Below are positions 1-63,315 of a stretch of DNA of 63,315 bases, piece by piece. The position numbers and the translations under genes were made by a program. The first letter of the stretch is position 1. Each line of letters begins with the position of its first letter. The DNA comes from an uncultured Pelagibacteraceae bacterium (lineage in GTDB: Bacteria; Pseudomonadota; Alphaproteobacteria; Pelagibacterales; Pelagibacteraceae), in the NCBI GenBank assembly GCA_902596205.1, contig CACJSY010000006.1, positions 1-63,315 of the forward strand. The letters are read 5' to 3'. The notes under the pieces were generated by a model. That model ran no database searches, was not told where the DNA came from, and saw only the letters and a program-made list of their open reading frames with translations.

Positions 1-153
1 CTTTTTTAAAGTTTGAAGCATGAAGCCATCACCGCCGATTACAATGACAACATTTCTCATTCTTAAGTTTTGTTTCTTTAAAATTTTCAGTAATTTTTTT
101 TTAATAAATAATGATTTTGAATTCTTATCAGATATAATTAAGGTTTTATTCAT
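1..153 (-). CDS. nadK: NAD kinase, N-terminal fragment (cut by window start)
   Basis: The reading frame begins with ATG at 153 on the minus strand and runs off the window after 51 codons. The product would phosphorylate NAD to NADP in the cytoplasm. The visible part has a short beta strand (TLIISDK) followed by a Lys-rich helix and then VIGGDGFML, which matches the family's GGDG nucleotide-binding motif, here at about residues 40-43. The start is supported because the frame has no earlier ATG before the tRNA gene. The spacing of the GGDG motif from the start is shorter than in many homologues, as expected for a compact genome. The identification rests on this one motif, but it is a very specific one. 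Confidence 0.8.
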   Translation of the reverse strand, partial: MNKTLIISDKNSKSLFIKKKLLKILKKQNLRMRNVVIVIGGDGFMLQTLKK

Positions 154-161
154 TATTTAAG

Positions 162-247
162 TGGTGCCCTCGGCCAGACTCGAACTGGCACTCCCAAAAG
201 GGCAAGGATTTTAAGTCCTTTGTGTCTACCAATTTCACCACGAGGGC
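162..247 (-). tRNA. tRNA-Leu (anticodon UAA)
   Basis: On the minus strand the segment folds as a class II tRNA. The seven-base acceptor arms are GCCCTCG and CGAGGGC, followed by discriminator A and an encoded CCA end. The anticodon stem AAGGA/TCCTT encloses the loop CTTAAAA, giving anticodon TAA. A long variable arm and the T arm with GTTCGAGTC are present. It reads UUA codons, which should be very common in this A+T-rich genome. It lies between nadK and the accessory region, a position where integrating elements often insert. I saw no second copy of its 3' end in the window. Confidence 0.97.
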
Positions 248-265
248 ATTAATGAATTTCATGAG

Positions 266-294
266 TATTTATGCTTACATTTATAATTGAACAA
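266..294 (-). promoter_or_regulatory. Possible sigma-70 type promoter of the tRNA-Leu gene
   Basis: On the minus strand TTGTTC (289-294) is followed after 17 bases by TAAATA (266-271), about 19 bases upstream of the mature tRNA 5' end. Spacing and -35 box are reasonable, but the -10 box is only a partial match and such motifs arise often by chance in A+T-rich DNA. Confidence 0.3.
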
Positions 295-326
295 GATTGA
301 TAAGTAAATTTTTTTTATTTTATCTC

Positions 327-908
327 TTAAACGGGCTCAGATTTTAAAAGGTTGATAAAAAAATCTCTTAGTTCTTGCATTTCTTTTGATGGATTTTTGT
401 TATATTGATTTATTTCCCGAAGCAATTCATCAGGGTCTGCTCGACAAATATTTTTTGGATTAATATATTGGGATGCACTTAAAAGCCAAAATCTTTTTGC
501 CTCGTTTAAATTTTGATCCAGATCAGCTAATCCACCATAATAAAATAGTCCCATGTTATAACTTGCAATAGAGCATCCTAAATCTGAAGCTTTTTTGTTC
601 CACCCTACTGCCTCTTCATAATCTACTGGCGCACCATGAGTTCCCTCAAAATAAACCCATCCAACAGTAGTCATTGCATTGACTTGATTTTGAGCTGCCG
701 CTTTACTCAAATAATAAATGGCTTTGTCGGTATCTTGTTCAATATTGTAATCAGGAAATCCATCTAAATACATATGTCCTAGATCATTTTGAGATATTGC
801 ATCTCCCTGATCAGCTTTTTTTTTTAAAGTTGTATGAAAATCATCTGAATATAAATTTGAAAAATTAAAAGCACAAAAAATTAATAAAATATATTTAAAC
901 TTTTTCAA
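327..908 (-). CDS. Exported Sel1-like repeat protein
   Basis: The 193-residue product begins with a signal peptide (MKKFKYILLIFCAF, cleavage near residue 21) and is otherwise built of Sel1/TPR-like helical repeats. Typical pieces are AISQNDLGHMYLDG at about 37-50, NAMTTVGWVYFEG at about 77-89 and IASYNMGLFYYGG at about 114-126, each with the A-x2-L-G-x2-Y-x2-G pattern. Such repeats bind other proteins, so an adaptor or scaffold role in the periplasm is likely. It is the last gene of the compact minus-strand operon that also codes for PrsW and the VWA-like protein, 13 bases after the preceding small membrane protein. Substrate or partner is unknown. Confidence 0.75.
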   Translation of the reverse strand: MKKFKYILLIFCAFNFSNLYSDDFHTTLKKKADQGDAISQNDLGHMYLDGFPDYNIEQDTDKAIYYLSKAAAQNQVNAMTTVGWVYFEGTHGAPVDYEEAVGWNKKASDLGCSIASYNMGLFYYGGLADLDQNLNEAKRFWLLSASQYINPKNICRADPDELLREINQYNKNPSKEMQELRDFFINLLKSEPV

Positions 909-921
909 TTTTACTTTCCTT

Positions 922-1113
922 TTATTTTTTTCTTCTTTTTATTTTTTTTTTTGGTAAAGAGCTACAGCAAGCTAGTATTATAATAAGTATTACTGGAGAA
1001 ATTAAAATACTTGGTAAAATCCAATTCCAAGGATTTCTATTTTTTGACAATGCAAGTCTATACATACCGTAATAAATTGCTCCGACGACTAGGATAATAA
1101 TAATCCATTCCAT
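922..1113 (-). CDS. Small two-helix membrane protein
   Basis: This 63-residue product has two hydrophobic segments, about residues 3-18 and 32-50, and a strongly basic end (PKKKIKRRKK) that should stay in the cytoplasm. The first segment ends in a Tyr-Gly-Met-Tyr turn, and a Cys-Cys pair (ACCSS) sits near the end of the second. I do not recognise a family. The gene lies 14 bases after the exported protein at 1128-1703 and 13 bases before the Sel1 protein, so it is probably co-transcribed. It is short, but its location inside a tight same-strand gene string and the plausible membrane topology argue that it is real. Confidence 0.6.
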   Translation of the reverse strand: MEWIIIILVVGAIYYGMYRLALSKNRNPWNWILPSILISPVILIIILACCSSLPKKKIKRRKK

Positions 1114-1127
1114 GATGTTTTCCCCTT

Positions 1128-1703
1128 TTAGTTATTTATAATAAAATCCATAAATTCGTGAGTATTAACAGATACTTTTAAATTTGCTTTCATTAAACTC
1201 TCTTTTGTAAAATCATAACAATTAATATTTATTGACTCAAGACTAGGATAAGGTTTTAGATAATTTTGTATGCCGTAAATTATTGATTTTCCTGTCTTAT
1301 CCATTGAACTAGGAAACTTAGTTATATCACTATCATTAATTTTAAATTCCTTTTTAACATAAGACTGAATTTCTTTTTTCAATGAATTACACTCATCTAA
1401 ATTTTTATAATAATAAATTCCTGCAATACCCACTATTTTAAAATTTTTATCACCCGTTTTAACACTTACATTTAATTTATCGTATTGATTAAGATCACGA
1501 ATTTTTTCAAATCTATATGTTCTAAATTTATCAGTTTTGTAATCAAATCCTGCTTGTATAGAATTAATTTCTTCTTTAGTTGCGTAATCTAAAAGACTTT
1601 GACCAATACTAACTCCCTCGATTTCAAAGTCTTTCAAATCATTAGCTATTAATTGGTTAACAGAAGCTAGTAATAACACTATTATTAAAAAAAATCTTTT
1701 CAT
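1128..1703 (-). CDS. Exported protein of unknown function
   Basis: The 191-residue product starts with a clear signal peptide (MKRFFLIIVLLLASVNQLIA, then NDLKD). Shortly after comes the motif EGVSIGQSLLDYATKEEI, which I associate with a family of uncharacterised secreted proteins found in SAR11-like bacteria. The rest is a mix of short beta strands and Lys-rich turns with three Cys residues. No catalytic pattern can be seen. The stop codon lies 14 bases before the next gene, and the start is only two bases after the PrsW stop, so it belongs to the same operon. Function is not known. Confidence 0.65.
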   Translation of the reverse strand: MKRFFLIIVLLLASVNQLIANDLKDFEIEGVSIGQSLLDYATKEEINSIQAGFDYKTDKFRTYRFEKIRDLNQYDKLNVSVKTGDKNFKIVGIAGIYYYKNLDECNSLKKEIQSYVKKEFKINDSDITKFPSSMDKTGKSIIYGIQNYLKPYPSLESININCYDFTKESLMKANLKVSVNTHEFMDFIINN

Positions 1704-1705
1704 AC

Positions 1706-2551
1706 TTAAAAAAGAATGGCTGACATAACTATTAAGGCCACTAAAATAACAGCCGATAAATAGGAATATAGAACTTCAATATTTTCAACTCTAGCTTTGT
1801 CTATTGACTCTGTAATTTTTTTTAATTGTTCTCTTCTATGGTAATAAACAATAGAAATCATAAAAATAATAGATAAAAGTGGAAATATGCTAGCGGCTCC
1901 ATAGTAATTGTAAGCGCCATGAAAAACTATTGGTAAAGATAAAGATAAAATTAACATTATCCTTCTTTTGAAAATACTTCTTTCTTCAAATAAATTTTGA
2001 CTTAATAACCACCCCATTAAAACTCCAAAACCCATATGCATAACAAGAGGATAATATCTTGTTTTAACCATTTGCATTGTCCATGCATTTTCTAGATTAG
2101 AGCTAGATAAATAACCGACATTTTCTATTGCTGCATAACCAAGACCTATAGCAGCACCATAAACTATTGCATCCATTGGTTCGTTTAAAGCTGATAGCCT
2201 GACACAAAAGAAAATAAGTAACGCAAATTTTAATCCCTCTTCTAAGAAAGCAGCTCGAAAAAAACTTTGAAATGCATTTTCTGCTACAGGAAAAGTAGCT
2301 CCTTCTACTTTATAACCACCATCAATATATTCATTGTAAGCGTTTATATCTAAACCTAACAAAGGACCTAAATGATCCTCAGCAAGCATTATGAATAGAT
2401 GTAAAGGTAAAACTATCGATGCTCCCAGTAAAAAAGATGAAAATAAAAATTTACCTGGTTCAGGAAACCTATCTGATTTCCAAACAGCTAACCCCAGCAG
2501 GATGGGAGGCAAAACTGTTGAAATATAAAGAAATGAAGGGTCTGTAAACAT
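1706..2551 (-). CDS. prsW: PrsW-family intramembrane protease
   Basis: The 281-residue product is almost wholly hydrophobic with about eight to nine membrane helices. It carries the family's hallmark motifs: EEGLK at residues 104-108, a second segment AIENVGYL, a His in LVMHMGFG, and FHGAYNYYG near the end. These are the residues thought to form the membrane-embedded active site in the PrsW/CAAX-protease (ABI) superfamily. PrsW in Bacillus cleaves an anti-sigma factor, so a role in regulated release of a membrane-bound partner is possible here. Its start overlaps the stop of the VWA-like gene, which indicates translational coupling. Candidate substrates are its single-pass membrane neighbours. 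Confidence 0.85.
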   Translation of the reverse strand: MFTDPSFLYISTVLPPILLGLAVWKSDRFPEPGKFLFSSFLLGASIVLPLHLFIMLAEDHLGPLLGLDINAYNEYIDGGYKVEGATFPVAENAFQSFFRAAFLEEGLKFALLIFFCVRLSALNEPMDAIVYGAAIGLGYAAIENVGYLSSSNLENAWTMQMVKTRYYPLVMHMGFGVLMGWLLSQNLFEERSIFKRRIMLILSLSLPIVFHGAYNYYGAASIFPLLSIIFMISIVYYHRREQLKKITESIDKARVENIEVLYSYLSAVILVALIVMSAILF

Positions 2552-3468
2552 TATTGGATATCAAGTTGTTTTATTATCTCATAATCCTGAACTCCAATAT
2601 AATTAAACAAATCTTCCCAAAGTTTTACGAGTGAACTCGATAGACCATCTCTAGTTTCATAATCATGATTAATATATAAAATTGTTACTTTTAAATTTTG
2701 TAAGGTTTGTTTATTTGGTTTTCTGTCATCTATATAATTCTTTACTTTTTTATTTTTAATTAAATTTGCAAATGATTTACATTTATTTGGTTTTACAATT
2801 TCTAAATTAGTTTTACAGTGATTATAAAATGAAAATCTTTTAGAATATTGCATTAAATCAGATACAATAATTAATTCTCTTTCAGGATAATCTTGTGTAA
2901 AATCAGTTTTATTTTCTCTTAAAACATGAAAAAAATATTCAAATATTAAGCTTTGTTTTCCCTCAACATTATTTGGTTTAATAAATTTATTTTCAAAATT
3001 TGCATTTAATACTTTCCAAGCATCGAAAACTTCTTTGATTTGTTTACCACCCTCACAACCACTATTTGTTTCTTCCCCAATAAAATTTGATTTATCTCCT
3101 GTTTTAGCTCTACATTTTGAATAACTAATGACTTGCGATTGGGGTGGAGTATCATCGATCTTCATATAAGATATTTTATGATATGGCGGTGTAGTTTTAA
3201 CTAATGTATCGCCAAATATTCTTCCCTTAATCCAGTCAACCTGTGCAAGCTTTAATGGAGAGGTAAAGTCTACTAAAAAGAATTTGTGACCTAATTTAGA
3301 GTTTAGAGGACAAAATTGATTTGAGCTTTTAGGATTTAAAATTATCGGGTTTTTATTATCTTGCCAACATTCAGGGTAACCTGGTGGAAAATTTTTTGCA
3401 TTTATTAGACTTGTGCTACTAATAAATAAGATAAATGTAATTGAAAAAACTTTTAATCTATTCAACAC
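2551..3468 (-). CDS. Exported von Willebrand A-like protein
   Basis: The 305-residue product has a signal peptide (cleaved near residue 24). It then shows FLVDFTSP at about residues 64-71, a D-x-T-S version of the metal-binding loop of VWA domains. Near residue 199 comes LIIVSDLMQYS, a typical second VWA strand with an acidic residue, followed by FSFY. Six or more Cys residues suggest disulphides. I infer a divergent VWA domain that binds a protein partner through a metal ion. The gene overlaps the following PrsW gene at the start/stop codons and overlaps the upstream membrane-protein gene by 11 bases. The exact family is unknown to me; the VWA reading is moderately secure. Confidence 0.6.
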   Translation of the reverse strand: MLNRLKVFSITFILFISSTSLINAKNFPPGYPECWQDNKNPIILNPKSSNQFCPLNSKLGHKFFLVDFTSPLKLAQVDWIKGRIFGDTLVKTTPPYHKISYMKIDDTPPQSQVISYSKCRAKTGDKSNFIGEETNSGCEGGKQIKEVFDAWKVLNANFENKFIKPNNVEGKQSLIFEYFFHVLRENKTDFTQDYPERELIIVSDLMQYSKRFSFYNHCKTNLEIVKPNKCKSFANLIKNKKVKNYIDDRKPNKQTLQNLKVTILYINHDYETRDGLSSSLVKLWEDLFNYIGVQDYEIIKQLDIQ

Positions 3469-4951
3469 TATATTGTTCCCTTAAAGATTCAATTTTTTTA
3501 TTAACACTTTCATTTAAAGAGTTTATCTGATTTATATATTCATCAGCTTCTTTTTGAATTTTATTTTGATAATCTTCAATTTTTTTTTCTATTTGTTCTT
3601 TATTTAAATATAAAACAACAAAATCTCTATAAACATTTTCTGGGTTTAATTTTTCAGGTCGCATATCATAATAGCGAGTTTTAACCTTGCCACTACTGTC
3701 CTTCCAATATTTAGGCTCTGACTGAGTTCTAAACATACCATTTATAGATCTATACTCACCTATTATGTGATCTAAATCTTCATTAAGTTTAGATGCAAAA
3801 CGTCTGTAGCCCTCAAATGTATTCTCTAATGAAGTAATGTTTGGAACCCAATTTTTTCTTAAAATACCAGATATAATTGAGTCTCTTTTCTCTCCAGTTT
3901 TTTTAATTTCGTTTTTAAAAACCAAATTTACTTCGGTTGCCAAATGTTCTCTTATTCTATTAATTTCTTTCTTATCATCATTTTTACCTTTACCAACCTC
4001 TCCATATCCTGGATATCGATCACCAAAAAAGTAACCATCTATTAATGACGCGATGGCAAATCCTAATCCTATAAAAACTAAAGTAAAAGATATAAATGAT
4101 AAATCAACTGTCCAAGGAAATAATGCGTTACCAGATCCTGTTGATGTGTCAGCAGTTCCCAGTATTAAATCTTTTATATTTTCCCCTGTTTTTTCATGTA
4201 TTGATCTATATGCGCCTAAAGCCCAGTTTAAGTAAGAAATGAAGATTGCATAAAATAAGATAGAAATCTTTGAAATAATTCTTCTTAAGCTATTAACATG
4301 GTGAAAATTTTTTAAAGCGAAGAAACCAAAAGCAAAGGAAACAAAAACGTTCAAACCAGCAACACCTCCTGCAACTGCAATACCTTCTTTTTTTCCCCCA
4401 CCCATTGCTGGCGCTAAATAATTACCATTAAATCTTAATTCAATTACAAATAAGATAGCTATAACAGCTAAACCTATTATTATATTTAAAGTTGTTAAAG
4501 ATTTCGGCTCACGATCTAATTTGTTTTCTAACTTAAAATTTCTTACCTCATTATTGTGAGTTATAAATGAACTTTTTAAATTAGATAATCTGCCCTCAGC
4601 TGCTGTTAAAGTTTGTTGAATTCTATTTTTGAAGTTGTCTATGTAAAAATGTTGTTGACCTAATTTGGCTGTACTATCTATAATTTTATTTTTAATACTA
4701 TTTAAATAAGCAACACTATTTTCTATTTCTTCATTTCTTATTTCATCAGTAGAAACAATTGCTTCATTTTCACAATTTGAAAAAGTCTCAGAATCAGTTC
4801 TTGGCAAATTATTTTTACCATCAGTTGTAGCTTGATCTTTAAGCTTGATTTTATCTTCTATTGTTTTGACTTTTGTACTTTTAAATTCGTAGCTCATTCT
4901 ATTTTTTTTAAAATACCTTTTTATTGAATTTATTAATTTTTTTAATTTCAT
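3458..4951 (-). CDS. Coiled-coil membrane protein with four central helices
   Basis: The 497-residue product has a charged N-terminal part (1-75), a heptad-like helical stretch (about 80-145), four transmembrane segments at about 152-170, 193-215, 226-247 and 282-304, and a long Lys/Glu-rich C-terminal helix region (about 320-497). A Gly-rich loop (MGGGKKEG) links the first two helices. The architecture resembles mechanosensing or scaffold proteins with cytoplasmic coiled coils, but I do not recognise a family. It is the first large gene of the operon and overlaps the VWA-like gene by 11 bases. A weak AGGAA lies about 12 bases before the chosen start; Met19 is an alternative. Confidence 0.65.
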   Translation of the reverse strand: MKLKKLINSIKRYFKKNRMSYEFKSTKVKTIEDKIKLKDQATTDGKNNLPRTDSETFSNCENEAIVSTDEIRNEEIENSVAYLNSIKNKIIDSTAKLGQQHFYIDNFKNRIQQTLTAAEGRLSNLKSSFITHNNEVRNFKLENKLDREPKSLTTLNIIIGLAVIAILFVIELRFNGNYLAPAMGGGKKEGIAVAGGVAGLNVFVSFAFGFFALKNFHHVNSLRRIISKISILFYAIFISYLNWALGAYRSIHEKTGENIKDLILGTADTSTGSGNALFPWTVDLSFISFTLVFIGLGFAIASLIDGYFFGDRYPGYGEVGKGKNDDKKEINRIREHLATEVNLVFKNEIKKTGEKRDSIISGILRKNWVPNITSLENTFEGYRRFASKLNEDLDHIIGEYRSINGMFRTQSEPKYWKDSSGKVKTRYYDMRPEKLNPENVYRDFVVLYLNKEQIEKKIEDYQNKIQKEADEYINQINSLNESVNKKIESLREQYSVE

Positions 4952-5057
4952 TATAGTTTTATTCCTATTTCAACCTTTAATTTTTCACTATTATTAGCCT
5001 TTTGAAACATACAGTGGCAGTAGAAAACGATATATCTCATTAGTAAAAAGATTGAGC

Positions 5058-5303
5058 TCATGTGATAATTAAATCCCCATCGTTATTTTTAATAATATTA
5101 TCTATTTTTCTTCTTATGTTTGAATTTGTTCTGTCTTGAATATAAGTTCCACTTAATTTTAGCATGGGTGAACCATTTTTTAAATATCTAAAGCTATCTG
5201 GCGAATTTAAAGCAATATTTACTAAAGATATTGTGTAAAACATAATTCCAAATTTTCCTAAAGAAATTACAAATCTAATAGTTGAATTAATAAATGATTT
5301 CAT
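5058..5303 (-). CDS. Small single-helix membrane protein
   Basis: The 81-residue product has one hydrophobic segment (about residues 8-32, FVISLGKFGIMFYTISLV) and a polar, basic C-terminal half rich in Asn, Lys and Arg. No family is recognised. It sits upstream of the large coiled-coil protein on the same strand, separated by 106 bases, and its start codon is 11 bases after a strong hairpin whose 3' arm carries the GGGGAG that would serve as ribosome-binding site. Short length lowers certainty, but the conspicuous leader and the strand agreement with its neighbours support a real gene. Confidence 0.5.
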   Translation of the reverse strand: MKSFINSTIRFVISLGKFGIMFYTISLVNIALNSPDSFRYLKNGSPMLKLSGTYIQDRTNSNIRRKIDNIIKNNDGDLIIT

Positions 5304-5313
5304 TTTTGATCTT

Positions 5314-5340
5314 TTTCTCCCCTTTTTTAAAGGGGAGAAA
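5314..5340 (-). promoter_or_regulatory. Perfect 12-bp hairpin in front of the 5058-5303 gene
   Basis: Bases 5314-5325 and 5329-5340 are perfect reverse complements with a three-base loop. The stem contains CTCCCC paired with GGGGAG. On the minus strand the GGGGAG arm lies just before the ATG at 5303, so the structure would hide the ribosome-binding site. It could instead be a terminator for the gene at 5348-5560, although the bases after the stem are AAAAG rather than a T run on that strand. Confidence 0.6.
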
Positions 5341-5347
5341 TTGATTA

Positions 5348-5560
5348 CTAGTCACCATCCTTTCCTGCACTCATTAATGTAGCTCCGATAAATCCAAAGA
5401 TCATTGGGGAAAATCTTGATGCTGCACCCATGAAGCTTGTTAGATTTACTCCAGCCCATGACAGTGCAAAGTCTGCAATTGCAAAAGCAACTAATAAAAA
5501 CCCTAGTATTTGCAATACTGAAGTACTATTCGTATCTTCTTGTATTTTTACTTTTCTCAT
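5348..5560 (-). CDS. Small membrane protein
   Basis: I place the start at the ATG at 5560 because AAGGAG lies eight bases upstream of it; an in-frame ATG at 5587 has no such site. The 70-residue product has a polar start (MRKVKIQEDTN), two hydrophobic stretches (about 16-34 and 47-63, the second containing GFIGATLMSAG) and an acidic tail ending KDGD. It looks like a small inner-membrane protein. I do not recognise a family. It heads the minus-strand string of membrane and exported genes, and 133 bases separate its upstream neighbour on the other strand. Confidence 0.6.
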   Translation of the reverse strand: MRKVKIQEDTNSTSVLQILGFLLVAFAIADFALSWAGVNLTSFMGAASRFSPMIFGFIGATLMSAGKDGD

Positions 5561-5719
5561 TTGTGTCTCCTTTGTTTTTGTTTTCATGATTGAAATATAA
5601 TTGTTATTTAAAAAAATTCTTGTCCAGGTTTAGATTGAAAATTGGACAAAAATTTTTTTGTCCAAAGTGGAGAGATTATTTGGACAAGACGTTTTTTTAT
5701 AAATCTTTATATTTAAGTT

Positions 5720-5920
5720 ATGAAAAAGATAATAATATTTGTTTTATCAATAATCTTTATTGTTTCATGCGAACAACCCAATCCTCCTGTAAAAAAATCA
5801 AAAACAGGTATTTGTCACAAAGCTGGTTCACGATATTACGATCAAACAAAATATTTCAAGAAATTCTCAACAATCAAAGATTGTATTAAAAGTGGAGGTA
5901 GATTGCCAAAAAGAAGGTAA
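5720..5920 (+). CDS. Small lipoprotein with conserved-looking CH-GSRYYD region
   Basis: The 66-residue product begins MKKIIIFVLSIIFIVSCEQ, a lipoprotein signal with the modified Cys at residue 17. The mature part carries GICHKAGSRYYD, then TKYF and DCIKSGGRLPKRR. The combination of ICH, GS-x-YYD-x-T and C-x-x-S-G-G-R-x-P-K resembles a short C-terminal module I have seen on various bacterial secreted proteins and nucleases, but here it stands alone. The two Cys residues (about 32 and 55) may form a disulphide. It is followed 42 bases later by the caspase-like gene on the same strand. Confidence 0.6.
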   Translation: MKKIIIFVLSIIFIVSCEQPNPPVKKSKTGICHKAGSRYYDQTKYFKKFSTIKDCIKSGGRLPKRR

Positions 5921-5962
5921 ATAAATAATAGAATTTTTTTTAATTTAATCTAAAATATTCCT

Positions 5963-7429
5963 ATGATCAAAAATTGTAAAAAACTTACCATGCTGCTTTT
6001 TACAAGTATTTTTCTATTCTCATCAGTTGAGGCTAATTGGATAACAAAAAAAAGCGACAAATCTAAAGAAATTATTAAAGAGGAGAAAAAACAAAAAACT
6101 CAATGGATTAAACTTAAAAAAAAAGAAATTAAAAAAAATAAAGAAGAGTTTAAAAAGGAAGAAAAAAAAATCTCAAATGAAGTTAAAACTTGGATAACAA
6201 AAAAAACAAAAAATAAATTTATAAAAAATATTGATGAGCTACCAGATGGTGCAATATATTTTACTGGTTATAGTGAAGGTGGTAATTACTTGTTTTATGG
6301 TTACGTAAAACCTGATCAATACTCAGAAAAGATTGATGGATTTTACAAGACTAGTAAAGGTGTAGGCTTCTTCAATGATGGGAAAACAACTTGCCAGATT
6401 GGTTCAACAGTTTTAATTGTAGACTCTGGAGAATTGACATCAAGAGTATCAGGAAATTGTTCAAATGGAATAGAATTTGTAGGAAAAACATCTCAAACAA
6501 AAAACAAAGGTTGGGGTCAAGCCAAAACGAGTGATGGTGAACAAAAGTTAAATTTTGAATTCAATGCTAACAAAAACGAAATTGCAAAACTGTACAAAGC
6601 CAATATCGTAGAAGAAAAAACTATTGCGAGAACCTTGCCAAGGAAAAATATTAAAAAAATAAATTTAAAACCAAATGGTAAATATTACGCATTATTAATA
6701 GGTAATTCAAATTATGACGATAATGGTTGGGATGATTTAGTCTCACCTGTCAACGATATTAACGCGATTAAATCAGTCCTAGATAAAAGTTATAAATTTG
6801 AAAAAATTATGATGGTTAGGGATGGAACTAAGAAAGAGATTTTTAAAGCTTTTCAAGATCTATCAAAGCTTACTACAACTAACGATTATGTTTTAGTTTA
6901 CTACTCTGGTCACGGAATGGTTAAAGCAGAACAAGCTTATTGGATACCAAAAGATGGTAGTTTAGAATGGGGTAATGGCGACTGGATTAATATAAATGAG
7001 TTAAATATATTTCTTACTGAGATTAAGGCCCATCATTTAGCACTGATGGTTGACTCGTGTTATGTAGGTGGAAAATTTAAAGGGATAAATATACTTGATT
7101 TGGAAAATAATGAAGATCGCAAAATTTTAAATACGAAACTACAAGATTACTTAGACTTGCGATCAAGAAGTGTTTTGTCTTCTGGAAGTCTAGGTCAAGT
7201 AAGTGATACTGCTCCAAACTCAAAAAATTCTATTTTTGCTCTTTCATTTATAAATATGTTAAATATTTTTGAAAAAGAATCTAATCCTTTGAATATGAGA
7301 TCAATAGCATTTAATTTAGAAAATGCATTTGCTGGAAATTATAATCAAAAACCTTATTACTACCATCCCGATACCTGGAAGCATCTTGGAGGTGATTTTA
7401 TATTTATACCAAAAAAAAATCTTAAATGA
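5963..7429 (+). CDS. Secreted caspase-like protease (peptidase C14 / metacaspase family)
   Basis: The 488-residue product has a signal peptide (1-24), a very Lys/Glu-rich linker (about 25-85) and a middle domain (about 86-225). From about 239 it has a caspase p20-like domain starting KYYALLIGNSNY. The catalytic dyad is visible: YYSGHG with His317, and LMVDSC with Cys366. The preceding Asp and small residues match the C14 family. The linker holds three WI-x-K type motifs (Trp26, Trp48, Trp77), two of them WITKK. The gene overlaps the next protease gene by four bases (ATGA), so both are made together. Bacterial caspase homologues usually cleave after Lys or Arg; self-processing in the linker is possible. 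Export to the periplasm is unusual for a death-type caspase. Confidence 0.88.
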   Translation: MIKNCKKLTMLLFTSIFLFSSVEANWITKKSDKSKEIIKEEKKQKTQWIKLKKKEIKKNKEEFKKEEKKISNEVKTWITKKTKNKFIKNIDELPDGAIYFTGYSEGGNYLFYGYVKPDQYSEKIDGFYKTSKGVGFFNDGKTTCQIGSTVLIVDSGELTSRVSGNCSNGIEFVGKTSQTKNKGWGQAKTSDGEQKLNFEFNANKNEIAKLYKANIVEEKTIARTLPRKNIKKINLKPNGKYYALLIGNSNYDDNGWDDLVSPVNDINAIKSVLDKSYKFEKIMMVRDGTKKEIFKAFQDLSKLTTTNDYVLVYYSGHGMVKAEQAYWIPKDGSLEWGNGDWININELNIFLTEIKAHHLALMVDSCYVGGKFKGINILDLENNEDRKILNTKLQDYLDLRSRSVLSSGSLGQVSDTAPNSKNSIFALSFINMLNIFEKESNPLNMRSIAFNLENAFAGNYNQKPYYYHPDTWKHLGGDFIFIPKKNLK

Positions 7430-8706
7430 GTAAAAAATTTTTAGTTTTACTTATTACAATTTTACATATTTCTGTAGCTAACGCAGATATATCAAATAAA
7501 TTTATTTTAGAGTCAAAAGTTAGAGGAAAAGAGTCTATTAGTATTGCGGTTACTCCTCTGACTGATAAAAAAAAAGTTAATGAATTAAAAGTAAATGTAG
7601 ATGATAATAAAAATTACTTAAATATTGTAAGACCAAAACTAATAAGCAGTAATAGAAATAGGTCTTCTAGAACTAAATTTAAAGGACCGGCTGAAGAAAT
7701 ATTTAAAGATTATGCAAAAAGTGTAGTTTTTATCGGTAACTATAAAAAAAATGGTTCAGGTTCTGGATTTGTAATTAATCACAATGGAAAAAAAATAGTA
7801 ACTAATTGGCATGTTGTTGAAGGCTCTAAGAAAGTAAGAGTGTGGTTAAAGCCTGAAAATTTGGTTGAAGAAAGATATATGATAGATAATTTAGACTCTT
7901 TTGAAGCTAAAGTAATAAAGATAGATAAAGAAAAAGACTTAGCTTTGTTAGAAATCAATGGTCTACCGAATGATATTAAACCTGTACAATTTGGTGATTA
8001 TAACAACGTAAATGTTGGTGAGACAGCTTTTGCAATTGGCCATCCAGGAGACTTGATCTGGAGCTTTAATAATGGAATGGTGAGTCAATTAAGACAGGAT
8101 TATAAGTGGAAATATAAAAATTCTCATCACTTTGCTGATGTGATACAAATTCAGGTTCCTATAAATCCAGGTAACTCGGGTGGCCCTTTATTTAATAAAA
8201 GCAAAAAATTAATCGGAGTTAATACATTTACTGCTGATGGTGAAAATTTAAATTTTGCAATATCAGTAAATAATATGATTGAGTTTTTAAATAAACCGGA
8301 AAAAAAAATAGAAGGAAATAAATTTATTCAAAAGAAAAAAAAGAGTCCTACCTGGATCACTAGAAAAGATAAGAAAGTAAAAAAAAATAATATAGAAAAA
8401 AAGTATCCTAACGCCCAAAAAGGAGATATTAATAAAAATGGATCCACCGATGTATGGTTTTTAGATGAAAATAAAAACGGAAAAATAGATACAGCTGTTA
8501 TAGATGCTAATGAAGATGGTATAATTGAAACAGTGGCATTTGATGAAAATGAAAATGAAAACTTTGAAATATTTTTTTTCGATGATGACTTAGATGGTAA
8601 TGCTGACAGAGCTAGAATTGATGAAAATGATGATGGTTCAGCTGACACTATGGCTTACGATTACGATCAAGATGGTAAATGGGATAAATATGAAAAAATA
8701 TCTTAA
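7426..8706 (+). CDS. Trypsin/HtrA-like serine protease with acidic Ca-binding-type tail
   Basis: The 426-residue product has a signal peptide (1-20). Its trypsin-like domain at about 95-295 shows the full triad: TNWHVVEG (His129), KDLALLEI (Asp171) and NPGNSGGPL (Ser251). No PDZ domain is seen, unlike true HtrA/DegP. After a basic linker containing TWITRK (Trp310) there are five to six short repeats with the pattern D-x-N-x-N/D-G-x-x-D up to the end, resembling EF-hand-like or thrombospondin type 3 calcium loops. It starts inside the stop region of the caspase-like gene (ATGA overlap), which implies coupled translation and joint function. The linker motif matches those in the caspase partner. 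Confidence 0.88.
   Translation: MSKKFLVLLITILHISVANADISNKFILESKVRGKESISIAVTPLTDKKKVNELKVNVDDNKNYLNIVRPKLISSNRNRSSRTKFKGPAEEIFKDYAKSVVFIGNYKKNGSGSGFVINHNGKKIVTNWHVVEGSKKVRVWLKPENLVEERYMIDNLDSFEAKVIKIDKEKDLALLEINGLPNDIKPVQFGDYNNVNVGETAFAIGHPGDLIWSFNNGMVSQLRQDYKWKYKNSHHFADVIQIQVPINPGNSGGPLFNKSKKLIGVNTFTADGENLNFAISVNNMIEFLNKPEKKIEGNKFIQKKKKSPTWITRKDKKVKKNNIEKKYPNAQKGDINKNGSTDVWFLDENKNGKIDTAVIDANEDGIIETVAFDENENENFEIFFFDDDLDGNADRARIDENDDGSADTMAYDYDQDGKWDKYEKIS
8425..8691 (+). repeat. Tandem calcium-loop-like protein repeats
   Basis: Residues 334-422 of the serine protease consist of about six degenerate units of 15-20 residues, such as DINKNGSTD, DENKNGKID, DANEDGIIE, DDDLDGNAD, DENDDGSAD and DYDQDGKWD. 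The alternation of Asp/Asn at positions 1, 3, 5 and Asp/Glu at 9, with Gly at 6, is the classic calcium-coordination pattern. The segment is strongly acidic in contrast to the basic linker before it. Confidence 0.75.
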
Positions 8707-8717
8707 AATAATTACAG

Positions 8718-9188
8718 TTACTTGCCTTTACTATCAATTGTAAGTTTGATTTTAAGGATTTTGTTTTCTAGATCCGTTATTGCTTCAAAAATATCTTTTT
8801 TTTCTAAATCTGAAATGTCTTCACCCTTTTCACCTTTAGGATCCTTAGCTTCTTTAACTAATTCTGTAAGTTTGCCATGCAAAATTGTAGACTTAACTAA
8901 CATTTCATTAATATCCTTATTTTCAAAGTTATCAGCTTTATCTAATAACTGAGCAATCATATATTCATAAGCAGTTAGCAAAGGAGGTGCTTTACCTTTT
9001 TGTATACAAGCTTGGTCAAGTTTAAATGAATCGTTGTGATCTATCTGTTGAGCTAAATCAGGATTGCTGCATTTTCTTACATAAGAAGAGGTTTTGCCTA
9101 TTGCTTTGTTAATTTCTTCATCAGATAATATTTTTAAAACCTCCATTAAACCACTCTCTATAGAGGCATTTTTTCTTATTTTTGCCAT
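8718..9188 (-). CDS. Unknown protein, possible small DNA-binding protein
   Basis: The 156-residue product is soluble, without a signal peptide. The first half (residues 15-75) looks like a compact helical domain: ALGKTSSYV-like turn (AIGKTSSYVRKCSNPD) followed by an Asp-rich helix and LDQACIQKGKAPPLL. This resembles helix-turn-helix domains of phage-type regulators, but the match is loose. The second half is charged and helical with a Lys/Glu-rich segment (EAKDPKGEKGED). It lies on the strand opposite to the two proteases and the ion channel, with its stop 11 bases from the serine protease stop and its start 38 bases from the channel start, a position suited to a regulator of the channel gene. 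Confidence 0.55.
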   Translation of the reverse strand: MAKIRKNASIESGLMEVLKILSDEEINKAIGKTSSYVRKCSNPDLAQQIDHNDSFKLDQACIQKGKAPPLLTAYEYMIAQLLDKADNFENKDINEMLVKSTILHGKLTELVKEAKDPKGEKGEDISDLEKKDIFEAITDLENKILKIKLTIDSKGK

Positions 9189-9226
9189 TTTAAATATTAT
9201 GATTATAATAAATCAAACTCAACTTA

Positions 9227-10708
9227 TTGTTTATGAATTTTATAAAATATAAAGTTTTTTTATTCTTTTTTTTAAGCCTTGTATCATCTCATCTTTTTCA
9301 AGCTAAGGCCGAATTAGATGCAGTAGAAAAAGAGTTTAACGATAAAATATATGAAAACTATACAGAAATTATCGGACAATACCCTTTTCAAGAAAGAAGG
9401 AATGATATTGGAATATTTTATGATTTTGCTTGGGATAAAAATAACAAAAAAATTATCATAAAAAGAGATAATCAAAATTTACCTATTATAAGATTTTCTT
9501 TATTTAACAAAGATATTCAACCAGGTGTTTCTATTAAAAAATATAATGATATAGATTTATCTCAAACTTCAGATGAAGAAATAAGAAAACTTCATAAACA
9601 AAATATTGAAGCAAAACTTACTTTTAAAGATAACCAAATAATCTCTCTTAAACCCAATATTTATAATTATAATGATATTAAGCTATCTAATTTTTATTTA
9701 GAATTTATAAATAACATTGATACTAACAAAGGGTTACTAGAAATAACATTTATCGCAAACTTTACTAATAAAAGACCTGAACTTAATTCATTAGCTAAAG
9801 GATTGTTGGGGGAGGACAGTACATATTGTACCCCAGATATAGGTTATTATCCTATAGAAGAAGTATATATTAATGAATACAAATACGATGTCGATATAAG
9901 GGAAGGTATTAAAAATCCAGTCCCTGATAAGTGTTATCCCGTATATTTTACTTATGATAACAATGAAGTAAAAACTATTAGAACTGAAAGTGGTATAGGA
10001 CAATTCAGACAAGTCTTTAATTTTAAAAATTTTCCTTTCGATAAACAGAAATTAAAAGTTTCAATGAAAACTAATGTACACAGCAGTCAAAACATTTCAG
10101 AGATTCAGCCAAAAACAGGTTATGCTGCAGTAACTTTTTTAACTCCTGAAAAAGGCGCATTTCTAAATTTAGAAGAATACATAAATAATATCTCAAAAAA
10201 TTATTTAAAAGAATGGACTGTTACTAATGCTTATATAGAAAGTGAAGAATTAATCTTAGATAACTATTACAGTCCCTATTCAAATAAAATATATCCTTTC
10301 CATGAAAATTCTATCAACGTAGTTTTAGATATCGAGAGAAACTCTGCTCATTATGTTTATAAAATTATTATCCCTGTTTTTCTAATATTAAGTGTCGCGT
10401 GGTTTGTTTTATGGATTCCTACTCACCATCTAGAATCGAGATTAACAACTTCTATAGTTGCTCTATTAGCTTTGATTGCATATAACTTTGTTTTTTCAGA
10501 TGATATTCCTAAACTGGATTATTTAACTGCATTGGATAAATATATTTTATTATCCTATATTTTCTGCTGTATACCCACTTTTATGAGTATTGGATTCAGT
10601 AGGTTTATAGTCAGAAATCAAAGAATGGTTACAATTATTAATAAAAGACTAAGATCTTGGTTGGGGCTGATTTATTTATTAGCCTCTATACAAATATTTA
10701 GTTTTTAA
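9227..10708 (+). CDS. Pentameric ligand-gated ion channel homologue
   Basis: The 493-residue product has a signal peptide (about 1-28), a large extracellular part and four helices at the end. Residues 266-275 read KNFPFDKQKL, the conserved loop that in animal receptors is the Cys-loop; bacterial members lack the Cys pair, as here. M1 is at about 379-397 (IIPVFLILSVAWFV), M2 at about 403-425 (ESRLTTSIVALLALIAYN) with Glu403 at the inner mouth as in cation-selective GLIC/ELIC, M3 at about 438-460 and M4 at about 477-493. The part before the ligand domain is about 100-150 residues longer than in GLIC, so an extra N-terminal domain is likely. Likely a cation channel of the inner membrane; ligand unknown. 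Confidence 0.85.
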   Translation: MFMNFIKYKVFLFFFLSLVSSHLFQAKAELDAVEKEFNDKIYENYTEIIGQYPFQERRNDIGIFYDFAWDKNNKKIIIKRDNQNLPIIRFSLFNKDIQPGVSIKKYNDIDLSQTSDEEIRKLHKQNIEAKLTFKDNQIISLKPNIYNYNDIKLSNFYLEFINNIDTNKGLLEITFIANFTNKRPELNSLAKGLLGEDSTYCTPDIGYYPIEEVYINEYKYDVDIREGIKNPVPDKCYPVYFTYDNNEVKTIRTESGIGQFRQVFNFKNFPFDKQKLKVSMKTNVHSSQNISEIQPKTGYAAVTFLTPEKGAFLNLEEYINNISKNYLKEWTVTNAYIESEELILDNYYSPYSNKIYPFHENSINVVLDIERNSAHYVYKIIIPVFLILSVAWFVLWIPTHHLESRLTTSIVALLALIAYNFVFSDDIPKLDYLTALDKYILLSYIFCCIPTFMSIGFSRFIVRNQRMVTIINKRLRSWLGLIYLLASIQIFSF

Positions 10709-10798
10709 TAAAAACAGCTAAATTTTTTTCGTTAGTAAAAGTATATTATACTATTTCCCTGTCTTCCAGTCTACTTCCAGTTAAAGTATAAGTATCCA

Positions 10799-11752
10799 AT
10801 GAAAAAAATTTTAATTTACAATTCCGGTGGCGGTTTAGGAGACTCTATTCAAATTATACCTTTATTACTTAGTCTAAAAAATCATTATAGAAGATCAAAT
10901 ATATTCTATTTAGGAGCTCACCCTAACCACTTTGAGGGTAAACTCAAAGAATATAATATTAAGATTCAAACTCTAGAGTTAAATTTAAAATATTTTGGTT
11001 TTAGATGGTGGCATTTGTTATTAGCTAAAAAAAACTTTATTAAAACTAATCAAGTTAAATTTGATTTAATCATTGATTTGCAATCAAAAATTAGAAATTC
11101 CTTAATTTTAAAAAGAATTCCACATAATCATTTTTATTCAACAACTTTCAATAATCTATTTTCCACTAAAAAAGTAAAATACGAATCAAAAGATCATCTC
11201 GAAAATTTGAGTATATTTTTAGGAGAAAAAATTAAAAATATAAATTTTAGTTGTAATAAACTTCCTAAAAATTTACTCAGTGAAGCAAAAAAATTATTAC
11301 CAAAAACAAATTATATCGGGTTTTCAATAACTCAGGGGAATGAATATAGAAAAAAAAGTTGGTCAATTTATAAATTTATTTCGCTCGCAAACAAATCTCT
11401 AATTAAAAAAAAAATCCCTGTTTTTTTTATTGAAAAAAATCAAGAACACATAATTGAAAAAATTAGAAATCAGGTTCCTGGTGCTTTATTTCCGGAGTCA
11501 ACATCTGAATTATCCTGCCCTGCTTTAGTCACTGCATTATCATCTAGATTAGATCAAGCAGTATCGATAGATAATGGTGTAATGCACATGATGGGGCTTG
11601 CAAATATTCCAATGATTGTTTTATTTGGTCCAACTAGTTCTGAAAAGTTTGCTCCAAAAAATAATTTCATAAAAATATTAGATAGTAAAAAAATTCATGA
11701 TACTTCAGACATAGAGTCCATCACTGTAGATGAAGTTTATGATTTAATTTAA
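10799..11752 (+). CDS. Glycosyltransferase family 9 (heptosyltransferase-like)
   Basis: The 317-residue product shows the two-domain GT-B pattern of ADP-heptose:LPS heptosyltransferases. The start NSGGGLGDSIQIIP matches the family's glycine-rich N-terminal loop, and the end DNGVMHMMGLANIP followed by VLFGPTSSEKF matches the donor-binding G-x-x-H-x-A/G region. It would add a sugar to the lipopolysaccharide core or another surface glycan at the inner face of the membrane. It ends four bases into the convergent MoaB/CinA-like gene. A second GT9 lies at 58553-59485. The particular sugar cannot be told from sequence. Confidence 0.85.
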   Translation: MKKILIYNSGGGLGDSIQIIPLLLSLKNHYRRSNIFYLGAHPNHFEGKLKEYNIKIQTLELNLKYFGFRWWHLLLAKKNFIKTNQVKFDLIIDLQSKIRNSLILKRIPHNHFYSTTFNNLFSTKKVKYESKDHLENLSIFLGEKIKNINFSCNKLPKNLLSEAKKLLPKTNYIGFSITQGNEYRKKSWSIYKFISLANKSLIKKKIPVFFIEKNQEHIIEKIRNQVPGALFPESTSELSCPALVTALSSRLDQAVSIDNGVMHMMGLANIPMIVLFGPTSSEKFAPKNNFIKILDSKKIHDTSDIESITVDEVYDLI

Positions 11753-12507
11753 ATTTTTAGAATTTGGATTTTTTTAAATTTTACTAAACTGATTAATTCT
11801 TTGTTTACTATATTTAATTTCGATATAGAGTTAGATCTAGTTACAATGGCTACTCCAATTTTGCCAAGCCTGAAAAAAGGGTAACTTCCAATATCAACAA
11901 ATTTTTTATATTTTTTCTGTATGAGACCTAATTGTTTAGATATATTACTTTCAACAGTATAAAGATTTAATGTCTTGCTATGGACTTTTAAACCTTTGAC
12001 TAAATATCTTTTAGTATTTTCAATCATTGAATTCAAAATGGACGGCACACCGGGTAGAGATAGAACATTTTTAATAATAAATCCTGGGGCAGCACTGGAA
12101 GGATTATAAATTAATTTAGCCCCTCTTGGTAATTTAGCCATTTTTTTTCTACCATCATTAAATTTTTTTTTACCGTAATATTTTTCTAAAATTGCGTAAG
12201 CCTCTTTATGATACTCGTACTTTACCTTAAAAGCTTTAGAAATTGATTGAGCCGTTATATCATCATGAGTTGGACCTATGCCTCCTGTGGTAAAAACATA
12301 ATTAAACTTTTTAGATAAAATTAAAATATTTTCTATAATTTTTTTTTCATCGTCTGGGATAATTCTAACTTCATTAACTGAAATCCCACATTTTGCATTT
12401 AACCATTGAGAAATAAATGAAATATTCTTATCTTGGGTTCGACCAGAGAGAATTTCATTGCCAATAATTAAAATTGCAGCATTTACTTTTTTAGTTATTT
12501 TCTTCAT
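11749..12507 (-). CDS. MoaB/CinA-type molybdopterin-binding domain protein
   Basis: The 252-residue product begins AAILIIGNEILSGRTQDKN, the typical start of CinA/MoaB domains, and contains FTTGGIGPTHDD (about residues 92-103), the loop that holds the ligand in this fold. It lacks the C-terminal nicotinamide-mononucleotide amidase domain of full CinA. Stand-alone proteins of this kind are common in Alphaproteobacteria and have an uncertain role, possibly hydrolysis of ADP-ribose-like compounds. The 3' end overlaps the GT9 gene by four bases on the opposite strand, and the start is only 15 bases from the divergent sfsA start. Confidence 0.85.
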   Translation of the reverse strand: MKKITKKVNAAILIIGNEILSGRTQDKNISFISQWLNAKCGISVNEVRIIPDDEKKIIENILILSKKFNYVFTTGGIGPTHDDITAQSISKAFKVKYEYHKEAYAILEKYYGKKKFNDGRKKMAKLPRGAKLIYNPSSAAPGFIIKNVLSLPGVPSILNSMIENTKRYLVKGLKVHSKTLNLYTVESNISKQLGLIQKKYKKFVDIGSYPFFRLGKIGVAIVTRSNSISKLNIVNKELISLVKFKKIQILKI

Positions 12508-12522
12508 AGAAGTAATTAATAT

Positions 12523-13224
12523 ATGAATTTTGATAACAAATTAATACCAGGACTATTAATTAAAAGATATAAGCGTTTTTTTGCTGATGTGAGAGTCAAT
12601 AATCAAGTTTTAACTGTTCATTGTCCAAATACAGGTTCTATGCATGGGTTATTGGATGAAGGTAACAAGGTATGGATAAGTAAATCTAATAATCCTAAAA
12701 GAAAATTAAAATATACTCTAGAAATTATTGAAGTTAAAAAAACAAAAGTTGGAATAAATACTCATTCAACAAATAAAATTGTTCATGATGCTCTTCAAAA
12801 TAATTTGATTAAAGAGTTTAATAATAATATTGATATTAAGCCTGAAACAAAGTTTGGGGCTAATACAAGGTTTGATTTTCTAGTTTCAAGTAAAAAATAC
12901 CAGTCATTCATTGAGGTCAAAAACGTAACTCTTTCAAGAAAAAGAAACCTTGCTGAATTTCCTGATGCAGAAACTTTAAGAGGGCTCAAACACATAGGGG
13001 AGCTTATAAAAGCTAGTAAAAAAAAATTTAAGGTTTATATCCTTTTTGTAATTCAAAGAAATGATTGTAATGCTTTTACAATAGCTAAAGATATAGATCC
13101 AAATTATGCTAATGCTTTAAGTAAAGCTGTTAAAAACAATTTAAAAATACTTTGCTACGATTGTAAATTTTCATCAAAAGGAATAAAACTAAATAAACAA
13201 ATAAAATTGATTTTTAATGAGTAA
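12523..13224 (+). CDS. sfsA: SfsA family DNA/RNA nuclease-like protein
   Basis: The 233-residue product matches SfsA over its full length: an OB-fold-like start (LIKRYKRFFADV), HCPNTGSMHGLL, and a nuclease-like core with GANTRFDFLV, FIEVKNVTL and FPDAETLRGLKHIGEL. The E-V-K triad at about residues 128-130 is part of the PD-(D/E)xK-like site. SfsA was named for maltose gene stimulation in E. coli; its real role is unclear. It overlaps the map start by eight bases, so the two are likely one transcript. The start is 15 bases from the divergent upstream gene. Confidence 0.9.
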   Translation: MNFDNKLIPGLLIKRYKRFFADVRVNNQVLTVHCPNTGSMHGLLDEGNKVWISKSNNPKRKLKYTLEIIEVKKTKVGINTHSTNKIVHDALQNNLIKEFNNNIDIKPETKFGANTRFDFLVSSKKYQSFIEVKNVTLSRKRNLAEFPDAETLRGLKHIGELIKASKKKFKVYILFVIQRNDCNAFTIAKDIDPNYANALSKAVKNNLKILCYDCKFSSKGIKLNKQIKLIFNE

Positions 13225-13975
13225 GAATTTTAAAGAAGCTTTTGAAAAAACAAAAATAGCTGGATCTATTGCTGCTGGTGCTTTAGATGAAGTAAGCAAA
13301 ATTGTAAAACCTGGAATTTCTACTAATGAAATAGATAAAACTTGTTATGAGTACATTAATGACCACAAAGCTTACTCGGCTCCATTATACTATAGAGGTT
13401 TTCCAAAATCATGTTGCACATCAGTTAATCATGTTGTCTGTCATGGAATACCCTCTGAAAAAATCCTAAGAGATGGTGATATTATGAATGTTGATGTTAC
13501 TGCTTTAAAAGAAGGTTGGCATGGCGATACAAGTAGAATGTTCAAAATTGGTGAAGTTTCAGTTAAAGCTGAAAAATTAATACAAACAACTTATGAAGCA
13601 ATGATGAAAGCAATTGAAATTGTAAAAGATGGAGTTTTATTAGGAGACATTGGTTCAGCTATTCAAAGTCACGTAGAGTCAAATGGATTTTCAGTTGTTC
13701 AAGATTTTTGTGGACATGGAATTGGACAATCATTTCATCAAGAACCGAATGTCCTTCACTATGGAAAGAAAGGAACAGGTGAAAAGATAAAATCTGGTAT
13801 GATTTTTACTATTGAACCAATGATTAACCTCGGTAGATTTGAGACTAAAACATTAAAAGATGGTTGGACTGCAGTCACTAAAGATAAGACATTATCAGCA
13901 CAATTTGAACATACAATAGGTGTAACTAATAAAGGATATGAAATTTTTACTTTATCAAGTGATCAACTAGATTAG
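13217..13975 (+). CDS. map: Methionine aminopeptidase type I
   Basis: The 252-residue product removes the initiator Met from new proteins. All metal-ligand regions are visible: NVDVTALKEGWHGDTSRMF with the two Asp ligands, DFCGHGIGQSFHQEP with the His, FTIEPMI with Glu, and AQFEHTIGV with the last Glu. The substrate-binding His is in VVCHGIP. Length is normal for the type I enzyme. It overlaps sfsA by eight bases and is followed six bases later by purB. Confidence 0.95.
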   Translation: MSKNFKEAFEKTKIAGSIAAGALDEVSKIVKPGISTNEIDKTCYEYINDHKAYSAPLYYRGFPKSCCTSVNHVVCHGIPSEKILRDGDIMNVDVTALKEGWHGDTSRMFKIGEVSVKAEKLIQTTYEAMMKAIEIVKDGVLLGDIGSAIQSHVESNGFSVVQDFCGHGIGQSFHQEPNVLHYGKKGTGEKIKSGMIFTIEPMINLGRFETKTLKDGWTAVTKDKTLSAQFEHTIGVTNKGYEIFTLSSDQLD

Positions 13976-13981
13976 ATATTA

Positions 13982-15277
13982 ATGATTGAAAGATATTCTA
14001 GAAAAGAAATTAAAAGTATTTGGGAAGATTACAATAGATACTCTATTTGGCTTAAAATTGAATTAGCAGCAGCTGAGGCAATGGAAAAACTTAGAATAAT
14101 TCCTAGAGGTGTTGTGAAAAAAGTTAAATTAAAGGCAAAAATAAATCCAAAAAGAATTCTACAAATTGAAAATAAGGTCAAACATGACATAATTGCTTTT
14201 CTGACATCAATTACTGAACGTGCTGGTAAAGAGGCTAAATATTTGCATAAAGGAATGACGTCTTCAGATGTGTTGGATACGTGTTTTAATCTACAATTAA
14301 AACAGTCTGGTGAAATTCTGATAAAAGATATAAATCAATTACTTCAATCAATAAAAAAACAAGCTATAAAACACAAGCACACTTTATGTATTGGACGAAG
14401 TCATGGTATCCACGCTGAACCAATTACATTTGGTTTGAAAATGTTAACTTTTTATCAAGAATTTCTCAGAAACAAAAAACGTTTGGAAAACTCGATAAAG
14501 GAAATTTCAACTTGTGCAATTTCTGGAGCTGTCGGAACATTTGCAAATATAGATCCTAAAGTGGAAAGATACGTTGCAAAAAAACTTAAATTAAATGTTG
14601 AACCAATTTCGACACAAATAATACCGAGAGATAGGCATGCGCAATATTTTTCAACATTAGGTATTATTGCAAGTTCAATTGAAAGATTTGCAATTGAAAT
14701 CAGACATCTTCAAAGAACAGAAGTTTTAGAAGTTGAAGAATTTTTTGGTAAGAAACAAAAAGGTTCCTCTGCTATGCCGCACAAAAAAAATCCAATATTA
14801 AGTGAAAATTTAACTGGTTTAGCAAGATTAATTAGATCAAGTGTTATTCCAGCATTAGAAAATGTTGCTTTATGGCATGAGAGAGATATTTCTCACTCCG
14901 CGGTGGAGAGAAACATTGGACCTGACACAACCATCGCTTTAGACTTCGCCCTTCATAGATTGAGTAACGTTGTGAAAGACTTGAATATTTATCCAAAAAA
15001 TATGAAAAAAAATTTAAACTTAACTAATGGTATTTTTTTTTCACAAAGAGTCCTTTTAGAATTAACTACTGTAGGTTTTACTCGGGAAGAATCTTATAAA
15101 ATTGTTCAAACAAATGCGATGCAAGCATGGAAAGAAAATACTTCATTTTATGACAAAATTATCTCTGATAAAAAAATTACAAATAAAATACCTGTTAATA
15201 AACTTAAAAAACTATTTAATTTTAGTTACCATACAAAAAAAATTAATATAATTTTCAGTAGAAGTCTGAAAAAATAA
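13982..15277 (+). CDS. purB: Adenylosuccinate lyase
   Basis: The 431-residue product acts twice in purine synthesis, releasing fumarate from SAICAR and from adenylosuccinate. It carries the superfamily signature SSAMPHKKNPILSE (about residues 260-273), the His-containing GRSHGIHAEP and the GMTSSDVLDT segment. Length is as usual for the bacterial enzyme. It starts the run of pur genes with purC four bases downstream, and follows map by six bases. The map-purB spacing suggests one long transcript from sfsA to grxD. Confidence 0.96.
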   Translation: MIERYSRKEIKSIWEDYNRYSIWLKIELAAAEAMEKLRIIPRGVVKKVKLKAKINPKRILQIENKVKHDIIAFLTSITERAGKEAKYLHKGMTSSDVLDTCFNLQLKQSGEILIKDINQLLQSIKKQAIKHKHTLCIGRSHGIHAEPITFGLKMLTFYQEFLRNKKRLENSIKEISTCAISGAVGTFANIDPKVERYVAKKLKLNVEPISTQIIPRDRHAQYFSTLGIIASSIERFAIEIRHLQRTEVLEVEEFFGKKQKGSSAMPHKKNPILSENLTGLARLIRSSVIPALENVALWHERDISHSAVERNIGPDTTIALDFALHRLSNVVKDLNIYPKNMKKNLNLTNGIFFSQRVLLELTTVGFTREESYKIVQTNAMQAWKENTSFYDKIISDKKITNKIPVNKLKKLFNFSYHTKKINIIFSRSLKK

Positions 15278-15281
15278 TCAC

Positions 15282-16073
15282 ATGAATAAAGGTAAAAAAT
15301 TATACGAAGGAAAGGCTAAAATTCTTTACGAAACAAAAGATAAGAATATTATTATCCAACATTTTAAAGACGACGCTACTGCTTTTAATAACTTAAAAAA
15401 AGCTAGTGTTGAGGGCAAAGGTGTTCTTAATAATAGAATTTCAGAATATATTTTAACAAATTTAAGCCAATGTGGAATCAAAACCCATTTTATAAAACGA
15501 TTGAATATGAGAGAACAATTAATAAAAAAGGCCGAAATTTTTCCTATTGAATTCATAGTAAGAAATATCGCAACTGGCTCACTAACAAAAAGACTTGGAA
15601 TACCGGAAGGAACGGTTCTTGAAAAACCATTGCTCGAATATTGTTTTAAAAAAGATGAACTTAATGACCCTTTAATTTCAAAGGAGCATATATTTTCATT
15701 TGATTGGGCTACAGAAAAAGAAATTCAAATTATAGATAGAATGACGCTTAGAATTAATGACTTGTTAATTGGAATGTTTAGAGGAATTGGTATTAAGCTT
15801 GTCGATTTCAAAATTGAATACGGTAAAACCTGGAATAAAGACAGAAGAGAAAGCGAAATAATTTTAGCAGATGAAATTAGCCCTGATACTTGTCGTTTAT
15901 GGGATTCAAAAACAGAAAAAAAATTAGATAAGGATAGATTTAGAAAAGATTTGGGTAATATCATTCAAGGATATCAAGAAGTGGCAAGACGATTGGGCAT
16001 AATGCCGGAGGAAACAAATATAAGTGAAGTAAATTTTGGAAAAACAATCCCTTTAAAATTCAAAAAAAAATAA
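15282..16073 (+). CDS. purC: SAICAR synthetase
   Basis: The 263-residue product joins CAIR and aspartate with ATP. It shows LYEGKAKILYET at the start, the PIEFIVRNIATGSL signature, and LVDFKIEYGK and LADEISPDTCRLWD, which hold the ATP and metal sites. It is slightly longer than the common 235-240 residues because of a C-terminal extension (about 245-263). It sits directly between purB and purS, with only one base to the TTG start of purS. Confidence 0.96.
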   Translation: MNKGKKLYEGKAKILYETKDKNIIIQHFKDDATAFNNLKKASVEGKGVLNNRISEYILTNLSQCGIKTHFIKRLNMREQLIKKAEIFPIEFIVRNIATGSLTKRLGIPEGTVLEKPLLEYCFKKDELNDPLISKEHIFSFDWATEKEIQIIDRMTLRINDLLIGMFRGIGIKLVDFKIEYGKTWNKDRRESEIILADEISPDTCRLWDSKTEKKLDKDRFRKDLGNIIQGYQEVARRLGIMPEETNISEVNFGKTIPLKFKKK

Positions 16074-16074
16074 A

Positions 16075-16314
16075 TTGAAATTTTCAGTAACAGTAACTCT
16101 TAAAAAAGATGTATTAGATCCCCAAGGAAAAGTTGTAGAGAATACTCTAGTAAATATGGGTATGAACAACTTAAAAAGTATAAGACAGGGTAAACATTTT
16201 GAAATAGAGGTTGATGAGAATGATCAGAAGAATGCTGAAAAAAAAGTCGATGAAATGTGTAAAAAACTTTTAGTAAATCTTATTATAGAAGACTACAAAA
16301 TAAATAAAATTTAA
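16075..16314 (+). CDS. purS: FGAM synthase small subunit PurS
   Basis: The 79-residue product begins with a TTG codon one base after the purC stop; the residues after it (KFSVTVTLKKDVLDPQG) match the PurS start exactly, so the non-ATG start is well supported. PurS bridges PurQ and PurL in the multi-subunit formylglycinamidine synthase. The order purC-purS-purQ-purL and the touching ends (purQ starts at the purS stop codon) fit a single operon. Confidence 0.93.
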   Translation: MKFSVTVTLKKDVLDPQGKVVENTLVNMGMNNLKSIRQGKHFEIEVDENDQKNAEKKVDEMCKKLLVNLIIEDYKINKI

Positions 16315-16991
16315 TGAAATCTTCTGTTATTGTTTTTCCTGGTTCTAATTGTGACAGAGATATTGCTGTTGCATTAGAAAAAATGCAATTCAAAAATCAA
16401 ATGGTTTGGCATAAAGATACAAAATTACCCAAGTCAGATTTAATAGTTGTTCCTGGTGGTTTCTCTTATGGAGATTATTTGAGATCTGGAGCAATTGCTG
16501 GAAAATCTTTAATCATAGATGAGGTTATTAAAGCTGCTAATTCTGGTTGTTTGGTTTTAGGTATTTGTAATGGATTTCAAATTTTAACTGAAACTGGTTT
16601 GCTTAAAGGCACTTTATTAAGAAATAAAAATTTAAAATTTATAAATAAAGATGTTCAAATAAAAGTGTTAAACAATGAAACAAAATTTACAAATAAATAT
16701 AAAAAAGATCAAATTTTAAAAATTAATATAGCACATAATGAGGGTAATTTTTTCACAGATACAAAGCATCTTGATGAGTTAAAAAAAGAGAATTTAATTG
16801 CTTTTAAATATTGTGATGAAAATGGAAATGGAAATCAAGAGGCGAACCCAAATGGATCATTAGAAAATATCGCTGGGATTCTAAATGACAAAAAAAATAT
16901 TTTAGGAATGATGCCCCATCCTGAAAGAATGGTGGATGATATAATTTCAAATAAAGATGGTATAAATCTTTTTTCAAGTTTACTAAACTAA
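16314..16991 (+). CDS. purQ: FGAM synthase glutaminase subunit PurQ
   Basis: The 225-residue product is a class I glutamine amidotransferase. The nucleophile Cys is in [10 protein letters not shown] (about residue 86), and the His-Glu pair is in MMPHPERM near the end. The N-terminal [10 protein letters not shown] and [12 protein letters not shown] are typical of PurQ. It supplies ammonia to PurL. It starts on the purS stop codon and ends one base before purL. Confidence 0.96.
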
Positions 16992-16992
16992 G

Positions 16993-19173
16993 ATGAAAAT
17001 TACTGACCAGATAGTTGACAAACACGGACTAAAACCAGAAGAATATCAAAGCATTAAAAAATTATTAAAAAGAGAACCTAACTTACTAGAACTTGGAATT
17101 TTTTCAGCAATGTGGAATGAACATTGCTCTTATAAATCATCAAGAATTCATTTAAAAAAATTACCAACTAAAGGAAAGCAAGTAATTCAAGGACCTGGGG
17201 AAAATGCAGGTGTAATTGACATCGGGGATGATGATGCAATTGTTTTTAAAATTGAAAGTCACAATCATCCCTCTTACATAGAACCGTACCAAGGTGCTGC
17301 AACTGGAGTGGGTGGTATATTAAGGGATGTTTTTACAATGGGCGCAAGACCTATAGCTCTATTAAATTCTATACATTTCGGAGATCCAAAACATCCAAAA
17401 ACTAAAAGTTTGTTAAATGGTGTGGTCTCCGGAATAGGAGGATATGGAAACTGTATAGGAATACCGACCGTAGCTGGGGAAACAAAATTTAACGAGACTT
17501 ATAATGAAAATATTTTAGTTAATGCAATGGCTGTAGGTCATGCAAAAAAAAACAAAATTTTTTACTCAAAAGCAAAAGGGTTAAATAAATCTGTAGTTTA
17601 TGTTGGATCAAAGACAGGTCGGGATGGAATACACGGAGCTTCAATGGCATCAGCTGAATTTGATGAGAATTCTGAAGAAAAAAAACCAACGGTACAAGTA
17701 GGTGATCCTTTTACAGAAAAACTTTTAATGGAAGCTTGTTTAGAACTAATGAAAGACAACTCAATAATTTCTATTCAAGACATGGGTGCTGCTGGACTTA
17801 CGTCTTCAAGTGTGGAAATGGCATCAAAAGGATCTCTTGGTCTTGAGCTCGAACTTGATAAAGTTCCATGCCGGGAAGATAATATGACGCCATATGAGAT
17901 GATGTTATCTGAAAGTCAAGAAAGAATGTTGATAATACTTGAAGACGGCAAAGAAAAGAAAGCTAAAAAAATATTTGATAAATGGGATTTAGATTTTGTG
18001 GTAATTGGTAAAACTACAAACACTAATAAACTTTCTTTAAAGTTTAATAATAAAGTTGTAGGAGAAATTCCAATTGAGGCTTTAGCATCTAAAGCACCAA
18101 TTTACAGTAGAAAATGGATTAAAAAGAAACCTCGTAAAAATACAATTGAATTAAAAAATCTTAAAAAAATTAAAATCGAAGATGCTTTAATAAAAATTTT
18201 ATCAAGTCCTAATCATTCCAATAAAACCTGGATAACAAATCAGTATGATCAAATGGTAATGTGCGATACAGTGCAAAGATCTGGATCTGACGCTGCAATA
18301 ATTAGAATACATAATAAGGATAAAGCAATCGCCGTATCAGTGGACTCTTCTGCTAATTATTGTAAATCTTACCCTCTAACTGGCGGCAAACAAATAGTTT
18401 GCGAAAATTGGAGAAATTTAATTACTGTGGGCGCAAAACCTCTAGCTATAACTAATTGTTTAAACTTTGGTAATCCAGAAAATCAAGAGGTTATGGGAGA
18501 ATTTGCAGAATGTTTGGAAGGTATTAAACAGGCATGTGAATTTTTAAATTACCCTGTAGTTTCTGGCAATGTTTCATTTTACAATGGAACGAATAAAAAA
18601 AATATTTATCCAACTCCTGTAATAGGTGGTGTTGGGTTAATAAAAAAATTATCTAAACCTTTAAATCATTCATTTAAGGAGGCTAACAGTAGTTTATTAC
18701 TTATAGGTAAAACTTTTGGCCACTTAGAGCAAAGTTGTTTTCTAAAAGAAAATTACTCAATTGATGAAGGTATGCCTCCAGAAATTAATCTCTTAAATGA
18801 AAAAAATAATGGAGAAAATCTTCTTAAGTTAATTGATAAAAATTTAATTTTATCTTCACATGATGTTTCAAGTGGTGGTTTAATTACTGCTTTATCAGAA
18901 ATGTCTATTGCATCAGGATATGGAGCTAAAATATTTAAACCAAAGAAATTAACAAATTTAATCAAGTACCTTTTTGGTGAGGATCAGGCGAGATATATAA
19001 TTGAAATAAAAAAAAATAATTCAACAAAAGTGGAAAAAATACTGAAAGATAACGATATTTATTATGAAAATATAGGATATACGCAAAGAAATTTTTTTGA
19101 AATTGAAAGTGAATTAAAAATAAATGTAAAAGATTTATTTAAAATAAATAATGAATGGTATAATACTTACTAA
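16993..19173 (+). CDS. purL: FGAM synthase large subunit PurL
   Basis: The 726-residue product is the short, three-subunit type of PurL that needs PurS and PurQ. It shows [38 protein letters not shown], and the second-half [11 protein letters not shown] and [10 protein letters not shown] motifs of the two AIRS-like halves. It uses ATP and ammonia from PurQ to make FGAM. The stop codon overlaps the bolA start by one base, suggesting coupled translation with a redox/iron pair that is not part of purine synthesis. Confidence 0.96.
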
Positions 19174-19403
19174 TGCCTTTGCCTATAGAAGAGATCAAAA
19201 AATTAATAAAAGATTCAATACCTGATGCTTCAATTGAAATTGAGGACCTTATGGGTGATAATAATCATTATTCAGCTACAATAACATCGTCTAAATTTAA
19301 TAATTTAAGTAAAATAGATCAACATAAACTTGTATACAAATCTTTAAAAGGTAAAATGGGTAATGAACTTCATGCTTTATCAATAACTACAAAAGGAAAA
19401 TAA
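19173..19403 (+). CDS. bolA: BolA family protein
   Basis: The 76-residue product has the compact BolA fold: a start helix ([16 protein letters not shown]), [14 protein letters not shown]-like strands, and HKLVYKSL with GNELHALSI at the end, where the His and nearby residues bind an iron-sulphur cluster together with a monothiol glutaredoxin. The next gene is exactly that partner, with start and stop overlapping by one base. The pair acts in iron-sulphur delivery and iron regulation. Confidence 0.92.
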
Positions 19404-19720
19404 TGGAAATAAATAAAAAAATAGAGAGCTTAATTAATGATAATGATGTTTGTTTATTTATGAAAGGCACTCCAGACTCTCCGCAATGCGGATTTTCGAT
19501 GGCTGTATCAAACGTTTTAAAACATTTAAAAGTAAATTTTAAAGGTGTGAACGTCCTGGAGGATGAAAATTTGAGACAGGGAATAAAAGAATTTAGTGAT
19601 TGGCCTACCATCCCCCAACTTTATGTAAAAAAAGAGTTTGTAGGTGGTTGTGATATCGTGAAAGAAATGTTTGAAAAAGGAGAATTAAAAAAATTATTCG
19701 AAGAAAAAAAATTAATTTGA
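19403..19720 (+). CDS. grxD: Monothiol glutaredoxin, Grx4 type
   Basis: The 105-residue product has the monothiol motif CGFS at residues 29-32 after [10 protein letters not shown], and the glutathione-binding WPTIPQLYV and GGCDIVKEM. This is the CGFS class that forms bridged [2Fe-2S] clusters with BolA, whose gene is just upstream. The stop codon lies directly next to the stop of rpsD on the other strand, leaving no room for a separate terminator. Confidence 0.95.
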
Positions 19721-20338
19721 TTATCGAGAGTAATACTCAATTACTAAGTTTGGTTCCATAATAACTGGGAAAGGAACTTCCGCAAATTTAGGCACTCTTA
19801 TTAATTTAACAATTTTATTTTTATCGTCTAGCTGTATATATTCAGGAACATCCCTCTCTTTACTTTGCAAGGATCCATCTATGATGGTTAATTTTTTTGA
19901 TTTTTCCCTTACTTCAATTGAGTCAGTGCTTTTTACAACATAGCTTGAAATGTTGACTCTCTTTTTATTGACTTTTATATGGCCATGATTAATCATTTGT
20001 CTAGCTGCAAATACAGTAGGTGCAAATTTTGCTCTATAAACTACCGTATCAAGTCTGCTTTCAAGTAAGGCAATTAAATTTTCTGTTGTATCGCCTCTTT
20101 TAGAAAGTGCCTTCCTATAAATATTTCTAAATTGTCTTTCATTAATGTTGCCATAGTAAGCTTTAAGTTTTTGTTTTGCCTGCAATTGAATACCATAATC
20201 AGTAGGTTTACCTTTTTTGTTTTGTCCGTGTTGCCCTGGAGGGTAAGCCCGAGAATTAAAAGGGCTTTTAGGTCTTCCCCAAATATTCGCTCTAAGTCTT
20301 CTATCTACTTTATGTTTAGATTTGAGTCTTTTAGTCAT
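19721..20338 (-). CDS. rpsD: 30S ribosomal protein S4
   Basis: The 205-residue product is a full-length S4: the start [20 protein letters not shown], the [14 protein letters not shown] section, and the S4 RNA-binding domain [17 protein letters not shown] with [12 protein letters not shown]. It binds 16S rRNA early in 30S assembly. It is the last gene of the minus-strand series that begins with aroG. Stop to stop it touches grxD without any base between. Confidence 0.97.
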
Positions 20339-20382
20339 ATTTAATAATTGTGTGTTTATAAGGTTTCAGATCCATTTGTCAA

Positions 20383-21108
20383 TTACGGTTTATATTTATT
20401 TTTACTCAAAGAACTTATAATACTGGCTAAAATCCTCAATTCTTTGTCATTTGGTTCAAGTCTATAAATAAGATTATTAATATTTAGTAACATTGACTGT
20501 TTTTTTTCAATTGGTAAAAAAAAATCTTTCTTTTCCAAAAGTTTTATCAAATGTTTCACTAATGAAGTTATATTTAATTTCGATGATATCTTAATTTTTT
20601 TTCCAGATTTATTAAATATCTTTTTATTATTAAATTTAAATATTTCATAACAGATTAATGTAACTGAATGAGAAAGATTTAATGATTTAAAATTTTTGGC
20701 AGTTGGAATTTGCAAAATATAATTAGAAAGCGATAAATCAATATTTGAAAGGCCAGATGCTTCTGGTCCGAACATTAAGCCTACTTTAGAATTTTTTCTT
20801 TTTTTTAAAATATTGAAAAAATCATTAATTGTTATGTGATTTTTATTAATATCTCGTCTTCTTGCGCTTAGTGAAAAAACTAAGTCAAATTCACTCACTG
20901 CTTTTTCAGTGGAATTAAAAACTTTTGTTTTATTAATAATATCATAAGCCCCAACTGCTGTAACTTTAGTTTTATGATTCGGAAATGAGAATTTTGGAGA
21001 TACAATATTTAAATTTTGAAATCCAAAATTTTTCATAGATCTCGCGCATGCACCTATATTTTCACCTAACTGAGGTTTGATTAAAATAAAACCAAATTTA
21101 TTTTTCAT
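20383..21108 (-). CDS. tRNA/rRNA methyltransferase, TrmJ-like SPOUT family
   Basis: The 241-residue product shows the SPOUT trefoil-knot pattern of TrmJ: FILIKPQLGENIGACARSM at the start, GLMFGPEASGLSN, and SLNLSHSVTLICYEIF at the knot. TrmJ methylates the ribose at position 32 of several tRNAs using S-adenosylmethionine. The C-terminal part is Lys-rich and helical, like the dimerising extension of TrmJ. It overlaps the upstream cimA by 11 bases. Whether the target is tRNA 32 or another site cannot be read from sequence. Confidence 0.85.
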   Translation of the reverse strand: MKNKFGFILIKPQLGENIGACARSMKNFGFQNLNIVSPKFSFPNHKTKVTAVGAYDIINKTKVFNSTEKAVSEFDLVFSLSARRRDINKNHITINDFFNILKKRKNSKVGLMFGPEASGLSNIDLSLSNYILQIPTAKNFKSLNLSHSVTLICYEIFKFNNKKIFNKSGKKIKISSKLNITSLVKHLIKLLEKKDFFLPIEKKQSMLLNINNLIYRLEPNDKELRILASIISSLSKNKYKP

Positions 21109-22702
21109 TTAAGTTAGCGGGTGCTTTTTCTTTATATAACTTATAATCTAAGCTATCTATTAATGCCTTAAAGGAAGCTTCAATTATATTTGGTGATACA
21201 CCTACCGTAAACCAGCTCACTCCTGATTTATCTGTACTTTCAATCAAAACTCTTGTGGTTGCTTCTGTCCCTGTGTTAAGAATTCTAACTTTATAATCAA
21301 GAAGTTTTAAATCAGAAAAAAAATTATAATATTTTGTCACTTTTTTAAAATTTGATCTAATAGCATTATCTAATGCATTTACTGGTCCATTACCCTCCCC
21401 GTGACATTCAATTTCTTTACCGTCAATTAGAAAAACTACGCTTGCTTTAGTTTGTATTTTTTTGAATTTTGATACATTCACGTCATAACTCTTAACTTTT
21501 AAATATTCCGGCACTTTACCTAGAAGTCGGTTTGCTAGTAGTTCGAATGAAGCGTCAGCTCCATCATAAGAGTAACCACTAAACTCCCTGTCTTTTACTT
21601 CATCTAAAATTTTTTGAACCTTTGGATCTTTTGAGTCAATTTTGACTCCATATTTTTCAAGTCTGGATAATATATTCGATCGACCAGCTTGATTTGAAAC
21701 TATTATGTTTCTATGATTGCCTATTAACTTAGGATCTATGTGTTCATAGGTTTTTGGATCTTTCTTCACTGCTGAAACGTGTAAACCCCCTTTGTGGGAA
21801 AAAGCTGAAGCACCAACATAAGCCATATTTTTATTTGGTTTTCTATTTAGTATTTCATCTAACAGTCTTGAACATTCTGTTAAAGATGAGAGTTTATCTC
21901 TTTTTATATTTATTTCATATTTATCGTAAAAAGACTTTTTAAGACATAAGTTGGGTATAATTGACATTAGGTTTGCGTTTCCACATCTCTCTCCAAGTCC
22001 ATTGATAGTCCCTTGAATTTGTCTTACCCCACATTCAACTGCCGCCAGAGAATTTGCTACAGCATTTTCCGTGTCGTTATGTGCGTGGATACCAAGATTT
22101 TTGCCTGGGATTTCTTTTGAAACTTTTGACACAATTTCTCGAATTTCATTTGGTAATGTGCCACCATTAGTATCACATAAAACAACCCATCTAGCCCCAT
22201 TGTCATAGGCTTCTTTCAAACAATTAATTGCGTATTCAGGGTTAGCCTTGTACCCATCAAAAAAATGTTCAGCATCAAATAAAAATTCTTTGTTATTTTT
22301 TACAAAATGTTTGGTGGTCTCTCTAATGTTTTCCAAATTTTCCTCATTTTTAATTCCCAATGCAACTTTCACATGGAAATCCCAAGATTTACCTACCACA
22401 CAAACAGCTGGAGTATTTGCATTGATTAGGGAGGCTAAACCAGGATCATTATCTGCACTTCTTCCATTTTTTTTTGTCATACCAAATGCAGTAAATAAAG
22501 TTTTACTCATTTTTGGAGGATTTGAAAAAAATTTTGTGTCTACAGGATTAGCGCCTGGCCAACCTCCTTCAACGTAATCTACGCCTATATCTGATAAAAC
22601 TTTAGCTATTTTATTTTTATCCTCAATTGAGAAATCTACACCTTCAGTTTGGGCTCCGTCTCTTAAAGTAGTGTCAAATATAAATATTTTTTCTTTAGTC
22701 AT
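21098..22702 (-). CDS. cimA: Citramalate synthase
   Basis: The 534-residue product belongs to the LeuA-like family: FDTTLRDGAQTEGVDFS at the start, the metal site LGIHAHNDTENAVANS, QGTINGLGERCGNANL, and a C-terminal LeuA-type regulatory domain (about 395-520). The sequence VEGGWPGANPVDTKFF is typical of GSU1798-type citramalate synthase rather than isopropylmalate synthase. It condenses pyruvate and acetyl-CoA and so starts isoleucine synthesis without threonine. It overlaps cysS by four bases and the TrmJ-like gene by 11. Feedback by isoleucine would act on the C-terminal domain. Confidence 0.9.
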   Translation of the reverse strand: MTKEKIFIFDTTLRDGAQTEGVDFSIEDKNKIAKVLSDIGVDYVEGGWPGANPVDTKFFSNPPKMSKTLFTAFGMTKKNGRSADNDPGLASLINANTPAVCVVGKSWDFHVKVALGIKNEENLENIRETTKHFVKNNKEFLFDAEHFFDGYKANPEYAINCLKEAYDNGARWVVLCDTNGGTLPNEIREIVSKVSKEIPGKNLGIHAHNDTENAVANSLAAVECGVRQIQGTINGLGERCGNANLMSIIPNLCLKKSFYDKYEINIKRDKLSSLTECSRLLDEILNRKPNKNMAYVGASAFSHKGGLHVSAVKKDPKTYEHIDPKLIGNHRNIIVSNQAGRSNILSRLEKYGVKIDSKDPKVQKILDEVKDREFSGYSYDGADASFELLANRLLGKVPEYLKVKSYDVNVSKFKKIQTKASVVFLIDGKEIECHGEGNGPVNALDNAIRSNFKKVTKYYNFFSDLKLLDYKVRILNTGTEATTRVLIESTDKSGVSWFTVGVSPNIIEASFKALIDSLDYKLYKEKAPANLNEK

Positions 22703-24048
22703 TTAAATTTCCAGATTGTTTTTTGCTTTTGATCCTCAATTAAAATTCCTTTAGAAAGTAATTCATCTCTTATTTTATCTGCTAATGCAAAATCTCCTTT
22801 ACTTTTTGCATTTTTTCTTTGCTCTATTTTTTTTTCAATATAACTTTCAGATATATTAATTTTTTTCTTTTTTGTACTTTCCCACTCTTTTTTCGTTAAA
22901 CCAAATAATCCAATAAGTCTACAAGCTTGATTAAATTTCAATTTTTTTTGGTCGTCTCCTTTGCTAGCAGCATTATATAATTCATGTATTTTAGCTATCA
23001 ACCCTGGTGTATTGAGATCATCTAATAAAATCTCATCGACATCATCTTTAGTTATTTCATTTTGATCTGAATAAAGATTGTACCATTTATTTAATACTCT
23101 TTCCTGATTTTTTAAAAGTTCCTCATTCCAATCGAGTGGTTGACTATAGTGTGCGCTTAGAAGAGCTAATCTAACTACCTCTCCCGAATATTTAGTGACT
23201 GCCTCAGAAATAGTAATTATGTTTCCTAAAGACTTCGACATTTTTTCTTTATTAATTGTTACAAAACCGTTATGCACCCAATAATTTGCAAAACTTTTAG
23301 TTTTATTATTTGAACAAGATTGAGCTATTTCATTTTCGTGATGGGGAAAAATTAAATCAAGCCCTCCTCCATGTATATCAAAATTTTTTCCTAAATACTT
23401 TTCACTCATTACTGAGCATTCTAAATGCCAGCCAGGTCTACCTCTTCCCCAAGGAGAGTCCCAACCTGGATCATTATCTTTTGAGGGTTTCCATAAAACA
23501 AAATCCATAGGATTCTTTTTAAAATCAGATATTTCAATTCTACTTCCTGCTTTTAATTCGTCTAAATTTTTATTAGATAATTTTCCATATTCTTTAAAAG
23601 AATTTACCTCAAAATATACATGGCCCTTTTTTTCGTATGCAAAGCCTTTTGAAATTAAAGATGATGACATTTCTATCATTTCTTGAATATGGTCAGTAGC
23701 CTTCGGTTCTTCTGTTGGTTTTAAACAGTTTAAACTTTTACAATTATCGTGAAATATTTTTGTAACTTCATTAGTAATAACTTCTATATCTTTTTTATTT
23801 TTTTTTGATGCTTCAATTATTTTATCATCTACATCAGTAATATTTCTTATATATTTTACGTTTTTACCATAAAGTGCTTTTAAAACTCGGAACAAAACAT
23901 CAAATACTACAAGACTACGTGCGTTACCAACATGAGGTTTGTCATAAACGGTTGGGCCACAAGCGTACAAAGAAACCTTATCAGGATTTATTGGTTTAAA
24001 AACTTCCTTTTTTCTTGATAATGAATTAGTTAATTGAAGATCACTCAT
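22699..24048 (-). CDS. cysS: Cysteinyl-tRNA synthetase
   Basis: The 449-residue product is a class I synthetase with YACGPTVYDKPHVGNAR (zinc Cys and HIGH-like), WHLECSVMS, FPHHENEIAQS (zinc ligands) and the KMSKSLGN signature at about residue 270. Length is normal. It overlaps nadE by eight bases at the start and cimA by four bases at the end. No T-box or other leader is possible given these overlaps, so control must come from the operon promoter. Confidence 0.96.
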   Translation of the reverse strand: MSDLQLTNSLSRKKEVFKPINPDKVSLYACGPTVYDKPHVGNARSLVVFDVLFRVLKALYGKNVKYIRNITDVDDKIIEASKKNKKDIEVITNEVTKIFHDNCKSLNCLKPTEEPKATDHIQEMIEMSSSLISKGFAYEKKGHVYFEVNSFKEYGKLSNKNLDELKAGSRIEISDFKKNPMDFVLWKPSKDNDPGWDSPWGRGRPGWHLECSVMSEKYLGKNFDIHGGGLDLIFPHHENEIAQSCSNNKTKSFANYWVHNGFVTINKEKMSKSLGNIITISEAVTKYSGEVVRLALLSAHYSQPLDWNEELLKNQERVLNKWYNLYSDQNEITKDDVDEILLDDLNTPGLIAKIHELYNAASKGDDQKKLKFNQACRLIGLFGLTKKEWESTKKKKINISESYIEKKIEQRKNAKSKGDFALADKIRDELLSKGILIEDQKQKTIWKFK

Positions 24049-24778
24049 TAAATTTGCAAACTGGTATTGGATTCATTTTGTGTAAGTTTTTTTCCCTAAT
24101 TTTTAAATATTTTTGGTAATTTGGATCATTTTTATTTTCCATAGCTTTTTCAAGATCTTCGTAACTCATTCCAAGCTGTTGAACATCGTTTCTTCCATCG
24201 TCCCATAATCCGTCAGTTGGCGGGGTATTGATTATTTCATTTGAAACACCAAGATGTCTTCCGAGTTCCCAAACTTGTGTTTTATTACAATCAGCTAAAG
24301 GAGAAATATCAACTCCTCCATCACCGTATTTAGTATAAAAACCAACACCAAAATCTTCAACCTTATTACCTGTTCCAACAACAATTCCATCATTAGCTGC
24401 TGCAACTTGGTACAAAGTTGCCATTCTCAATCTTGCTCTTGAATTTGCATATCCATGTTCATTATCAAATTTATTTAAAACTTGAGAAAACGAGTTAAAA
24501 ATTTTATCCATTTCCAACAAATGGTGTTCTACATTTTTGTACTTTTGTTTTAACCATTTAGCATGCAAGAGACTTAAGTCATGTTGAGACTTAATTTGTT
24601 TTATTGGCATTGTTAACACAATCGTTTTTCGACCAGTATTTGCACATAAAGTACTCACTACGGAAGAATCTATTCCACCTGAAATTCCAACAACTAGTGC
24701 TTTAGGTTTGTAAGAAGTTGTCTCACAATAGCCGTCGATCCAATCAGTGATAAATTTAGCTCTTTTTTTTACATCCAT
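24041..24778 (-). CDS. nadE: NAD synthetase (ammonia-dependent type)
   Basis: The 245-residue product shows the PP-loop SGGIDSSVVSTL at about residue 33, the GTGNKVEDFGVGFYTKYGDG segment and LADCNKTQVWELG of NadE. No glutaminase domain is attached, so ammonia should be the nitrogen donor. It finishes NAD synthesis. It follows the class II DAHP synthase on the same strand after 53 bases that contain a hairpin, and overlaps cysS by eight bases. Confidence 0.94.
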   Translation of the reverse strand: MDVKKRAKFITDWIDGYCETTSYKPKALVVGISGGIDSSVVSTLCANTGRKTIVLTMPIKQIKSQHDLSLLHAKWLKQKYKNVEHHLLEMDKIFNSFSQVLNKFDNEHGYANSRARLRMATLYQVAAANDGIVVGTGNKVEDFGVGFYTKYGDGGVDISPLADCNKTQVWELGRHLGVSNEIINTPPTDGLWDDGRNDVQQLGMSYEDLEKAMENKNDPNYQKYLKIREKNLHKMNPIPVCKFNE

Positions 24779-24809
24779 AATTAATACCTTACCTCTCTTT
24801 TAAGGTTAG

Positions 24810-24838
24810 GTCTTAATAATTACAATAATTATTAAGAC
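24810..24838 (-). promoter_or_regulatory. A+T-rich hairpin between aroG and nadE
   Basis: Bases 24810-24822 and 24826-24838 are perfect reverse complements around a three-base loop. The stem includes the stop codon of the DAHP synthase gene. There is no T run on the minus strand after it, so it may stabilise the 3' end of the upstream part of the message rather than end transcription. Confidence 0.45.
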
Positions 24839-26208
24839 GCGGCTTGAATAATTTTGTTTGAAATTTTTGAGTTTTTCTTGATTTCTTCAGAAATTAAGAA
24901 AGCTAACTCTAATGCTTGGTCAGCATTTAATCTAGGGTCACAATGAGTTCTATATCTATTTGCAAGATCATTTTCTGAGATTTTTTGAGCTCCCCCCGTA
25001 CACTCTGTCACATCTTGACCAGTCATTTCAACATGTAATCCACCAGCATAGCTTCCCTCTGCTTGACTAACAGCAAAGAAATTTTTTACCTCTTTTAAAA
25101 CACTCTCAAAAGTTCTTGTTTTAAAACCTGTGGCTGCTTTGATGGTATTTCCGTGCATAGGGTCACAAGACCAAACTACTTTTAAGCCTTCTTTTTTTAC
25201 AGCTTTAATTAATTTTGGCAAATATTTATCAACATTGTCTGCACCAAATCTTGATATTAAAGTAAGTCTACCTGGCTCATTTTCAGGATTCAATATATTA
25301 CAAAGATTTACAAGTTCATCGGGTTTTAAAGTTGGACCACATTTTAATCCTATAGGATTTTTTATTCCTCTACAGAACTCGACATGAGCGCCGTCAGGTT
25401 GTCTTGTTCTATCACCAATCCATACAAAGTGTGCTGAGGTATCATGATATTCACCTGTTGTTGAGTCTATTCTAGTCATTGACTCTTCAAAAGGTAGAAG
25501 TAACGCTTCATGAGATGTGTAAAAATTAACTGATCTTAACCTTCGATTATTATCTGAATTAATTCCACAAGCCTCCATAAAAGCTAAGGCATCACTAATT
25601 TTATCTTCAATTTCTTTGTACTTACCTTTAGTTTTGTCTTTAATAAAACCTAAGTTCCATAGATGAACTTGTCTCAAGTCTGCAAATCCTCCTTGAGAAA
25701 ATGCTCTAAGTAAATTTAATGTAGATGCCGATTGAGAGTATGCTCTAAATAATCTTTTTGCATCTGGTATTCTAGCTTTTTCTGTAAACTCCATACCATT
25801 TATATTGTCACCTAAATAACTAGGTAACTCTTTTCCATCTTTTTTTTCAATAGCAGAACTTCTAGGTTTTGAAAATTGACCAGCTATTCTACCGACTTTT
25901 ACAACTGGCATAGATGCAGATGCGGTTAAAACAAGAGACATTTGCAATAGCACTTTAAAAGTATCTCTTATATTATCTGGATGGAATTCCGCAAAACTTT
26001 CAGCGCAGTCGCCACCTTGCAATAGAAATGCTTTTCCTTCAGCTACCTCTGCTAAAGATTTTTTAAGCGATCTTGTTTCACCCGCAAAAACTAAAGGTGG
26101 GTACTTTTTGATTTTACTCAAAACTAAATCTAATTCTTCCTTATCCTGATAAACAGGTAAGTGTTTAGCAGGTAATTTAGTCCAACTATTTAAGCTCCAT
26201 TTTTTCAT
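24832..26208 (-). CDS. aroG: DAHP synthase, class II (plant type)
   Basis: I start at the ATG at 26208 because the family begins with W-x-x-x-SW-x-x-LP (here [15 protein letters not shown]); an in-frame upstream ATG at 26259 would add 17 untypical hydrophobic residues. The 458-residue product condenses erythrose 4-phosphate and PEP at the start of aromatic synthesis. Visible motifs are [48 protein letters not shown] and [15 protein letters not shown]. It heads the minus-strand operon toward nadE and cysS. Confidence 0.95.
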
Positions 26209-26281
26209 ATTCAACTCACGGTATATATATATTGCTATTATAAATTTTCCAAGCCACAATATACAATTACTTTAATATTTA

Positions 26282-26950
26282 ATGAAAATTATTAAGAAAA
26301 GAAATGAAATCGCGCTTATAAATGAATTTATTAAAATTCTCAAAATAGAGGCTATTAAAAAAAAGAAGGCTAAAAAGAGACTAAGTTTCGTTTTAACCGG
26401 AGGTCCTAGTCCAAAAAGATTATACAAAAAGATGGTTACATCAAGAATTGATTGGTCAAATATTGATTTGTTCTGGGGTGATGAAAGATTTGTTTCAAAA
26501 AAATCAATTAATTCAAATTATAAACTTGTGAATGATTGTTTATTAAAAAAGATTAAAATCAATAAAAAAAATATATTTCCATTTAAAACAAGCAATATAG
26601 AAATAAACAAAGCAGCTGTATATTATAAAAAAAAAATTCAGAAATATTTTAAAAAAGGACAAATACACTTTGATATTTTTTTACTAGGGATGGGAAATGA
26701 CGGTCATATTGCTTCAATATTTCCCAATTCAAAAGAGCTTAGAGAAAATTTTATTACAAAACCAATAAATAGAAAGGATTTTAAAAGACTTACATTAAGT
26801 TTAAATTTAATCAACGAATCCAAAAAAATTTTTTTGTGGTTAAATAGTAAGACGAAATCTTCAATTTTTAAAAAATTTAATAAAGCAGATAAAAACATTC
26901 CAGTTAATAAGTTAAAAAGAAAAAAACTATATTGCTTTTCTATTAATTAA
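26282..26950 (+). CDS. pgl: 6-phosphogluconolactonase
   Basis: The 222-residue product has LTGGPSPKRLYK, DLFWGDERFV and LLGMGNDGHIASIFP, the three typical blocks of the DevB-type lactonase and glucosamine-6-phosphate isomerase fold. The combination with VSKKSINSNY favours the lactonase. It hydrolyses 6-phosphogluconolactone in the oxidative pentose phosphate or Entner-Doudoroff route. Neither zwf nor edd is in the window. Its 3' end overlaps the convergent small carbonic-anhydrase-like gene by eight bases. The product is very Lys-rich. Confidence 0.88.
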   Translation: MKIIKKRNEIALINEFIKILKIEAIKKKKAKKRLSFVLTGGPSPKRLYKKMVTSRIDWSNIDLFWGDERFVSKKSINSNYKLVNDCLLKKIKINKKNIFPFKTSNIEINKAAVYYKKKIQKYFKKGQIHFDIFLLGMGNDGHIASIFPNSKELRENFITKPINRKDFKRLTLSLNLINESKKIFLWLNSKTKSSIFKKFNKADKNIPVNKLKRKKLYCFSIN

Positions 26951-27368
26951 ATCTTTCTACTTTCTTATTCAAAGAAATCAATTTTAATTCTATTTTCAAT
27001 TTTGGATGCTTATTTTTTAATATTTTTTTAATTTTTTCAAAAGAAACTTTATGGATTTTTGTTTCTATATCCCTCCTAAATTTTTTTTTACCACTAATAA
27101 TTTTAGCGGCTCCACAGTCTCGATGATTTATAACAATTAATTTTTTTATTTTATGAAGCTTAATAGATATATCAATATTATCCCAAAAAGTTTTATGCCA
27201 TTTTTTAAATTTCAAAGATGTGACACCAATTGCTGATCCGGCAATAGTGAACAAACTATACTTTCCTTTTAGATTCTTTTTTTTTAAATAATTGTAAACA
27301 ATTGATTGAAACCTCGGGTCTATACAAGACAAGACCATAGCTTTATATTTTGATGACATTTTATTCAA
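26943..27368 (-). CDS. Small beta-carbonic-anhydrase-like protein
   Basis: The 141-residue product carries both zinc-ligand motifs of beta carbonic anhydrases: CIDPR (Cys-x-Asp-x-Arg) at about residue 15 and HRDCGAAK (His-x2-Cys) at about residue 85. It is clearly shorter than the usual 180-220 residues and lacks the N-terminal helices used for dimerising. The segment FTIAGSAIG between the motifs is also family-like. It may hydrate CO2, or be a related zinc enzyme of unknown substrate. It overlaps the end of glmS by eight bases and is probably the last gene of the glmU-glmS transcript. Confidence 0.75.
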   Translation of the reverse strand: MNKMSSKYKAMVLSCIDPRFQSIVYNYLKKKNLKGKYSLFTIAGSAIGVTSLKFKKWHKTFWDNIDISIKLHKIKKLIVINHRDCGAAKIISGKKKFRRDIETKIHKVSFEKIKKILKNKHPKLKIELKLISLNKKVERFN

Positions 27369-29178
27369 CTGTTACTGATTTTGCCAAATTTCTTGGTTTG
27401 TCAATATCACAATTTTTAAGCAATGCCACGTGATAGGCAAGTAATTGTAATGGTATTGTGAGTAATAATGGAGATAAAAGATTATTTAAAAAAGGTACTC
27501 TTAAACCAAATCTAATATTATCATTGGCTATAATTTTCTTATTATCTGTAATAAAAAAAATTTTACCACCTCTTGCTATGACTTCTTGCATATTAGAAAG
27601 TGTTTTTTCGAAATATTTGTCTTTAGGAGCAATTATAATAACAGGAAGCCCTTCCTCAATAAGTGCTAATGGACCGTGCTTCATTTCTCCAGCTGGATAA
27701 CCTTCAGCATGTAGATAAGATAGTTCTTTTAATTTTAGTGCTCCCTCTAGCGCAATAGGATAAGATGATCCTCTTCCTAAAAACATTGAGCCTTTAGCTT
27801 TTAAAAATTCTTTAGCCATAACTTGAATATTATTTTCAGTTTTTAAACTTTCTTGAAGGCTCTCAGGAATTTTTTTGAGATTTTTTATATTTTTTTCATA
27901 TATTTTTTCATCTATATCGTTTCTTATTTTTGCAAGTTTTAAACTTAGTATAAAAAGGACTAACAACTGTCCTATAAAAGCTTTTGTTGATGCAACTCCT
28001 ATTTCAGGGCCTGCATGAATTGGTAAAACCCAGTCAGAATTTCTAGCAATAGTGCTTTCAACCACGTTTATTATTGAGCAAGTTTTTACTTTATTTTTTT
28101 TACAAATATCTAGAGCTGCCGCTGTATCTGCAGTTTCGCCAGATTGAGATACAAATATGTAAAGATTATTTTTATTAAACTTAAGCCTCCTATATCTAAA
28201 CTCAGAAGCAATATCTATTTCGATATCTATAGACGTAAGTTCCTCCAACCAATATTTAGCTACTAGACAAGAATGATATGCAGTACCACAACCTACTAGG
28301 ATAATCTTATTTATTTTTTTTGGGTCAAGTGGAAAATCATAAATATTTATATCTGTTTTCAAGCTATCTATGTATTCATTAATACAATTTTTTGCAGTTT
28401 TCGATTGTTCAAAAATTTCCTTCGACATAAAGTTTTTGTATTCACCTTTATCCGCTATGTTCTCATTTTCTGATAAAATATGAGTTTTTTTATTAATCTT
28501 TCTCTGATTTGCGTCGTAAAAATTTACGTTATCTTTGCTTAATACGCATACTTCACCATCATCTAAATAGGAGATTTTATTAGTCATTGATTTTAATGCA
28601 TAAGAGTCGGAACCTAAATAGTTTTCGCCATTAGAGTACCCTACTGCTAAAGGGCTTCCTCTACGCGCACCTATAATAATGTCTGAAAAATTTTTAAATA
28701 GAATACCAAGAGCAAAACTACCATGAAGCTTATTTAATGTTTTGAAAACTGACTCTAGAGGTTTACTGTCTTTTAATGCCTCGGTAATTAAAAGAGTTAT
28801 AACCTCTGTATCAGTTTGAGACTTAAATTTTAATCCCTTTGCTTCTAACTCTTTTTTTATCTCATCTGAATTTTCAATAATACCATTATGAACAACTGAA
28901 ACTTGTTCAGAAGAATGAGGGTGAGCATTGATAACATTTGGAACACCATGAGTGGCCCATCTAACATGACCAATTCCTATATTGCCATTTGAAGGTGTTT
29001 TAAATAAAATTTTTTCTAACTCTTCTACTCTACCAGAACATTTTTTCTCATTTATAAAATTATTTGTTAATGTTGCTAGGCCTGCTGAGTCATAACCCCT
29101 ATATTCCAATTTTTTTAGAGAATTAATTATATTTATTGAGACTGGTTTGTTGCTAGCTATACCAATAATTCCACACAT
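27361..29178 (-). CDS. glmS: Glucosamine-6-phosphate synthase (isomerizing)
   Basis: The 605-residue product makes glucosamine 6-phosphate from fructose 6-phosphate and glutamine. It starts MCGIIGIAS with the catalytic Cys2, has YRGYDSAGLA and HTRWATHG-like GHVRWATHG, two SIS sugar-isomerase domains (about 280-590) with VSQSGETADT, and the family's ending DKPRNLAKSVTVE. Length is normal. It starts at the stop codon of the GlmU-like gene, so cell-wall precursor steps are coupled. Confidence 0.97.
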   Translation of the reverse strand: MCGIIGIASNKPVSINIINSLKKLEYRGYDSAGLATLTNNFINEKKCSGRVEELEKILFKTPSNGNIGIGHVRWATHGVPNVINAHPHSSEQVSVVHNGIIENSDEIKKELEAKGLKFKSQTDTEVITLLITEALKDSKPLESVFKTLNKLHGSFALGILFKNFSDIIIGARRGSPLAVGYSNGENYLGSDSYALKSMTNKISYLDDGEVCVLSKDNVNFYDANQRKINKKTHILSENENIADKGEYKNFMSKEIFEQSKTAKNCINEYIDSLKTDINIYDFPLDPKKINKIILVGCGTAYHSCLVAKYWLEELTSIDIEIDIASEFRYRRLKFNKNNLYIFVSQSGETADTAAALDICKKNKVKTCSIINVVESTIARNSDWVLPIHAGPEIGVASTKAFIGQLLVLFILSLKLAKIRNDIDEKIYEKNIKNLKKIPESLQESLKTENNIQVMAKEFLKAKGSMFLGRGSSYPIALEGALKLKELSYLHAEGYPAGEMKHGPLALIEEGLPVIIIAPKDKYFEKTLSNMQEVIARGGKIFFITDNKKIIANDNIRFGLRVPFLNNLLSPLLLTIPLQLLAYHVALLKNCDIDKPRNLAKSVTVE

Positions 29179-29825
29179 TATTTTTTTTTCCTTTTTTTAT
29201 AGTCTTTCACTTCTATTTGAGGAGATCTTGATATAGCTAAAGATTTTTTTTTAACATCTTTTGTAATTACTGATCCAGCTCCTACAATACTATCCTTATC
29301 TATTTTTATTGGAGCAACTAAAGATGAATTGGATCCAATAAAAACATTTTCTGATATTCTTGTCTTAAATTTTTTGACTCCATCATAATTACAAGTAATA
29401 GTTCCTGCTCCAATGTTTGAATTTTTTCCAACCGAAGCATCACCTACATAAGATAAATGGTTAACTTTTGAATTTTGACTGATAGTTGATTTCTTTGTTT
29501 CCACAAAATTTCCAATTTTAGAATTATTTTTTAAAATTGTTCCATTTCTTAATCTAGCGTACGGCCCAACGGTAACACTCTTCTCAATTTTTGTTCCCTC
29601 AATATGACTAAATGATTTTATATATGAATTATCTCCAATTTTAACATTTGGACCAATCACTACATAAGGCTCGACAGTTACATTTTTTCCAAAAGTTGTA
29701 TCTTTTGATAGAAAAATTGTCTCTGGTGCAATCAAATTTACACCCTTTGCTAATGCTTTGTTTCTCAAAATTTCTTGAGAAAGACGATAGGTATCTGCCT
29801 TATCTAATTTGTTATTTCTTTTCAT
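29178..29825 (-). CDS. glmU: GlmU-like acetyltransferase lacking the uridyltransferase half
   Basis: I start at the ATG at 29825 because the 26 residues before it in the open frame are untypical and would run into the promoter of the divergent gene. The 215-residue product equals the C-terminal half of GlmU: linker helix (TYRLSQEILRNKALAKGV), left-handed beta-helix with VGPYARLRNGT, IGNFVETKKS, the active-site segment VNHLSYVGDA, and NIGAGTITCNYDG. The N-terminal pyrophosphorylase domain (GXGTRM motif) is absent. The enzyme should acetylate glucosamine 1-phosphate; UDP transfer must be done by another protein. It is directly upstream of glmS with one shared base. Confidence 0.88.
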   Translation of the reverse strand: MKRNNKLDKADTYRLSQEILRNKALAKGVNLIAPETIFLSKDTTFGKNVTVEPYVVIGPNVKIGDNSYIKSFSHIEGTKIEKSVTVGPYARLRNGTILKNNSKIGNFVETKKSTISQNSKVNHLSYVGDASVGKNSNIGAGTITCNYDGVKKFKTRISENVFIGSNSSLVAPIKIDKDSIVGAGSVITKDVKKKSLAISRSPQIEVKDYKKRKKK

Positions 29826-29894
29826 TAAAAAATTCTTTACATTAATAATGTAACTGAAATAAGTCACAAAATATTTCTTTTTAATACTTTTAAA

Positions 29895-30557
29895 ATGACT
29901 CAAATTTATACAATTCTTTTTGATTTAGATGGAACAATAGTTAATACCGCTCCAGATTTAATGGCAGCACATAATCACGTTATGAAAAAATTTGGACACT
30001 CCGAGAAGAAATTATCAGACATCAAATCGCTCGCCGGTAAAGGGGCATGGGTAATGATGCAAAGATCATTCAAGGAAGAAATAAAAGATGAAAAAATAAA
30101 AAAGGAGATGACTAAGGAATTTTTAGATTTTTACGCAAAAAATATTGATCAAAAAAGTAAGCCTTTGAGGGGAACTATGGAATTTTTAAATTGGGCAAAA
30201 AATAAAAATATATCGATGGGTGTTTGTACAAATAAGCAAGAGAGATTAGCCGTAGATCTATTAAAAAAATTAGATATGTACAAATTTTTTGAATATGTAG
30301 CTGGTTGTGATACTTTTTCATTTAATAAACCAGATCCAAGACATTTAACGGGTGTTGTTGAAATAATAGGCGGTGATTTAAAAAAAACAATAATGGTAGG
30401 TGACAGTGAAGTAGACGCTAACTCTGCTCATAATGCAAATTTGCCCTTTGTTTTAGTAAAAGACGGTTACACAGAAAAATCTGAAAAAGAAATTAAACAT
30501 GATGAATTAATAAGTGACTTTATTGGTTTTGAAAAAATAATAGAAAAATATTTATGA
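29895..30557 (+). CDS. gph: HAD phosphatase, phosphoglycolate phosphatase-like
   Basis: The 220-residue product has DLDGTIVNTAPDL (nucleophile Asp), a helical cap, CTNKQE, FNKPDPRHL and VGDSEVDANSAHNA, all in the order seen in Gph. It would remove phosphoglycolate formed by DNA repair or by Rubisco-like side reactions; other small phosphate esters are possible. It overlaps the next gene (LysE family) by four bases and starts 69 bases from the divergent GlmU-like gene. Confidence 0.85.
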   Translation: MTQIYTILFDLDGTIVNTAPDLMAAHNHVMKKFGHSEKKLSDIKSLAGKGAWVMMQRSFKEEIKDEKIKKEMTKEFLDFYAKNIDQKSKPLRGTMEFLNWAKNKNISMGVCTNKQERLAVDLLKKLDMYKFFEYVAGCDTFSFNKPDPRHLTGVVEIIGGDLKKTIMVGDSEVDANSAHNANLPFVLVKDGYTEKSEKEIKHDELISDFIGFEKIIEKYL

Positions 30558-31153
30558 TAACTTTTGCTCTATTTTCAGCATTATCTGCTTTTTATTTTAC
30601 TATGTTTTTTACACCAGGTCCTAATAATGCAATGCTTACTGCGTCAGGAATGAAATTCGGTTTTATTAGGACTCTACCTCATTTAATTGGAATTCCTTTA
30701 GGTCATATTTTGCAAATAGGTTTAACTTGTTTTGGTTTAGCAAATTTATTTTTACTTTATCCTCAAGTTCAATTTTATATGAAAATTTTATGTTTCTTTT
30801 ATTTAGTTTATTTAGGGTGGAAAATGATTGGTTCATTTAGCATGGTTCAAAAAGAGACGGGTAGACCTCTAAGATTTTATGAAGCATCTTTATTTCAATT
30901 TATAAATCCAAAAGCTTGGTCAATTGCTGTCACGGTTGCTTCAGGTTTTTTTCCTACTGATGAAAATATTTTTATTGGAGTTGCATTTGTAACAATTACT
31001 GCTGCAGTAATATGTTTTCCAACGATTAGTTTGTGGGCATTGTTTGGAAGCGGTTTGAGAAAATTTGTAACAGATATAAAAATAAAAAAAATTATTGAAT
31101 ATTTACTAGCTGTTTTATTAGTTTTAACTGGACTATTTATACTATTTAAATAA
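30554..31153 (+). CDS. LysE/RhtB family amino-acid exporter
   Basis: The 199-residue product has six hydrophobic segments and the family's start FTPGPNNAMLTASGMKFG, followed by GIPLGHILQIGL and FINPKAWSIAV. These motifs are diagnostic of the LysE/RhtB group, which exports amino acids and related compounds across the inner membrane. The transported compound cannot be told. It overlaps gph by four bases and is followed after 41 bases by prpB. Confidence 0.88.
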   Translation: MITFALFSALSAFYFTMFFTPGPNNAMLTASGMKFGFIRTLPHLIGIPLGHILQIGLTCFGLANLFLLYPQVQFYMKILCFFYLVYLGWKMIGSFSMVQKETGRPLRFYEASLFQFINPKAWSIAVTVASGFFPTDENIFIGVAFVTITAAVICFPTISLWALFGSGLRKFVTDIKIKKIIEYLLAVLLVLTGLFILFK

Positions 31154-31194
31154 TCTTTGATTTTTAGATCTTGCTCTAATATAAATTCTCACGG

Positions 31195-32091
31195 ATGCAT
31201 TTTACTAAAAAAACAGTTTCAGAAAAACGATCAAATTTAATTAAAAATTTAAAATCAAAAAAACTATTAAGATTTCCCGGAGCATATAATCCTCTATGTG
31301 CTAAGCTAATTGCCGAAATAGGTTTTGATGGTGTTTATGTTTCAGGTGGAGTTATGTCAAACGATCTAGGTTTACCTGATATTGGTTTAACAACTTTAGA
31401 TCAGGTAAGCTATAGAAGTAATCAAATAGCAAGAGTAACTGATCTCCCAACAATAGTTGATATAGATACAGGATTTGGAAACTGTAAAAAAACAATTGAG
31501 ACTTTTGAGAGAAAAGGTTTGGCTGGATGTCATTTAGAAGATCAAATAGCTGAAAAAAGATGTGGTCATTTAGATAATAAAGAGCTTATTTCAAAAGAAG
31601 AAATGGTAAAAAAAATTCAAGAGTCAACAAAAGCGAGGAAAGATAAAAATTTTTTAATTATTGCAAGAACGGATGCAAATTCTGTTGAAGGGTTAGATAA
31701 AACATTAGATCGTATTAAAGCTTATGAGGACGCCGGAGCTGATATGATTTTTCCTGAAGCTATGAAAGATGAAAGTGAATTTGAAAAGGTTAGAAAAACA
31801 GCTAAGGGATACTTATTAGCTAATATGACAGAATTCGGTAAATCAAAATTGTTGAACAGATCTCAACTAGAAAATTTAGGTTATAATTTAGTTATTTATC
31901 CTGTGACAACTCAAAGATTGGCAATGCAAAACGTTGAATTAGGTCTTAAATCAATATTCAAAGATGGGCACCAAAATAACGTCATGGACAAAATGCAGAC
32001 TAGAAAAAGGTTGTACGAGTTAGTAGAATATGAGAAATACAATACTCCTGACAAGAAAATTACAGATTTTTCTACTGATGGGCATGAATAA
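31195..32091 (+). CDS. prpB: 2-methylisocitrate lyase
   Basis: The 298-residue product is a PEP mutase/isocitrate lyase family enzyme. It has FPGAYNPLCAKLI, VYVSGGVMSNDL, VDIDTGFGN, HLEDQIAEKRCGHLDNKEL with the catalytic Cys, and IIARTDANSVEGLD. The KRCGH segment matches methylisocitrate lyase. It splits methylisocitrate into pyruvate and succinate. It overlaps prpC by one base. Together they form part of the methylcitrate cycle for propionyl-CoA, for example from DMSP degradation or odd-chain compounds. Confidence 0.93.
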   Translation: MHFTKKTVSEKRSNLIKNLKSKKLLRFPGAYNPLCAKLIAEIGFDGVYVSGGVMSNDLGLPDIGLTTLDQVSYRSNQIARVTDLPTIVDIDTGFGNCKKTIETFERKGLAGCHLEDQIAEKRCGHLDNKELISKEEMVKKIQESTKARKDKNFLIIARTDANSVEGLDKTLDRIKAYEDAGADMIFPEAMKDESEFEKVRKTAKGYLLANMTEFGKSKLLNRSQLENLGYNLVIYPVTTQRLAMQNVELGLKSIFKDGHQNNVMDKMQTRKRLYELVEYEKYNTPDKKITDFSTDGHE

Positions 32092-33215
32092 TGAGTGAAG
32101 AAATAAAAAAAGGATTGCTAGGTATCGTTGTTGATGAAACTACAATTTCACATGTAGTACCTGAACTCAGTGCCTTAACTTACAGAGGTTATACAGTACA
32201 AGAGCTTTGTGATAAATGTGATTTCGAAGAAGTTGCATATCTAGTGTTAAATGGAGAACTGCCTAACAAAAGTCAGCTGAAAAAATTCATTAAACTTGAG
32301 AGATCAGAAAGAAAACTTTCTAAACAAATATTAAATGATATTAAAAAAATGCCTCGAAACGCTCATCCTATGGACGTAATTAGAACTTGCGTAAGTTTAA
32401 TGGCATTAGAAGATAAAGACACAAAAGACAATTCTCCTAAAGCAAATATGAGAAAGGCAATGCGGATTTTTGCCAAAACCCCTACAGCTGTTGCTGCTTA
32501 TTTCAGAACACGGAAAGGAAAATCAATTATAGCTCCAAGTAAAAAATTATCTTTTTCAGAAAATTTCTTTAAGATGATGTTTAATAAAGTCCCCGATAAA
32601 GAAATTGTAAGAGCTTTCGATATATCCCTAATATTATACGCTGAACATAGTTTTAATGTTTCAACTTTCACAGCAAGGACAATTACATCTAGTTTATCTG
32701 ATTTACATGGTGCAATAACTGGGGCGATTGCATCTTTAAAAGGTCCATTACATGGTGGAGCTAATGAAGCAGTAATGCATATGATGAAAGAGATTGGAAA
32801 ACCTGAAAAGGCAAAAGCTTGGATAGAAAATGCACTAAATAAGAAAAAAGTTGTTATGGGTTTTGGTCATAGAGTTTACCGAACGGGAGACTCAAGAGTT
32901 CCAACAATGAAACACTACATGTTTAAAGTTGCAAAGCTTTTGAAAAAAGAAAAATATACAAGGATGTACGAGATTTTAGAAAAGGTAATGTTAAATAGAA
33001 AAAACATTCACCCTAATGTAGATTTTCCATGTGGTCCAACTTATTACATGATGGGAATTGATATAGATTTCTATACACCAATTTTTGTGATGTCACGTAT
33101 TACCGGTTGGTCAGCGCATATAATGGAACAACATGCTTCAAATAAGCTTATTAGACCTTTGTCTAAGTACAGGGGTGCTGAAGTTAGAGAAGTAATGCTG
33201 CTTAACCAAAGATAA
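32091..33215 (+). CDS. prpC: 2-methylcitrate synthase
   Basis: The 374-residue product has the citrate synthase fold: VYLVLNGELP-like start region (EVAYLVLNGELPNKSQL), AEHSFNVSTFTAR, LKGPLHGGANEAVM, GFGHRVYRTGDSR and DFPCGPTYYMMGI. The short length, the N-terminal GLLGIVVDETTIS and the position next to prpB favour methylcitrate synthase over citrate synthase. It condenses propionyl-CoA and oxaloacetate. No prpD or acnD-prpF gene follows; the next gene is a small membrane protein starting right at the stop. Confidence 0.92.
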   Translation: MSEEIKKGLLGIVVDETTISHVVPELSALTYRGYTVQELCDKCDFEEVAYLVLNGELPNKSQLKKFIKLERSERKLSKQILNDIKKMPRNAHPMDVIRTCVSLMALEDKDTKDNSPKANMRKAMRIFAKTPTAVAAYFRTRKGKSIIAPSKKLSFSENFFKMMFNKVPDKEIVRAFDISLILYAEHSFNVSTFTARTITSSLSDLHGAITGAIASLKGPLHGGANEAVMHMMKEIGKPEKAKAWIENALNKKKVVMGFGHRVYRTGDSRVPTMKHYMFKVAKLLKKEKYTRMYEILEKVMLNRKNIHPNVDFPCGPTYYMMGIDIDFYTPIFVMSRITGWSAHIMEQHASNKLIRPLSKYRGAEVREVMLLNQR

Positions 33216-33401
33216 ATGACTTTAACTAATTTACTTTTATTTTTAATCTTAGTTACACTCGCTACATATACTTTTATGCCTTGGAAAGGTATTGATAAAG
33301 GTTCTTTAGTAAAAGTAGTATCTCAATGGTTTATGTGGTTTTCTATTTTTGCAATCATAGTTTTTATATCTACTTTTTTTGGAATTGAAGTTTCTGGATA
33401 A
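33216..33401 (+). CDS. Small membrane protein
   Basis: The 61-residue product has two hydrophobic segments (about 4-21 and 38-57) with MPWKGIDKGS between them, in the manner of twin-helix inner-membrane proteins. It starts with ATG directly after the prpC stop, so translation is probably coupled. It overlaps the next gene by 23 bases if that gene uses the TTG at 33379. No function is known to me. Its placement inside the operon supports that it is real. Confidence 0.6.
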   Translation: MTLTNLLLFLILVTLATYTFMPWKGIDKGSLVKVVSQWFMWFSIFAIIVFISTFFGIEVSG

Positions 33402-34287
33402 TAATTTTTTTCAACAAACAAGAATTTTAGACGGAGGAATGGGCCAGGAACTCCTTAACCGTGGAGTTAAACCTTACGGAACTCTATGGGGTGCCTCAGC
33501 ATTATATAATCGAAAATATCATAAAACAGTTGTCAAAACACATTTGGATTTTATAAAAGCCGGAGCAGAAATTATAGTAACTAATAGCTTCGGTAGCAGA
33601 AAAAGAAGATTGATCGAAAATGGTTTAGTAAAAGAATATAAAAATCTAAACATTTTAGCAGGAAAACTAGCAAAAAAAGCCGTAAGTATTTCCAAGAAAA
33701 AAGTTTTGATTGCTGGAAGTCTGCCACCTCAAAATTTTACTTATTTTGCTGATCTTGGAAAAGATCTTAAGTTTATAAAAGAAAGTTTTAGGTCCCAGGC
33801 AAAATATCTCAATCCATATGTGGATTTTTTTTATTTAGATGTAATGAGTAGCTGGAAAGAGTGTTCATTAGGTTTGAGTGCAATTAAAGAATACAAGAAA
33901 AAAATTTTAGTCGGTATCCACATTAGGAGCAAAGGATTGTTGCCCTCGGGCGAAAAATTTATAACTGTTGCAAAAAAAGTTCAAAAACATAAACCCATTG
34001 GAATTATGGCCTCTTGTGTTTCATTTGAGGATTTAAACGAGGTGATGAAAGATGCAAAAAAGCTTAAAGTCCCATTTGGGTTTAAAATTAATGCTTTTGA
34101 ACATATTCCGCCAGGTTGGAAACCTGACTCAAATAATCCAAAAGTTCAACTTGGAAAAAGGAAAGATCTTACTCCTAAAAAGTTTTTTGAAATTTGTAAA
34201 AAATTAAATTACAAGGGAGCAAAAATTATTGGAGGATGTTGTGAAATTACTCCAAAACATATCGAAAAATTAAAGTCTTTAGTGTGA
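33379..34287 (+). CDS. Homocysteine S-methyltransferase family protein
   Basis: The product (about 302 residues) has RILDGGMGQELLNRG at the start, VTNSFGSRK with the first zinc-site region, and GGCCEITPKHI with the Cys pair that binds zinc at the end. These are the hallmarks of MmuM and the methyltransferase domain of MetH. The methyl donor (S-methylmethionine or a betaine) is unknown. There is no good ATG; the start is likely TTG at 33379 or 33385, inside the preceding gene. The 3' end overlaps the convergent permease gene by nine bases. Confidence 0.88.
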   Translation: MELKFLDNNFFQQTRILDGGMGQELLNRGVKPYGTLWGASALYNRKYHKTVVKTHLDFIKAGAEIIVTNSFGSRKRRLIENGLVKEYKNLNILAGKLAKKAVSISKKKVLIAGSLPPQNFTYFADLGKDLKFIKESFRSQAKYLNPYVDFFYLDVMSSWKECSLGLSAIKEYKKKILVGIHIRSKGLLPSGEKFITVAKKVQKHKPIGIMASCVSFEDLNEVMKDAKKLKVPFGFKINAFEHIPPGWKPDSNNPKVQLGKRKDLTPKKFFEICKKLNYKGAKIIGGCCEITPKHIEKLKSLV

Positions 34288-35130
34288 TTTAATAATTTTT
34301 TGTGTAATTCTGTCTAAAATAATTGCCAGAATTACTATTCCTGTTCCACCGATAACCGCAGAACCAACATCAAGTCTTCCTAAAGCGATATATACAGTTA
34401 AACCTAGCCCCCCAGCACCTATAAGAGCTGCAATAACTACCATCGATAATGCAAGCATCAGTGTTTGATTAACTCCAGCCATTATAGTTTTTAAAGACAA
34501 AGGAATCTCAATTTTAATTAATATTAAAAATTTTGTAAGTCCTAGACTTGATCCTGCTTCTTTAAAACCTTTACCGACTTGCCTAATACCCAAATTTGTT
34601 AATCGAATAATTGGTGGTAAGGCAAATATTATTGTAGCGACTACTCCAGGGGTCAAACCAACTCCAAAAAGCATAACTACAGGTATTAAATAAACGAAAC
34701 TTGGTATTGTTTGCATTATATCAAGTATTGGGCGTAAAATAATTTCAAAAGTGTTGCTTCTTGAAGCAATGATGCCAAGAGGAATTCCAATTAACATACA
34801 AAATAAAACAGCAGTAAAAATCATTGCTAATGTGGTCATACTTTCTGACCAAAGATCAACAAGATCAATAAAAAGTAAACTTAAAAAAGAAAATATAGCA
34901 AATTTAATTCCATTAGTCCTGTAAGCGAAAATTATAAATATTAAAAGTATGATTGGAAAAGGAATAAAATTAAATAGAGAGTCTAAACTATTTAAAACAG
35001 TGTCTATTGGGGCTGAAATTTTTTTAAAGAGTGGCCTTTGTTCAAACAGCCACTCTTTAATATTTCCCTCTATCCATTCACCAATTGGAATGTATATTTC
35101 GTAATCTGAAGGGGCTAATTTTAAACTCAT
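34279..35130 (-). CDS. proW: Glycine betaine/proline-type ABC transporter permease
   Basis: The 283-residue product has about six membrane helices and the binding-protein-dependent permease core: LIGIPLGIIASRSN, FVYLIPVVMLFGVG and the EAA-like KEAGSSLGLTKFLILIKIEIPLS, AGVNQTLMLALSMVVIAALIGAGGLG. These match ProW of the OpuA/ProU family. It follows the ProX gene at 35149 after 18 bases. No ATPase (ProV) gene lies in the cluster, so the ATPase must be encoded elsewhere. It imports compatible solutes or betaine-like carbon and nitrogen sources. Confidence 0.92.
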   Translation of the reverse strand: MSLKLAPSDYEIYIPIGEWIEGNIKEWLFEQRPLFKKISAPIDTVLNSLDSLFNFIPFPIILLIFIIFAYRTNGIKFAIFSFLSLLFIDLVDLWSESMTTLAMIFTAVLFCMLIGIPLGIIASRSNTFEIILRPILDIMQTIPSFVYLIPVVMLFGVGLTPGVVATIIFALPPIIRLTNLGIRQVGKGFKEAGSSLGLTKFLILIKIEIPLSLKTIMAGVNQTLMLALSMVVIAALIGAGGLGLTVYIALGRLDVGSAVIGGTGIVILAIILDRITQKIIKSH

Positions 35131-35148
35131 TAAAATTAACCTGAACCT

Positions 35149-36090
35149 TTACTTGATCCAACTATCAAATGTACTTTGATTAGCTTTTATCCATTCAGCT
35201 GCGTGTTTCTTAATAGCCTTTTCGCTTTTCTCTCCCTTGTTCATTTTCAAGTTCTGAGCAGCAATATCCCCAAGAGGAATTGATGCTTTTTTAAGCATCT
35301 TTTCTACTTTTGGATTTGCTTTAAGAAAATCTACGTTCGCTGCTGGTCTAATATCATCAGCGCCAAAACCTAAATTTACTTTAGACTTTGTTGCATTAGC
35401 GATCTTAGTTGGTTTTGTTTTGCTGTATGGAACTTCAATCCAAACTACATCTTTACCAAGTTTTAAAGCACCAACAGTCCAGTTAGGTGTCCAAGTATAA
35501 AATAGTATTGATTTTCCATTTTTGTATTTAGACACTGCATCTGCCATTGAAGCCGAATAGTCAGCTTTTACTGGATTGATAAATTCACCTAATCCAAGTT
35601 CATCAAAATGTTTTGTGATTTGTTTTTCACAACCCCAACCTGGAGGGCAAGCAACCATGTCTGCTTTTCCATCTCCATTAGAGTCAAACTCTTTTGCATG
35701 TTTTTTGATATCCATTACGCTTTTGATACCAAATTTATCTGCTGATTTTTTATCGATTAAGTAACCTTGGGCTCCTCCACCCTTCATCACATAACCAACT
35801 GGTTTTACTTTACCTTTGGATTCTGAAATGTAACCATCATGAGTACCGAACCAGCCGTTTACCCATAAATCAACATCGCCTGATGTTGCCGCAACGTAAA
35901 ACACTTGAGGTTTCATCACAGTTGGGCCTGAAACTTTATAACCCATTTTCTCAAGAGCCGCCTTATAGATCTCAGCCTGAAAATAACCTGTATCCCAGTC
36001 TGCTTTACCCATCTTGATCTCATTGGCAAATACAACACTACTAATAGTTAGAGCTGCAATTATTGATACTAAATGTTTTAAATATCTCAT
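35149..36090 (-). CDS. proX: Betaine-type substrate-binding protein, copy 1
   Basis: The 313-residue product has a signal peptide (1-22, VVFA-NEI) and the OpuAC/ProX fold with the Trp-rich ligand pocket: KADWDTGYFQAE, DLWVNGWFG, CPPGWGCEK and FYTWTPNWTV. Such periplasmic proteins bind glycine betaine, proline betaine, DMSP, choline or related quaternary ammonium and sulphonium compounds. It is the same length as its tandem paralogue at 36219 and very similar. It lies 18 bases upstream of the permease gene. Differences at the pocket (CPPGW here, CHPGW there) may mean different ligands. Confidence 0.93.
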   Translation of the reverse strand: MRYLKHLVSIIAALTISSVVFANEIKMGKADWDTGYFQAEIYKAALEKMGYKVSGPTVMKPQVFYVAATSGDVDLWVNGWFGTHDGYISESKGKVKPVGYVMKGGGAQGYLIDKKSADKFGIKSVMDIKKHAKEFDSNGDGKADMVACPPGWGCEKQITKHFDELGLGEFINPVKADYSASMADAVSKYKNGKSILFYTWTPNWTVGALKLGKDVVWIEVPYSKTKPTKIANATKSKVNLGFGADDIRPAANVDFLKANPKVEKMLKKASIPLGDIAAQNLKMNKGEKSEKAIKKHAAEWIKANQSTFDSWIK

Positions 36091-36172
36091 ATTCCCTCCT
36101 AAATTTAAAAAATTTTAACATGTATAGAATTTTAATGTAACCGTAATACAACTAAAAAGTGAGATATGTCTT

Positions 36173-36196
36173 ATATGCGCACTCTCGTGCGCATAT
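36173..36196. terminator. Strong GC-rich hairpin between the two proX genes
   Basis: Bases 36173-36182 and 36187-36196 form a perfect ten-base stem (ATATGCGCAC with its complement) around a four-base loop, very striking in this A+T-rich DNA. It lies 22 bases after the stop of the second proX. On the minus strand no immediate T run follows, so it may be a partial terminator or a structure protecting the upstream message, letting proX copy 2 be expressed at a different level from copy 1 and proW. Confidence 0.65.
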
Positions 36197-36218
36197 TTTC
36201 TTATTTGCTAAACTTTTC

Positions 36219-37160
36219 TTAATTTATCCAACTATTGAAAGTTTTTTGATTTGATTTGATCCATTCTTCAGCATGTTTTTTTATTGCTTTCTCACTTTTT
36301 TCACCCTTATTCATTTTTAAATTTTGGGCAGCAATATCTGCTAAAGGTATAGATGCTTTTTTTAAAAACTTTTCTACTTTTGGATTAGCTTTTAAAAAAT
36401 CAACGTTTGCGGCTGGTCTAATGTCGTTTACACCAAATCCCATATTAAGTTTAGATTTAGTTGCATTAGGCACACTTACTGCTTTTGTTTCACTAAAAGG
36501 CGCTTCAATCCAAACTACATCTTCACCTAATTTTAAAGTACCGACTGTCCAATTAGGTGTCCAAGTATAAAATAAAACAGATTTACCATTTTTATATCTT
36601 GAAATTATATCTGCCATTGCAGCTGAATAATCAGCTTTTATTGGATTAATAAATTCACCTAGACCAAGTTCTTCAAAGTGTCTTGATATAATTTTTTCGC
36701 AACCCCATCCTGGATGACAGGCAACCATATCTGCTTTACCATCCCCATTAGAGTCAAATTCTTTAGCATGATTTTTAATATCCATGACGGACTTGATGTT
36801 AAATTTGTCTGCTGTTTTTTTATCAATTAAGTAACCTTGAAGACCACCACTTTTTGCAACATAGCCTACAGGTTTAACCTTACCCATAGCCTCTTTGACA
36901 TACGAGTCATGGTTTCCAAACCATCCATTTACCCAAAGATCCATATCTCCTGCTGCTGCCGCAACATAAAACACCTGTGGCTTCATAACAGTTGGGCCAG
37001 TAACTTTATAACCCATTTTCTCTAGTGCTTTTTTATAAACTTCTGCTTGAAAATAACCTGTATCCCAATCAGCTTTACCCATTTTTATTTCTTTTGCATC
37101 AATCGACAAATTTAATGAAGAAATAAAAACTATAGTAATTAATGTTTTTAGAAATTTCAT
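36219..37160 (-). CDS. proX: Betaine-type substrate-binding protein, copy 2
   Basis: The 313-residue product starts with a signal peptide (about 1-22) and has the same blocks as copy 1: KADWDTGYFQAE, DLWVNGWFG, CHPGWGCEK and FYTWTPNWTV. The two genes clearly arose by duplication. Replacement of Pro by His in the loop before GWGCEK and changes in the SETKAVSVPN segment lie near the expected ligand site. It is upstream of the hairpin at 36173-36196 and probably has its own promoter after the zur stop. It would serve the same permease with another ligand or affinity. Confidence 0.93.
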   Translation of the reverse strand: MKFLKTLITIVFISSLNLSIDAKEIKMGKADWDTGYFQAEVYKKALEKMGYKVTGPTVMKPQVFYVAAAAGDMDLWVNGWFGNHDSYVKEAMGKVKPVGYVAKSGGLQGYLIDKKTADKFNIKSVMDIKNHAKEFDSNGDGKADMVACHPGWGCEKIISRHFEELGLGEFINPIKADYSAAMADIISRYKNGKSVLFYTWTPNWTVGTLKLGEDVVWIEAPFSETKAVSVPNATKSKLNMGFGVNDIRPAANVDFLKANPKVEKFLKKASIPLADIAAQNLKMNKGEKSEKAIKKHAEEWIKSNQKTFNSWIN

Positions 37161-37245
37161 AATTATCCTTTTGTTATTATTATTTTAAAATATAAAAAAT
37201 TTTAATGAAAAGAGAGTATTGTCGCAGAAATGTTTTTGGTGTGAT

Positions 37246-37653
37246 CTAATCTTTTTTACACTTTTTACAAATGCCAAAAAATTCTAGATTAAATCTTTTA
37301 AATTTCATTCCTTTTTTATGATTAAAACCTGATAAATATTTTGAAAGTTTTGTATCACTGATTTCATCAACCATTTCACAACTTTCACAGATAGAAAATG
37401 CAGTTGCTTTTGAAATTTCACAATTTGAATTTCTACACGCAACAAAAGCATTTTTACTTTCAATTTTATGAATCTTACCTGTCTCAACTAATTTATCTAA
37501 AGCTCGATAAACTTGAGGTGGAGCTTTAATTCCTTTCTTTTGGACACTAAAAAGTATTGTATATGCTTTTAAGGGTTCCGAAGATTTATTAATTAAATCA
37601 AAAATAATTTGCTGATTTTTTGAGAGACTGTTTTCTTTATACATTTTGCCCAT
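37246..37653 (-). CDS. zur: Fur-family zinc regulator Zur
   Basis: The 135-residue product is a Fur-type winged-helix repressor: PLKAYTILFSVQ, PPQVYRALDKLVETGKIHK as the recognition helix region, and CESCEMVDE plus the C-terminal CKKC, which supply structural zinc ligands. Its place directly after znuB in the znuC-znuB-zur string and the palindromes in front of znuC and znuA indicate Zur rather than Fur. It should repress zinc uptake when zinc is plentiful. Spacing from znuB is 15 bases. Confidence 0.88.
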   Translation of the reverse strand: MGKMYKENSLSKNQQIIFDLINKSSEPLKAYTILFSVQKKGIKAPPQVYRALDKLVETGKIHKIESKNAFVACRNSNCEISKATAFSICESCEMVDEISDTKLSKYLSGFNHKKGMKFKRFNLEFFGICKKCKKD

Positions 37654-37668
37654 TCTACTTGTTTCTCA

Positions 37669-38472
37669 TTAATTTTTCAATTTAATCGATTGTTTAATAT
37701 TTAATAATGAAAGTATAAATAAAAATAAGGAAGCTGCTATTATTGATGGACCTGAGGATGTATTAAATTCTAATGAGGTAAATAAACCTAAAATAACTGA
37801 CAGTAAACCGCCAAGTATAGAATAGATAACCATACTCTGTGGACTTGTAGAAATATTTCTAGCCATTGCAGCTGGTATAATTAACATCCCCGTAATTAAC
37901 AATAATCCGACCATTTTAATTGAAATAGCAATAATTCCAGCCATTAATACAGTGAAAATAGCTTTAGCTCTATCAGGATTTAAACCTTCAGCTTCTGCTA
38001 ATTCATAATTTACTGTTGATGCAAATAAAGGTTTCCAAATTAATTTAAGAATAAGAAGAATTAATGGACCTCCTATCCATATAATTAATAAATCATCTAA
38101 TGTAACAGCTAGAATGTCTCCAAACAATAGTCCCATCAGATCGAACCTGATGAATGTTAAAAAACCTATAACAACTAGCCCAACTGCTAAAGATGAATGA
38201 GCTAAGAGTCCTAATAAAGCATCTCCTGGTAGATTAGTTCTTTTTTGAAGCTGAATTAAAATTAATGCAATTAAAGATGAAATTATAAATACTGAAAAAG
38301 CAATATTAAATTCCAAAGTATAAGCTAAGGTTACTCCAAGTAATGCTGAGTGTGCAAGAGTATCACCAAAATATGATAATCTTCTCCAAATAACAAAACA
38401 ACCAAGAGGCCCTGTTACAATCGCAATGCCAATTCCAGCTATTAAAGCTCTTATAAAAAAATCATCTAACAT
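37669..38472 (-). CDS. znuB: Zinc ABC transporter permease
   Basis: The 267-residue product is a typical ABC-3 metal permease with about eight hydrophobic segments. Recognisable parts are CFVIWRRLSYFGDTLAHSALLG, DALLGLLAHSSLAVGLV and the AEAEGLNPDRAKAIFT coupling region, then GLLLITGMLIIPAAMARN. It carries zinc across the inner membrane. It starts one base after znuC and is followed by zur, forming one transcript. Confidence 0.94.
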   Translation of the reverse strand: MLDDFFIRALIAGIGIAIVTGPLGCFVIWRRLSYFGDTLAHSALLGVTLAYTLEFNIAFSVFIISSLIALILIQLQKRTNLPGDALLGLLAHSSLAVGLVVIGFLTFIRFDLMGLLFGDILAVTLDDLLIIWIGGPLILLILKLIWKPLFASTVNYELAEAEGLNPDRAKAIFTVLMAGIIAISIKMVGLLLITGMLIIPAAMARNISTSPQSMVIYSILGGLLSVILGLFTSLEFNTSSGPSIIAASLFLFILSLLNIKQSIKLKN

Positions 38473-39219
38473 TTAATTTTTTTTTATTTCTCCTTCACTT
38501 GTATGAATATGATCATGTCTATGTTCATACCTTGATAATATTTGAGAAGCTTGCTCACCAAACAAAGCTTTATATTCATTGTTTCTTGCAACATCCATTG
38601 GAGATCCTGAACAGCAGACGTGACCGTTTAAGCAGACAACATGGTCTGTAGCGCTCATTACTGTATGTAGGTCGTGAGAAATTAATAAAATTCCACAATT
38701 CAATTCATCAGTGATTTTTTTTATGAGTTTATATAAAGCAATTTCACCAGTAAAATCTACTCCTTGTACTGGTTCATCAAGCACCAATAAATCTGGTTTT
38801 TTTGAAATGGCTCTTGCAATCAATACTCTTTGAAATTCACCACCTGATAAATCACCCAAATTTTTATTTTTAAGTTGTATAACGCCAGTTAATGATAGAG
38901 CTTCATTAATATCTTCATCTTTTAAATTTTCAGTTAAAACCATAAAATCCTTCACCCTAAGTGGCAATGTCCAATCAATTGAAATTTTTTGAGGAACGTA
39001 TCCAACTTTATTTGTATATTTTTCAACTTCTCCATCAATTTTTTTATAAATTCCTAATGCAATTTTAGCAGTTGTAGTTTTTCCAGAACCATTTGGCCCA
39101 ATAAGAGTAACTATTTTTCCCTTTTCAATTTGTAGTGACACTCCTTTAACTAGCCATTTTTTCTTTAAACGGAAACCAGCTTGATTTAATTTTACTAAAA
39201 TATTTTGATTTGATGTCAT
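38473..39219 (-). CDS. znuC: Zinc ABC transporter ATPase
   Basis: The 248-residue product shows GPNGSGKTTT (Walker A), LSGGEFQRVLIARAI (signature), DLLVLDEPVQGVD (Walker B) and the switch His in LLISHDLHTV. The C-terminal tail has HRHDHIH, a His-rich stretch that may bind zinc. It drives ZnuB. Its start faces znuA across 72 bases that hold two Zur-box-like palindromes. Confidence 0.94.
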   Translation of the reverse strand: MTSNQNILVKLNQAGFRLKKKWLVKGVSLQIEKGKIVTLIGPNGSGKTTTAKIALGIYKKIDGEVEKYTNKVGYVPQKISIDWTLPLRVKDFMVLTENLKDEDINEALSLTGVIQLKNKNLGDLSGGEFQRVLIARAISKKPDLLVLDEPVQGVDFTGEIALYKLIKKITDELNCGILLISHDLHTVMSATDHVVCLNGHVCCSGSPMDVARNNEYKALFGEQASQILSRYEHRHDHIHTSEGEIKKN

Positions 39220-39227
39220 TTTTTTCC

Positions 39228-39256
39228 TTGACTTAAAAATGTTATATTATTACATA
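39228..39256 (+). promoter_or_regulatory. Probable znuA promoter
   Basis: TTGACT (39228-39233) is followed after 17 bases by TACATA (39251-39256), which leaves about 35 bases to the znuA ATG. The first Zur-like palindrome lies between the two boxes and the second directly after the -10 box, so a bound repressor would block polymerase. Confidence 0.5.
39240..39254. promoter_or_regulatory. Zur-box-like palindrome 1
   Basis: TGTTATATTATTACA is a 15-base near-perfect palindrome (one mismatch) of the alphaproteobacterial Zur type (GTTAT-x3-ATAAC). It lies between the divergent znuC and znuA genes, three bases before the second copy. Confidence 0.7.
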
Positions 39257-39257
39257 G

Positions 39258-39272
39258 TGTTATATTATAACA
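39258..39272. promoter_or_regulatory. Zur-box-like palindrome 2
   Basis: TGTTATATTATAACA is a perfect 15-base palindrome about one DNA turn and a half (18 bases) after the first, and 19 bases before the znuA ATG. With the zur gene in the adjacent operon, this is most likely the second Zur operator. Confidence 0.8.
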
Positions 39273-39291
39273 AATTTTAAATATTATCATT

Positions 39292-40296
39292 ATGAAAAAC
39301 ATTAAAAAATTACCATTTATTATATCAATAATATCTTTATTAACTATTTTTTCACCAGCAAATGCTGATATTAAAGTAGTCGCTTCAATTAAACCTATAC
39401 ATTCATTAGCAAGTTATTTGATGGATGGAGTGGGTAAACCAGATTTGATAGTAGACGGATATGCTTCACCTCATGGGTTTGCTATGAAGCCTTCACACGC
39501 AAAAATGTTACAAAATGCTGACCTAATATTTTGGGTTGGTGAAGATTTAGAAAATTTTTTAAAAAAACCTTTAAAATCAATAGCAAAAAAAGCTGAGAAA
39601 ATAGAATTAATGGAAATTAAGGGATTAACAAAATTAGAATTTAGAGAAAGAAATATATTTGAAGAACACGGACACGATGAGCATAAAGAACATGGTCATA
39701 AAGAAGATAAACATGACGATCATAAGCACGACGAGCATAAAGAACATGGTCATAAAGAAGATAAACATGACGATCATCACGGGCATGCTCACGGCGAAAA
39801 CGATCCGCATATTTGGCTTGATCCAATGAATGCAAAAGTAATTTTAAGTGAAATGGCAGAGCATCTAATTGAAAACGATCAAGAAAATGCATCAAAATAC
39901 AAAGCTAATTTAAAAAAAGCACAGAAAGATTTAGATAAGCTTACAAAAAAAGTAAAATCTCAGTTAAATAAAGATTTTAAATCTATTGTTTTTCATGACG
40001 CCTACCAATACTTCGAAAAAAGATTTGATGTTAATGTTTTAGGAGCTTTTACAGTAAATACCGATGTATTACCTGGTGCAGAACAATTAGCTGAAATTAG
40101 AGAGGTAATTGAACATGAAAAAGTAAGCTGTGTATTTTCTGAACCTCAATTTAATCCTGACATAATCAAAGCAGTAGCGAAAGATACTAATATTAAGACT
40201 GGAGTTATAGATCCTTTAGGAGCAACTCTAAATCCAGGAAAAACTTTATATTTTGATTTAATCAGTAATATGTCAAAATCTTTTAAAGGTTGCTAA
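39292..40296 (+). CDS. znuA: Zinc-binding periplasmic protein ZnuA
   Basis: The 334-residue product has a signal peptide (about 1-25) and the cluster A-I metal-binding fold: DGYASPHGFAMKPSHA with the first His ligand, DPHIWLDPMNA with the second, FHDAYQYFEKRF with the third, and FSEPQFNP. A His/Asp/Glu-rich loop (about residues 124-166) made of two 18-residue repeats precedes the second ligand, as in other ZnuA proteins, where it helps collect zinc. It is divergent from znuCB-zur. Confidence 0.95.
   Translation: MKNIKKLPFIISIISLLTIFSPANADIKVVASIKPIHSLASYLMDGVGKPDLIVDGYASPHGFAMKPSHAKMLQNADLIFWVGEDLENFLKKPLKSIAKKAEKIELMEIKGLTKLEFRERNIFEEHGHDEHKEHGHKEDKHDDHKHDEHKEHGHKEDKHDDHHGHAHGENDPHIWLDPMNAKVILSEMAEHLIENDQENASKYKANLKKAQKDLDKLTKKVKSQLNKDFKSIVFHDAYQYFEKRFDVNVLGAFTVNTDVLPGAEQLAEIREVIEHEKVSCVFSEPQFNPDIIKAVAKDTNIKTGVIDPLGATLNPGKTLYFDLISNMSKSFKGC
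39673..39780 (+). repeat. Two tandem 54-bp repeats coding for the His-rich loop of ZnuA
   Basis: Bases 39673-39726 and 39727-39780 are nearly identical. Each codes for the 18 residues HDEHKEHGHKEDKHDDH followed by K or H. Such repeats easily expand or contract by slippage, so loop length may vary between strains. Confidence 0.85.
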
Positions 40297-40336
40297 GAAT
40301 ATTTAAAAAAAAACTTAATTAAAAATAATTTTAACA

Positions 40337-41557
40337 TTAACTAAAATATTTGTTATCTTCATTAATTGCTTCTTTAAGTCTTTTTAAATAATCGGGAATA
40401 GCACTTTTAACTCTGCTCCAGGTTGGTATGAACGGAGTGTCCATAGGACTCTTTAAGAAAGAGTCTCCGGCCTTTATTATATTTAAAGCAAATAACTCAA
40501 CTGTTTTTTCCTCAGTATGAGAATCAAATTTAAAACCATTCATTTCAGCATCACTTCTATAAATATCGATTAAATCTAATGCATATCGATAATAAGTAGC
40601 TTTTAATGATCTAAAATATTCAGGGCTAAATGTATTTCCTTGTGTTGCAAGTTTTCTTATTAATGTTTTGATTATATCTAAAGACATCCTTGATAATCCT
40701 CTGTTTTCATTATTTGCTGATAAGTCCTGATGTTTGTGATCATATTTATCTGCTAAATCAACCTGGCAAATATTTTGAGGAGAAAAATTTCTTTGCATTT
40801 CTGATAGAATACCTACCTCAATACCCCAGTCAGATGATATTCTCAGTTCTGGTAAAACGTTTCTTCTAAAGGAAAACTCTCCTGCAAGGGGATATTTAAA
40901 TGATTTCATAAAATCTAAATAATCACTTCTCCCAATAGTTTTTTCTAAAGCATTCAATAAAGGAGATACTAGTAATCTTGCAACTCTACCATTCATTTTT
41001 CCTTTAGATATTCTTGGATAATATCCCTTGCAAAACTCAAAATTAAAAAAAGGATTTACAACAGGATAGAATAACTTTGCTAACATTCTCCTGTCATAAG
41101 TTTTAATATCACAATCGTGAAGAGCAACAGATCTAGCTTCATCTCGTGCTATACACATGCCAAGACAATACCAAACATTTCTTCCCTTTCCCATTTCACT
41201 CGGTGCTAAATCTTTTTTTTTAAGTTCTTCATGTAATTTTTTTAATCTAGGTCCATCATTCCATAAAATTGTAAAAGGTGTATTTAATTTTTTAAAAAAT
41301 TTCCAAGCTTTAACAGCCTCTGTTTTTGAGGCCTTGTCTAAACCAACAATAATATGACTCAGATATTTTGTTTCACTAATCTGTTTTACAATATTAGGTA
41401 AAGCGTCTCCTTTTAACTCGGAATATAAACTTGGTAAAATTAATTCCATTTTTCTTTCTTTAGAAAATTTTACTAATTCTTTTTCTATATCAGCTGTAGT
41501 TTTAGTTCCAAAATCGTGGAGATTTGAAATTATTCCATTTTGAGAAAAATCACCCAT
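40337..41557 (-). CDS. Probable glucosyl-3-phosphoglycerate synthase (GT81-like)
   Basis: The 406-residue product is a GT-A glycosyltransferase with the metal-binding ALHDCDIKTYDRRMLAKLFYP block and GMGKGRN-like (SEMGKGRNVWYCLGM) upstream region, then FCKGYYPRI and GEFSFRRNVLPEL, which fit the glucosyl- or mannosyl-3-phosphoglycerate synthase group. The gene next to it codes for a phosphatase of the matching type, so the pair should make glucosylglycerate (or mannosylglycerate), a negatively charged compatible solute that spares nitrogen. It lies eight bases after the phosphatase gene. The sugar donor is inferred, not shown. Confidence 0.75.
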   Translation of the reverse strand: MGDFSQNGIISNLHDFGTKTTADIEKELVKFSKERKMELILPSLYSELKGDALPNIVKQISETKYLSHIIVGLDKASKTEAVKAWKFFKKLNTPFTILWNDGPRLKKLHEELKKKDLAPSEMGKGRNVWYCLGMCIARDEARSVALHDCDIKTYDRRMLAKLFYPVVNPFFNFEFCKGYYPRISKGKMNGRVARLLVSPLLNALEKTIGRSDYLDFMKSFKYPLAGEFSFRRNVLPELRISSDWGIEVGILSEMQRNFSPQNICQVDLADKYDHKHQDLSANNENRGLSRMSLDIIKTLIRKLATQGNTFSPEYFRSLKATYYRYALDLIDIYRSDAEMNGFKFDSHTEEKTVELFALNIIKAGDSFLKSPMDTPFIPTWSRVKSAIPDYLKRLKEAINEDNKYFS

Positions 41558-41565
41558 AACAAAAT

Positions 41566-42375
41566 CTATTCCTTTAATTTAATTTTTTCTAGTGCCAATT
41601 TGACTATCTCTACCCAACCTTCTGGTGCTGCTTGTTTTGATATTATTAAATTTTTTATTTGTAAGTTTTTTTTTAAAAACTTATCATTTTTTACTAAACA
41701 AGGAATATCTGAATTTTGAAGCATCTCTAAATCATTATGATTGTCACCCACTGCTATAATTTTTGGTTTACATTTAAATTTAGTTTCAAACATTTGAATT
41801 ATTTTTTTCAAGGCGTCGGCTTTATTAATTCTATCACCTAAATTTAAAACTCTTCCTCCTTCCATATAATCTAAACCAATTTTTAATAATAAATTTTTTA
41901 AACTTAATTTTTCTTCATTATTTCCCTCAAATATTATGGGTATTGTACATGATCTCTTAAAAACTTGTTTGAGTTTATTTTCAGGTAAACCAAAAATTTG
42001 AGTTTGTTCCGATACTGTAAGACTAGAAATAACTTTACATTTTGATTTTAAATCTTGATGTATATTTTTATCAAAAATATTTTGAATTTCATGAGTATTT
42101 CTAGCTAGCATAATTTTATCTGGGAATTCGTGGTTTAATAAATTAAGGTTATGAATAATTGAACCATTTTCACTAACAAATGGAAATTGAAAATCAGCTT
42201 CATTATTAAACTCAATTATTTCGTCTTCAGTTTTACTTGAATTAGGTATGATTATAATATTTTTATTTTTAAGCTCTTTAAGAAAAGGTTTGATGCTGTC
42301 AAACTTAAAAGTATCTCTATTTAAAAGTGTTCCATCAAGATCAGTAAATATTAAAATGGACGAATTTGAGAACAT
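41566..42375 (-). CDS. HAD phosphatase, mannosyl/glucosyl-3-phosphoglycerate phosphatase type
   Basis: The 269-residue product has FTDLDGTLLNRD with the nucleophile Asp, IIPNSSKTEDEI, PFVSENGSIIH and VGDNHNDLEML near the end. The SENG block and the large C2-type cap are typical of the MPGP family. Acting after the GT81-like enzyme, it would remove the phosphate to give the free glycosylglycerate. It is 29 bases after the ATP-grasp fragment and eight bases before the synthase, all in one orientation. Confidence 0.82.
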   Translation of the reverse strand: MFSNSSILIFTDLDGTLLNRDTFKFDSIKPFLKELKNKNIIIIPNSSKTEDEIIEFNNEADFQFPFVSENGSIIHNLNLLNHEFPDKIMLARNTHEIQNIFDKNIHQDLKSKCKVISSLTVSEQTQIFGLPENKLKQVFKRSCTIPIIFEGNNEEKLSLKNLLLKIGLDYMEGGRVLNLGDRINKADALKKIIQMFETKFKCKPKIIAVGDNHNDLEMLQNSDIPCLVKNDKFLKKNLQIKNLIISKQAAPEGWVEIVKLALEKIKLKE

Positions 42376-42404
42376 TTTAACATTTTAGCACAAAAATGGT
42401 GAGA

Positions 42405-43523
42405 TTATACTTCAATAACCATAGTATCTTTAGAGCCACCACCTTGAGAGCTGTTTACAATAGTGCTTCCTTTTTTAAGAGCCACTCTAGTTAGTCCACC
42501 TGTTGTCACCCAAGATTTTTTACCGGTTAATACAAATGGTCTGAGATCCAAATGTCTTGGTTCAATTCCCTCTTCAGAGATTGTTGGGTTAGTAGATAAA
42601 ATTTCTAATGGTTGAGCAATATAATCGCAAGGTTTAGCTTTAATTTTATCTATCATATTTTCTCTTTCTTCCTTTGAGGCTTTGGGGCCAATTAATATTC
42701 CGTTACCACCTGATCCATTAGTAGGTTTTACAACTAATTTAGAAATATTTTCAATGACATGGTCTTTATGAATTTTTTTTCTACATAAGAATGTTTGAAC
42801 TTGTTTAAGTTTTGGTTCCTCGTCTAAATAAAATTTTATCATTTTATCAACGTAAGAGTAAATTGCTTTATCATCAGCAATCCCTGTTCCAGGTGCGTTT
42901 ATAATACCAACATTTCCTTTACGCCAACATTTAAATAAACCAGGTACTCCCAATAAAGAATATTTATAAAAAACTTTTGGATCTAAGAAGTTATCATCAA
43001 TTCTTCTATATATACAATCAACTTTCATTGGACCTGTTACAGTCTTCATGTAAACAAAATCTTTTTCAACGAATAGATCTTTTCCTTCAACAAGTGCGAT
43101 ACCCATTTGTTCAGCTAAAAATCTATGTTCAAAATAAGCTGAGTTGTATCTTCCTGGGGTTAATACACACATGTGTGGGTTTCTTGTTTTTCGAGGGACA
43201 CATTCTAGCATGCAGTGATATAATTTATTTGGATATTGATGAACTGAAGAAACTTTATATTTTGTAAATAATTCAGGAAAAACATCTCTCATCACCATTC
43301 GATTTTCAAGCATATAAGAAACTCCTGAAGGAACTCTCAAGTTGTCTTCTAAAACCATGAACTCACCATTGATATTTCTTATTAAATCAATTCCTGAAAT
43401 GTTGGACCAAGCTTTATATTTTGGTGAGAAGCCATAACACTCCCTTAAATAAAACGGTGAATTAAAAACTAATTCTTCAGGAATAATATTATCTTTAAAA
43501 ATTTTTTCTATCGTTATAAACAT
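42405..43523 (-). CDS. Circularly permuted ATP-grasp protein, C-terminal part (frameshifted gene)
   Basis: The frame codes for the larger part of a type 2 circularly permuted ATP-grasp protein: SPFYLRECYGFSP, FMVLEDNLRVPSGVSYMLENR, VLTPGRYNSAYFEHRFLAEQMG, INAPGTGIADDK and VVKPTNGSGGNGILIGP. It joins the end of the fragment at 43495-43848 only if one base of the A6 run at 43502-43507 is skipped. Such proteins occur with Anbu proteasome-like proteins and are thought to be amide ligases. The ATG at 43523 is probably not the natural start. The full protein would have 480 residues, a normal length. Confidence 0.8.
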   Translation of the reverse strand: MFITIEKIFKDNIIPEELVFNSPFYLRECYGFSPKYKAWSNISGIDLIRNINGEFMVLEDNLRVPSGVSYMLENRMVMRDVFPELFTKYKVSSVHQYPNKLYHCMLECVPRKTRNPHMCVLTPGRYNSAYFEHRFLAEQMGIALVEGKDLFVEKDFVYMKTVTGPMKVDCIYRRIDDNFLDPKVFYKYSLLGVPGLFKCWRKGNVGIINAPGTGIADDKAIYSYVDKMIKFYLDEEPKLKQVQTFLCRKKIHKDHVIENISKLVVKPTNGSGGNGILIGPKASKEERENMIDKIKAKPCDYIAQPLEILSTNPTISEEGIEPRHLDLRPFVLTGKKSWVTTGGLTRVALKKGSTIVNSSQGGGSKDTMVIEV

Positions 43524-43848
43524 CGTCTATAAAAAGGTTAAGAGCTTTTACCCTCTGAAGCAATCCTTTTGAAACCTTAGTCCAATCTTTCTTAAGAATA
43601 ATTCTGGGAATAATGTCTAAAGGCCATTTCTTTTCTTGGAGTTTTTTCCCAGACGAATAAACTCGGAAATTTATTCCCCTAGCATTTATTGTACTTGCGC
43701 AGTTCTTTTCAATTTCATTTAATTTCTTGATGCCATGTCTTTCTAAGATGTGAGAAATAATTACAGCTTGCCTACGTAGCTTATGATCAGAGTTTAGATA
43801 CTCATCATAAGTTTTTTTAGAGTCGTATTTTTTCCACAAATTAACCAT
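43495..43848 (-). CDS. Circularly permuted ATP-grasp protein, N-terminal part (frameshifted gene)
   Basis: The 117-residue frame starts with the family's normal N-terminal section: TYDEYLNSDHKLRRQAV, INARGINFRVYSSGK, PLDIIPRIILKKDW and LLQRVKALNLFIDDVYND. It then runs into a stop after RKNF. Skipping one A in the run at 43502-43507 gives DRKIFKDNIIPEEL, which continues the family sequence in the other frame. This may be a real mutation, a sequencing or assembly error in a homopolymer, or slippage during transcription. Confidence 0.8.
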   Translation of the reverse strand: MVNLWKKYDSKKTYDEYLNSDHKLRRQAVIISHILERHGIKKLNEIEKNCASTINARGINFRVYSSGKKLQEKKWPLDIIPRIILKKDWTKVSKGLLQRVKALNLFIDDVYNDRKNF

Positions 43849-43953
43849 TCAATAATTCTTAATAGTTTATTGGCTTTATCAAATGCACAAATTCGATAAT
43901 AGCTATGATAATTAAGAATTGAATATTTATTGTTTTTTAAATAATAATTCACC

Positions 43954-44673
43954 ATGACATATTGTATTGGTATTAAGACTAATGAGGGTGTTGTCTTAGC
44001 TTCTGACTCTAGAACAAATGCTGGTTTAGATAATGTGAATATATATTCCAAAATGCTTACTTATGATGTGGGTGATAGAACAGTGGTAATAGTTACTTCG
44101 GGAAATTTAGCAACTTCACAAGCAGTTTTTAAGTCTATTGAGAAGGATATAAAAGAAAATTCTGATTTAAATCTTAATACATGTAAAGATTTTGAGCAAA
44201 TAGCTTCATATGTTGGGAAACTTACGATTAAACATTCATCTCCGGACGGGGTAAACACGGACAGCCTTGTTTTAGGAGCTACTTTTATTATTGGAGGACA
44301 AATAAAAGGTCAGGATTTAGAATTGTACCTCGTTTATCCTCAGGGAAATTACATAAGGCCTGCAGACAGTAAGCCTTATTTAGTAATTGGCGAAGTTAAG
44401 TACGGTAAACCAATACTCGATAGAGTGATAACTCCAAATGTATCTATAGGTGATGCATCGAGATGCGCATTAATCTCTATGGACTCCACCTTAAAAAGTG
44501 ATTTAACTGTTGGTCCTCCAATAGATATCGCTGTTTATAAAAAAGATCAAAAAAAATTATCTTATCTCAAATGTCTGAATACATCTGATGAAGATTACAA
44601 AAGAATTTGCAATCAGTGGTCTGATAAAGTTTTGCAACTTTTTGACACTTTTCCTAAATTTGACTGGGAATAA
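43954..44673 (+). CDS. Anbu-type proteasome-related peptidase
   Basis: The 239-residue product has the Ntn-hydrolase beta-subunit fold of Anbu: MTYCIGIKTNEGVVLASDSRTNAGLD at the start, where in the Anbu family Thr2 becomes the nucleophile after Met removal, then TSGNLATSQAV, FIIGGQIKG and IGDASRCALISMDSTLKSDLTVGPP. It forms open helical rings in other bacteria; its substrates are not known. The usual companions are a circularly permuted ATP-grasp, an alpha-E protein and a transglutaminase. Only the ATP-grasp gene is found here, divergent and 105 bases away. Confidence 0.87.
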   Translation: MTYCIGIKTNEGVVLASDSRTNAGLDNVNIYSKMLTYDVGDRTVVIVTSGNLATSQAVFKSIEKDIKENSDLNLNTCKDFEQIASYVGKLTIKHSSPDGVNTDSLVLGATFIIGGQIKGQDLELYLVYPQGNYIRPADSKPYLVIGEVKYGKPILDRVITPNVSIGDASRCALISMDSTLKSDLTVGPPIDIAVYKKDQKKLSYLKCLNTSDEDYKRICNQWSDKVLQLFDTFPKFDWE

Positions 44674-44678
44674 TTTTC

Positions 44679-45326
44679 TTAGGTAATTATTTCTGCAAAC
44701 CTATTTTCTATTAAATTTAATGTAAGATTATTTTTTTTAGTGAAATCGTTAATTGCTTTTTCTACTTCTGAAATATAACTTTCCTTACCATAATCATCGC
44801 ATAGAATTACTTTCTTTTGATCTTTCATACTCTCATATAAAATTGAGAGATCATTAATTACAGTTTCGTAACTATGTCCCCCATCAAGGAAAACGAAATC
44901 GATTTTTTGTAAATCTATTTCTTTTAAAACTTTATTTGTATCACCTGCGATTAACTTTATGTTCTGACTGTATTGCTGCAGGAGTTTTCGAACACTTTCA
45001 ATTGAATTTAAATTTTCTTTTAGAATATAATTATAATAAATATTTTTTAACGGATTAGAAAATTTCTGATCTTTTAAAAAGTTAGGTTTAATCTCATCTC
45101 TTTTATCACTCTGATTACTTCCAAATAAATCTATCCCTGTGTACGTAAAATTATTTCCGTTAGATTTATATAAAAAATCGCAGGTATTTTTTGCAGTCAC
45201 TCCACAAAAAACACCAATCTCTAAAACATTTTTCGGATTGTAATTTGAAAGCCTTTCAAGAAAAACATCTCCCCATTTTCCTTTTAAGCCAGATTTTCTC
45301 CAATAACTTTTGTATTTTAATTGCAA
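44679..45326 (-). CDS. SAM-dependent methyltransferase-like protein
   Basis: The 215-residue product has a Rossmann-like class I methyltransferase core: KNVLEIGVFCGVTAKNT as motif I, KLIAGDTNKVLKEI, then KIDFVFLDGGHSYETVINDL and VILCDDYG, as in the Methyltransf_24 group. Members act on sugars or small compounds; the substrate is not evident. It lies three bases after nrdB on the same strand, so it could be read with nrdAB, though a link to nucleotide reduction is not expected. Confidence 0.75.
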   Translation of the reverse strand: MQLKYKSYWRKSGLKGKWGDVFLERLSNYNPKNVLEIGVFCGVTAKNTCDFLYKSNGNNFTYTGIDLFGSNQSDKRDEIKPNFLKDQKFSNPLKNIYYNYILKENLNSIESVRKLLQQYSQNIKLIAGDTNKVLKEIDLQKIDFVFLDGGHSYETVINDLSILYESMKDQKKVILCDDYGKESYISEVEKAINDFTKKNNLTLNLIENRFAEIIT

Positions 45327-45329
45327 ATA

Positions 45330-46340
45330 CTAAGCAAATACCTCGCCCCATGTTCCTTTTGTAGAAGCTTTAGAATATTCTGTAGCTCTGCCTTCAAAAA
45401 AGTTCATGTGCTCTACTCCGTTAAGCATAGTATCCAACCACGTTAATGGATTTTTCTTAACATCGTAAATAGGATTTAGACCTAATTGCTCTAATCTTCT
45501 ATTTCCAATAAATCTAATGTATTGTTTGACTTCTTCCGCTGTCAAACCTTGCATTGGGCCCATTTGAAAAGCTAGATCAATGAAAGCATCTTCGTGATGG
45601 ACAATAGTCTTGCATGCTTCATAGATTTCATTTTTTAATTTATCATTCCAGATTTGTGGCTCTTCTTTAACGAAATCTCTGAAAAGTCTAATCATAGAAT
45701 TACAGTGCAATGTTTCATCTCTTACTGACCAAGTTACTATTTGACCCATACCTTTCATTTTATTAAATCTTGGGAAGTTTAATAAAATTGCGAAACTTGC
45801 AAATAATTGTAATCCCTCTGTGAAAGCTGAGAACACTGCCATTGTCATTGCTATATTATGTTTTGATTTTACATCAAAGCCTTGCATGTAGTCGTATTTA
45901 TCTTTCATTTCTTTGTACTGCAAGAACGCTGAGTACTCTGTCTCTGGCATTCCGATAGTATCTAATAGATGAGAGTAAGCAGCAATATGAACTGTTTCCA
46001 TTGCAGCGAATGCGGTCATCATCATTAGTACTTCTGTAGGTTTAAATACAGTTGTGTAGTGTCTTAAATAACAATTATTCACTTCAACATCTGCTTGGGT
46101 AAAAAATCTAAATATGTGTGTTAAAAGATTTTTTTCCTCAACAGATAAATTTTTCTGCCAATCTCTTACGTCATCGCCAAGTGGCACTTCCTCCGGCAAC
46201 CAATGGATTCTTTGTTGAGTTAACCAAGCGTCATAACACCATGGATATCTGAATGGTTTATATACTGGATTTTCTACTAATAAGCCCATTTTATTATTAG
46301 GCTGAATAATTGTTGGTTTAGTTTTTTCTGCTACTGACAT
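45330..46340 (-). CDS. nrdB: Ribonucleotide reductase beta subunit (class I)
   Basis: I start at the ATG at 46340 because GAGGAG lies eight bases upstream; the in-frame ATG at 46349 lacks this. The 336-residue product carries the metal-ligand pattern of class I beta subunits: QADVEVNNCYL, METVHIAAYSHLL with the Tyr four residues after the His as for the radical Tyr, FTEGLQLFAS and DETLHCNSM. It holds the metal-tyrosyl cofactor that starts the reaction in NrdA. The start lies inside the nrdA stop region. Confidence 0.95.
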   Translation of the reverse strand: MSVAEKTKPTIIQPNNKMGLLVENPVYKPFRYPWCYDAWLTQQRIHWLPEEVPLGDDVRDWQKNLSVEEKNLLTHIFRFFTQADVEVNNCYLRHYTTVFKPTEVLMMMTAFAAMETVHIAAYSHLLDTIGMPETEYSAFLQYKEMKDKYDYMQGFDVKSKHNIAMTMAVFSAFTEGLQLFASFAILLNFPRFNKMKGMGQIVTWSVRDETLHCNSMIRLFRDFVKEEPQIWNDKLKNEIYEACKTIVHHEDAFIDLAFQMGPMQGLTAEEVKQYIRFIGNRRLEQLGLNPIYDVKKNPLTWLDTMLNGVEHMNFFEGRATEYSKASTKGTWGEVFA

Positions 46341-48280
46341 GATAAACACTCCTCATAGTTGTTGCTCTCATTATTTGATTCTTGTTTTCCAGAGTAAACA
46401 TTTTTTGTCACATCTGTTGAAGATCCATTGTTTACATTTTCAGCCCTCTGGATTGATTTGGATCTACAGTAATAAAGGCTTTTTAAACCTTTTTTCCATG
46501 CTTGAAAATGAATGTCGTGAAGTTGTTTCTTATGTATATCTGCAGGAACAAAGATATTTACTGACTGTGCTTGTGATATGTGTGGAGTTCTGTCTGCACC
46601 AAGTTCAACGATCCATCTTTGATCAATTTCAAAGGCAGTTTTAAAAGTATCTTTTTCGTTTGCTGTTAAAAAATTTAAATGTGACACGGATCCTTGATTG
46701 GTTGTTATTGTTGACCATACCTCATCTGTATCTTTATTATATTTTTGAAGTATCTTTTTTAAATATTTATTTCTTACATTGAAAGAACCTGATAGAGTTT
46801 TATGAGTGTAGCTGTTAGCAGCAATTGGTTCAATTCCAGGAGAAGACCCCCCACAAATAATTGAAATAGAAGCTGTTGGAGCAATTGCAGTTTTATTTGA
46901 AAATCTCTCTTTCATTCCATATTCTGCAGCATCGGGACATGAACCTCTCTCTTCGGCTAAAGTTTTTGAGGCTTCATCAACTTTTTCTTGGATGTTTTGA
47001 AATATTTTTTTATTCCAAACTTTACTCATAACAGATCCAAATGGAATATTTTTCTGTTGGAAATAGGAGTGTAATCCCATAACTCCTAGGCCAACACTTC
47101 TCTCTCTCATTGCTGAATATTTTGCATGAGCGAATTCATCTGGAGCTCTATTTATAAAATCTGTCATCACATTATCTAAAAATCTCATAACATCCTCAAC
47201 AAATTGTGTATCGTCTTTCCATTGATCATAGGTGTCTAAATTTAAAGATGATAAACAACAAACTGCTGTTCTTTGATTTCCCTCATTATCTATTCCAGTT
47301 GGTAAAGTGATTTCACTACATAGATTTGAAGTTTTAACTTTTAAACCCGCAAGTTTGTGATGCTGTGGAATCTGTCTATTGACTGTATCAATGTAAACGA
47401 TGTAAGGCTCTCCTGTTTCAATTCTCGCTGTCAATAATCTGATCCACAAATTTCTTGCTGGTATGGTTTGTTGAACAGATCCATCGTAAGGACTTCTTAA
47501 TGCCCATTGACCACCTGTCTCCACTGCTCTCATGAATTCATCTGTAACTAAAACTCCATGGTGAAGGTTTAAAGATCTTCTATTTACGTCCCCGCCAGTC
47601 GGTCTTCTCATTTCAATAAATTCTTCAATTTCGGGATGATCAATTTGTAGATAACATGCAGCTGAACCTCTCCTTAAAGATCCTTGACTAATTGCTAATG
47701 TCAAAGAGTCCATAACTTTAATAAAAGGAATAATTCCAGAAGTTTTTCCAACTTTTCCAATTTTTTCTCCAATTGATCTCAAGTTACCCCAATAACTTCC
47801 TATTCCACCACCTCTTGCTGCAAGCCAAACATTTTCTTCCCAAAGGTTAGTAATTCCCTCTAAGCTGTCGCTAGCTTCATTTAAAAAACAAGAAATAGGT
47901 AATCCCCTTTCAGTTCCACCATTAGATAAAACTGGTGTTGCTGGCATAAACCAAAGGTTGCTTATGTAGTTGTAAATTCTTTGAGCATGTAAATTATCGT
48001 CAGCATAGACACTGGCAACTCTTGCAAAGAGATCTTGAAAACTCTCACTTTGACCTAAGTATCTGTCTTTAAGTGTAGCTTTTCCAAAGTCCGTTAAATT
48101 CTGATCCCTTGACCTATCAATTTTAATTGTAATTCCCTTATCATTCTGAAACAACTCTGTCTCACCGGATAAAGAAAATAAATCGGGTTTTTTAGGTCCG
48201 TTATTTCTAAGTTCGTTTTGGTTTTTCTGGCCTATTGAGCCGACAGCTTTCTCTATTGCCAATGATACGTTTTTATTCAT
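46331..48280 (-). CDS. nrdA: Ribonucleotide reductase alpha subunit (class I)
   Basis: The 649-residue product has FMPATPVLSNGGT, the LAARGGGIGSYWGNLRSIG loop, the catalytic Cys regions NLCSEITLP and VCCLSSLNLD, IAPTASISIICGGSSPGIEP and the Cys pair near the C-terminus (ECLSCQ) used for reduction by thioredoxin or glutaredoxin. No ATP cone is obvious at the start. It makes all four deoxynucleotides. A pair of NrdR-box-like sites lies 34-80 bases upstream. Confidence 0.95.
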   Translation of the reverse strand: MNKNVSLAIEKAVGSIGQKNQNELRNNGPKKPDLFSLSGETELFQNDKGITIKIDRSRDQNLTDFGKATLKDRYLGQSESFQDLFARVASVYADDNLHAQRIYNYISNLWFMPATPVLSNGGTERGLPISCFLNEASDSLEGITNLWEENVWLAARGGGIGSYWGNLRSIGEKIGKVGKTSGIIPFIKVMDSLTLAISQGSLRRGSAACYLQIDHPEIEEFIEMRRPTGGDVNRRSLNLHHGVLVTDEFMRAVETGGQWALRSPYDGSVQQTIPARNLWIRLLTARIETGEPYIVYIDTVNRQIPQHHKLAGLKVKTSNLCSEITLPTGIDNEGNQRTAVCCLSSLNLDTYDQWKDDTQFVEDVMRFLDNVMTDFINRAPDEFAHAKYSAMRERSVGLGVMGLHSYFQQKNIPFGSVMSKVWNKKIFQNIQEKVDEASKTLAEERGSCPDAAEYGMKERFSNKTAIAPTASISIICGGSSPGIEPIAANSYTHKTLSGSFNVRNKYLKKILQKYNKDTDEVWSTITTNQGSVSHLNFLTANEKDTFKTAFEIDQRWIVELGADRTPHISQAQSVNIFVPADIHKKQLHDIHFQAWKKGLKSLYYCRSKSIQRAENVNNGSSTDVTKNVYSGKQESNNESNNYEECLSCQ

Positions 48281-48313
48281 ATTTTCCTTGTTTTTATCGA
48301 TTTGTTAACAAAA

Positions 48314-48329
48314 CAACTACATGTTGTGT
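48314..48329. promoter_or_regulatory. NrdR-box-like site 1
   Basis: CAACTACATGTTGTGT matches 11 of 16 bases of the NrdR consensus ACACTATATATAGTGT and has partial dyad symmetry. It is 34 bases upstream of the nrdA ATG. The distance of 31 bases to the second site equals three DNA turns, as is usual for NrdR box pairs. Confidence 0.5.
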
Positions 48330-48344
48330 TACAGTTATGTTAAT

Positions 48345-48360
48345 ATACTATATAACATCT
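48345..48360. promoter_or_regulatory. NrdR-box-like site 2
   Basis: ATACTATATAACATCT matches 11 of 16 bases of the NrdR consensus, best in the left half, and lies exactly 31 bases from site 1. Chance matches are easier in A+T-rich DNA, so the spacing is the stronger argument. Confidence 0.45.
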
Positions 48361-48465
48361 AAATCAATAGAACATTATAAGAACATCTGTTTAATTTTTC
48401 AAGTGGAAAGTTTTGTTAATAAACATTTTATAAAAAATGCCTATATTCTCTAGTATTTATAGCTA

Positions 48466-49908
48466 ATGAAAATCAATCCAAATGGTTTTAGAGAGTACGA
48501 CGCGAGATGGATCTTTGAAAAAGACATTGATATTGAGGGAATCACTACTTTAGGTAGAGGGTTAGGATCTCAAATTATTAATCATACTAAAAAAAATAAT
48601 CCTAGAGTTATTGTTGGTCATGACTATAGATCTTACAGTGAAAAAATTAAAAAAGCTTTGACTGATGGACTGGTATCAACAGGGTGTTACGTTGAAGATG
48701 TTGGTTTATCTCTTTCGCCAATGGTTTATTTTGCCCAATTTAATTTAAATTCAGACGCAATTGCCATGGTTACAGCTAGTCATAATGAAAATGGTTGGAC
48801 AGGTGTTAAAATGGGTATCAAAAAAGGGTTAACACATGCTCCAGAGGAAATGTCTGAACTAAAAGACATAACTCTCAATAACAAATTCAAAACTGGTAAA
48901 GGAAATGTCAAAAAAATTAATGAATTTAAAAATGTTTATATTCAAGATTTAATTAAAAAAAATAAATTAAATAAAAAAATTAAGACTGTTGTTGCTTGTG
49001 GAAATGGTACAGCTGGTGTTTTTGCACCAGATATTTTGAAAGGTCTAGGCTGTGAGGTGATAGAATTAGATTGTAAATTAGACTGGTCATTTCCAAAATA
49101 TAACCCAAATCCAGAAGATCTAAAGATGTTACACGCAATAGCAAAAGCTGTGAGAGAAAATAATGCTGATGTTGGTTTTGGTTTTGATGGCGACGGTGAT
49201 AGATGCGGAGTAATAGATGATAAAGGTAATGAAATATTTTCAGATAAGATAGGATTACTGATAGCAAGAAACTTAGCGTCAAAACATAAGAATTCAAAAT
49301 TTATTGTAGACGTAAAATCAACAGGTCTTTATACAAAGGATAAAGTTCTTTTAGACAATAACTGTAAGACAATTTATTGGAAGACAGGACACTCACATAT
49401 TAAAAGAAAAGTAAATCAAGAAAAAGCTTTAGCAGGATTTGAAAAAAGTGGTCATTTCTTTTTTAATCATCCTTTAGGGTATGGATACGATGATGGAATA
49501 AACTCTGCAATACAAGTTTGTCATTTGTTAATAAATCAAAACAAGAAGATGAGTGAAATCATTAACGAGCTACCCAAAACTTATCAATCTCCAACTATGG
49601 CTCCATTCTGTAAGGATGAAGAGAAGTATAAAGTGGTAGATGAAATGGTAAAGAAAGTAGAAGATTTAAAAAAACAGAATATTAAAATAGACAATCAATC
49701 AATCACAGAAGTTTTAACAGTTAATGGAGTAAGATTTTCTTTAACAGATGGATCTTGGGGTTTAATTAGAGCATCATCGAATAAACCCTCTCTTGTAGTA
49801 GTCACTGAAAGTCCTACATCAGATGAAAGAAAAAAAATCATCTTCGATTTTATAGACAATTTACTCAAAGAAACTGGAAAAATTGGCGAATACGATCAAA
49901 AAATTTAA
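48466..49908 (+). CDS. Phosphomannomutase/phosphoglucomutase
   Basis: The 480-residue product is an alpha-D-phosphohexomutase: NGFREYDARW at the start, the active-site MVTASHNENGWTGVKMG with the phosphoserine, GFDGDGDRCGVIDD for magnesium, and FEKSGHFFFNHPLGYGYDDG for sugar binding. It converts hexose 6-phosphates and 1-phosphates for surface glycans and, here, perhaps for nucleotide sugars feeding the glycosylglycerate pathway. Specificity for mannose or glucose cannot be decided. Its stop overlaps the convergent TauE gene by four bases. Confidence 0.9.
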   Translation: MKINPNGFREYDARWIFEKDIDIEGITTLGRGLGSQIINHTKKNNPRVIVGHDYRSYSEKIKKALTDGLVSTGCYVEDVGLSLSPMVYFAQFNLNSDAIAMVTASHNENGWTGVKMGIKKGLTHAPEEMSELKDITLNNKFKTGKGNVKKINEFKNVYIQDLIKKNKLNKKIKTVVACGNGTAGVFAPDILKGLGCEVIELDCKLDWSFPKYNPNPEDLKMLHAIAKAVRENNADVGFGFDGDGDRCGVIDDKGNEIFSDKIGLLIARNLASKHKNSKFIVDVKSTGLYTKDKVLLDNNCKTIYWKTGHSHIKRKVNQEKALAGFEKSGHFFFNHPLGYGYDDGINSAIQVCHLLINQNKKMSEIINELPKTYQSPTMAPFCKDEEKYKVVDEMVKKVEDLKKQNIKIDNQSITEVLTVNGVRFSLTDGSWGLIRASSNKPSLVVVTESPTSDERKKIIFDFIDNLLKETGKIGEYDQKI

Positions 49909-50735
49909 AGATTAAAGTATTCGTATAAAAATTTTGTTCCAATGATAATTAAAAAAAAACCAAAATATTTAGTCATCTTTTTTTTATCAATTTTATGACT
50001 GGCTTTAGCTCCAAGTCTTGCCATAAATGCGGTTATTGGAAAGAATATTAAAAATGCAGGGATATTAAGAAATCCAATACTTAGAGGTAAATTAGCATTC
50101 AAATAATTACCTGAGAGGAGGAAACCTATTGTGCCAAATAGGGCTATAATAAATCCTATTGCTGCAGCACTTCCTATGGCTTTATTAATTGGATATCCGA
50201 AAAACTTTAATATTGGAACATTCATTACTGCTCCACCAATTCCCATAGGAGCTGAGACAAAGCCAGTAATTATTCCAGAGATAATTTTAGCAGGTAAGCC
50301 CATTTTTATTGAAAGATCAGACTCTTTTTCTTTAAGAAATAGTAAATAGAAAGCAAGAATATAAACAACGATAGTAAAAAATAAAATTAAAGGTTTAGTT
50401 TTTAAACCAGTAGCTAGAATAGTCCCAAGTATAACCCCTATAATTACAAATGCTCCATAACCTTTCACTACATTAAAATCGACTGCATTATGTTGATGGT
50501 GAGTCAAAACTGAAACAATTGATGTTGGAATGATTATTCCAAATGAAGTCCCCACTGCTAAATGCATTAAATATGCTTGTTCAACTCCAGCTGCTCCAAA
50601 AATATAAAATAAAATTGGAACTGTGATTAATCCTCCTCCAATGCCGAATAAACCAGCTGCAAAACCTGCAGGAATTGCCGTGATAACCATTATTAAGATC
50701 AAATAAATTGTTTCGGATTGTAAAAGAGTATCCAA
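49905..50735 (-). CDS. TauE/SafE family sulfite or organosulfonate exporter
   Basis: The 276-residue product has about eight membrane helices and the paired family motif FGIGGGLITVPILF near residue 30 and GIGGAVMNVPILKFFG near 165. The family exports sulfite, sulfoacetate or related anions. In an organism using reduced organic sulphur this would remove toxic sulfite, but the substrate is inferred only from the family. It starts two bases after dusA's stop. Confidence 0.85.
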   Translation of the reverse strand: MDTLLQSETIYLILIMVITAIPAGFAAGLFGIGGGLITVPILFYIFGAAGVEQAYLMHLAVGTSFGIIIPTSIVSVLTHHQHNAVDFNVVKGYGAFVIIGVILGTILATGLKTKPLILFFTIVVYILAFYLLFLKEKESDLSIKMGLPAKIISGIITGFVSAPMGIGGAVMNVPILKFFGYPINKAIGSAAAIGFIIALFGTIGFLLSGNYLNANLPLSIGFLNIPAFLIFFPITAFMARLGAKASHKIDKKKMTKYFGFFLIIIGTKFLYEYFNL

Positions 50736-50737
50736 AT

Positions 50738-51721
50738 TTATCTTTCTAAAGAAACAGGATTTGTTTTTCTGACCTGGTCCATTATATGATTTACTTTTTG
50801 AAGATCTGCATCTCTAATGCACATATTTTTAGAAAGATATTGTTTCCATGTTTTAGAACCGTTTTGTCCGTGAAATAATCCAACAGTGTGTCTCATTATA
50901 TGATTTAATTGCGCACCTTTTGAGGTTTCTTCTTGAATGTATGGAATTAATTTTTCCATAACATCACTTCTTGTAGGAACATTTTTATTATTAAAAATAT
51001 CTCTTTCAATTTCAGCTAAAAAATATGGTGAATGATAAATGGCTCTCCCAATCATAGCGCCATCTACTTTTAATAAATGGTGTTTAATATCTTCTGTAGT
51101 TTTAATTCCACCATTAATAATTATTTCATCATTTTTAAAATGTTCTTTTAATTGATAAACAAATTCATATTTAAGAGGTGGAATATTTAAATTTTCTTTT
51201 GGGCTTAATTTTTTAAGTAAAGCTTTTCTTGCATGGATAATAAATTTTTTTGATCCTGCATCTTTAGTTGTTTGAATAAAAGATTTTAAAAATTCAAAAT
51301 TTTCAACTTCGTTGTAACCAATTCTTGTTTTAATTGTCACTGGTAGCTTTGTAGCTTTAGACATCGCTTCAATGCATTTTGCTACAAGATCTGGTTCTTG
51401 CATTAAACAAGCACCAAATTTATTTTTTTGAACTTTTTTACTAGGGCAACCAAGATTTAAGTTAATTTCTTTATAACCATAATCTTCAGAAATTTTACAT
51501 GCTTCTGCAAGCTCATTAGGATTTGAGCCTCCTATTTGAAGCGTTACAGGATTAGAAATTTTTTTGAAAGATAATAATTTATCTCTATCTCCTCTTATGA
51601 TTGCATTTGCTACAATCATTTCTGAATATAAATGAATATTTTTACTAATAAGACTTAAAAAATATATTTCATGCTTATCAGTGCAATCCATCATCGGTGC
51701 AACTGAAACAGTTTTTTTCAT
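50738..51721 (-). CDS. dusA: tRNA-dihydrouridine synthase A
   Basis: The 327-residue product has VAPMMDCTDKHE at the start, NLNLGCPSKKVQKNKFGACLM with the catalytic Cys, VTIKTRIGYN, IHARKALLKKLSPKENL and INGGIKT. The DARKA-like HARKALL-x-GLSPKEN stretch marks the DusA class, which reduces U20/U20a in tRNA using FMN. It starts three bases after the rpoZ stop, so the two are read together. Confidence 0.93.
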   Translation of the reverse strand: MKKTVSVAPMMDCTDKHEIYFLSLISKNIHLYSEMIVANAIIRGDRDKLLSFKKISNPVTLQIGGSNPNELAEACKISEDYGYKEINLNLGCPSKKVQKNKFGACLMQEPDLVAKCIEAMSKATKLPVTIKTRIGYNEVENFEFLKSFIQTTKDAGSKKFIIHARKALLKKLSPKENLNIPPLKYEFVYQLKEHFKNDEIIINGGIKTTEDIKHHLLKVDGAMIGRAIYHSPYFLAEIERDIFNNKNVPTRSDVMEKLIPYIQEETSKGAQLNHIMRHTVGLFHGQNGSKTWKQYLSKNMCIRDADLQKVNHIMDQVRKTNPVSLER

Positions 51722-51724
51722 GAT

Positions 51725-52225
51725 TTACTCTGATTTGTTTTCTTCTTCTACGGGAGCCTCTTCGCTTAATTCAAGAGGAGCTTCCTCTGTATCTAAATTT
51801 TCTTCTTTGATTTCAGGCTGCTCTGCTTTTAATTCTGACAACGCTTCGTCTGCTAAACTTGGTTTTTTAGCCTCAGGAATTCTTCGTATTCTTTTTGAAG
51901 GAAGAATAGCTACGCCGCTTTTTGAAACTTGTCCTTTATACAAGTTCTCAAAATCATCATTTATTTCCTCTTCCGTCTCTTCTTGTTGCTCTACTTCGTC
52001 AGGCTCTTTTCTAAGTCTTTTGATCGCACTCTCTTCAATCTCTTTTACATTAATTTTTCCATCGCCTATCTCTCTCAATGAGATAATTGTTCTCTTATCA
52101 TTGTCTTCTTCAACTAACATAGGAGATCCTGCGTTTAATTGAACGGTTCTCTCTTTAGCTAAAAGAACGAGATCATATTGATTGTCTACTTTTTCTAAAC
52201 AGTCTTCTACGGTAATTCTTGCCAT
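51725..52225 (-). CDS. rpoZ: RNA polymerase omega subunit with long acidic tail
   Basis: The first 75 residues are a standard omega subunit: ARITVEDCLEKVDNQYDLVLLAKERTVQL and then AIKRLRKE-like end of the conserved core. After it comes a tail of about 90 residues, mainly Glu, Ala, Pro and Lys, giving 166 residues in all, longer than the 60-130 usual for the family. Omega helps assemble the polymerase and, with ppGpp, regulates it. The tail may be disordered. It precedes dusA by three bases. Confidence 0.92.
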   Translation of the reverse strand: MARITVEDCLEKVDNQYDLVLLAKERTVQLNAGSPMLVEEDNDKRTIISLREIGDGKINVKEIEESAIKRLRKEPDEVEQQEETEEEINDDFENLYKGQVSKSGVAILPSKRIRRIPEAKKPSLADEALSELKAEQPEIKEENLDTEEAPLELSEEAPVEEENKSE

Positions 52226-52265
52226 GGTGATCGTTGTTTATTCAATTAGATAAAATAAATCAAGC

Positions 52266-53480
52266 TTAATTTGACAATCTAATAGGTTCTACTGATTTCC
52301 TTATTAATATTAATAAAACTAATGAAATAACAATGTAAGAACCTCCAACAAAAGCTATGTTTTCAATAGAAAATCCATTGTCTATTAAGAGGCCAAATAC
52401 TGCTGTACCAAATGCAGTAGAAAAAACCATAAATGCAGTTGTCAAAGCTTTAATACTTCCAATATATTTCACACCATATATTTCAGCCCAAGTAGAAGAA
52501 CCTAAAATATTTGCTAAACCGTTAGAAACTCCTATTAAGCCAAGAAAAATATATGCAAATATTTCTTGTTCAAAATAAAATAAAGTAATCATGGCAAATA
52601 ATAGTGGGAGGTTCATATACATTATTAGTTTACGCCCCGTAAACTTGTCTACTAAGAAACCTGATACAAATAATGTAGCTATAGAAGTTATTGAGTAAAC
52701 CATAAATGCTTTAGGTATTGTATAAACTTCCCATGTTTTTGAGTCAGAGATAAAAGATTGATAAACAAAAACTCCTGTTGCAATCCATGGCATTGCAAGC
52801 ATATTTAAAGAAACAATATAAAATCTATAATCTTTTAACACATCTCTTCTTCTCCAACTTTTTATTTTAAGTTTAGTCTTGATATTAGTATCTGCTTCTC
52901 TTGAATCTAGCTTTATTGATTTAATAGTATTTAAAATCACGAAAGGTAAAAATAAAATAATTAATACTGCTATTCCCTGCCAAACAGTTCTCCAAGAATA
53001 AATAAGAAAAAAATACGTTATAAGAACCGGTAAAATAAATTCTGCTGTAGACAAACCAAACCAAATTGTACTTAAAGCTTTCCCTCTAGATCGCTCAAAA
53101 AATCTTGAAATTGTTGTGGTTGAAGTATGACTCATTAAACCTTGGCCAGAAAATCTCATTAAAAAAATTCCAACAGCTAAAAAGTAAATACTATTTACAA
53201 ATGAAAAAAATAATGAAGAAGTAAACAATAATATAACTACAAAAAATGAATAATTTAAAATTCGATAATCATCTATTTTTTTTCCAACCCAAATAAGAAG
53301 TAGACTTGAAAAAATAGTTGCACTTGCATAGATGCTGCCGAATTGACCGTGGGTAATACCAAGTTCATTTCTTATCGGTGCGTTAAACAATCCCAAAAAA
53401 AAGCTCTGTCCAAAACTAGAAAAAAATGTAAATATAAATCCAAATATAATTACTTTTTTATTTAACGTGAGGTTAATCAT
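52266..53480 (-). CDS. MFS transporter
   Basis: The 404-residue product has about twelve membrane helices. The helix 2-3 loop GKKIDDYRIL and the helix 4 region FLMRFSGQGLMSH fit major facilitator proteins, and the central loop (about 190-215) is basic (KLKIKSWRRRDV). The family looks like the oxalate/monocarboxylate or sugar-phosphate type; the transported compound is not evident. Only two bases separate its start codon from that of the divergent dehydrogenase, so the promoters must overlap the partner's coding sequence. Confidence 0.85.
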   Translation of the reverse strand: MINLTLNKKVIIFGFIFTFFSSFGQSFFLGLFNAPIRNELGITHGQFGSIYASATIFSSLLLIWVGKKIDDYRILNYSFFVVILLFTSSLFFSFVNSIYFLAVGIFLMRFSGQGLMSHTSTTTISRFFERSRGKALSTIWFGLSTAEFILPVLITYFFLIYSWRTVWQGIAVLIILFLPFVILNTIKSIKLDSREADTNIKTKLKIKSWRRRDVLKDYRFYIVSLNMLAMPWIATGVFVYQSFISDSKTWEVYTIPKAFMVYSITSIATLFVSGFLVDKFTGRKLIMYMNLPLLFAMITLFYFEQEIFAYIFLGLIGVSNGLANILGSSTWAEIYGVKYIGSIKALTTAFMVFSTAFGTAVFGLLIDNGFSIENIAFVGGSYIVISLVLLILIRKSVEPIRLSN

Positions 53481-53482
53481 TA

Positions 53483-54352
53483 ATGAGTTGTAAAGTTTCT
53501 TTCATAGGTCTTGGTGTAATGGGGTACCCCATGGCTGGTTATATATCAAAAGCTGGTCACAATGTAACCGTTTATAATCGTACGAAAGCTAAAGCCGAAA
53601 AGTGGGTAAAAGAATATAAAGGTAATGTTGCAGATACTCCCATGGATGCAGCGAAAGACTGTGACTTTATTTTTACATGTGTTGGAAATGACAATGATTT
53701 AAGAGAAGTTACTTTAGGTGACAAAGGATTATTTAAAACAGCAAAAAAAGGTTCGATCTATATTGATAATACGACTGCCTCAGCAAACATTGCTCGAGAG
53801 TTATATAAAGAGGCAAAAGCAAAAGGTTTTGATTTCTTAGATGCTCCTATATCGGGTGGACAAGCTGGAGCCGAGGGTGGAATTTTAACAGTAATGGTTG
53901 GAGGAGATGAAGCTCCATTTAAAAAAGCTGAGCCAGTTATTGATTGTTATAGTAAAAAAATAAAATTACTCGGTCCATCTGGAAGTGGTCAATTAACTAA
54001 GATGGTTAATCAAATTTGCATTGCAGGTCTTGTTCAAGGATTATCAGAGGCAATAAATTTTGGAATGAATGCAGGATTAAATATGCATGATGTAATTGAA
54101 GTTATTTCAAAAGGTGCAGCTCAGTCTTGGCAAATGGAAAATAGACATAAAACAATGATTGAAGATAAGTTTGATTATGGTTTTGCTGTTGATTGGATGA
54201 GAAAAGATTTAAAAATAGCAATGGATGAAGCTAAAAAAAATAATTCACCCCTACCTATCACAAAAATAATTGATGAATATTATGCTGAAGTACAAAAAAT
54301 GGGCGGTCAAAGATGGGATACTTCAAGCTTAATAAAAAGATTTAGAAAATAA
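53483..54352 (+). CDS. 3-hydroxyisobutyrate dehydrogenase family enzyme
   Basis: The 289-residue product has the Rossmann start VSFIGLGVMGYPMAGYI, VYNRT, the substrate-binding FLDAPISGGQAGAEGG motif and the catalytic Lys in LTKMVNQICIAG. These are the signatures of beta-hydroxyacid dehydrogenases (3-hydroxyisobutyrate, tartronate semialdehyde, 6-phosphogluconate-like). GarR/GlxR or MmsB are equally possible. It starts two bases from the divergent MFS gene and is followed three bases later by a flavin-oxidase-like gene. Confidence 0.88.
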   Translation: MSCKVSFIGLGVMGYPMAGYISKAGHNVTVYNRTKAKAEKWVKEYKGNVADTPMDAAKDCDFIFTCVGNDNDLREVTLGDKGLFKTAKKGSIYIDNTTASANIARELYKEAKAKGFDFLDAPISGGQAGAEGGILTVMVGGDEAPFKKAEPVIDCYSKKIKLLGPSGSGQLTKMVNQICIAGLVQGLSEAINFGMNAGLNMHDVIEVISKGAAQSWQMENRHKTMIEDKFDYGFAVDWMRKDLKIAMDEAKKNNSPLPITKIIDEYYAEVQKMGGQRWDTSSLIKRFRK

Positions 54353-54355
54353 ATT

Positions 54356-54964
54356 GTGCCAGAAACAGTAAGTTATTACGAAAATCCAATAGAGATAGAA
54401 AAAAAAATATGGGACCTTCTAATTAAGGCAGTTAAAGATAGATCATCAGAGTTTAGAACACCAGTATTTATCTGTGGTAACGATAAAGATCTTGATGGTA
54501 GAGTTGTTGTTTTAAGAAAAGCAGATCAGCAACATAACTTTATTCAATATCATAGTGACATTAGATCTTCTAAAATTAATAAAATAAAAAAAAATCCCCA
54601 CTGTTCGATTTTGTTTTACGGTAAAGAAGAAAAAATACAACTTAGAGTAAAAGCCGAATGTGAAGTAAATTACAATAATGATATTGCAAAAGAGTCTTGG
54701 GAAAAAACTGGTCATATCAGTCGAAAATGTTATCTAGTAAATAATGGTCCGGGAACCGAGTCAGAGAAACCAACATCTGGTTTGGATAATAAATTTGATA
54801 ATTTTGATTTTACTAAAGAAGAAAGTGAAGCTGGTTATAAAAACTTTTGTGTAATTAAATGTAAAATTAAGAGTATTGAGTGGCTTTACTTAGCGGCTAA
54901 AGGTCATAGAAGAGCTTTAATTGATTTGAATAGATCTAAAAAATTTACTTGGTTAATTCCTTAA
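54356..54964 (+). CDS. Pyridoxamine 5'-phosphate oxidase-like flavoprotein
   Basis: The 202-residue product starts with GTG three bases after the dehydrogenase stop. It has the split-barrel FMN-binding pattern: RTPVFICGNDKDLDGRVVVLRKAD, IQYHSDIRSSKINKI and PHCSILFYGKEEKIQLRVKAE. The ending SIEWLYLAAKGHRRALIDL with W-x-x-P resembles the Alr4036 type rather than classic PdxH (no RLHDR motif). Activity on pyridoxine phosphate is therefore uncertain. Its stop is one base from the convergent hydrolase stop. Confidence 0.8.
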   Translation: MPETVSYYENPIEIEKKIWDLLIKAVKDRSSEFRTPVFICGNDKDLDGRVVVLRKADQQHNFIQYHSDIRSSKINKIKKNPHCSILFYGKEEKIQLRVKAECEVNYNNDIAKESWEKTGHISRKCYLVNNGPGTESEKPTSGLDNKFDNFDFTKEESEAGYKNFCVIKCKIKSIEWLYLAAKGHRRALIDLNRSKKFTWLIP

Positions 54965-54965
54965 A

Positions 54966-56417
54966 TTACTGAGTATAACCTATTAAAGACTTCGCGTCTT
55001 TCTTGTCGACAATAATTGATTTTACATCAGACCAAAATTGGTTTGCGCCGTATTCCTCATAGCCTTGGAGAGTTCCTTTATCTATGCAGTTTTCTCCAAA
55101 CCATTTTTTTTGATCTTTTTTATAACCTTGTTTTTCTCCGTTCCATTCTTTTGATCCGTCTCTCCTTTTAATAATCTGGTGGAGATTAGATTTATAATTT
55201 AATGAACATGTTGGAAGCGCATGTGCGCTCTCAGTATCGTATCTTGAAGGTGGATACATTCTACTTTCAAAATGATGTCCGCCAGAATAAGTTAAAAGAT
55301 ATAAATTAGGATTGTTGGAAGAATCTTTTAAATTTTTACAGACCCACGAAGGTGTTGACTCATCTTGTTGCCCATTAATTGCAAACATTTTAATTTTATC
55401 ACTATAGTTAACTTCTGATATATCAGGACAAGCGGCATTAATCATAAATCCCATGGTAATTAGCTTCATAGAGGGATATTTATCTCTAAAATCTTGCCAG
55501 CCTGCTTTAAATATAGCTAATGACCCTGTTGAGGATCCAATTAAAATTACTTCTTTAGTTTTTCCGTATTGTTTTGTTACTTCATCTATAGTTGCTATAG
55601 CATCATAAAGGATCATTGAACTTGTATAAGATCCAGTAAATTTTTTTTGATACCTTGGCTCAGCGCCATATACTATAGCAGTTGCATATCCATGTTTACT
55701 TACCTGTTTTTCGTAATATATCTCGTCATCCATGTTAGGGGTGCTTGAGGGAACTACAATTATTAATCCATTTGAAATTGAGTCAAGATTTCTTAATTCT
55801 ACTCTTACTTTTTGATCCTTACCTTTATTATTTAATAAAGTTAAATCGTCGATTGTATTTTTTGAATTTATAGTTATTTCAGTTACTTTCCTATCGTCTT
55901 TTGAAACAACTTTTTTTGGCACATCTCCAATTCTTTTAAAATAAATAACGCAAGGAACATAGTCACTATCTCCTTTATATTTTCTTTTCATTTTTAAATT
56001 CCCGTATTGTTTGTCTCCATAGTACTGTGATTTACCACCTACTTTTCTTTTAAATTGATAAACAGAATATTTTTTTTCATCATCATTTAAGTTACCTGTA
56101 ATGATGCTTTTATTGCCTCGTCTTTCACCCTTAATATAAATTTTACCTTTTTCATCAACTTTTGATTTTTTTTCATCTAGCACCCACCTTCCAGCTCCGC
56201 CTCTATTATTTGTAACCATCCCATCTTTAATTATAAATTGACTACCGTCGTAAGCATTGCTGTTTTTACTACCTCTACAATAATCGCTAAAAGTATATGT
56301 TCCATCATACTTGGGCGAAGGTTTTCCAACCTTTGCAAAAGTATTTGAAGTGAGTAAAATTAGAATTAGAAAACTATTTCTTATATTTTTTGAAATTTTC
56401 GACATAGTCTCTAGCAT
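54966..56417 (-). CDS. Exported alpha/beta hydrolase with an extra N-terminal domain
   Basis: The 483-residue product has a signal peptide (about 8-29). A domain of unknown type follows (about 30-165, starting with YDGTYTFSDYCRG and ending in a Lys-rich loop). The C-terminal part shows an alpha/beta-hydrolase triad: LIGSSTGSLA with the nucleophile Ser, INGQQDESTP with an Asp, and YSGGHHFESR with the His. Substrate is unknown; an esterase or carbohydrate esterase is plausible. The start overlaps the preceding gamma-carbonic-anhydrase-like gene by 44 bases, or by 32 if the ATG at 56405 is used. Confidence 0.75.
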   Translation of the reverse strand: MLETMSKISKNIRNSFLILILLTSNTFAKVGKPSPKYDGTYTFSDYCRGSKNSNAYDGSQFIIKDGMVTNNRGGAGRWVLDEKKSKVDEKGKIYIKGERRGNKSIITGNLNDDEKKYSVYQFKRKVGGKSQYYGDKQYGNLKMKRKYKGDSDYVPCVIYFKRIGDVPKKVVSKDDRKVTEITINSKNTIDDLTLLNNKGKDQKVRVELRNLDSISNGLIIVVPSSTPNMDDEIYYEKQVSKHGYATAIVYGAEPRYQKKFTGSYTSSMILYDAIATIDEVTKQYGKTKEVILIGSSTGSLAIFKAGWQDFRDKYPSMKLITMGFMINAACPDISEVNYSDKIKMFAINGQQDESTPSWVCKNLKDSSNNPNLYLLTYSGGHHFESRMYPPSRYDTESAHALPTCSLNYKSNLHQIIKRRDGSKEWNGEKQGYKKDQKKWFGENCIDKGTLQGYEEYGANQFWSDVKSIIVDKKDAKSLIGYTQ

Positions 56418-56877
56418 TTTCTTTAATGTGTTCTATTTCTTCGTCTGTAACTTGTCTGACTACTTTACCGGGACTACCAAGAACCAATGATCTTTCAGGT
56501 ATAACTTTATTTTCTGTTACAAGTGCATTAGCACCAATGATGCAGTTTTTTCCAATTTTAGTTTTATTTAATATTGTTGAACCTATTCCTATTAAACAAT
56601 CATCTGCAATTTCACAGCCATGAAGCATAACCATATGTCCAATGGTAACTCCTTTTCCAACTATAGTTGGACAACCTGGATCGGTATGAATAACGCTCCC
56701 GTCCTGAACGTTTGAATTTTCTCCAATGATAATTGGTTCGAGATCTCCTCTTAAAGTTGTGTTAAACCAAATATTGGAATTTTTTTTAAGCTCTACTCGT
56801 CCAATGATCACAGCGTTTGATGCTACCCAACTACCAGGGTCTATTTTAGGAGTATGTCCTTCAAAATCATAAATCAT
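56374..56877 (-). CDS. Gamma-carbonic-anhydrase-like hexapeptide-repeat protein
   Basis: The 167-residue product is a left-handed beta-helix protein of the YrdA/PaaY type: GSWVASNAVIIGRVELK, WFNTTLRGDLEPIIIGE, NVQDGSVIHTDPG and IGHMVMLHGCEIADDCLIG, with the three His ligands of the gamma class. It could be a carbonic anhydrase or a thioesterase helper; many members have no measured activity. Its 3' end overlaps the exported hydrolase gene. Confidence 0.88.
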   Translation of the reverse strand: MIYDFEGHTPKIDPGSWVASNAVIIGRVELKKNSNIWFNTTLRGDLEPIIIGENSNVQDGSVIHTDPGCPTIVGKGVTIGHMVMLHGCEIADDCLIGIGSTILNKTKIGKNCIIGANALVTENKVIPERSLVLGSPGKVVRQVTDEEIEHIKENARDYVENFKKYKK

Positions 56878-56918
56878 AATATTGCTGTAATATAATATTA
56901 ATTAATTTATAATACATT

Positions 56919-57476
56919 ATGGCCTTAACTAAAACCCCAGTTTGTGATTTTGGAAAAAAAGCTGAGGATTTCAAACTTAAATCAATTGATAATAAAATAA
57001 TATCCTTGAATGATATTAAAGGAGATAAAGCTACTTTAATTATGTTTATCTGTAATCATTGTCCATATGTCAAAGCTATCATCAAAGATCTTTCAAAAGA
57101 ATGTGAAGAGTTAAGGAAAGATGGTGTTAATTCAATTGCAATTATGTCAAATGATACCAAAAATTACCCTGAGGACTCATTTGATAATATGATTAAATTT
57201 GCAAAAGCTCACAACTTTGGAAAAATGAATTATTTATTTGATGAAACACAGGAAATAGCGAGAAAATATGGCGCTGTATGTACTCCTGATTTTTTTGGTT
57301 ATAACCAAAATTTAGAACTTCAATATAGAGGTCGATTTAAAGAATTAAAAGATTTAAAGCCAGTCAACAATGAGGAGAGTGATTTAAAAATTGCAATGAA
57401 AATAGTCTCCAAAACTCAAAAAGGTCCAGATAAACAGACACCGAGTATGGGTTGTAATATAAAGTGGTTTAATTAA
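56919..57476 (+). CDS. Thioredoxin-fold redoxin protein
   Basis: The 185-residue product has the AhpC/TSA-like beginning VCDFGKKAEDFKLKSIDNK, then FICNHCPYVKAI with a C-x-x-C pair at about residues 45-48, and YGAVCTPDFFG with the cis-Pro region. It resembles the bacterial thioredoxin-like proteins annotated as peroxiredoxin family members with NHCPY motif. It may reduce peroxides or disulphides. It shares one base with the GT4 gene that follows. Confidence 0.87.
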   Translation: MALTKTPVCDFGKKAEDFKLKSIDNKIISLNDIKGDKATLIMFICNHCPYVKAIIKDLSKECEELRKDGVNSIAIMSNDTKNYPEDSFDNMIKFAKAHNFGKMNYLFDETQEIARKYGAVCTPDFFGYNQNLELQYRGRFKELKDLKPVNNEESDLKIAMKIVSKTQKGPDKQTPSMGCNIKWFN

Positions 57477-58561
57477 TGTTTTTAATTGTAACTAGAAATT
57501 TCCCACCAGATTTAGGTGGAATGCAAAATCTAATGGAGGGTCTTTCAAACGCATTATTAAATCACGGACCAGTTAAGGTTTTTGCAGATTATTCCGATAA
57601 TTCTGAAGTTTATGATCAAAATTCTAAATTAAGTATTCAAAGAGTTGCAGGTTTAAAAATTTTTAGAAAGTATAGAAAAGCAAATTTAATTAAAGAATTT
57701 ATGGAACAGAATGAATTGCGAGCTTCCTTTTTTGATCATTGGAAAAGTATTGAGAATATAGAAAATGAAATGTTAAAAAAAAATAAATCATTTTGTTTGA
57801 TACATTCAAAAGAAATTAATCATCCTGTAGGGTCCTCTTTACATAAAAGAGTTTTGAATGCGCTAGCTAAAGCAGATCATGTTATAGCTAATTCAAGATT
57901 TACCAAAGAATTGGCAATGAAACTAGGTGTGAAAAATGTAACAGTAATAAATCCAGGATGTAACTATCCTATTTTAGTAAATGATGAAGCAAAAAGTTTT
58001 GCAAATGAAATTTACGGGCAATCAAATCCTAAACTAATAACAGTATCAAGATTAGATGGTAGAAAAAGCCATCAAAATATTTTAATGACTATCAAAAATT
58101 TGTTACCTAAATTCCCAAAATTAAAATATGTTTCAATTGGTGATGGTGATGAAAGAAAAAATCTAGAAAAACTCAAAAGAGAACTTAAATTAGATAACAA
58201 TGTAAAATTACTTTTTAGCTCTACTGAACAAGAAAAAGTTGCTCTCCTTGAACAATCTGATGTATTTGTGATGCCATCTGTCGTGTACAAAAAATCTGTA
58301 GAAGGATTTGGAATTACTTATATTGAGGCAGCTTCTTACGGAACGCCTTCCATTGGTGGTATTTATGGTGGTGAAGGAGATGCAATTAAAAGTGGTCAAA
58401 CAGGATACTTATGTAATGGAAATGATTTAAATGCTTTATATGATACGCTTTCAAAAATTTTAGTTAATGATCATTATAAAGAGTTAGGAACTAATGCTTT
58501 GAATTTCTCGAAAAATTTCAGTTGGAATATAATTGTAAAAAAATATATTGAACTAATTTAA
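57476..58561 (+). CDS. Glycosyltransferase family 4
   Basis: The 361-residue product has the GT-B pattern of family 4: RNFPPDLGGMQNLMEGL at the start, the domain boundary ITVSRLDGRKSHQNI, SIGDGDERKNLEKL and the donor-binding EGFGITYIEAASYGTPSIGG. It adds a sugar from a nucleotide donor to a surface glycan or lipid. It ends nine bases inside the convergent GT9 gene. Acceptor and sugar are unknown. Confidence 0.9.
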   Translation: MFLIVTRNFPPDLGGMQNLMEGLSNALLNHGPVKVFADYSDNSEVYDQNSKLSIQRVAGLKIFRKYRKANLIKEFMEQNELRASFFDHWKSIENIENEMLKKNKSFCLIHSKEINHPVGSSLHKRVLNALAKADHVIANSRFTKELAMKLGVKNVTVINPGCNYPILVNDEAKSFANEIYGQSNPKLITVSRLDGRKSHQNILMTIKNLLPKFPKLKYVSIGDGDERKNLEKLKRELKLDNNVKLLFSSTEQEKVALLEQSDVFVMPSVVYKKSVEGFGITYIEAASYGTPSIGGIYGGEGDAIKSGQTGYLCNGNDLNALYDTLSKILVNDHYKELGTNALNFSKNFSWNIIVKKYIELI

Positions 58562-59485
58562 CCTTGCTTTCACCTCATTCAACACTGTATCAACATTTAA
58601 ATCTTCAAGATTTTTTACGCTCAAAGCCTTAAAGTTAAAGCTCTCGATGCTGACTTTCTTCGCAGTGGTATGACTGCCAAATAAAACTAAACCTTTTTTA
58701 TCTAAGTGTGAAGCTATATGAGCTGGTCCTGTATCATTGGTTATTATAAATTTTGCATTATTAATTAGGGATACAAGAGTTTTAATATCAATTGGCTCAT
58801 TTTTTTCTAAAACGATTTTGCCTTTCAATTCACTTGCTTGATCAATTTCCTTAGGCCCTGGGGCTAAAAGTATTGGAAACTTATTTTTATATTCTTGTTT
58901 AAGTTTAATTATCAGCTCTTTAAAGTAAGGCCATCTTTTTTTTTGATGTTTGATTGAGCAAAACGGAAATAGTAAAATATATTCGTCATTAGTATATTGT
59001 TTAAGTAATCTAGAAATATCTTGTGTTGCCCAGCTTAAATCTATATTTTTAGTAAATTCAGGTTCAATTCCACTTTTTTTAAGTTGTATTTCCATTCTAT
59101 CGAGAACAGGTTCGTTGTCAAAATCTCTTTTTTTTTGACCCGGCTCCAAGCTTGACGAGGTGTCAGACCACTCAACATTTTTAATTATAAATCTTTTGTA
59201 AAATTTTGTTCTACTAGAGTTTTGTAAATCAAATACTTTAGAAATATCATATCTAGACAACTTTTTTTTTAAATTGCTTAAGTAAAATAAGTTCCATCTA
59301 GGCAATCTTTTATCTATTATTACTCCATCTAAATATGGGCATTCAGACATAAATATCGAATAAGGTTGAGCGGTAAGTAAAAAGACTTTTCGATTTTTGT
59401 AAAAGTTCTTAATGTCTTTAATAGCTCCATTTGCCTGAATTAAATCACCCAATGAACCGTGTTTAATAATTAATATATTTGACAT
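58553..59485 (-). CDS. Glycosyltransferase family 9 (heptosyltransferase-like)
   Basis: The 310-residue product begins ILIIKHGSLGDLIQANGAI, the family's N-terminal glycine loop, and has LLFPFCSIKHQKKRWP and FIITNDTGPAHIASHLD with VLFGSHT near the end. These match ADP-heptose or related LPS transferases. It lies between a GT4 gene and a DUF6165 gene that often accompanies such enzymes, so a role in outer surface glycan synthesis is likely. Confidence 0.87.
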   Translation of the reverse strand: MSNILIIKHGSLGDLIQANGAIKDIKNFYKNRKVFLLTAQPYSIFMSECPYLDGVIIDKRLPRWNLFYLSNLKKKLSRYDISKVFDLQNSSRTKFYKRFIIKNVEWSDTSSSLEPGQKKRDFDNEPVLDRMEIQLKKSGIEPEFTKNIDLSWATQDISRLLKQYTNDEYILLFPFCSIKHQKKRWPYFKELIIKLKQEYKNKFPILLAPGPKEIDQASELKGKIVLEKNEPIDIKTLVSLINNAKFIITNDTGPAHIASHLDKKGLVLFGSHTTAKKVSIESFNFKALSVKNLEDLNVDTVLNEVKARLN

Positions 59486-59531
59486 TATAAATTCTGGTTA
59501 TATTTAAAGAGTGATATAATAAAATTTAAAT

Positions 59532-59927
59532 ATGAGCAATAAATTAGATAAAATTTTGGCAGAGATATCTGCTGGAGAACTTATCGATAAAATTACAATT
59601 TTAGAAATAAAAAAATCTAAAATAACGAATAAAGAAAAGTTAATTCATATTGATAAAGAGCTGTCCTCTTTAAATGCAACACGAAAAAAATACATACCTG
59701 ACGGGTCAGCTATTCTGAAACATGAAAACGAATTAAAAGAAATTAATACAAAACTCTGGGATATCGAGGATGGTAAAAGATCTGCAGAAAAAAATAATGA
59801 TTTTGGAGATAAGTTTATACAGCTTGCAAGAAGTGTTTACAAATTTAACGATAAAAGAGCTAAAATAAAATTAGCAATCAATAATAGTTTAGGCTCGAAT
59901 ATTAAAGAGGTGAAATCTTACGAATAA
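59532..59927 (+). CDS. DUF6165-like protein
   Basis: The 131-residue product begins LDKILAEISAGELIDKITILEIKKSKI, which I recognise as the start of a family of small, helical proteins (DUF6165) found near glycosyltransferases. It is soluble and rich in Lys, Glu and Ile, with a coiled-coil-like central part. Function is not known. It starts 46 bases from the divergent GT9 gene and its stop abuts the nitrilase-family stop. Confidence 0.75.
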   Translation: MSNKLDKILAEISAGELIDKITILEIKKSKITNKEKLIHIDKELSSLNATRKKYIPDGSAILKHENELKEINTKLWDIEDGKRSAEKNNDFGDKFIQLARSVYKFNDKRAKIKLAINNSLGSNIKEVKSYE

Positions 59928-60725
59928 TTAATCTGATTTTAAACTTGGTATAACTTTTCTTAATTTTTTTGGTAAGTTTTGATTAATAGAAACAGTAATC
60001 ACTCCCTCTGATTTTTTCAATTCTTTCAAAATCTTCCCATCTGGTGAAACTATCATGGAATGCCCATAAGTTTTTCTTCCATTGTAATGAGTTCCTCCCT
60101 GAGCTGGTGCAAGAATGTAGCAAAAATTTTCTATAGCTCTTGCTTTTATTAAAGTATGCCAATGTTTTTTTCCAGTTGTTTCGGTAAATGCTGATGGGAT
60201 GGAAATAAATAATGATCCAGATTTTGAAAGTTTTCTATATAAATTAGGAAATCTTAAATCATAACAAATTGATAAACCAAGTCTCCCCCAAGGAAGATTA
60301 AATGATTTTAACTTATTTCCAGCACTAAAAGTTTTTGACTCAAAATACTTTTCTCTTTTACTTAAAACAACATCATACATATGAATTTTGTCATAGAAGG
60401 TTCTAATCTTTCCATTATTATCTATTAAAACTGAGCGATTAACCAATTTAGTTTTTGATATTTTAATAATTACAGATCCAATTAAAATCCACTTCTTATA
60501 TTTTTTCGCTATTATTTTTATTCCTTTAATATAATTATCTTCATTCATTGATTTACAAACTTTCAGTAATTGTTTTTTATTAAGTGAAAATAAAGAGGAG
60601 ACTTCGGGTGTTAAGATAAAATCTGTTTTTTGTTTTATTGCTTTATGGATTAATTTTTCTGTTTTTTTAAGGTTTTGGGAAATACTATTATTAGACCTAA
60701 GTTGGATACAAGAAACTCGGAACAT
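59928..60725 (-). CDS. Carbon-nitrogen hydrolase (nitrilase/omega-amidase family)
   Basis: I start at the ATG at 60725, which overlaps the speD-speE stop (TAATG). The 265-residue product has the Glu-Lys-Cys triad: FILTPEVSSLF, FYDKIHMYD and LSICYDLRFPNLYRKL. The RVSCIQLRS start and the HWHTLIKARAIEN segment fit the Nit1/Nit2-like group (deaminated glutathione or omega-amidase). In this context it may serve methionine salvage or amide repair. No secretion signal. Confidence 0.88.
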   Translation of the reverse strand: MFRVSCIQLRSNNSISQNLKKTEKLIHKAIKQKTDFILTPEVSSLFSLNKKQLLKVCKSMNEDNYIKGIKIIAKKYKKWILIGSVIIKISKTKLVNRSVLIDNNGKIRTFYDKIHMYDVVLSKREKYFESKTFSAGNKLKSFNLPWGRLGLSICYDLRFPNLYRKLSKSGSLFISIPSAFTETTGKKHWHTLIKARAIENFCYILAPAQGGTHYNGRKTYGHSMIVSPDGKILKELKKSEGVITVSINQNLPKKLRKVIPSLKSD

Positions 60726-61765
60726 TACTTCATTATAGATGAAGCAAAATTCCAATTACAGTCAAAACTCGGAACATAAGCACCTGATAATTTTACGTTT
60801 CCAAAACTTTTTGATAAAACTTTACACCAATTATCTACTTGTTTAGGTTTTTTATCGTAACTACCGACTTGAGCAGTTATCACTCCGCCTTTTTTAAGAA
60901 TTCTTTTTAACCCTCTCATATTTTTTTTTGCCAAATCAATGCAATATTGATCATCGTTTAAATCTACAAATATTTTATCATACTTGGAGTCTTCAATTTC
61001 TTTAATACTATGAAAAGCATCCCCCCAATAAGTTTTTATTTTGTTACTTTTTTTTACTTTGGTGCAAACTTTTGGTAAATGTCTATAACAAACGTCTACT
61101 ATCTCAGGGTCAAGTTCAAACCAATCTATATAATTCGAATTATTTTCCAAACAAGCTCTTGCTACACCTCCATCCCCTCCTCCGATAATCGCAACATTAT
61201 TGTTTTTCTTACTTAAATCATAACTTGATTTAAAAAAATTTGAGCTGTAAATTTTTTCATCTTTTTCTGCTACTTGAATCTCATGATCTATAAATAGTGC
61301 ATGTCCAAATTCTTCGAGATCCATTACTTCAACAAACTGACCAACTTTAGAAGTAAATTTTTCTAGAACATCTTTCACTACATAGAATTTTTTTTGACCC
61401 GGCGTACTATAAATATCGTCGTATAAACCTACACTACTTCTATCAAAAGCGTTGGTAACTACTCTTTTATGATCTATTTCCTTTCTTAAAATTTTAAGGG
61501 CAACTTTTGGATTAACCTTCCCGCATGTAAAAAAATCAAAACTAATTACTTCTCTTTCTGGAAATGTATGAAAGCTAAAGTGACTTTCAGATAATAATGC
61601 AACTAATGTGAAACCTTGAGGTTCAAATTTATGGGAAGCAACGTTAAGAATTTCTACTTTTGCAGCCTTAGCAATTTTATAAATTACTTTTTCGTAAAAC
61701 TCTGGTGAATAATCTTTTTTAACACCTAAAAAATCGATGGTTATGTGCTCACCAACTTTTATCAT
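60725..61765 (-). CDS. speD-speE: Fused S-adenosylmethionine decarboxylase and aminopropyltransferase
   Basis: The 346-residue product has two enzymes in one chain. Residues 1-115 are a class 1b AdoMet decarboxylase: LSESHFSFHT with the self-cleavage Ser61 and His66, and FFTCG with Cys81, matching the spacing in the Thermotoga enzyme. Residues 117-346 are an aminopropyltransferase of spermidine-synthase type with IIGGGDGG (195-200), a D-x-E-like WFELDPEI and FVDLNDDQY. The usual YHE pocket motif is not seen. The chain would decarboxylate AdoMet and pass the product on for aminopropyl transfer, releasing methylthioadenosine. Confidence 0.9.
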   Translation of the reverse strand: MIKVGEHITIDFLGVKKDYSPEFYEKVIYKIAKAAKVEILNVASHKFEPQGFTLVALLSESHFSFHTFPEREVISFDFFTCGKVNPKVALKILRKEIDHKRVVTNAFDRSSVGLYDDIYSTPGQKKFYVVKDVLEKFTSKVGQFVEVMDLEEFGHALFIDHEIQVAEKDEKIYSSNFFKSSYDLSKKNNNVAIIGGGDGGVARACLENNSNYIDWFELDPEIVDVCYRHLPKVCTKVKKSNKIKTYWGDAFHSIKEIEDSKYDKIFVDLNDDQYCIDLAKKNMRGLKRILKKGGVITAQVGSYDKKPKQVDNWCKVLSKSFGNVKLSGAYVPSFDCNWNFASSIMK

Positions 61766-61771
61766 TAAAAA

Positions 61772-62416
61772 CTATCCTTTTTTATAATTTTTAAATTTTC
61801 CCAAGACTATTTTCATTTCTTTTTTCGAAAGAATCTTAGGTATTCCAATTCTTATGGCATTTATATATTGATGGCAAATATTTTCGATTTCTTGAGCAAG
61901 CTCAAAAGTTTTTTCTAAATTTTCTCCAAAAGCAACCTGGCCGTGATTGGCAATCAGACATGCTGTTCTATTTTTCAAAGCTTTAATAATATTTCTTGAA
62001 AGATTTTTCGTTCCAAAAGTTGCATATTTACTGCATTTAATGTCTTCTCCACCAGCTACTGCAACCATGTAGTGAAATGCTGGAATACTTTTTTGATGAG
62101 TAGAAACAGCTGTAGCACAAGTAGAGTGAGCATGAACTATTGCTTTAGCCTCCTTTTTATTCACATAAATATCTTGATGGAATCTCCATTCAGATGAGGG
62201 TTTACCTTTTTTTTTATCATAAATACCTTTGAGCGAGACAAAGACGATGTCTTTTGTTTTTAAAGAAGAATATTTTCTCCCCGATGGAGTAATGTAAAAA
62301 CCATCCACTCCTTTTTCTTTAGCTCTTGCAGAGATATTTCCAGATCTCAAGGCAGACAAATTGGTTATATTTAATTTTTTTGAATATTTTATTACTTCAG
62401 CTTTTAATTTACTCAC
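61772..62416 (-). CDS. Class II aldolase/adducin family enzyme (methylthioribulose-1-phosphate processing likely)
   Basis: The 214-residue product has the zinc-site IVHAHSTCATAVS (His-x-His) and IANHGQVAFG with the third His, plus GRKYSSLKT and PSSEWRFHQDIY with the acid residue. The family includes fuculose-phosphate aldolase, the MtnB dehydratase and the aldolase of the methylthioadenosine-to-DHAP shunt. It follows mtnA with a four-base overlap and precedes speD-speE, so it most likely acts on methylthioribulose 1-phosphate. Which of the two reactions it does cannot be told by eye. Confidence 0.82.
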   Translation of the reverse strand: MSKLKAEVIKYSKKLNITNLSALRSGNISARAKEKGVDGFYITPSGRKYSSLKTKDIVFVSLKGIYDKKKGKPSSEWRFHQDIYVNKKEAKAIVHAHSTCATAVSTHQKSIPAFHYMVAVAGGEDIKCSKYATFGTKNLSRNIIKALKNRTACLIANHGQVAFGENLEKTFELAQEIENICHQYINAIRIGIPKILSKKEMKIVLGKFKNYKKG

Positions 62417-63315
62417 TTAAATAAACCTTTCAGCCCTTTTTCTGATGCTTCACAAACACCTTTCTCGGTGATTAAACCAGTTACTAGCTTAGCCGGTGTT
62501 ACATCAAATGCTAAATTTAGTGATTTACTTTTTTTTGGGTAAATCCTTACTTTTTTAATCTCGTTATTTTCATCAACACCTTCGACATGGGACAATTCTT
62601 CGGAATTTCGCTCTTCTATGGGAATTTGTTTATGATCTTTTATACTCCAGTCTATAGTTGAACTAGGTAAAGCAACATAAAAAGGAACATTATTATCTTT
62701 TGCAGATAACGCTTTTAAATATGTTCCAATTTTATTACACACATCACCATTGGATAAAGTTCTGTCTGTTCCAACAATGCACATATCTACTTGTCCTCTT
62801 TGCATTAAAATTCCACCTGCATTATCGGTTATTACAGTATTTGAAATTCCCTCTTCATTTAATTCATAAGATGTTAAGTTAGCACCTTGATTTCTGGGTC
62901 TAGTTTCATCAACCCAGACATGAACTTTGATCCCTTTTTGATGTGCGTGATAAATTGGTGAGGTAGCAGTTCCCCAATCTATTGTAGCTAACCATCCTGC
63001 ATTACAGTGTGTTAAAATATTTACTGTATCTTTTTTTTTATTAGAAATGTCTTCGATAATTTTAAGACCATTCAAGCCTATATTTTTACAAAATTTTTCA
63101 TCCTCTTCTGTAATTGCCTTTGCTTCGTCTAAAGCTATTTTCAAGATATCTTTATCGTTTACTCCAGATAATTTTTTCATCATTCTGTCCACTGCCCACT
63201 TAAGATTAATTGCAGTGGGTCTTGATGCAATTAATTCTTCGCTAGATTTTTTTAGAAAGGATAAATCATTTTTTTCTATTATTGATAAAACTAAACCGTA
63301 AGCAGCTGTTGCTCC
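62413..63315 (-). CDS. mtnA: Methylthioribose-1-phosphate isomerase (N-terminus cut by window end)
   Basis: The frame enters from the window edge with GATAAYGLVLSI and SRPTAINLKWAVDRMM, so the apparent GTG start at 63192 is internal. The visible 300 residues include NILTHCNAGWLATIDWGTA with the catalytic Cys, WVDETRPRNQGANLTSYEL, DNAGGILMQRGQVD and the catalytic Asp in IVGTDRTLSNGDVCNKIGT. It converts methylthioribose 1-phosphate to the ribulose form in methylthioadenosine salvage. About 45 residues are missing. The stop overlaps the class II aldolase start by four bases. Confidence 0.92.
   Translation of the reverse strand, partial: GATAAYGLVLSIIEKNDLSFLKKSSEELIASRPTAINLKWAVDRMMKKLSGVNDKDILKIALDEAKAITEEDEKFCKNIGLNGLKIIEDISNKKKDTVNILTHCNAGWLATIDWGTATSPIYHAHQKGIKVHVWVDETRPRNQGANLTSYELNEEGISNTVITDNAGGILMQRGQVDMCIVGTDRTLSNGDVCNKIGTYLKALSAKDNNVPFYVALPSSTIDWSIKDHKQIPIEERNSEELSHVEGVDENNEIKKVRIYPKKSKSLNLAFDVTPAKLVTGLITEKGVCEASEKGLKGLFK

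Follow-up and report, generated by a model that had tools for sequence, protein, structure and literature searches.

Exported caspases of SAR11 bacteria, a group abundant in the ocean, share a short, strongly basic motif with one exported partner protein of the same locus, and this motif, best written [W/Y/F]-I-[T/Q/K]-K-K, is kept in both proteins in every caspase-protease pair where it can be read. To the reading that the motif is a short linear docking motif, by which caspase complexes in the cell envelope would be assembled, we give slightly better than even credence on the strength of sequence comparisons. The window, by which is meant the whole analysed stretch of 63,315 nucleotides, is SAR11 DNA (Pelagibacteraceae), and its named relatives are Pelagibacteraceae as well.

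In the window, a caspase and a serine protease are encoded by ORFs that overlap by ATGA at 7426-7429 (Table 1); the two frames, their positions and the overlap agree with the initial annotation, which had also assigned a signal peptide to each protein. Signal-like N-termini are indeed seen in both when read by eye, and they suggest the periplasm as the site of the pair, further export being also possible.

Table 1. Features of the caspase locus and its surroundings in the window (residue numbers are those of the protein that carries the feature).
Feature	Positions	Strand	Basis
PrsW-family intramembrane metalloprotease	1706..2551	-	E 5.5e-25; neighbour in several loci
Small predicted lipoprotein, 66 aa, directly upstream of caspase	5720..5920	+	By eye (FIVSC); very weak Pfam lipobox, E 0.47
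Exported C14 caspase, 488 aa	5963..7429	+	Peptidase_C14 profile; homologues aligned
Caspase motif 1, WITKK, residues 26-30, directly behind signal peptide	6038..6052	+	Sequence
Caspase motif 2, WIKLKKK, residues 48-54	6104..6124	+	Alignment
Caspase motif 3, WITKK, residues 77-81	6191..6205	+	Alignment
Small beta-barrel domain, residues 92-209; invariant Cys 144 and 166	6236..6589	+	AlphaFold2 strands, Foldseek, HMM
Caspase catalytic domain, residues 242-467; His317, Cys366; S1 acids Asp265, Asp364	6686..7363	+	Pfam, alignment
Exported trypsin/HtrA-type serine protease without PDZ, 426 aa	7426..8706	+	Trypsin_2 profile; HtrA/Deg structures
Protease motif A, FIQKK, residues 300-304	8323..8337	+	Alignment
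Protease motif B, WITRK, residues 310-314	8353..8367	+	Sequence, alignment
Acidic tail, residues 331-426, DxNxDG-like repeats, net charge -20	8416..8703	+	Alignment, charge count
156-aa conserved neighbour	8718..9188	-	Recurrence beside protease
Pentameric ligand-gated ion channel (ELIC/DeCLIC-like)	9227..10708	+	E 6.4e-15; best solved relatives are bacterial channels

The catalytic residues of both enzymes had been proposed from the letters alone, and the proposals are borne out. Residues 242-467 of the caspase match Peptidase_C14 in Pfam (E 2.5e-18, 67.1 bits against a cut-off of 21.4), and the dyad His317/Cys366 is invariant in 12 aligned sequences. By sequence as well as by fold the nearest solved relative is MALT1, whose two acidic S1-pocket positions, which we take to be D365 and D462, align with the invariant D265 and D364 of the caspase; from this alignment follows a predicted specificity for Lys or Arg at P1. 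Beside this likeness stand differences: the SAR11 caspase is bacterial and exported, it has a barrel, and Pfam finds neither an Ig nor a death domain in the window protein. The caspases of G405 and G427 give Ig-like matches below the cut-off (Big_6, Glucodextran_B). In the protease, residues 112-265 match Trypsin_2 (E 6.8e-29), and the triad His129/Asp171/Ser251 is invariant in 13 aligned sequences. The domain is closest to HtrA/Deg structures and scores far under the curated HtrA cut-offs. An HtrA-type trypsin domain is thus common to HtrA/DegP and the SAR11 protease, whereas in the latter there is no PDZ domain (Pfam, E 0.01) and acidic repeats, which may bind calcium, take its place.

The motif copies lie in K-rich linkers. 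In the caspase the linker starts behind the signal peptide (residues 26-83, net charge +13); the linker of the protease has a net charge of +12. AlphaFold2 models, of middling quality (mean pLDDT 71.3 for the caspase and 62.7 for the protease), place caspase motifs 2 and 3 inside predicted helices and predict residues 294-321 of the protease as disordered (pLDDT under 50). All the copies that had been named in the initial annotation, three in the caspase and WITRK in the protease, are present; its count of a single copy in the protease was too low, as FIQKK at 300-304 had been overlooked. Each of the 19 proteases with the motif has [YFW][IL][QKT]K[KR] aligned with this copy, and the protease motif is double, that first pattern being followed after 9-10 residues by [WY]I[TQK][KR]K. 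Over protease residues 290-330 the mean frequency of the top residue in these 19 sequences is 0.87 in the ten motif columns against 0.65 elsewhere.

In the caspase, motif 1 is at residues 24-29, directly behind the signal peptide, in 19 of the 20 motif caspases with a readable N-terminus, and in 19/20 no more than about 3 residues separate it from the likely site of signal peptidase (sites by eye). The exception in position is the second caspase of G405, with its first motif at residue 163. Motif 2 is the loosest copy: it reads WIKLK in most close relatives, WIQFNKLK in G015 and WIKKK in L016, L017, G270, G382 and G508. The peptide is kept through changes in its coding: in 15 loci motif 1 has 9 distinct 15-base spellings, six of which spell WITKK. 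A residue table of 96 motif instances was picked by pattern, which makes its motif positions circular, and the alignment columns were therefore relied on instead.

Caspases are matched at E 1e-8 in 12 of 169 genomes of the genus (alignment search), with the paired type in 10, and the caspase-protease system is patchy, not core. From the genus, other genera and named records, 18 loci were collected in which a caspase of this type adjoins the protease (window, G186/L011, G157/L012, G195/L013, G132/L014, G068/L015, G005/L004, G015/L002, G036/L005, G069/L006, L016, L017, L018, G270/L154, G382/L155, G508/L156, G473/L157 and G387/L159). The two genes overlap or almost touch, with a gap of a few bases in G036, G387 and G473. 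The caspase of G068 is broken and was entered as an N-terminal fragment only, that of G508 is split over the two strands of a 4-kb contig, and those of L018 and G473, which lose their N-termini at contig ends, were left out of the caspase table.

Conservation of the motif in both proteins within otherwise variable linkers is what a shared recognition element leads one to expect, and this is what the alignments display: in 16 of the 16 pair loci with a readable caspase motif, the protease carries it as well. The earlier proposal of a shared recognition element is in this way well supported. The motif also occurs in the proteases of L018 and G473 and in that of G514, which has no visible caspase; the G514 contig ends about 240 bases upstream, so that the presence of a caspase there cannot be judged. 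Both copies are found in all 18 paired proteases and in G514. By comparison, none of seven homologous acidic-tailed proteases (G047, G027, G290, G485, G440, G177 and G470) has the motif, and in two of them the alignment lacks the motif-bearing stretch as a block. No motif-bearing caspase was found in the genomes of these seven, which are 70-94% complete, so that a caspase may be missed. The caspases of G027 (two) and G440 (three), which belong to a MORN-repeat type, have no motif in their N-terminal parts and were not counted among the 20 motif caspases; one G440 protein has a single YITKK, at residue 489. On the tree of the protease domain the contrast needs only 1 or 2 changes, and the loci are therefore not independent and do not amount to 26 independent trials. 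On the caspase side the motif occurs in two catalytic subfamilies that are far apart, which takes no fewer than 2 changes (a single change suffices in 0% of bootstrap trees). Outside the order, where 63 genomes were searched, 12 loci with alphaproteobacterial caspases in 9 genomes show no motif in the chosen ORF and no GDSGGP/GNSGGP protease in the short flanks.

The partner need not be a protease. Consider G060, where a caspase of 816 aa has YITKK behind its signal peptide and further copies beyond it, and where its gene overlaps that of a lipoprotein with a single copy, YIQKK. In G427 and G405 the motif caspase is accompanied by a small exported protein of 87 and 105 aa, encoded 1.7 and 7.9 kb upstream, respectively, and composed of a signal peptide, the motif copies, which make up much of it, and a C-terminal TM-like stretch (by eye); the G405 protein has four copies 9 residues apart, and the G427 protein three (WIKKK, WITKN and WITKK). 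The lipoproteins that precede the caspases of these two loci, similar by eye, are without the motif, and both loci have the mini-protein. The motif is thus found on partners of three architectures, namely protease, TM-anchored mini-protein and lipoprotein, and all 19 readable motif-caspase loci (16 pairs, G060, G427 and G405) contain a second motif-bearing exported protein within 8 kb. A tandem-motif scan of 397 Pelagibacterales genomes gave matches in 43; among the 30 loci listed, the in-frame tandem motifs are those of the G270 and G508 caspases and of the two mini-proteins; an L170 ORF has two copies of a looser pattern only. No new locus came from matches to caspases already known, those of G382, G186, G036 and the window.

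In other proteins the motif is rare. Among 453 further ORFs with a length of 100 aa or more (131,796 aa, from loci of at least 7 kb), [WY]I[TQKSI][KR][KR] occurs 9 times, and 8 of the 9 occurrences are in two caspases, one lipoprotein and one mini-protein taken as members of the network; the G405 caspases joined the data set after this count. The remaining occurrence is in an unrelated gene of the window at 16993-19173. Looser patterns, with F in the first or L or V in the second position, also match unrelated ORFs. WITKK itself has matches in 95 of 150 genomes, and almost all of the 30 loci listed come from other genera. A single gene, nucleotidyltransferase-like as named by eye, accounts for 17 of them, and in the others no in-frame WITKK stands in an exported protein of the type considered here. 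As a general export tag of SAR11 the motif finds no support: WIxKK is not enriched in the whole genome (20 matches against 24 for the reversed pattern).

When the parts of the locus are compared over 13 loci (G508, with its split caspase, and G387, of other architecture, left out and the inserted domain of L016 skipped), the divergence of the caspase linker follows that of the protease, with r 0.75 and a Mantel p of 0.0002. The divergence of the catalytic domain shows no such relation to the protease (r 0.08, p 0.30), even though its DNA is flanked by that of linker and protease. To illustrate, L017 and G382 are 94% identical in the linker and 96% in the protease domain, but 46% in the barrel and 43% in the catalytic part; G132 and G157, on the other hand, are 90% identical in the catalytic part and 38% in the barrel. 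The catalytic domain of the window caspase is only 37-51% identical to those of G069 and G036 despite similar linkers and proteases. The plain reading is that the flanks, linker and protease, track the tree of the organism and the middle has been exchanged; the stronger reading is that linker and protease are matched to each other. The barrel correlates with the linker (r 0.66), with the catalytic part (0.48) and weakly with the protease (0.33, p 0.02), from which follows that it is not freely swapped. Its Foldseek matches are small designed beta-barrels. The barrel HMM detects it in 17 of 19 motif caspases, 8 of which had gone into the model, and in 0/5 others, and its being a widely used SAR11 domain is not supported, with matches in only 8 of 150 genomes and in caspases in every case. 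Neither of the two G405 caspases gives a barrel match, an observation that speaks against the barrel as reader of the motif.

The surroundings of the pair are partly conserved. A comparable small lipoprotein gene stands upstream of the caspase in 8 of the 12 pair loci listed (by eye), the 156-aa gene is beside the protease in 16/18 and the ligand-gated channel is near it in 16/18, against 3/7 loci without a motif caspase. The two sets of 16 differ, G270 shows neither gene, and some contigs are short. In G047, G290 and G485 four genes form a row: the 156-aa gene and those of a PrsW-type protease, the channel and the acidic-tailed protease. G514 has these four in another order. As the row occurs in three of the seven loci without a motif caspase, the caspase may have joined an older neighbourhood of protease and channel. 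Carriage by phages or viruses was looked for and not found (viral contigs against the alignment that matched the caspases, phages against the caspase), and PADLOC gives only generic caspase (9.3e-12) and trypsin-domain models, the best being RT-Protease_XI (1.5e-22), and no system.

How the motif may work can be pictured as follows. It is carried by the exported caspase and by one exported partner of the locus, and several copies in each protein would give avidity. The caspase would be held in one envelope complex with an acidic-tailed HtrA-type protease, a mini-protein or a lipoprotein, and a signal sensed by the variable barrel or by the partner would switch it on. We infer a binding function of the motif, its reading by a further member of the complex, and the trigger that would activate the caspase. 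The docking reading is favoured by the retention of the motif in the pairs and its presence in 0/7 proteases without a motif caspase, by the three partner types, by the position of motif 1, by the joint divergence of linker and protease and by the two catalytic subfamilies. Against it, the loci are not independent on the protease tree, a caspase may be missed in incomplete genomes, linker and protease may both track no more than the tree of the organism, K-rich linkers could act by charge, and the G405 mini-protein is encoded about 8 kb from its caspase. As the motif ends in Lys-Lys and the caspase has acidic residues at the predicted S1 positions, the docking sites may also be cut after activation of the caspase, and such cleavage is plausible and compatible with docking.

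Cleavage could instead be the role of the motif, and this is the chief competing reading. The caspase would then cut after the Lys of WIxK-K and shed its own linker and the acidic tail of the protease in a two-step envelope cascade or, as a variant, free a mini-protein from its anchor. The initial annotation had put forward such a cascade, and it is partly supported: the S1 acids align with those of MALT1, Lys is invariant or nearly so at motif positions 4-5 with a hydrophobic residue in the place of P4, the protease motif lies in a predicted disordered stretch, and the part of one published account considered here offers a parallel in a co-encoded pro-nuclease that is cut, and so activated, by trypsin-like or caspase proteases (PMC12799240). 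We nevertheless hold this reading, variant included, to be rather unlikely. A cut at motif 1, near the mature N-terminus, would release a short peptide only, motifs 2 and 3 are in predicted helices, W and I are held more strictly than a basic P1 alone demands, and catalytic domains only 37-51% identical (window against G069 and G036) go with similar linkers and proteases. Cleavage as the main role is further at odds with a linker that tracks the protease while the catalytic domain does not, and with a motif that sits on two distant caspase subfamilies.

The shared sequence could also be a common address and not a means of mutual recognition, if the basic aromatic motif attaches to lipid, to peptidoglycan or to some other anionic polymer of the envelope, or if the basic linkers (+13 and +12) pair electrostatically with the acidic tail (-20). 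The charges of linkers and tail are consistent with this, as is the placement of motif 1 directly behind the signal peptide, where some sorting signals are found. Yet seven proteases have a similar acidic tail and no motif, a fixed W-I with T, Q or K in the third position is more specific than charge, and a TM-like stretch, read by eye, is already present in the mini-proteins of G405 and G427; taken together, these two forms of the idea appear improbable. Most doubtful of all is that the motif has no role in recognition and marks a lineage-specific K-rich linker spread by duplication and domain shuffling. In its favour, the trees of protease and caspase both permit few origins, but the peptide sequence is kept through synonymous change, and the motif appears in proteins of differing architecture while it is nearly absent from the other ORFs read.

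If the docking reading is extended, WIxKK may tentatively be seen as an assembly code on the envelope side, an exported equivalent of the adaptors of death-domain/EAD type. The scaffold would then be a multi-motif protein such as the TM mini-protein with its three or four copies. Together with the variable barrel as sensor and the caspase, it would make up a complex for signalling beyond the cytoplasm, in bacteria that are free-living and have streamlined genomes; in many loci a pentameric ligand-gated channel is encoded alongside. Short homotypic motifs common to neighbouring signalling proteins are known from the BASS and RHIM types; the SAR11 motif is likewise short and shared by neighbours, but it is very basic and unlike an amyloid core.

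As the consulted parts of the papers describe EAD and EACC1-caspase conflict systems, their caspase or trypsin effectors have a non-catalytic element in common with the partner proteins, the EACC1 partner being a small TM protein and EADs being folded domains of largely NTPase-centred systems (PMC7159879, PMC8195603). A shared non-catalytic element and exchangeable effector parts are common to those systems and the SAR11 loci, but where an EAD is a folded domain the SAR11 element is a five-residue motif on exported proteins; Pfam finds no domain shared by caspase and partner. Neither an NTPase nor EACC1 was recognised among the neighbours scanned, and with 61.9 bits against a cut-off of 140 for NCBIfam caspase_w_EACC1 the caspase is not of the EACC1 type. 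The canu/nuclease-protease pairs, in the portion of the report drawn on, combine a MALT1-like caspase with a co-encoded protein that it may activate by cutting (PMC12799240). Caspase and partner are co-encoded in SAR11 as well, the partner here being a protease and both proteins being exported, and no nuclease, whether of the MBL type as in canu or of another, was found among the neighbours scanned. In so far as these partial sources permit comparison, the logic of the SAR11 system resembles the EAD principle and the caspase/trypsin conflict pairs, from which export and the five-residue motif set it apart. Among the literature matches listed, the polymorphic-toxin survey PMC3482391 (by title) included, there were no SAR11 or Pelagibacter caspases of this kind, and matches to the letters WITKK were unrelated, judged by title only.

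Bacterial caspase systems in print are, in the parts of the reports consulted, systems directed against invaders (PMC12799240, PMC8195603, PMC7159879). The SAR11 caspases bear signals for export, their hosts being free-living bacteria with some 1 Mb of DNA, and the link of these caspases to their partners, being made by a motif, is open to mutation residue by residue; this would turn caspase signalling in the SAR11 envelope, and assembly by a peptide code, into a testable question.

The gene for the acidic-tailed, HtrA/trypsin-type protease often has in its neighbourhood one for a pentameric ligand-gated ion channel (ELIC/DeCLIC-like), as in the window, with homologues at 16 of the 18 loci where an exported caspase and this protease are paired, and the channel is also its neighbour at three of the seven loci that lack a caspase with the [W/Y/F]-I-[T/Q/K]-K-K motif. 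A literature text search found no paper in which SAR11 and 'ligand-gated ion channel' occur together. In genomes G290 (locus L160) and G485 (L161), the protease, the channel, a PrsW-type protease and a 156-aa gene lie together, and this four-gene set looks like a single operon that lacks a caspase. In G068 the caspase gene is disrupted by a frame change after the second motif, and the protease gene is intact.

Tandem arrays from one family of exported proteins of about 190 aa, with DDIRDFQIEGxSIGDSLLD close to the N-terminus, surround many loci (e.g., L111, L112 and L196); a Pfam scan of the window member gave nothing above the cut-off.

The SAR11 genomes G027 (L113) and G440 (L162) encode further caspases whose long N-terminal parts carry MORN-type repeats or are of another kind. 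Two or three such genes are clustered near each other, and these have neither the N-terminal motif nor the small beta-barrel domain. In G405, a lipoprotein gene is followed by a tandem pair of motif-bearing caspase genes.

Coordinates of the features discussed
Feature	Sequence	Positions
Exported protein, ~190-aa family	Window	1128-1703
Ligand-gated channel	Window	9227-10708
Disrupted caspase gene	G068, L015	10001-11492
Tandem caspase genes behind a lipoprotein gene	G405, L198	717-4945
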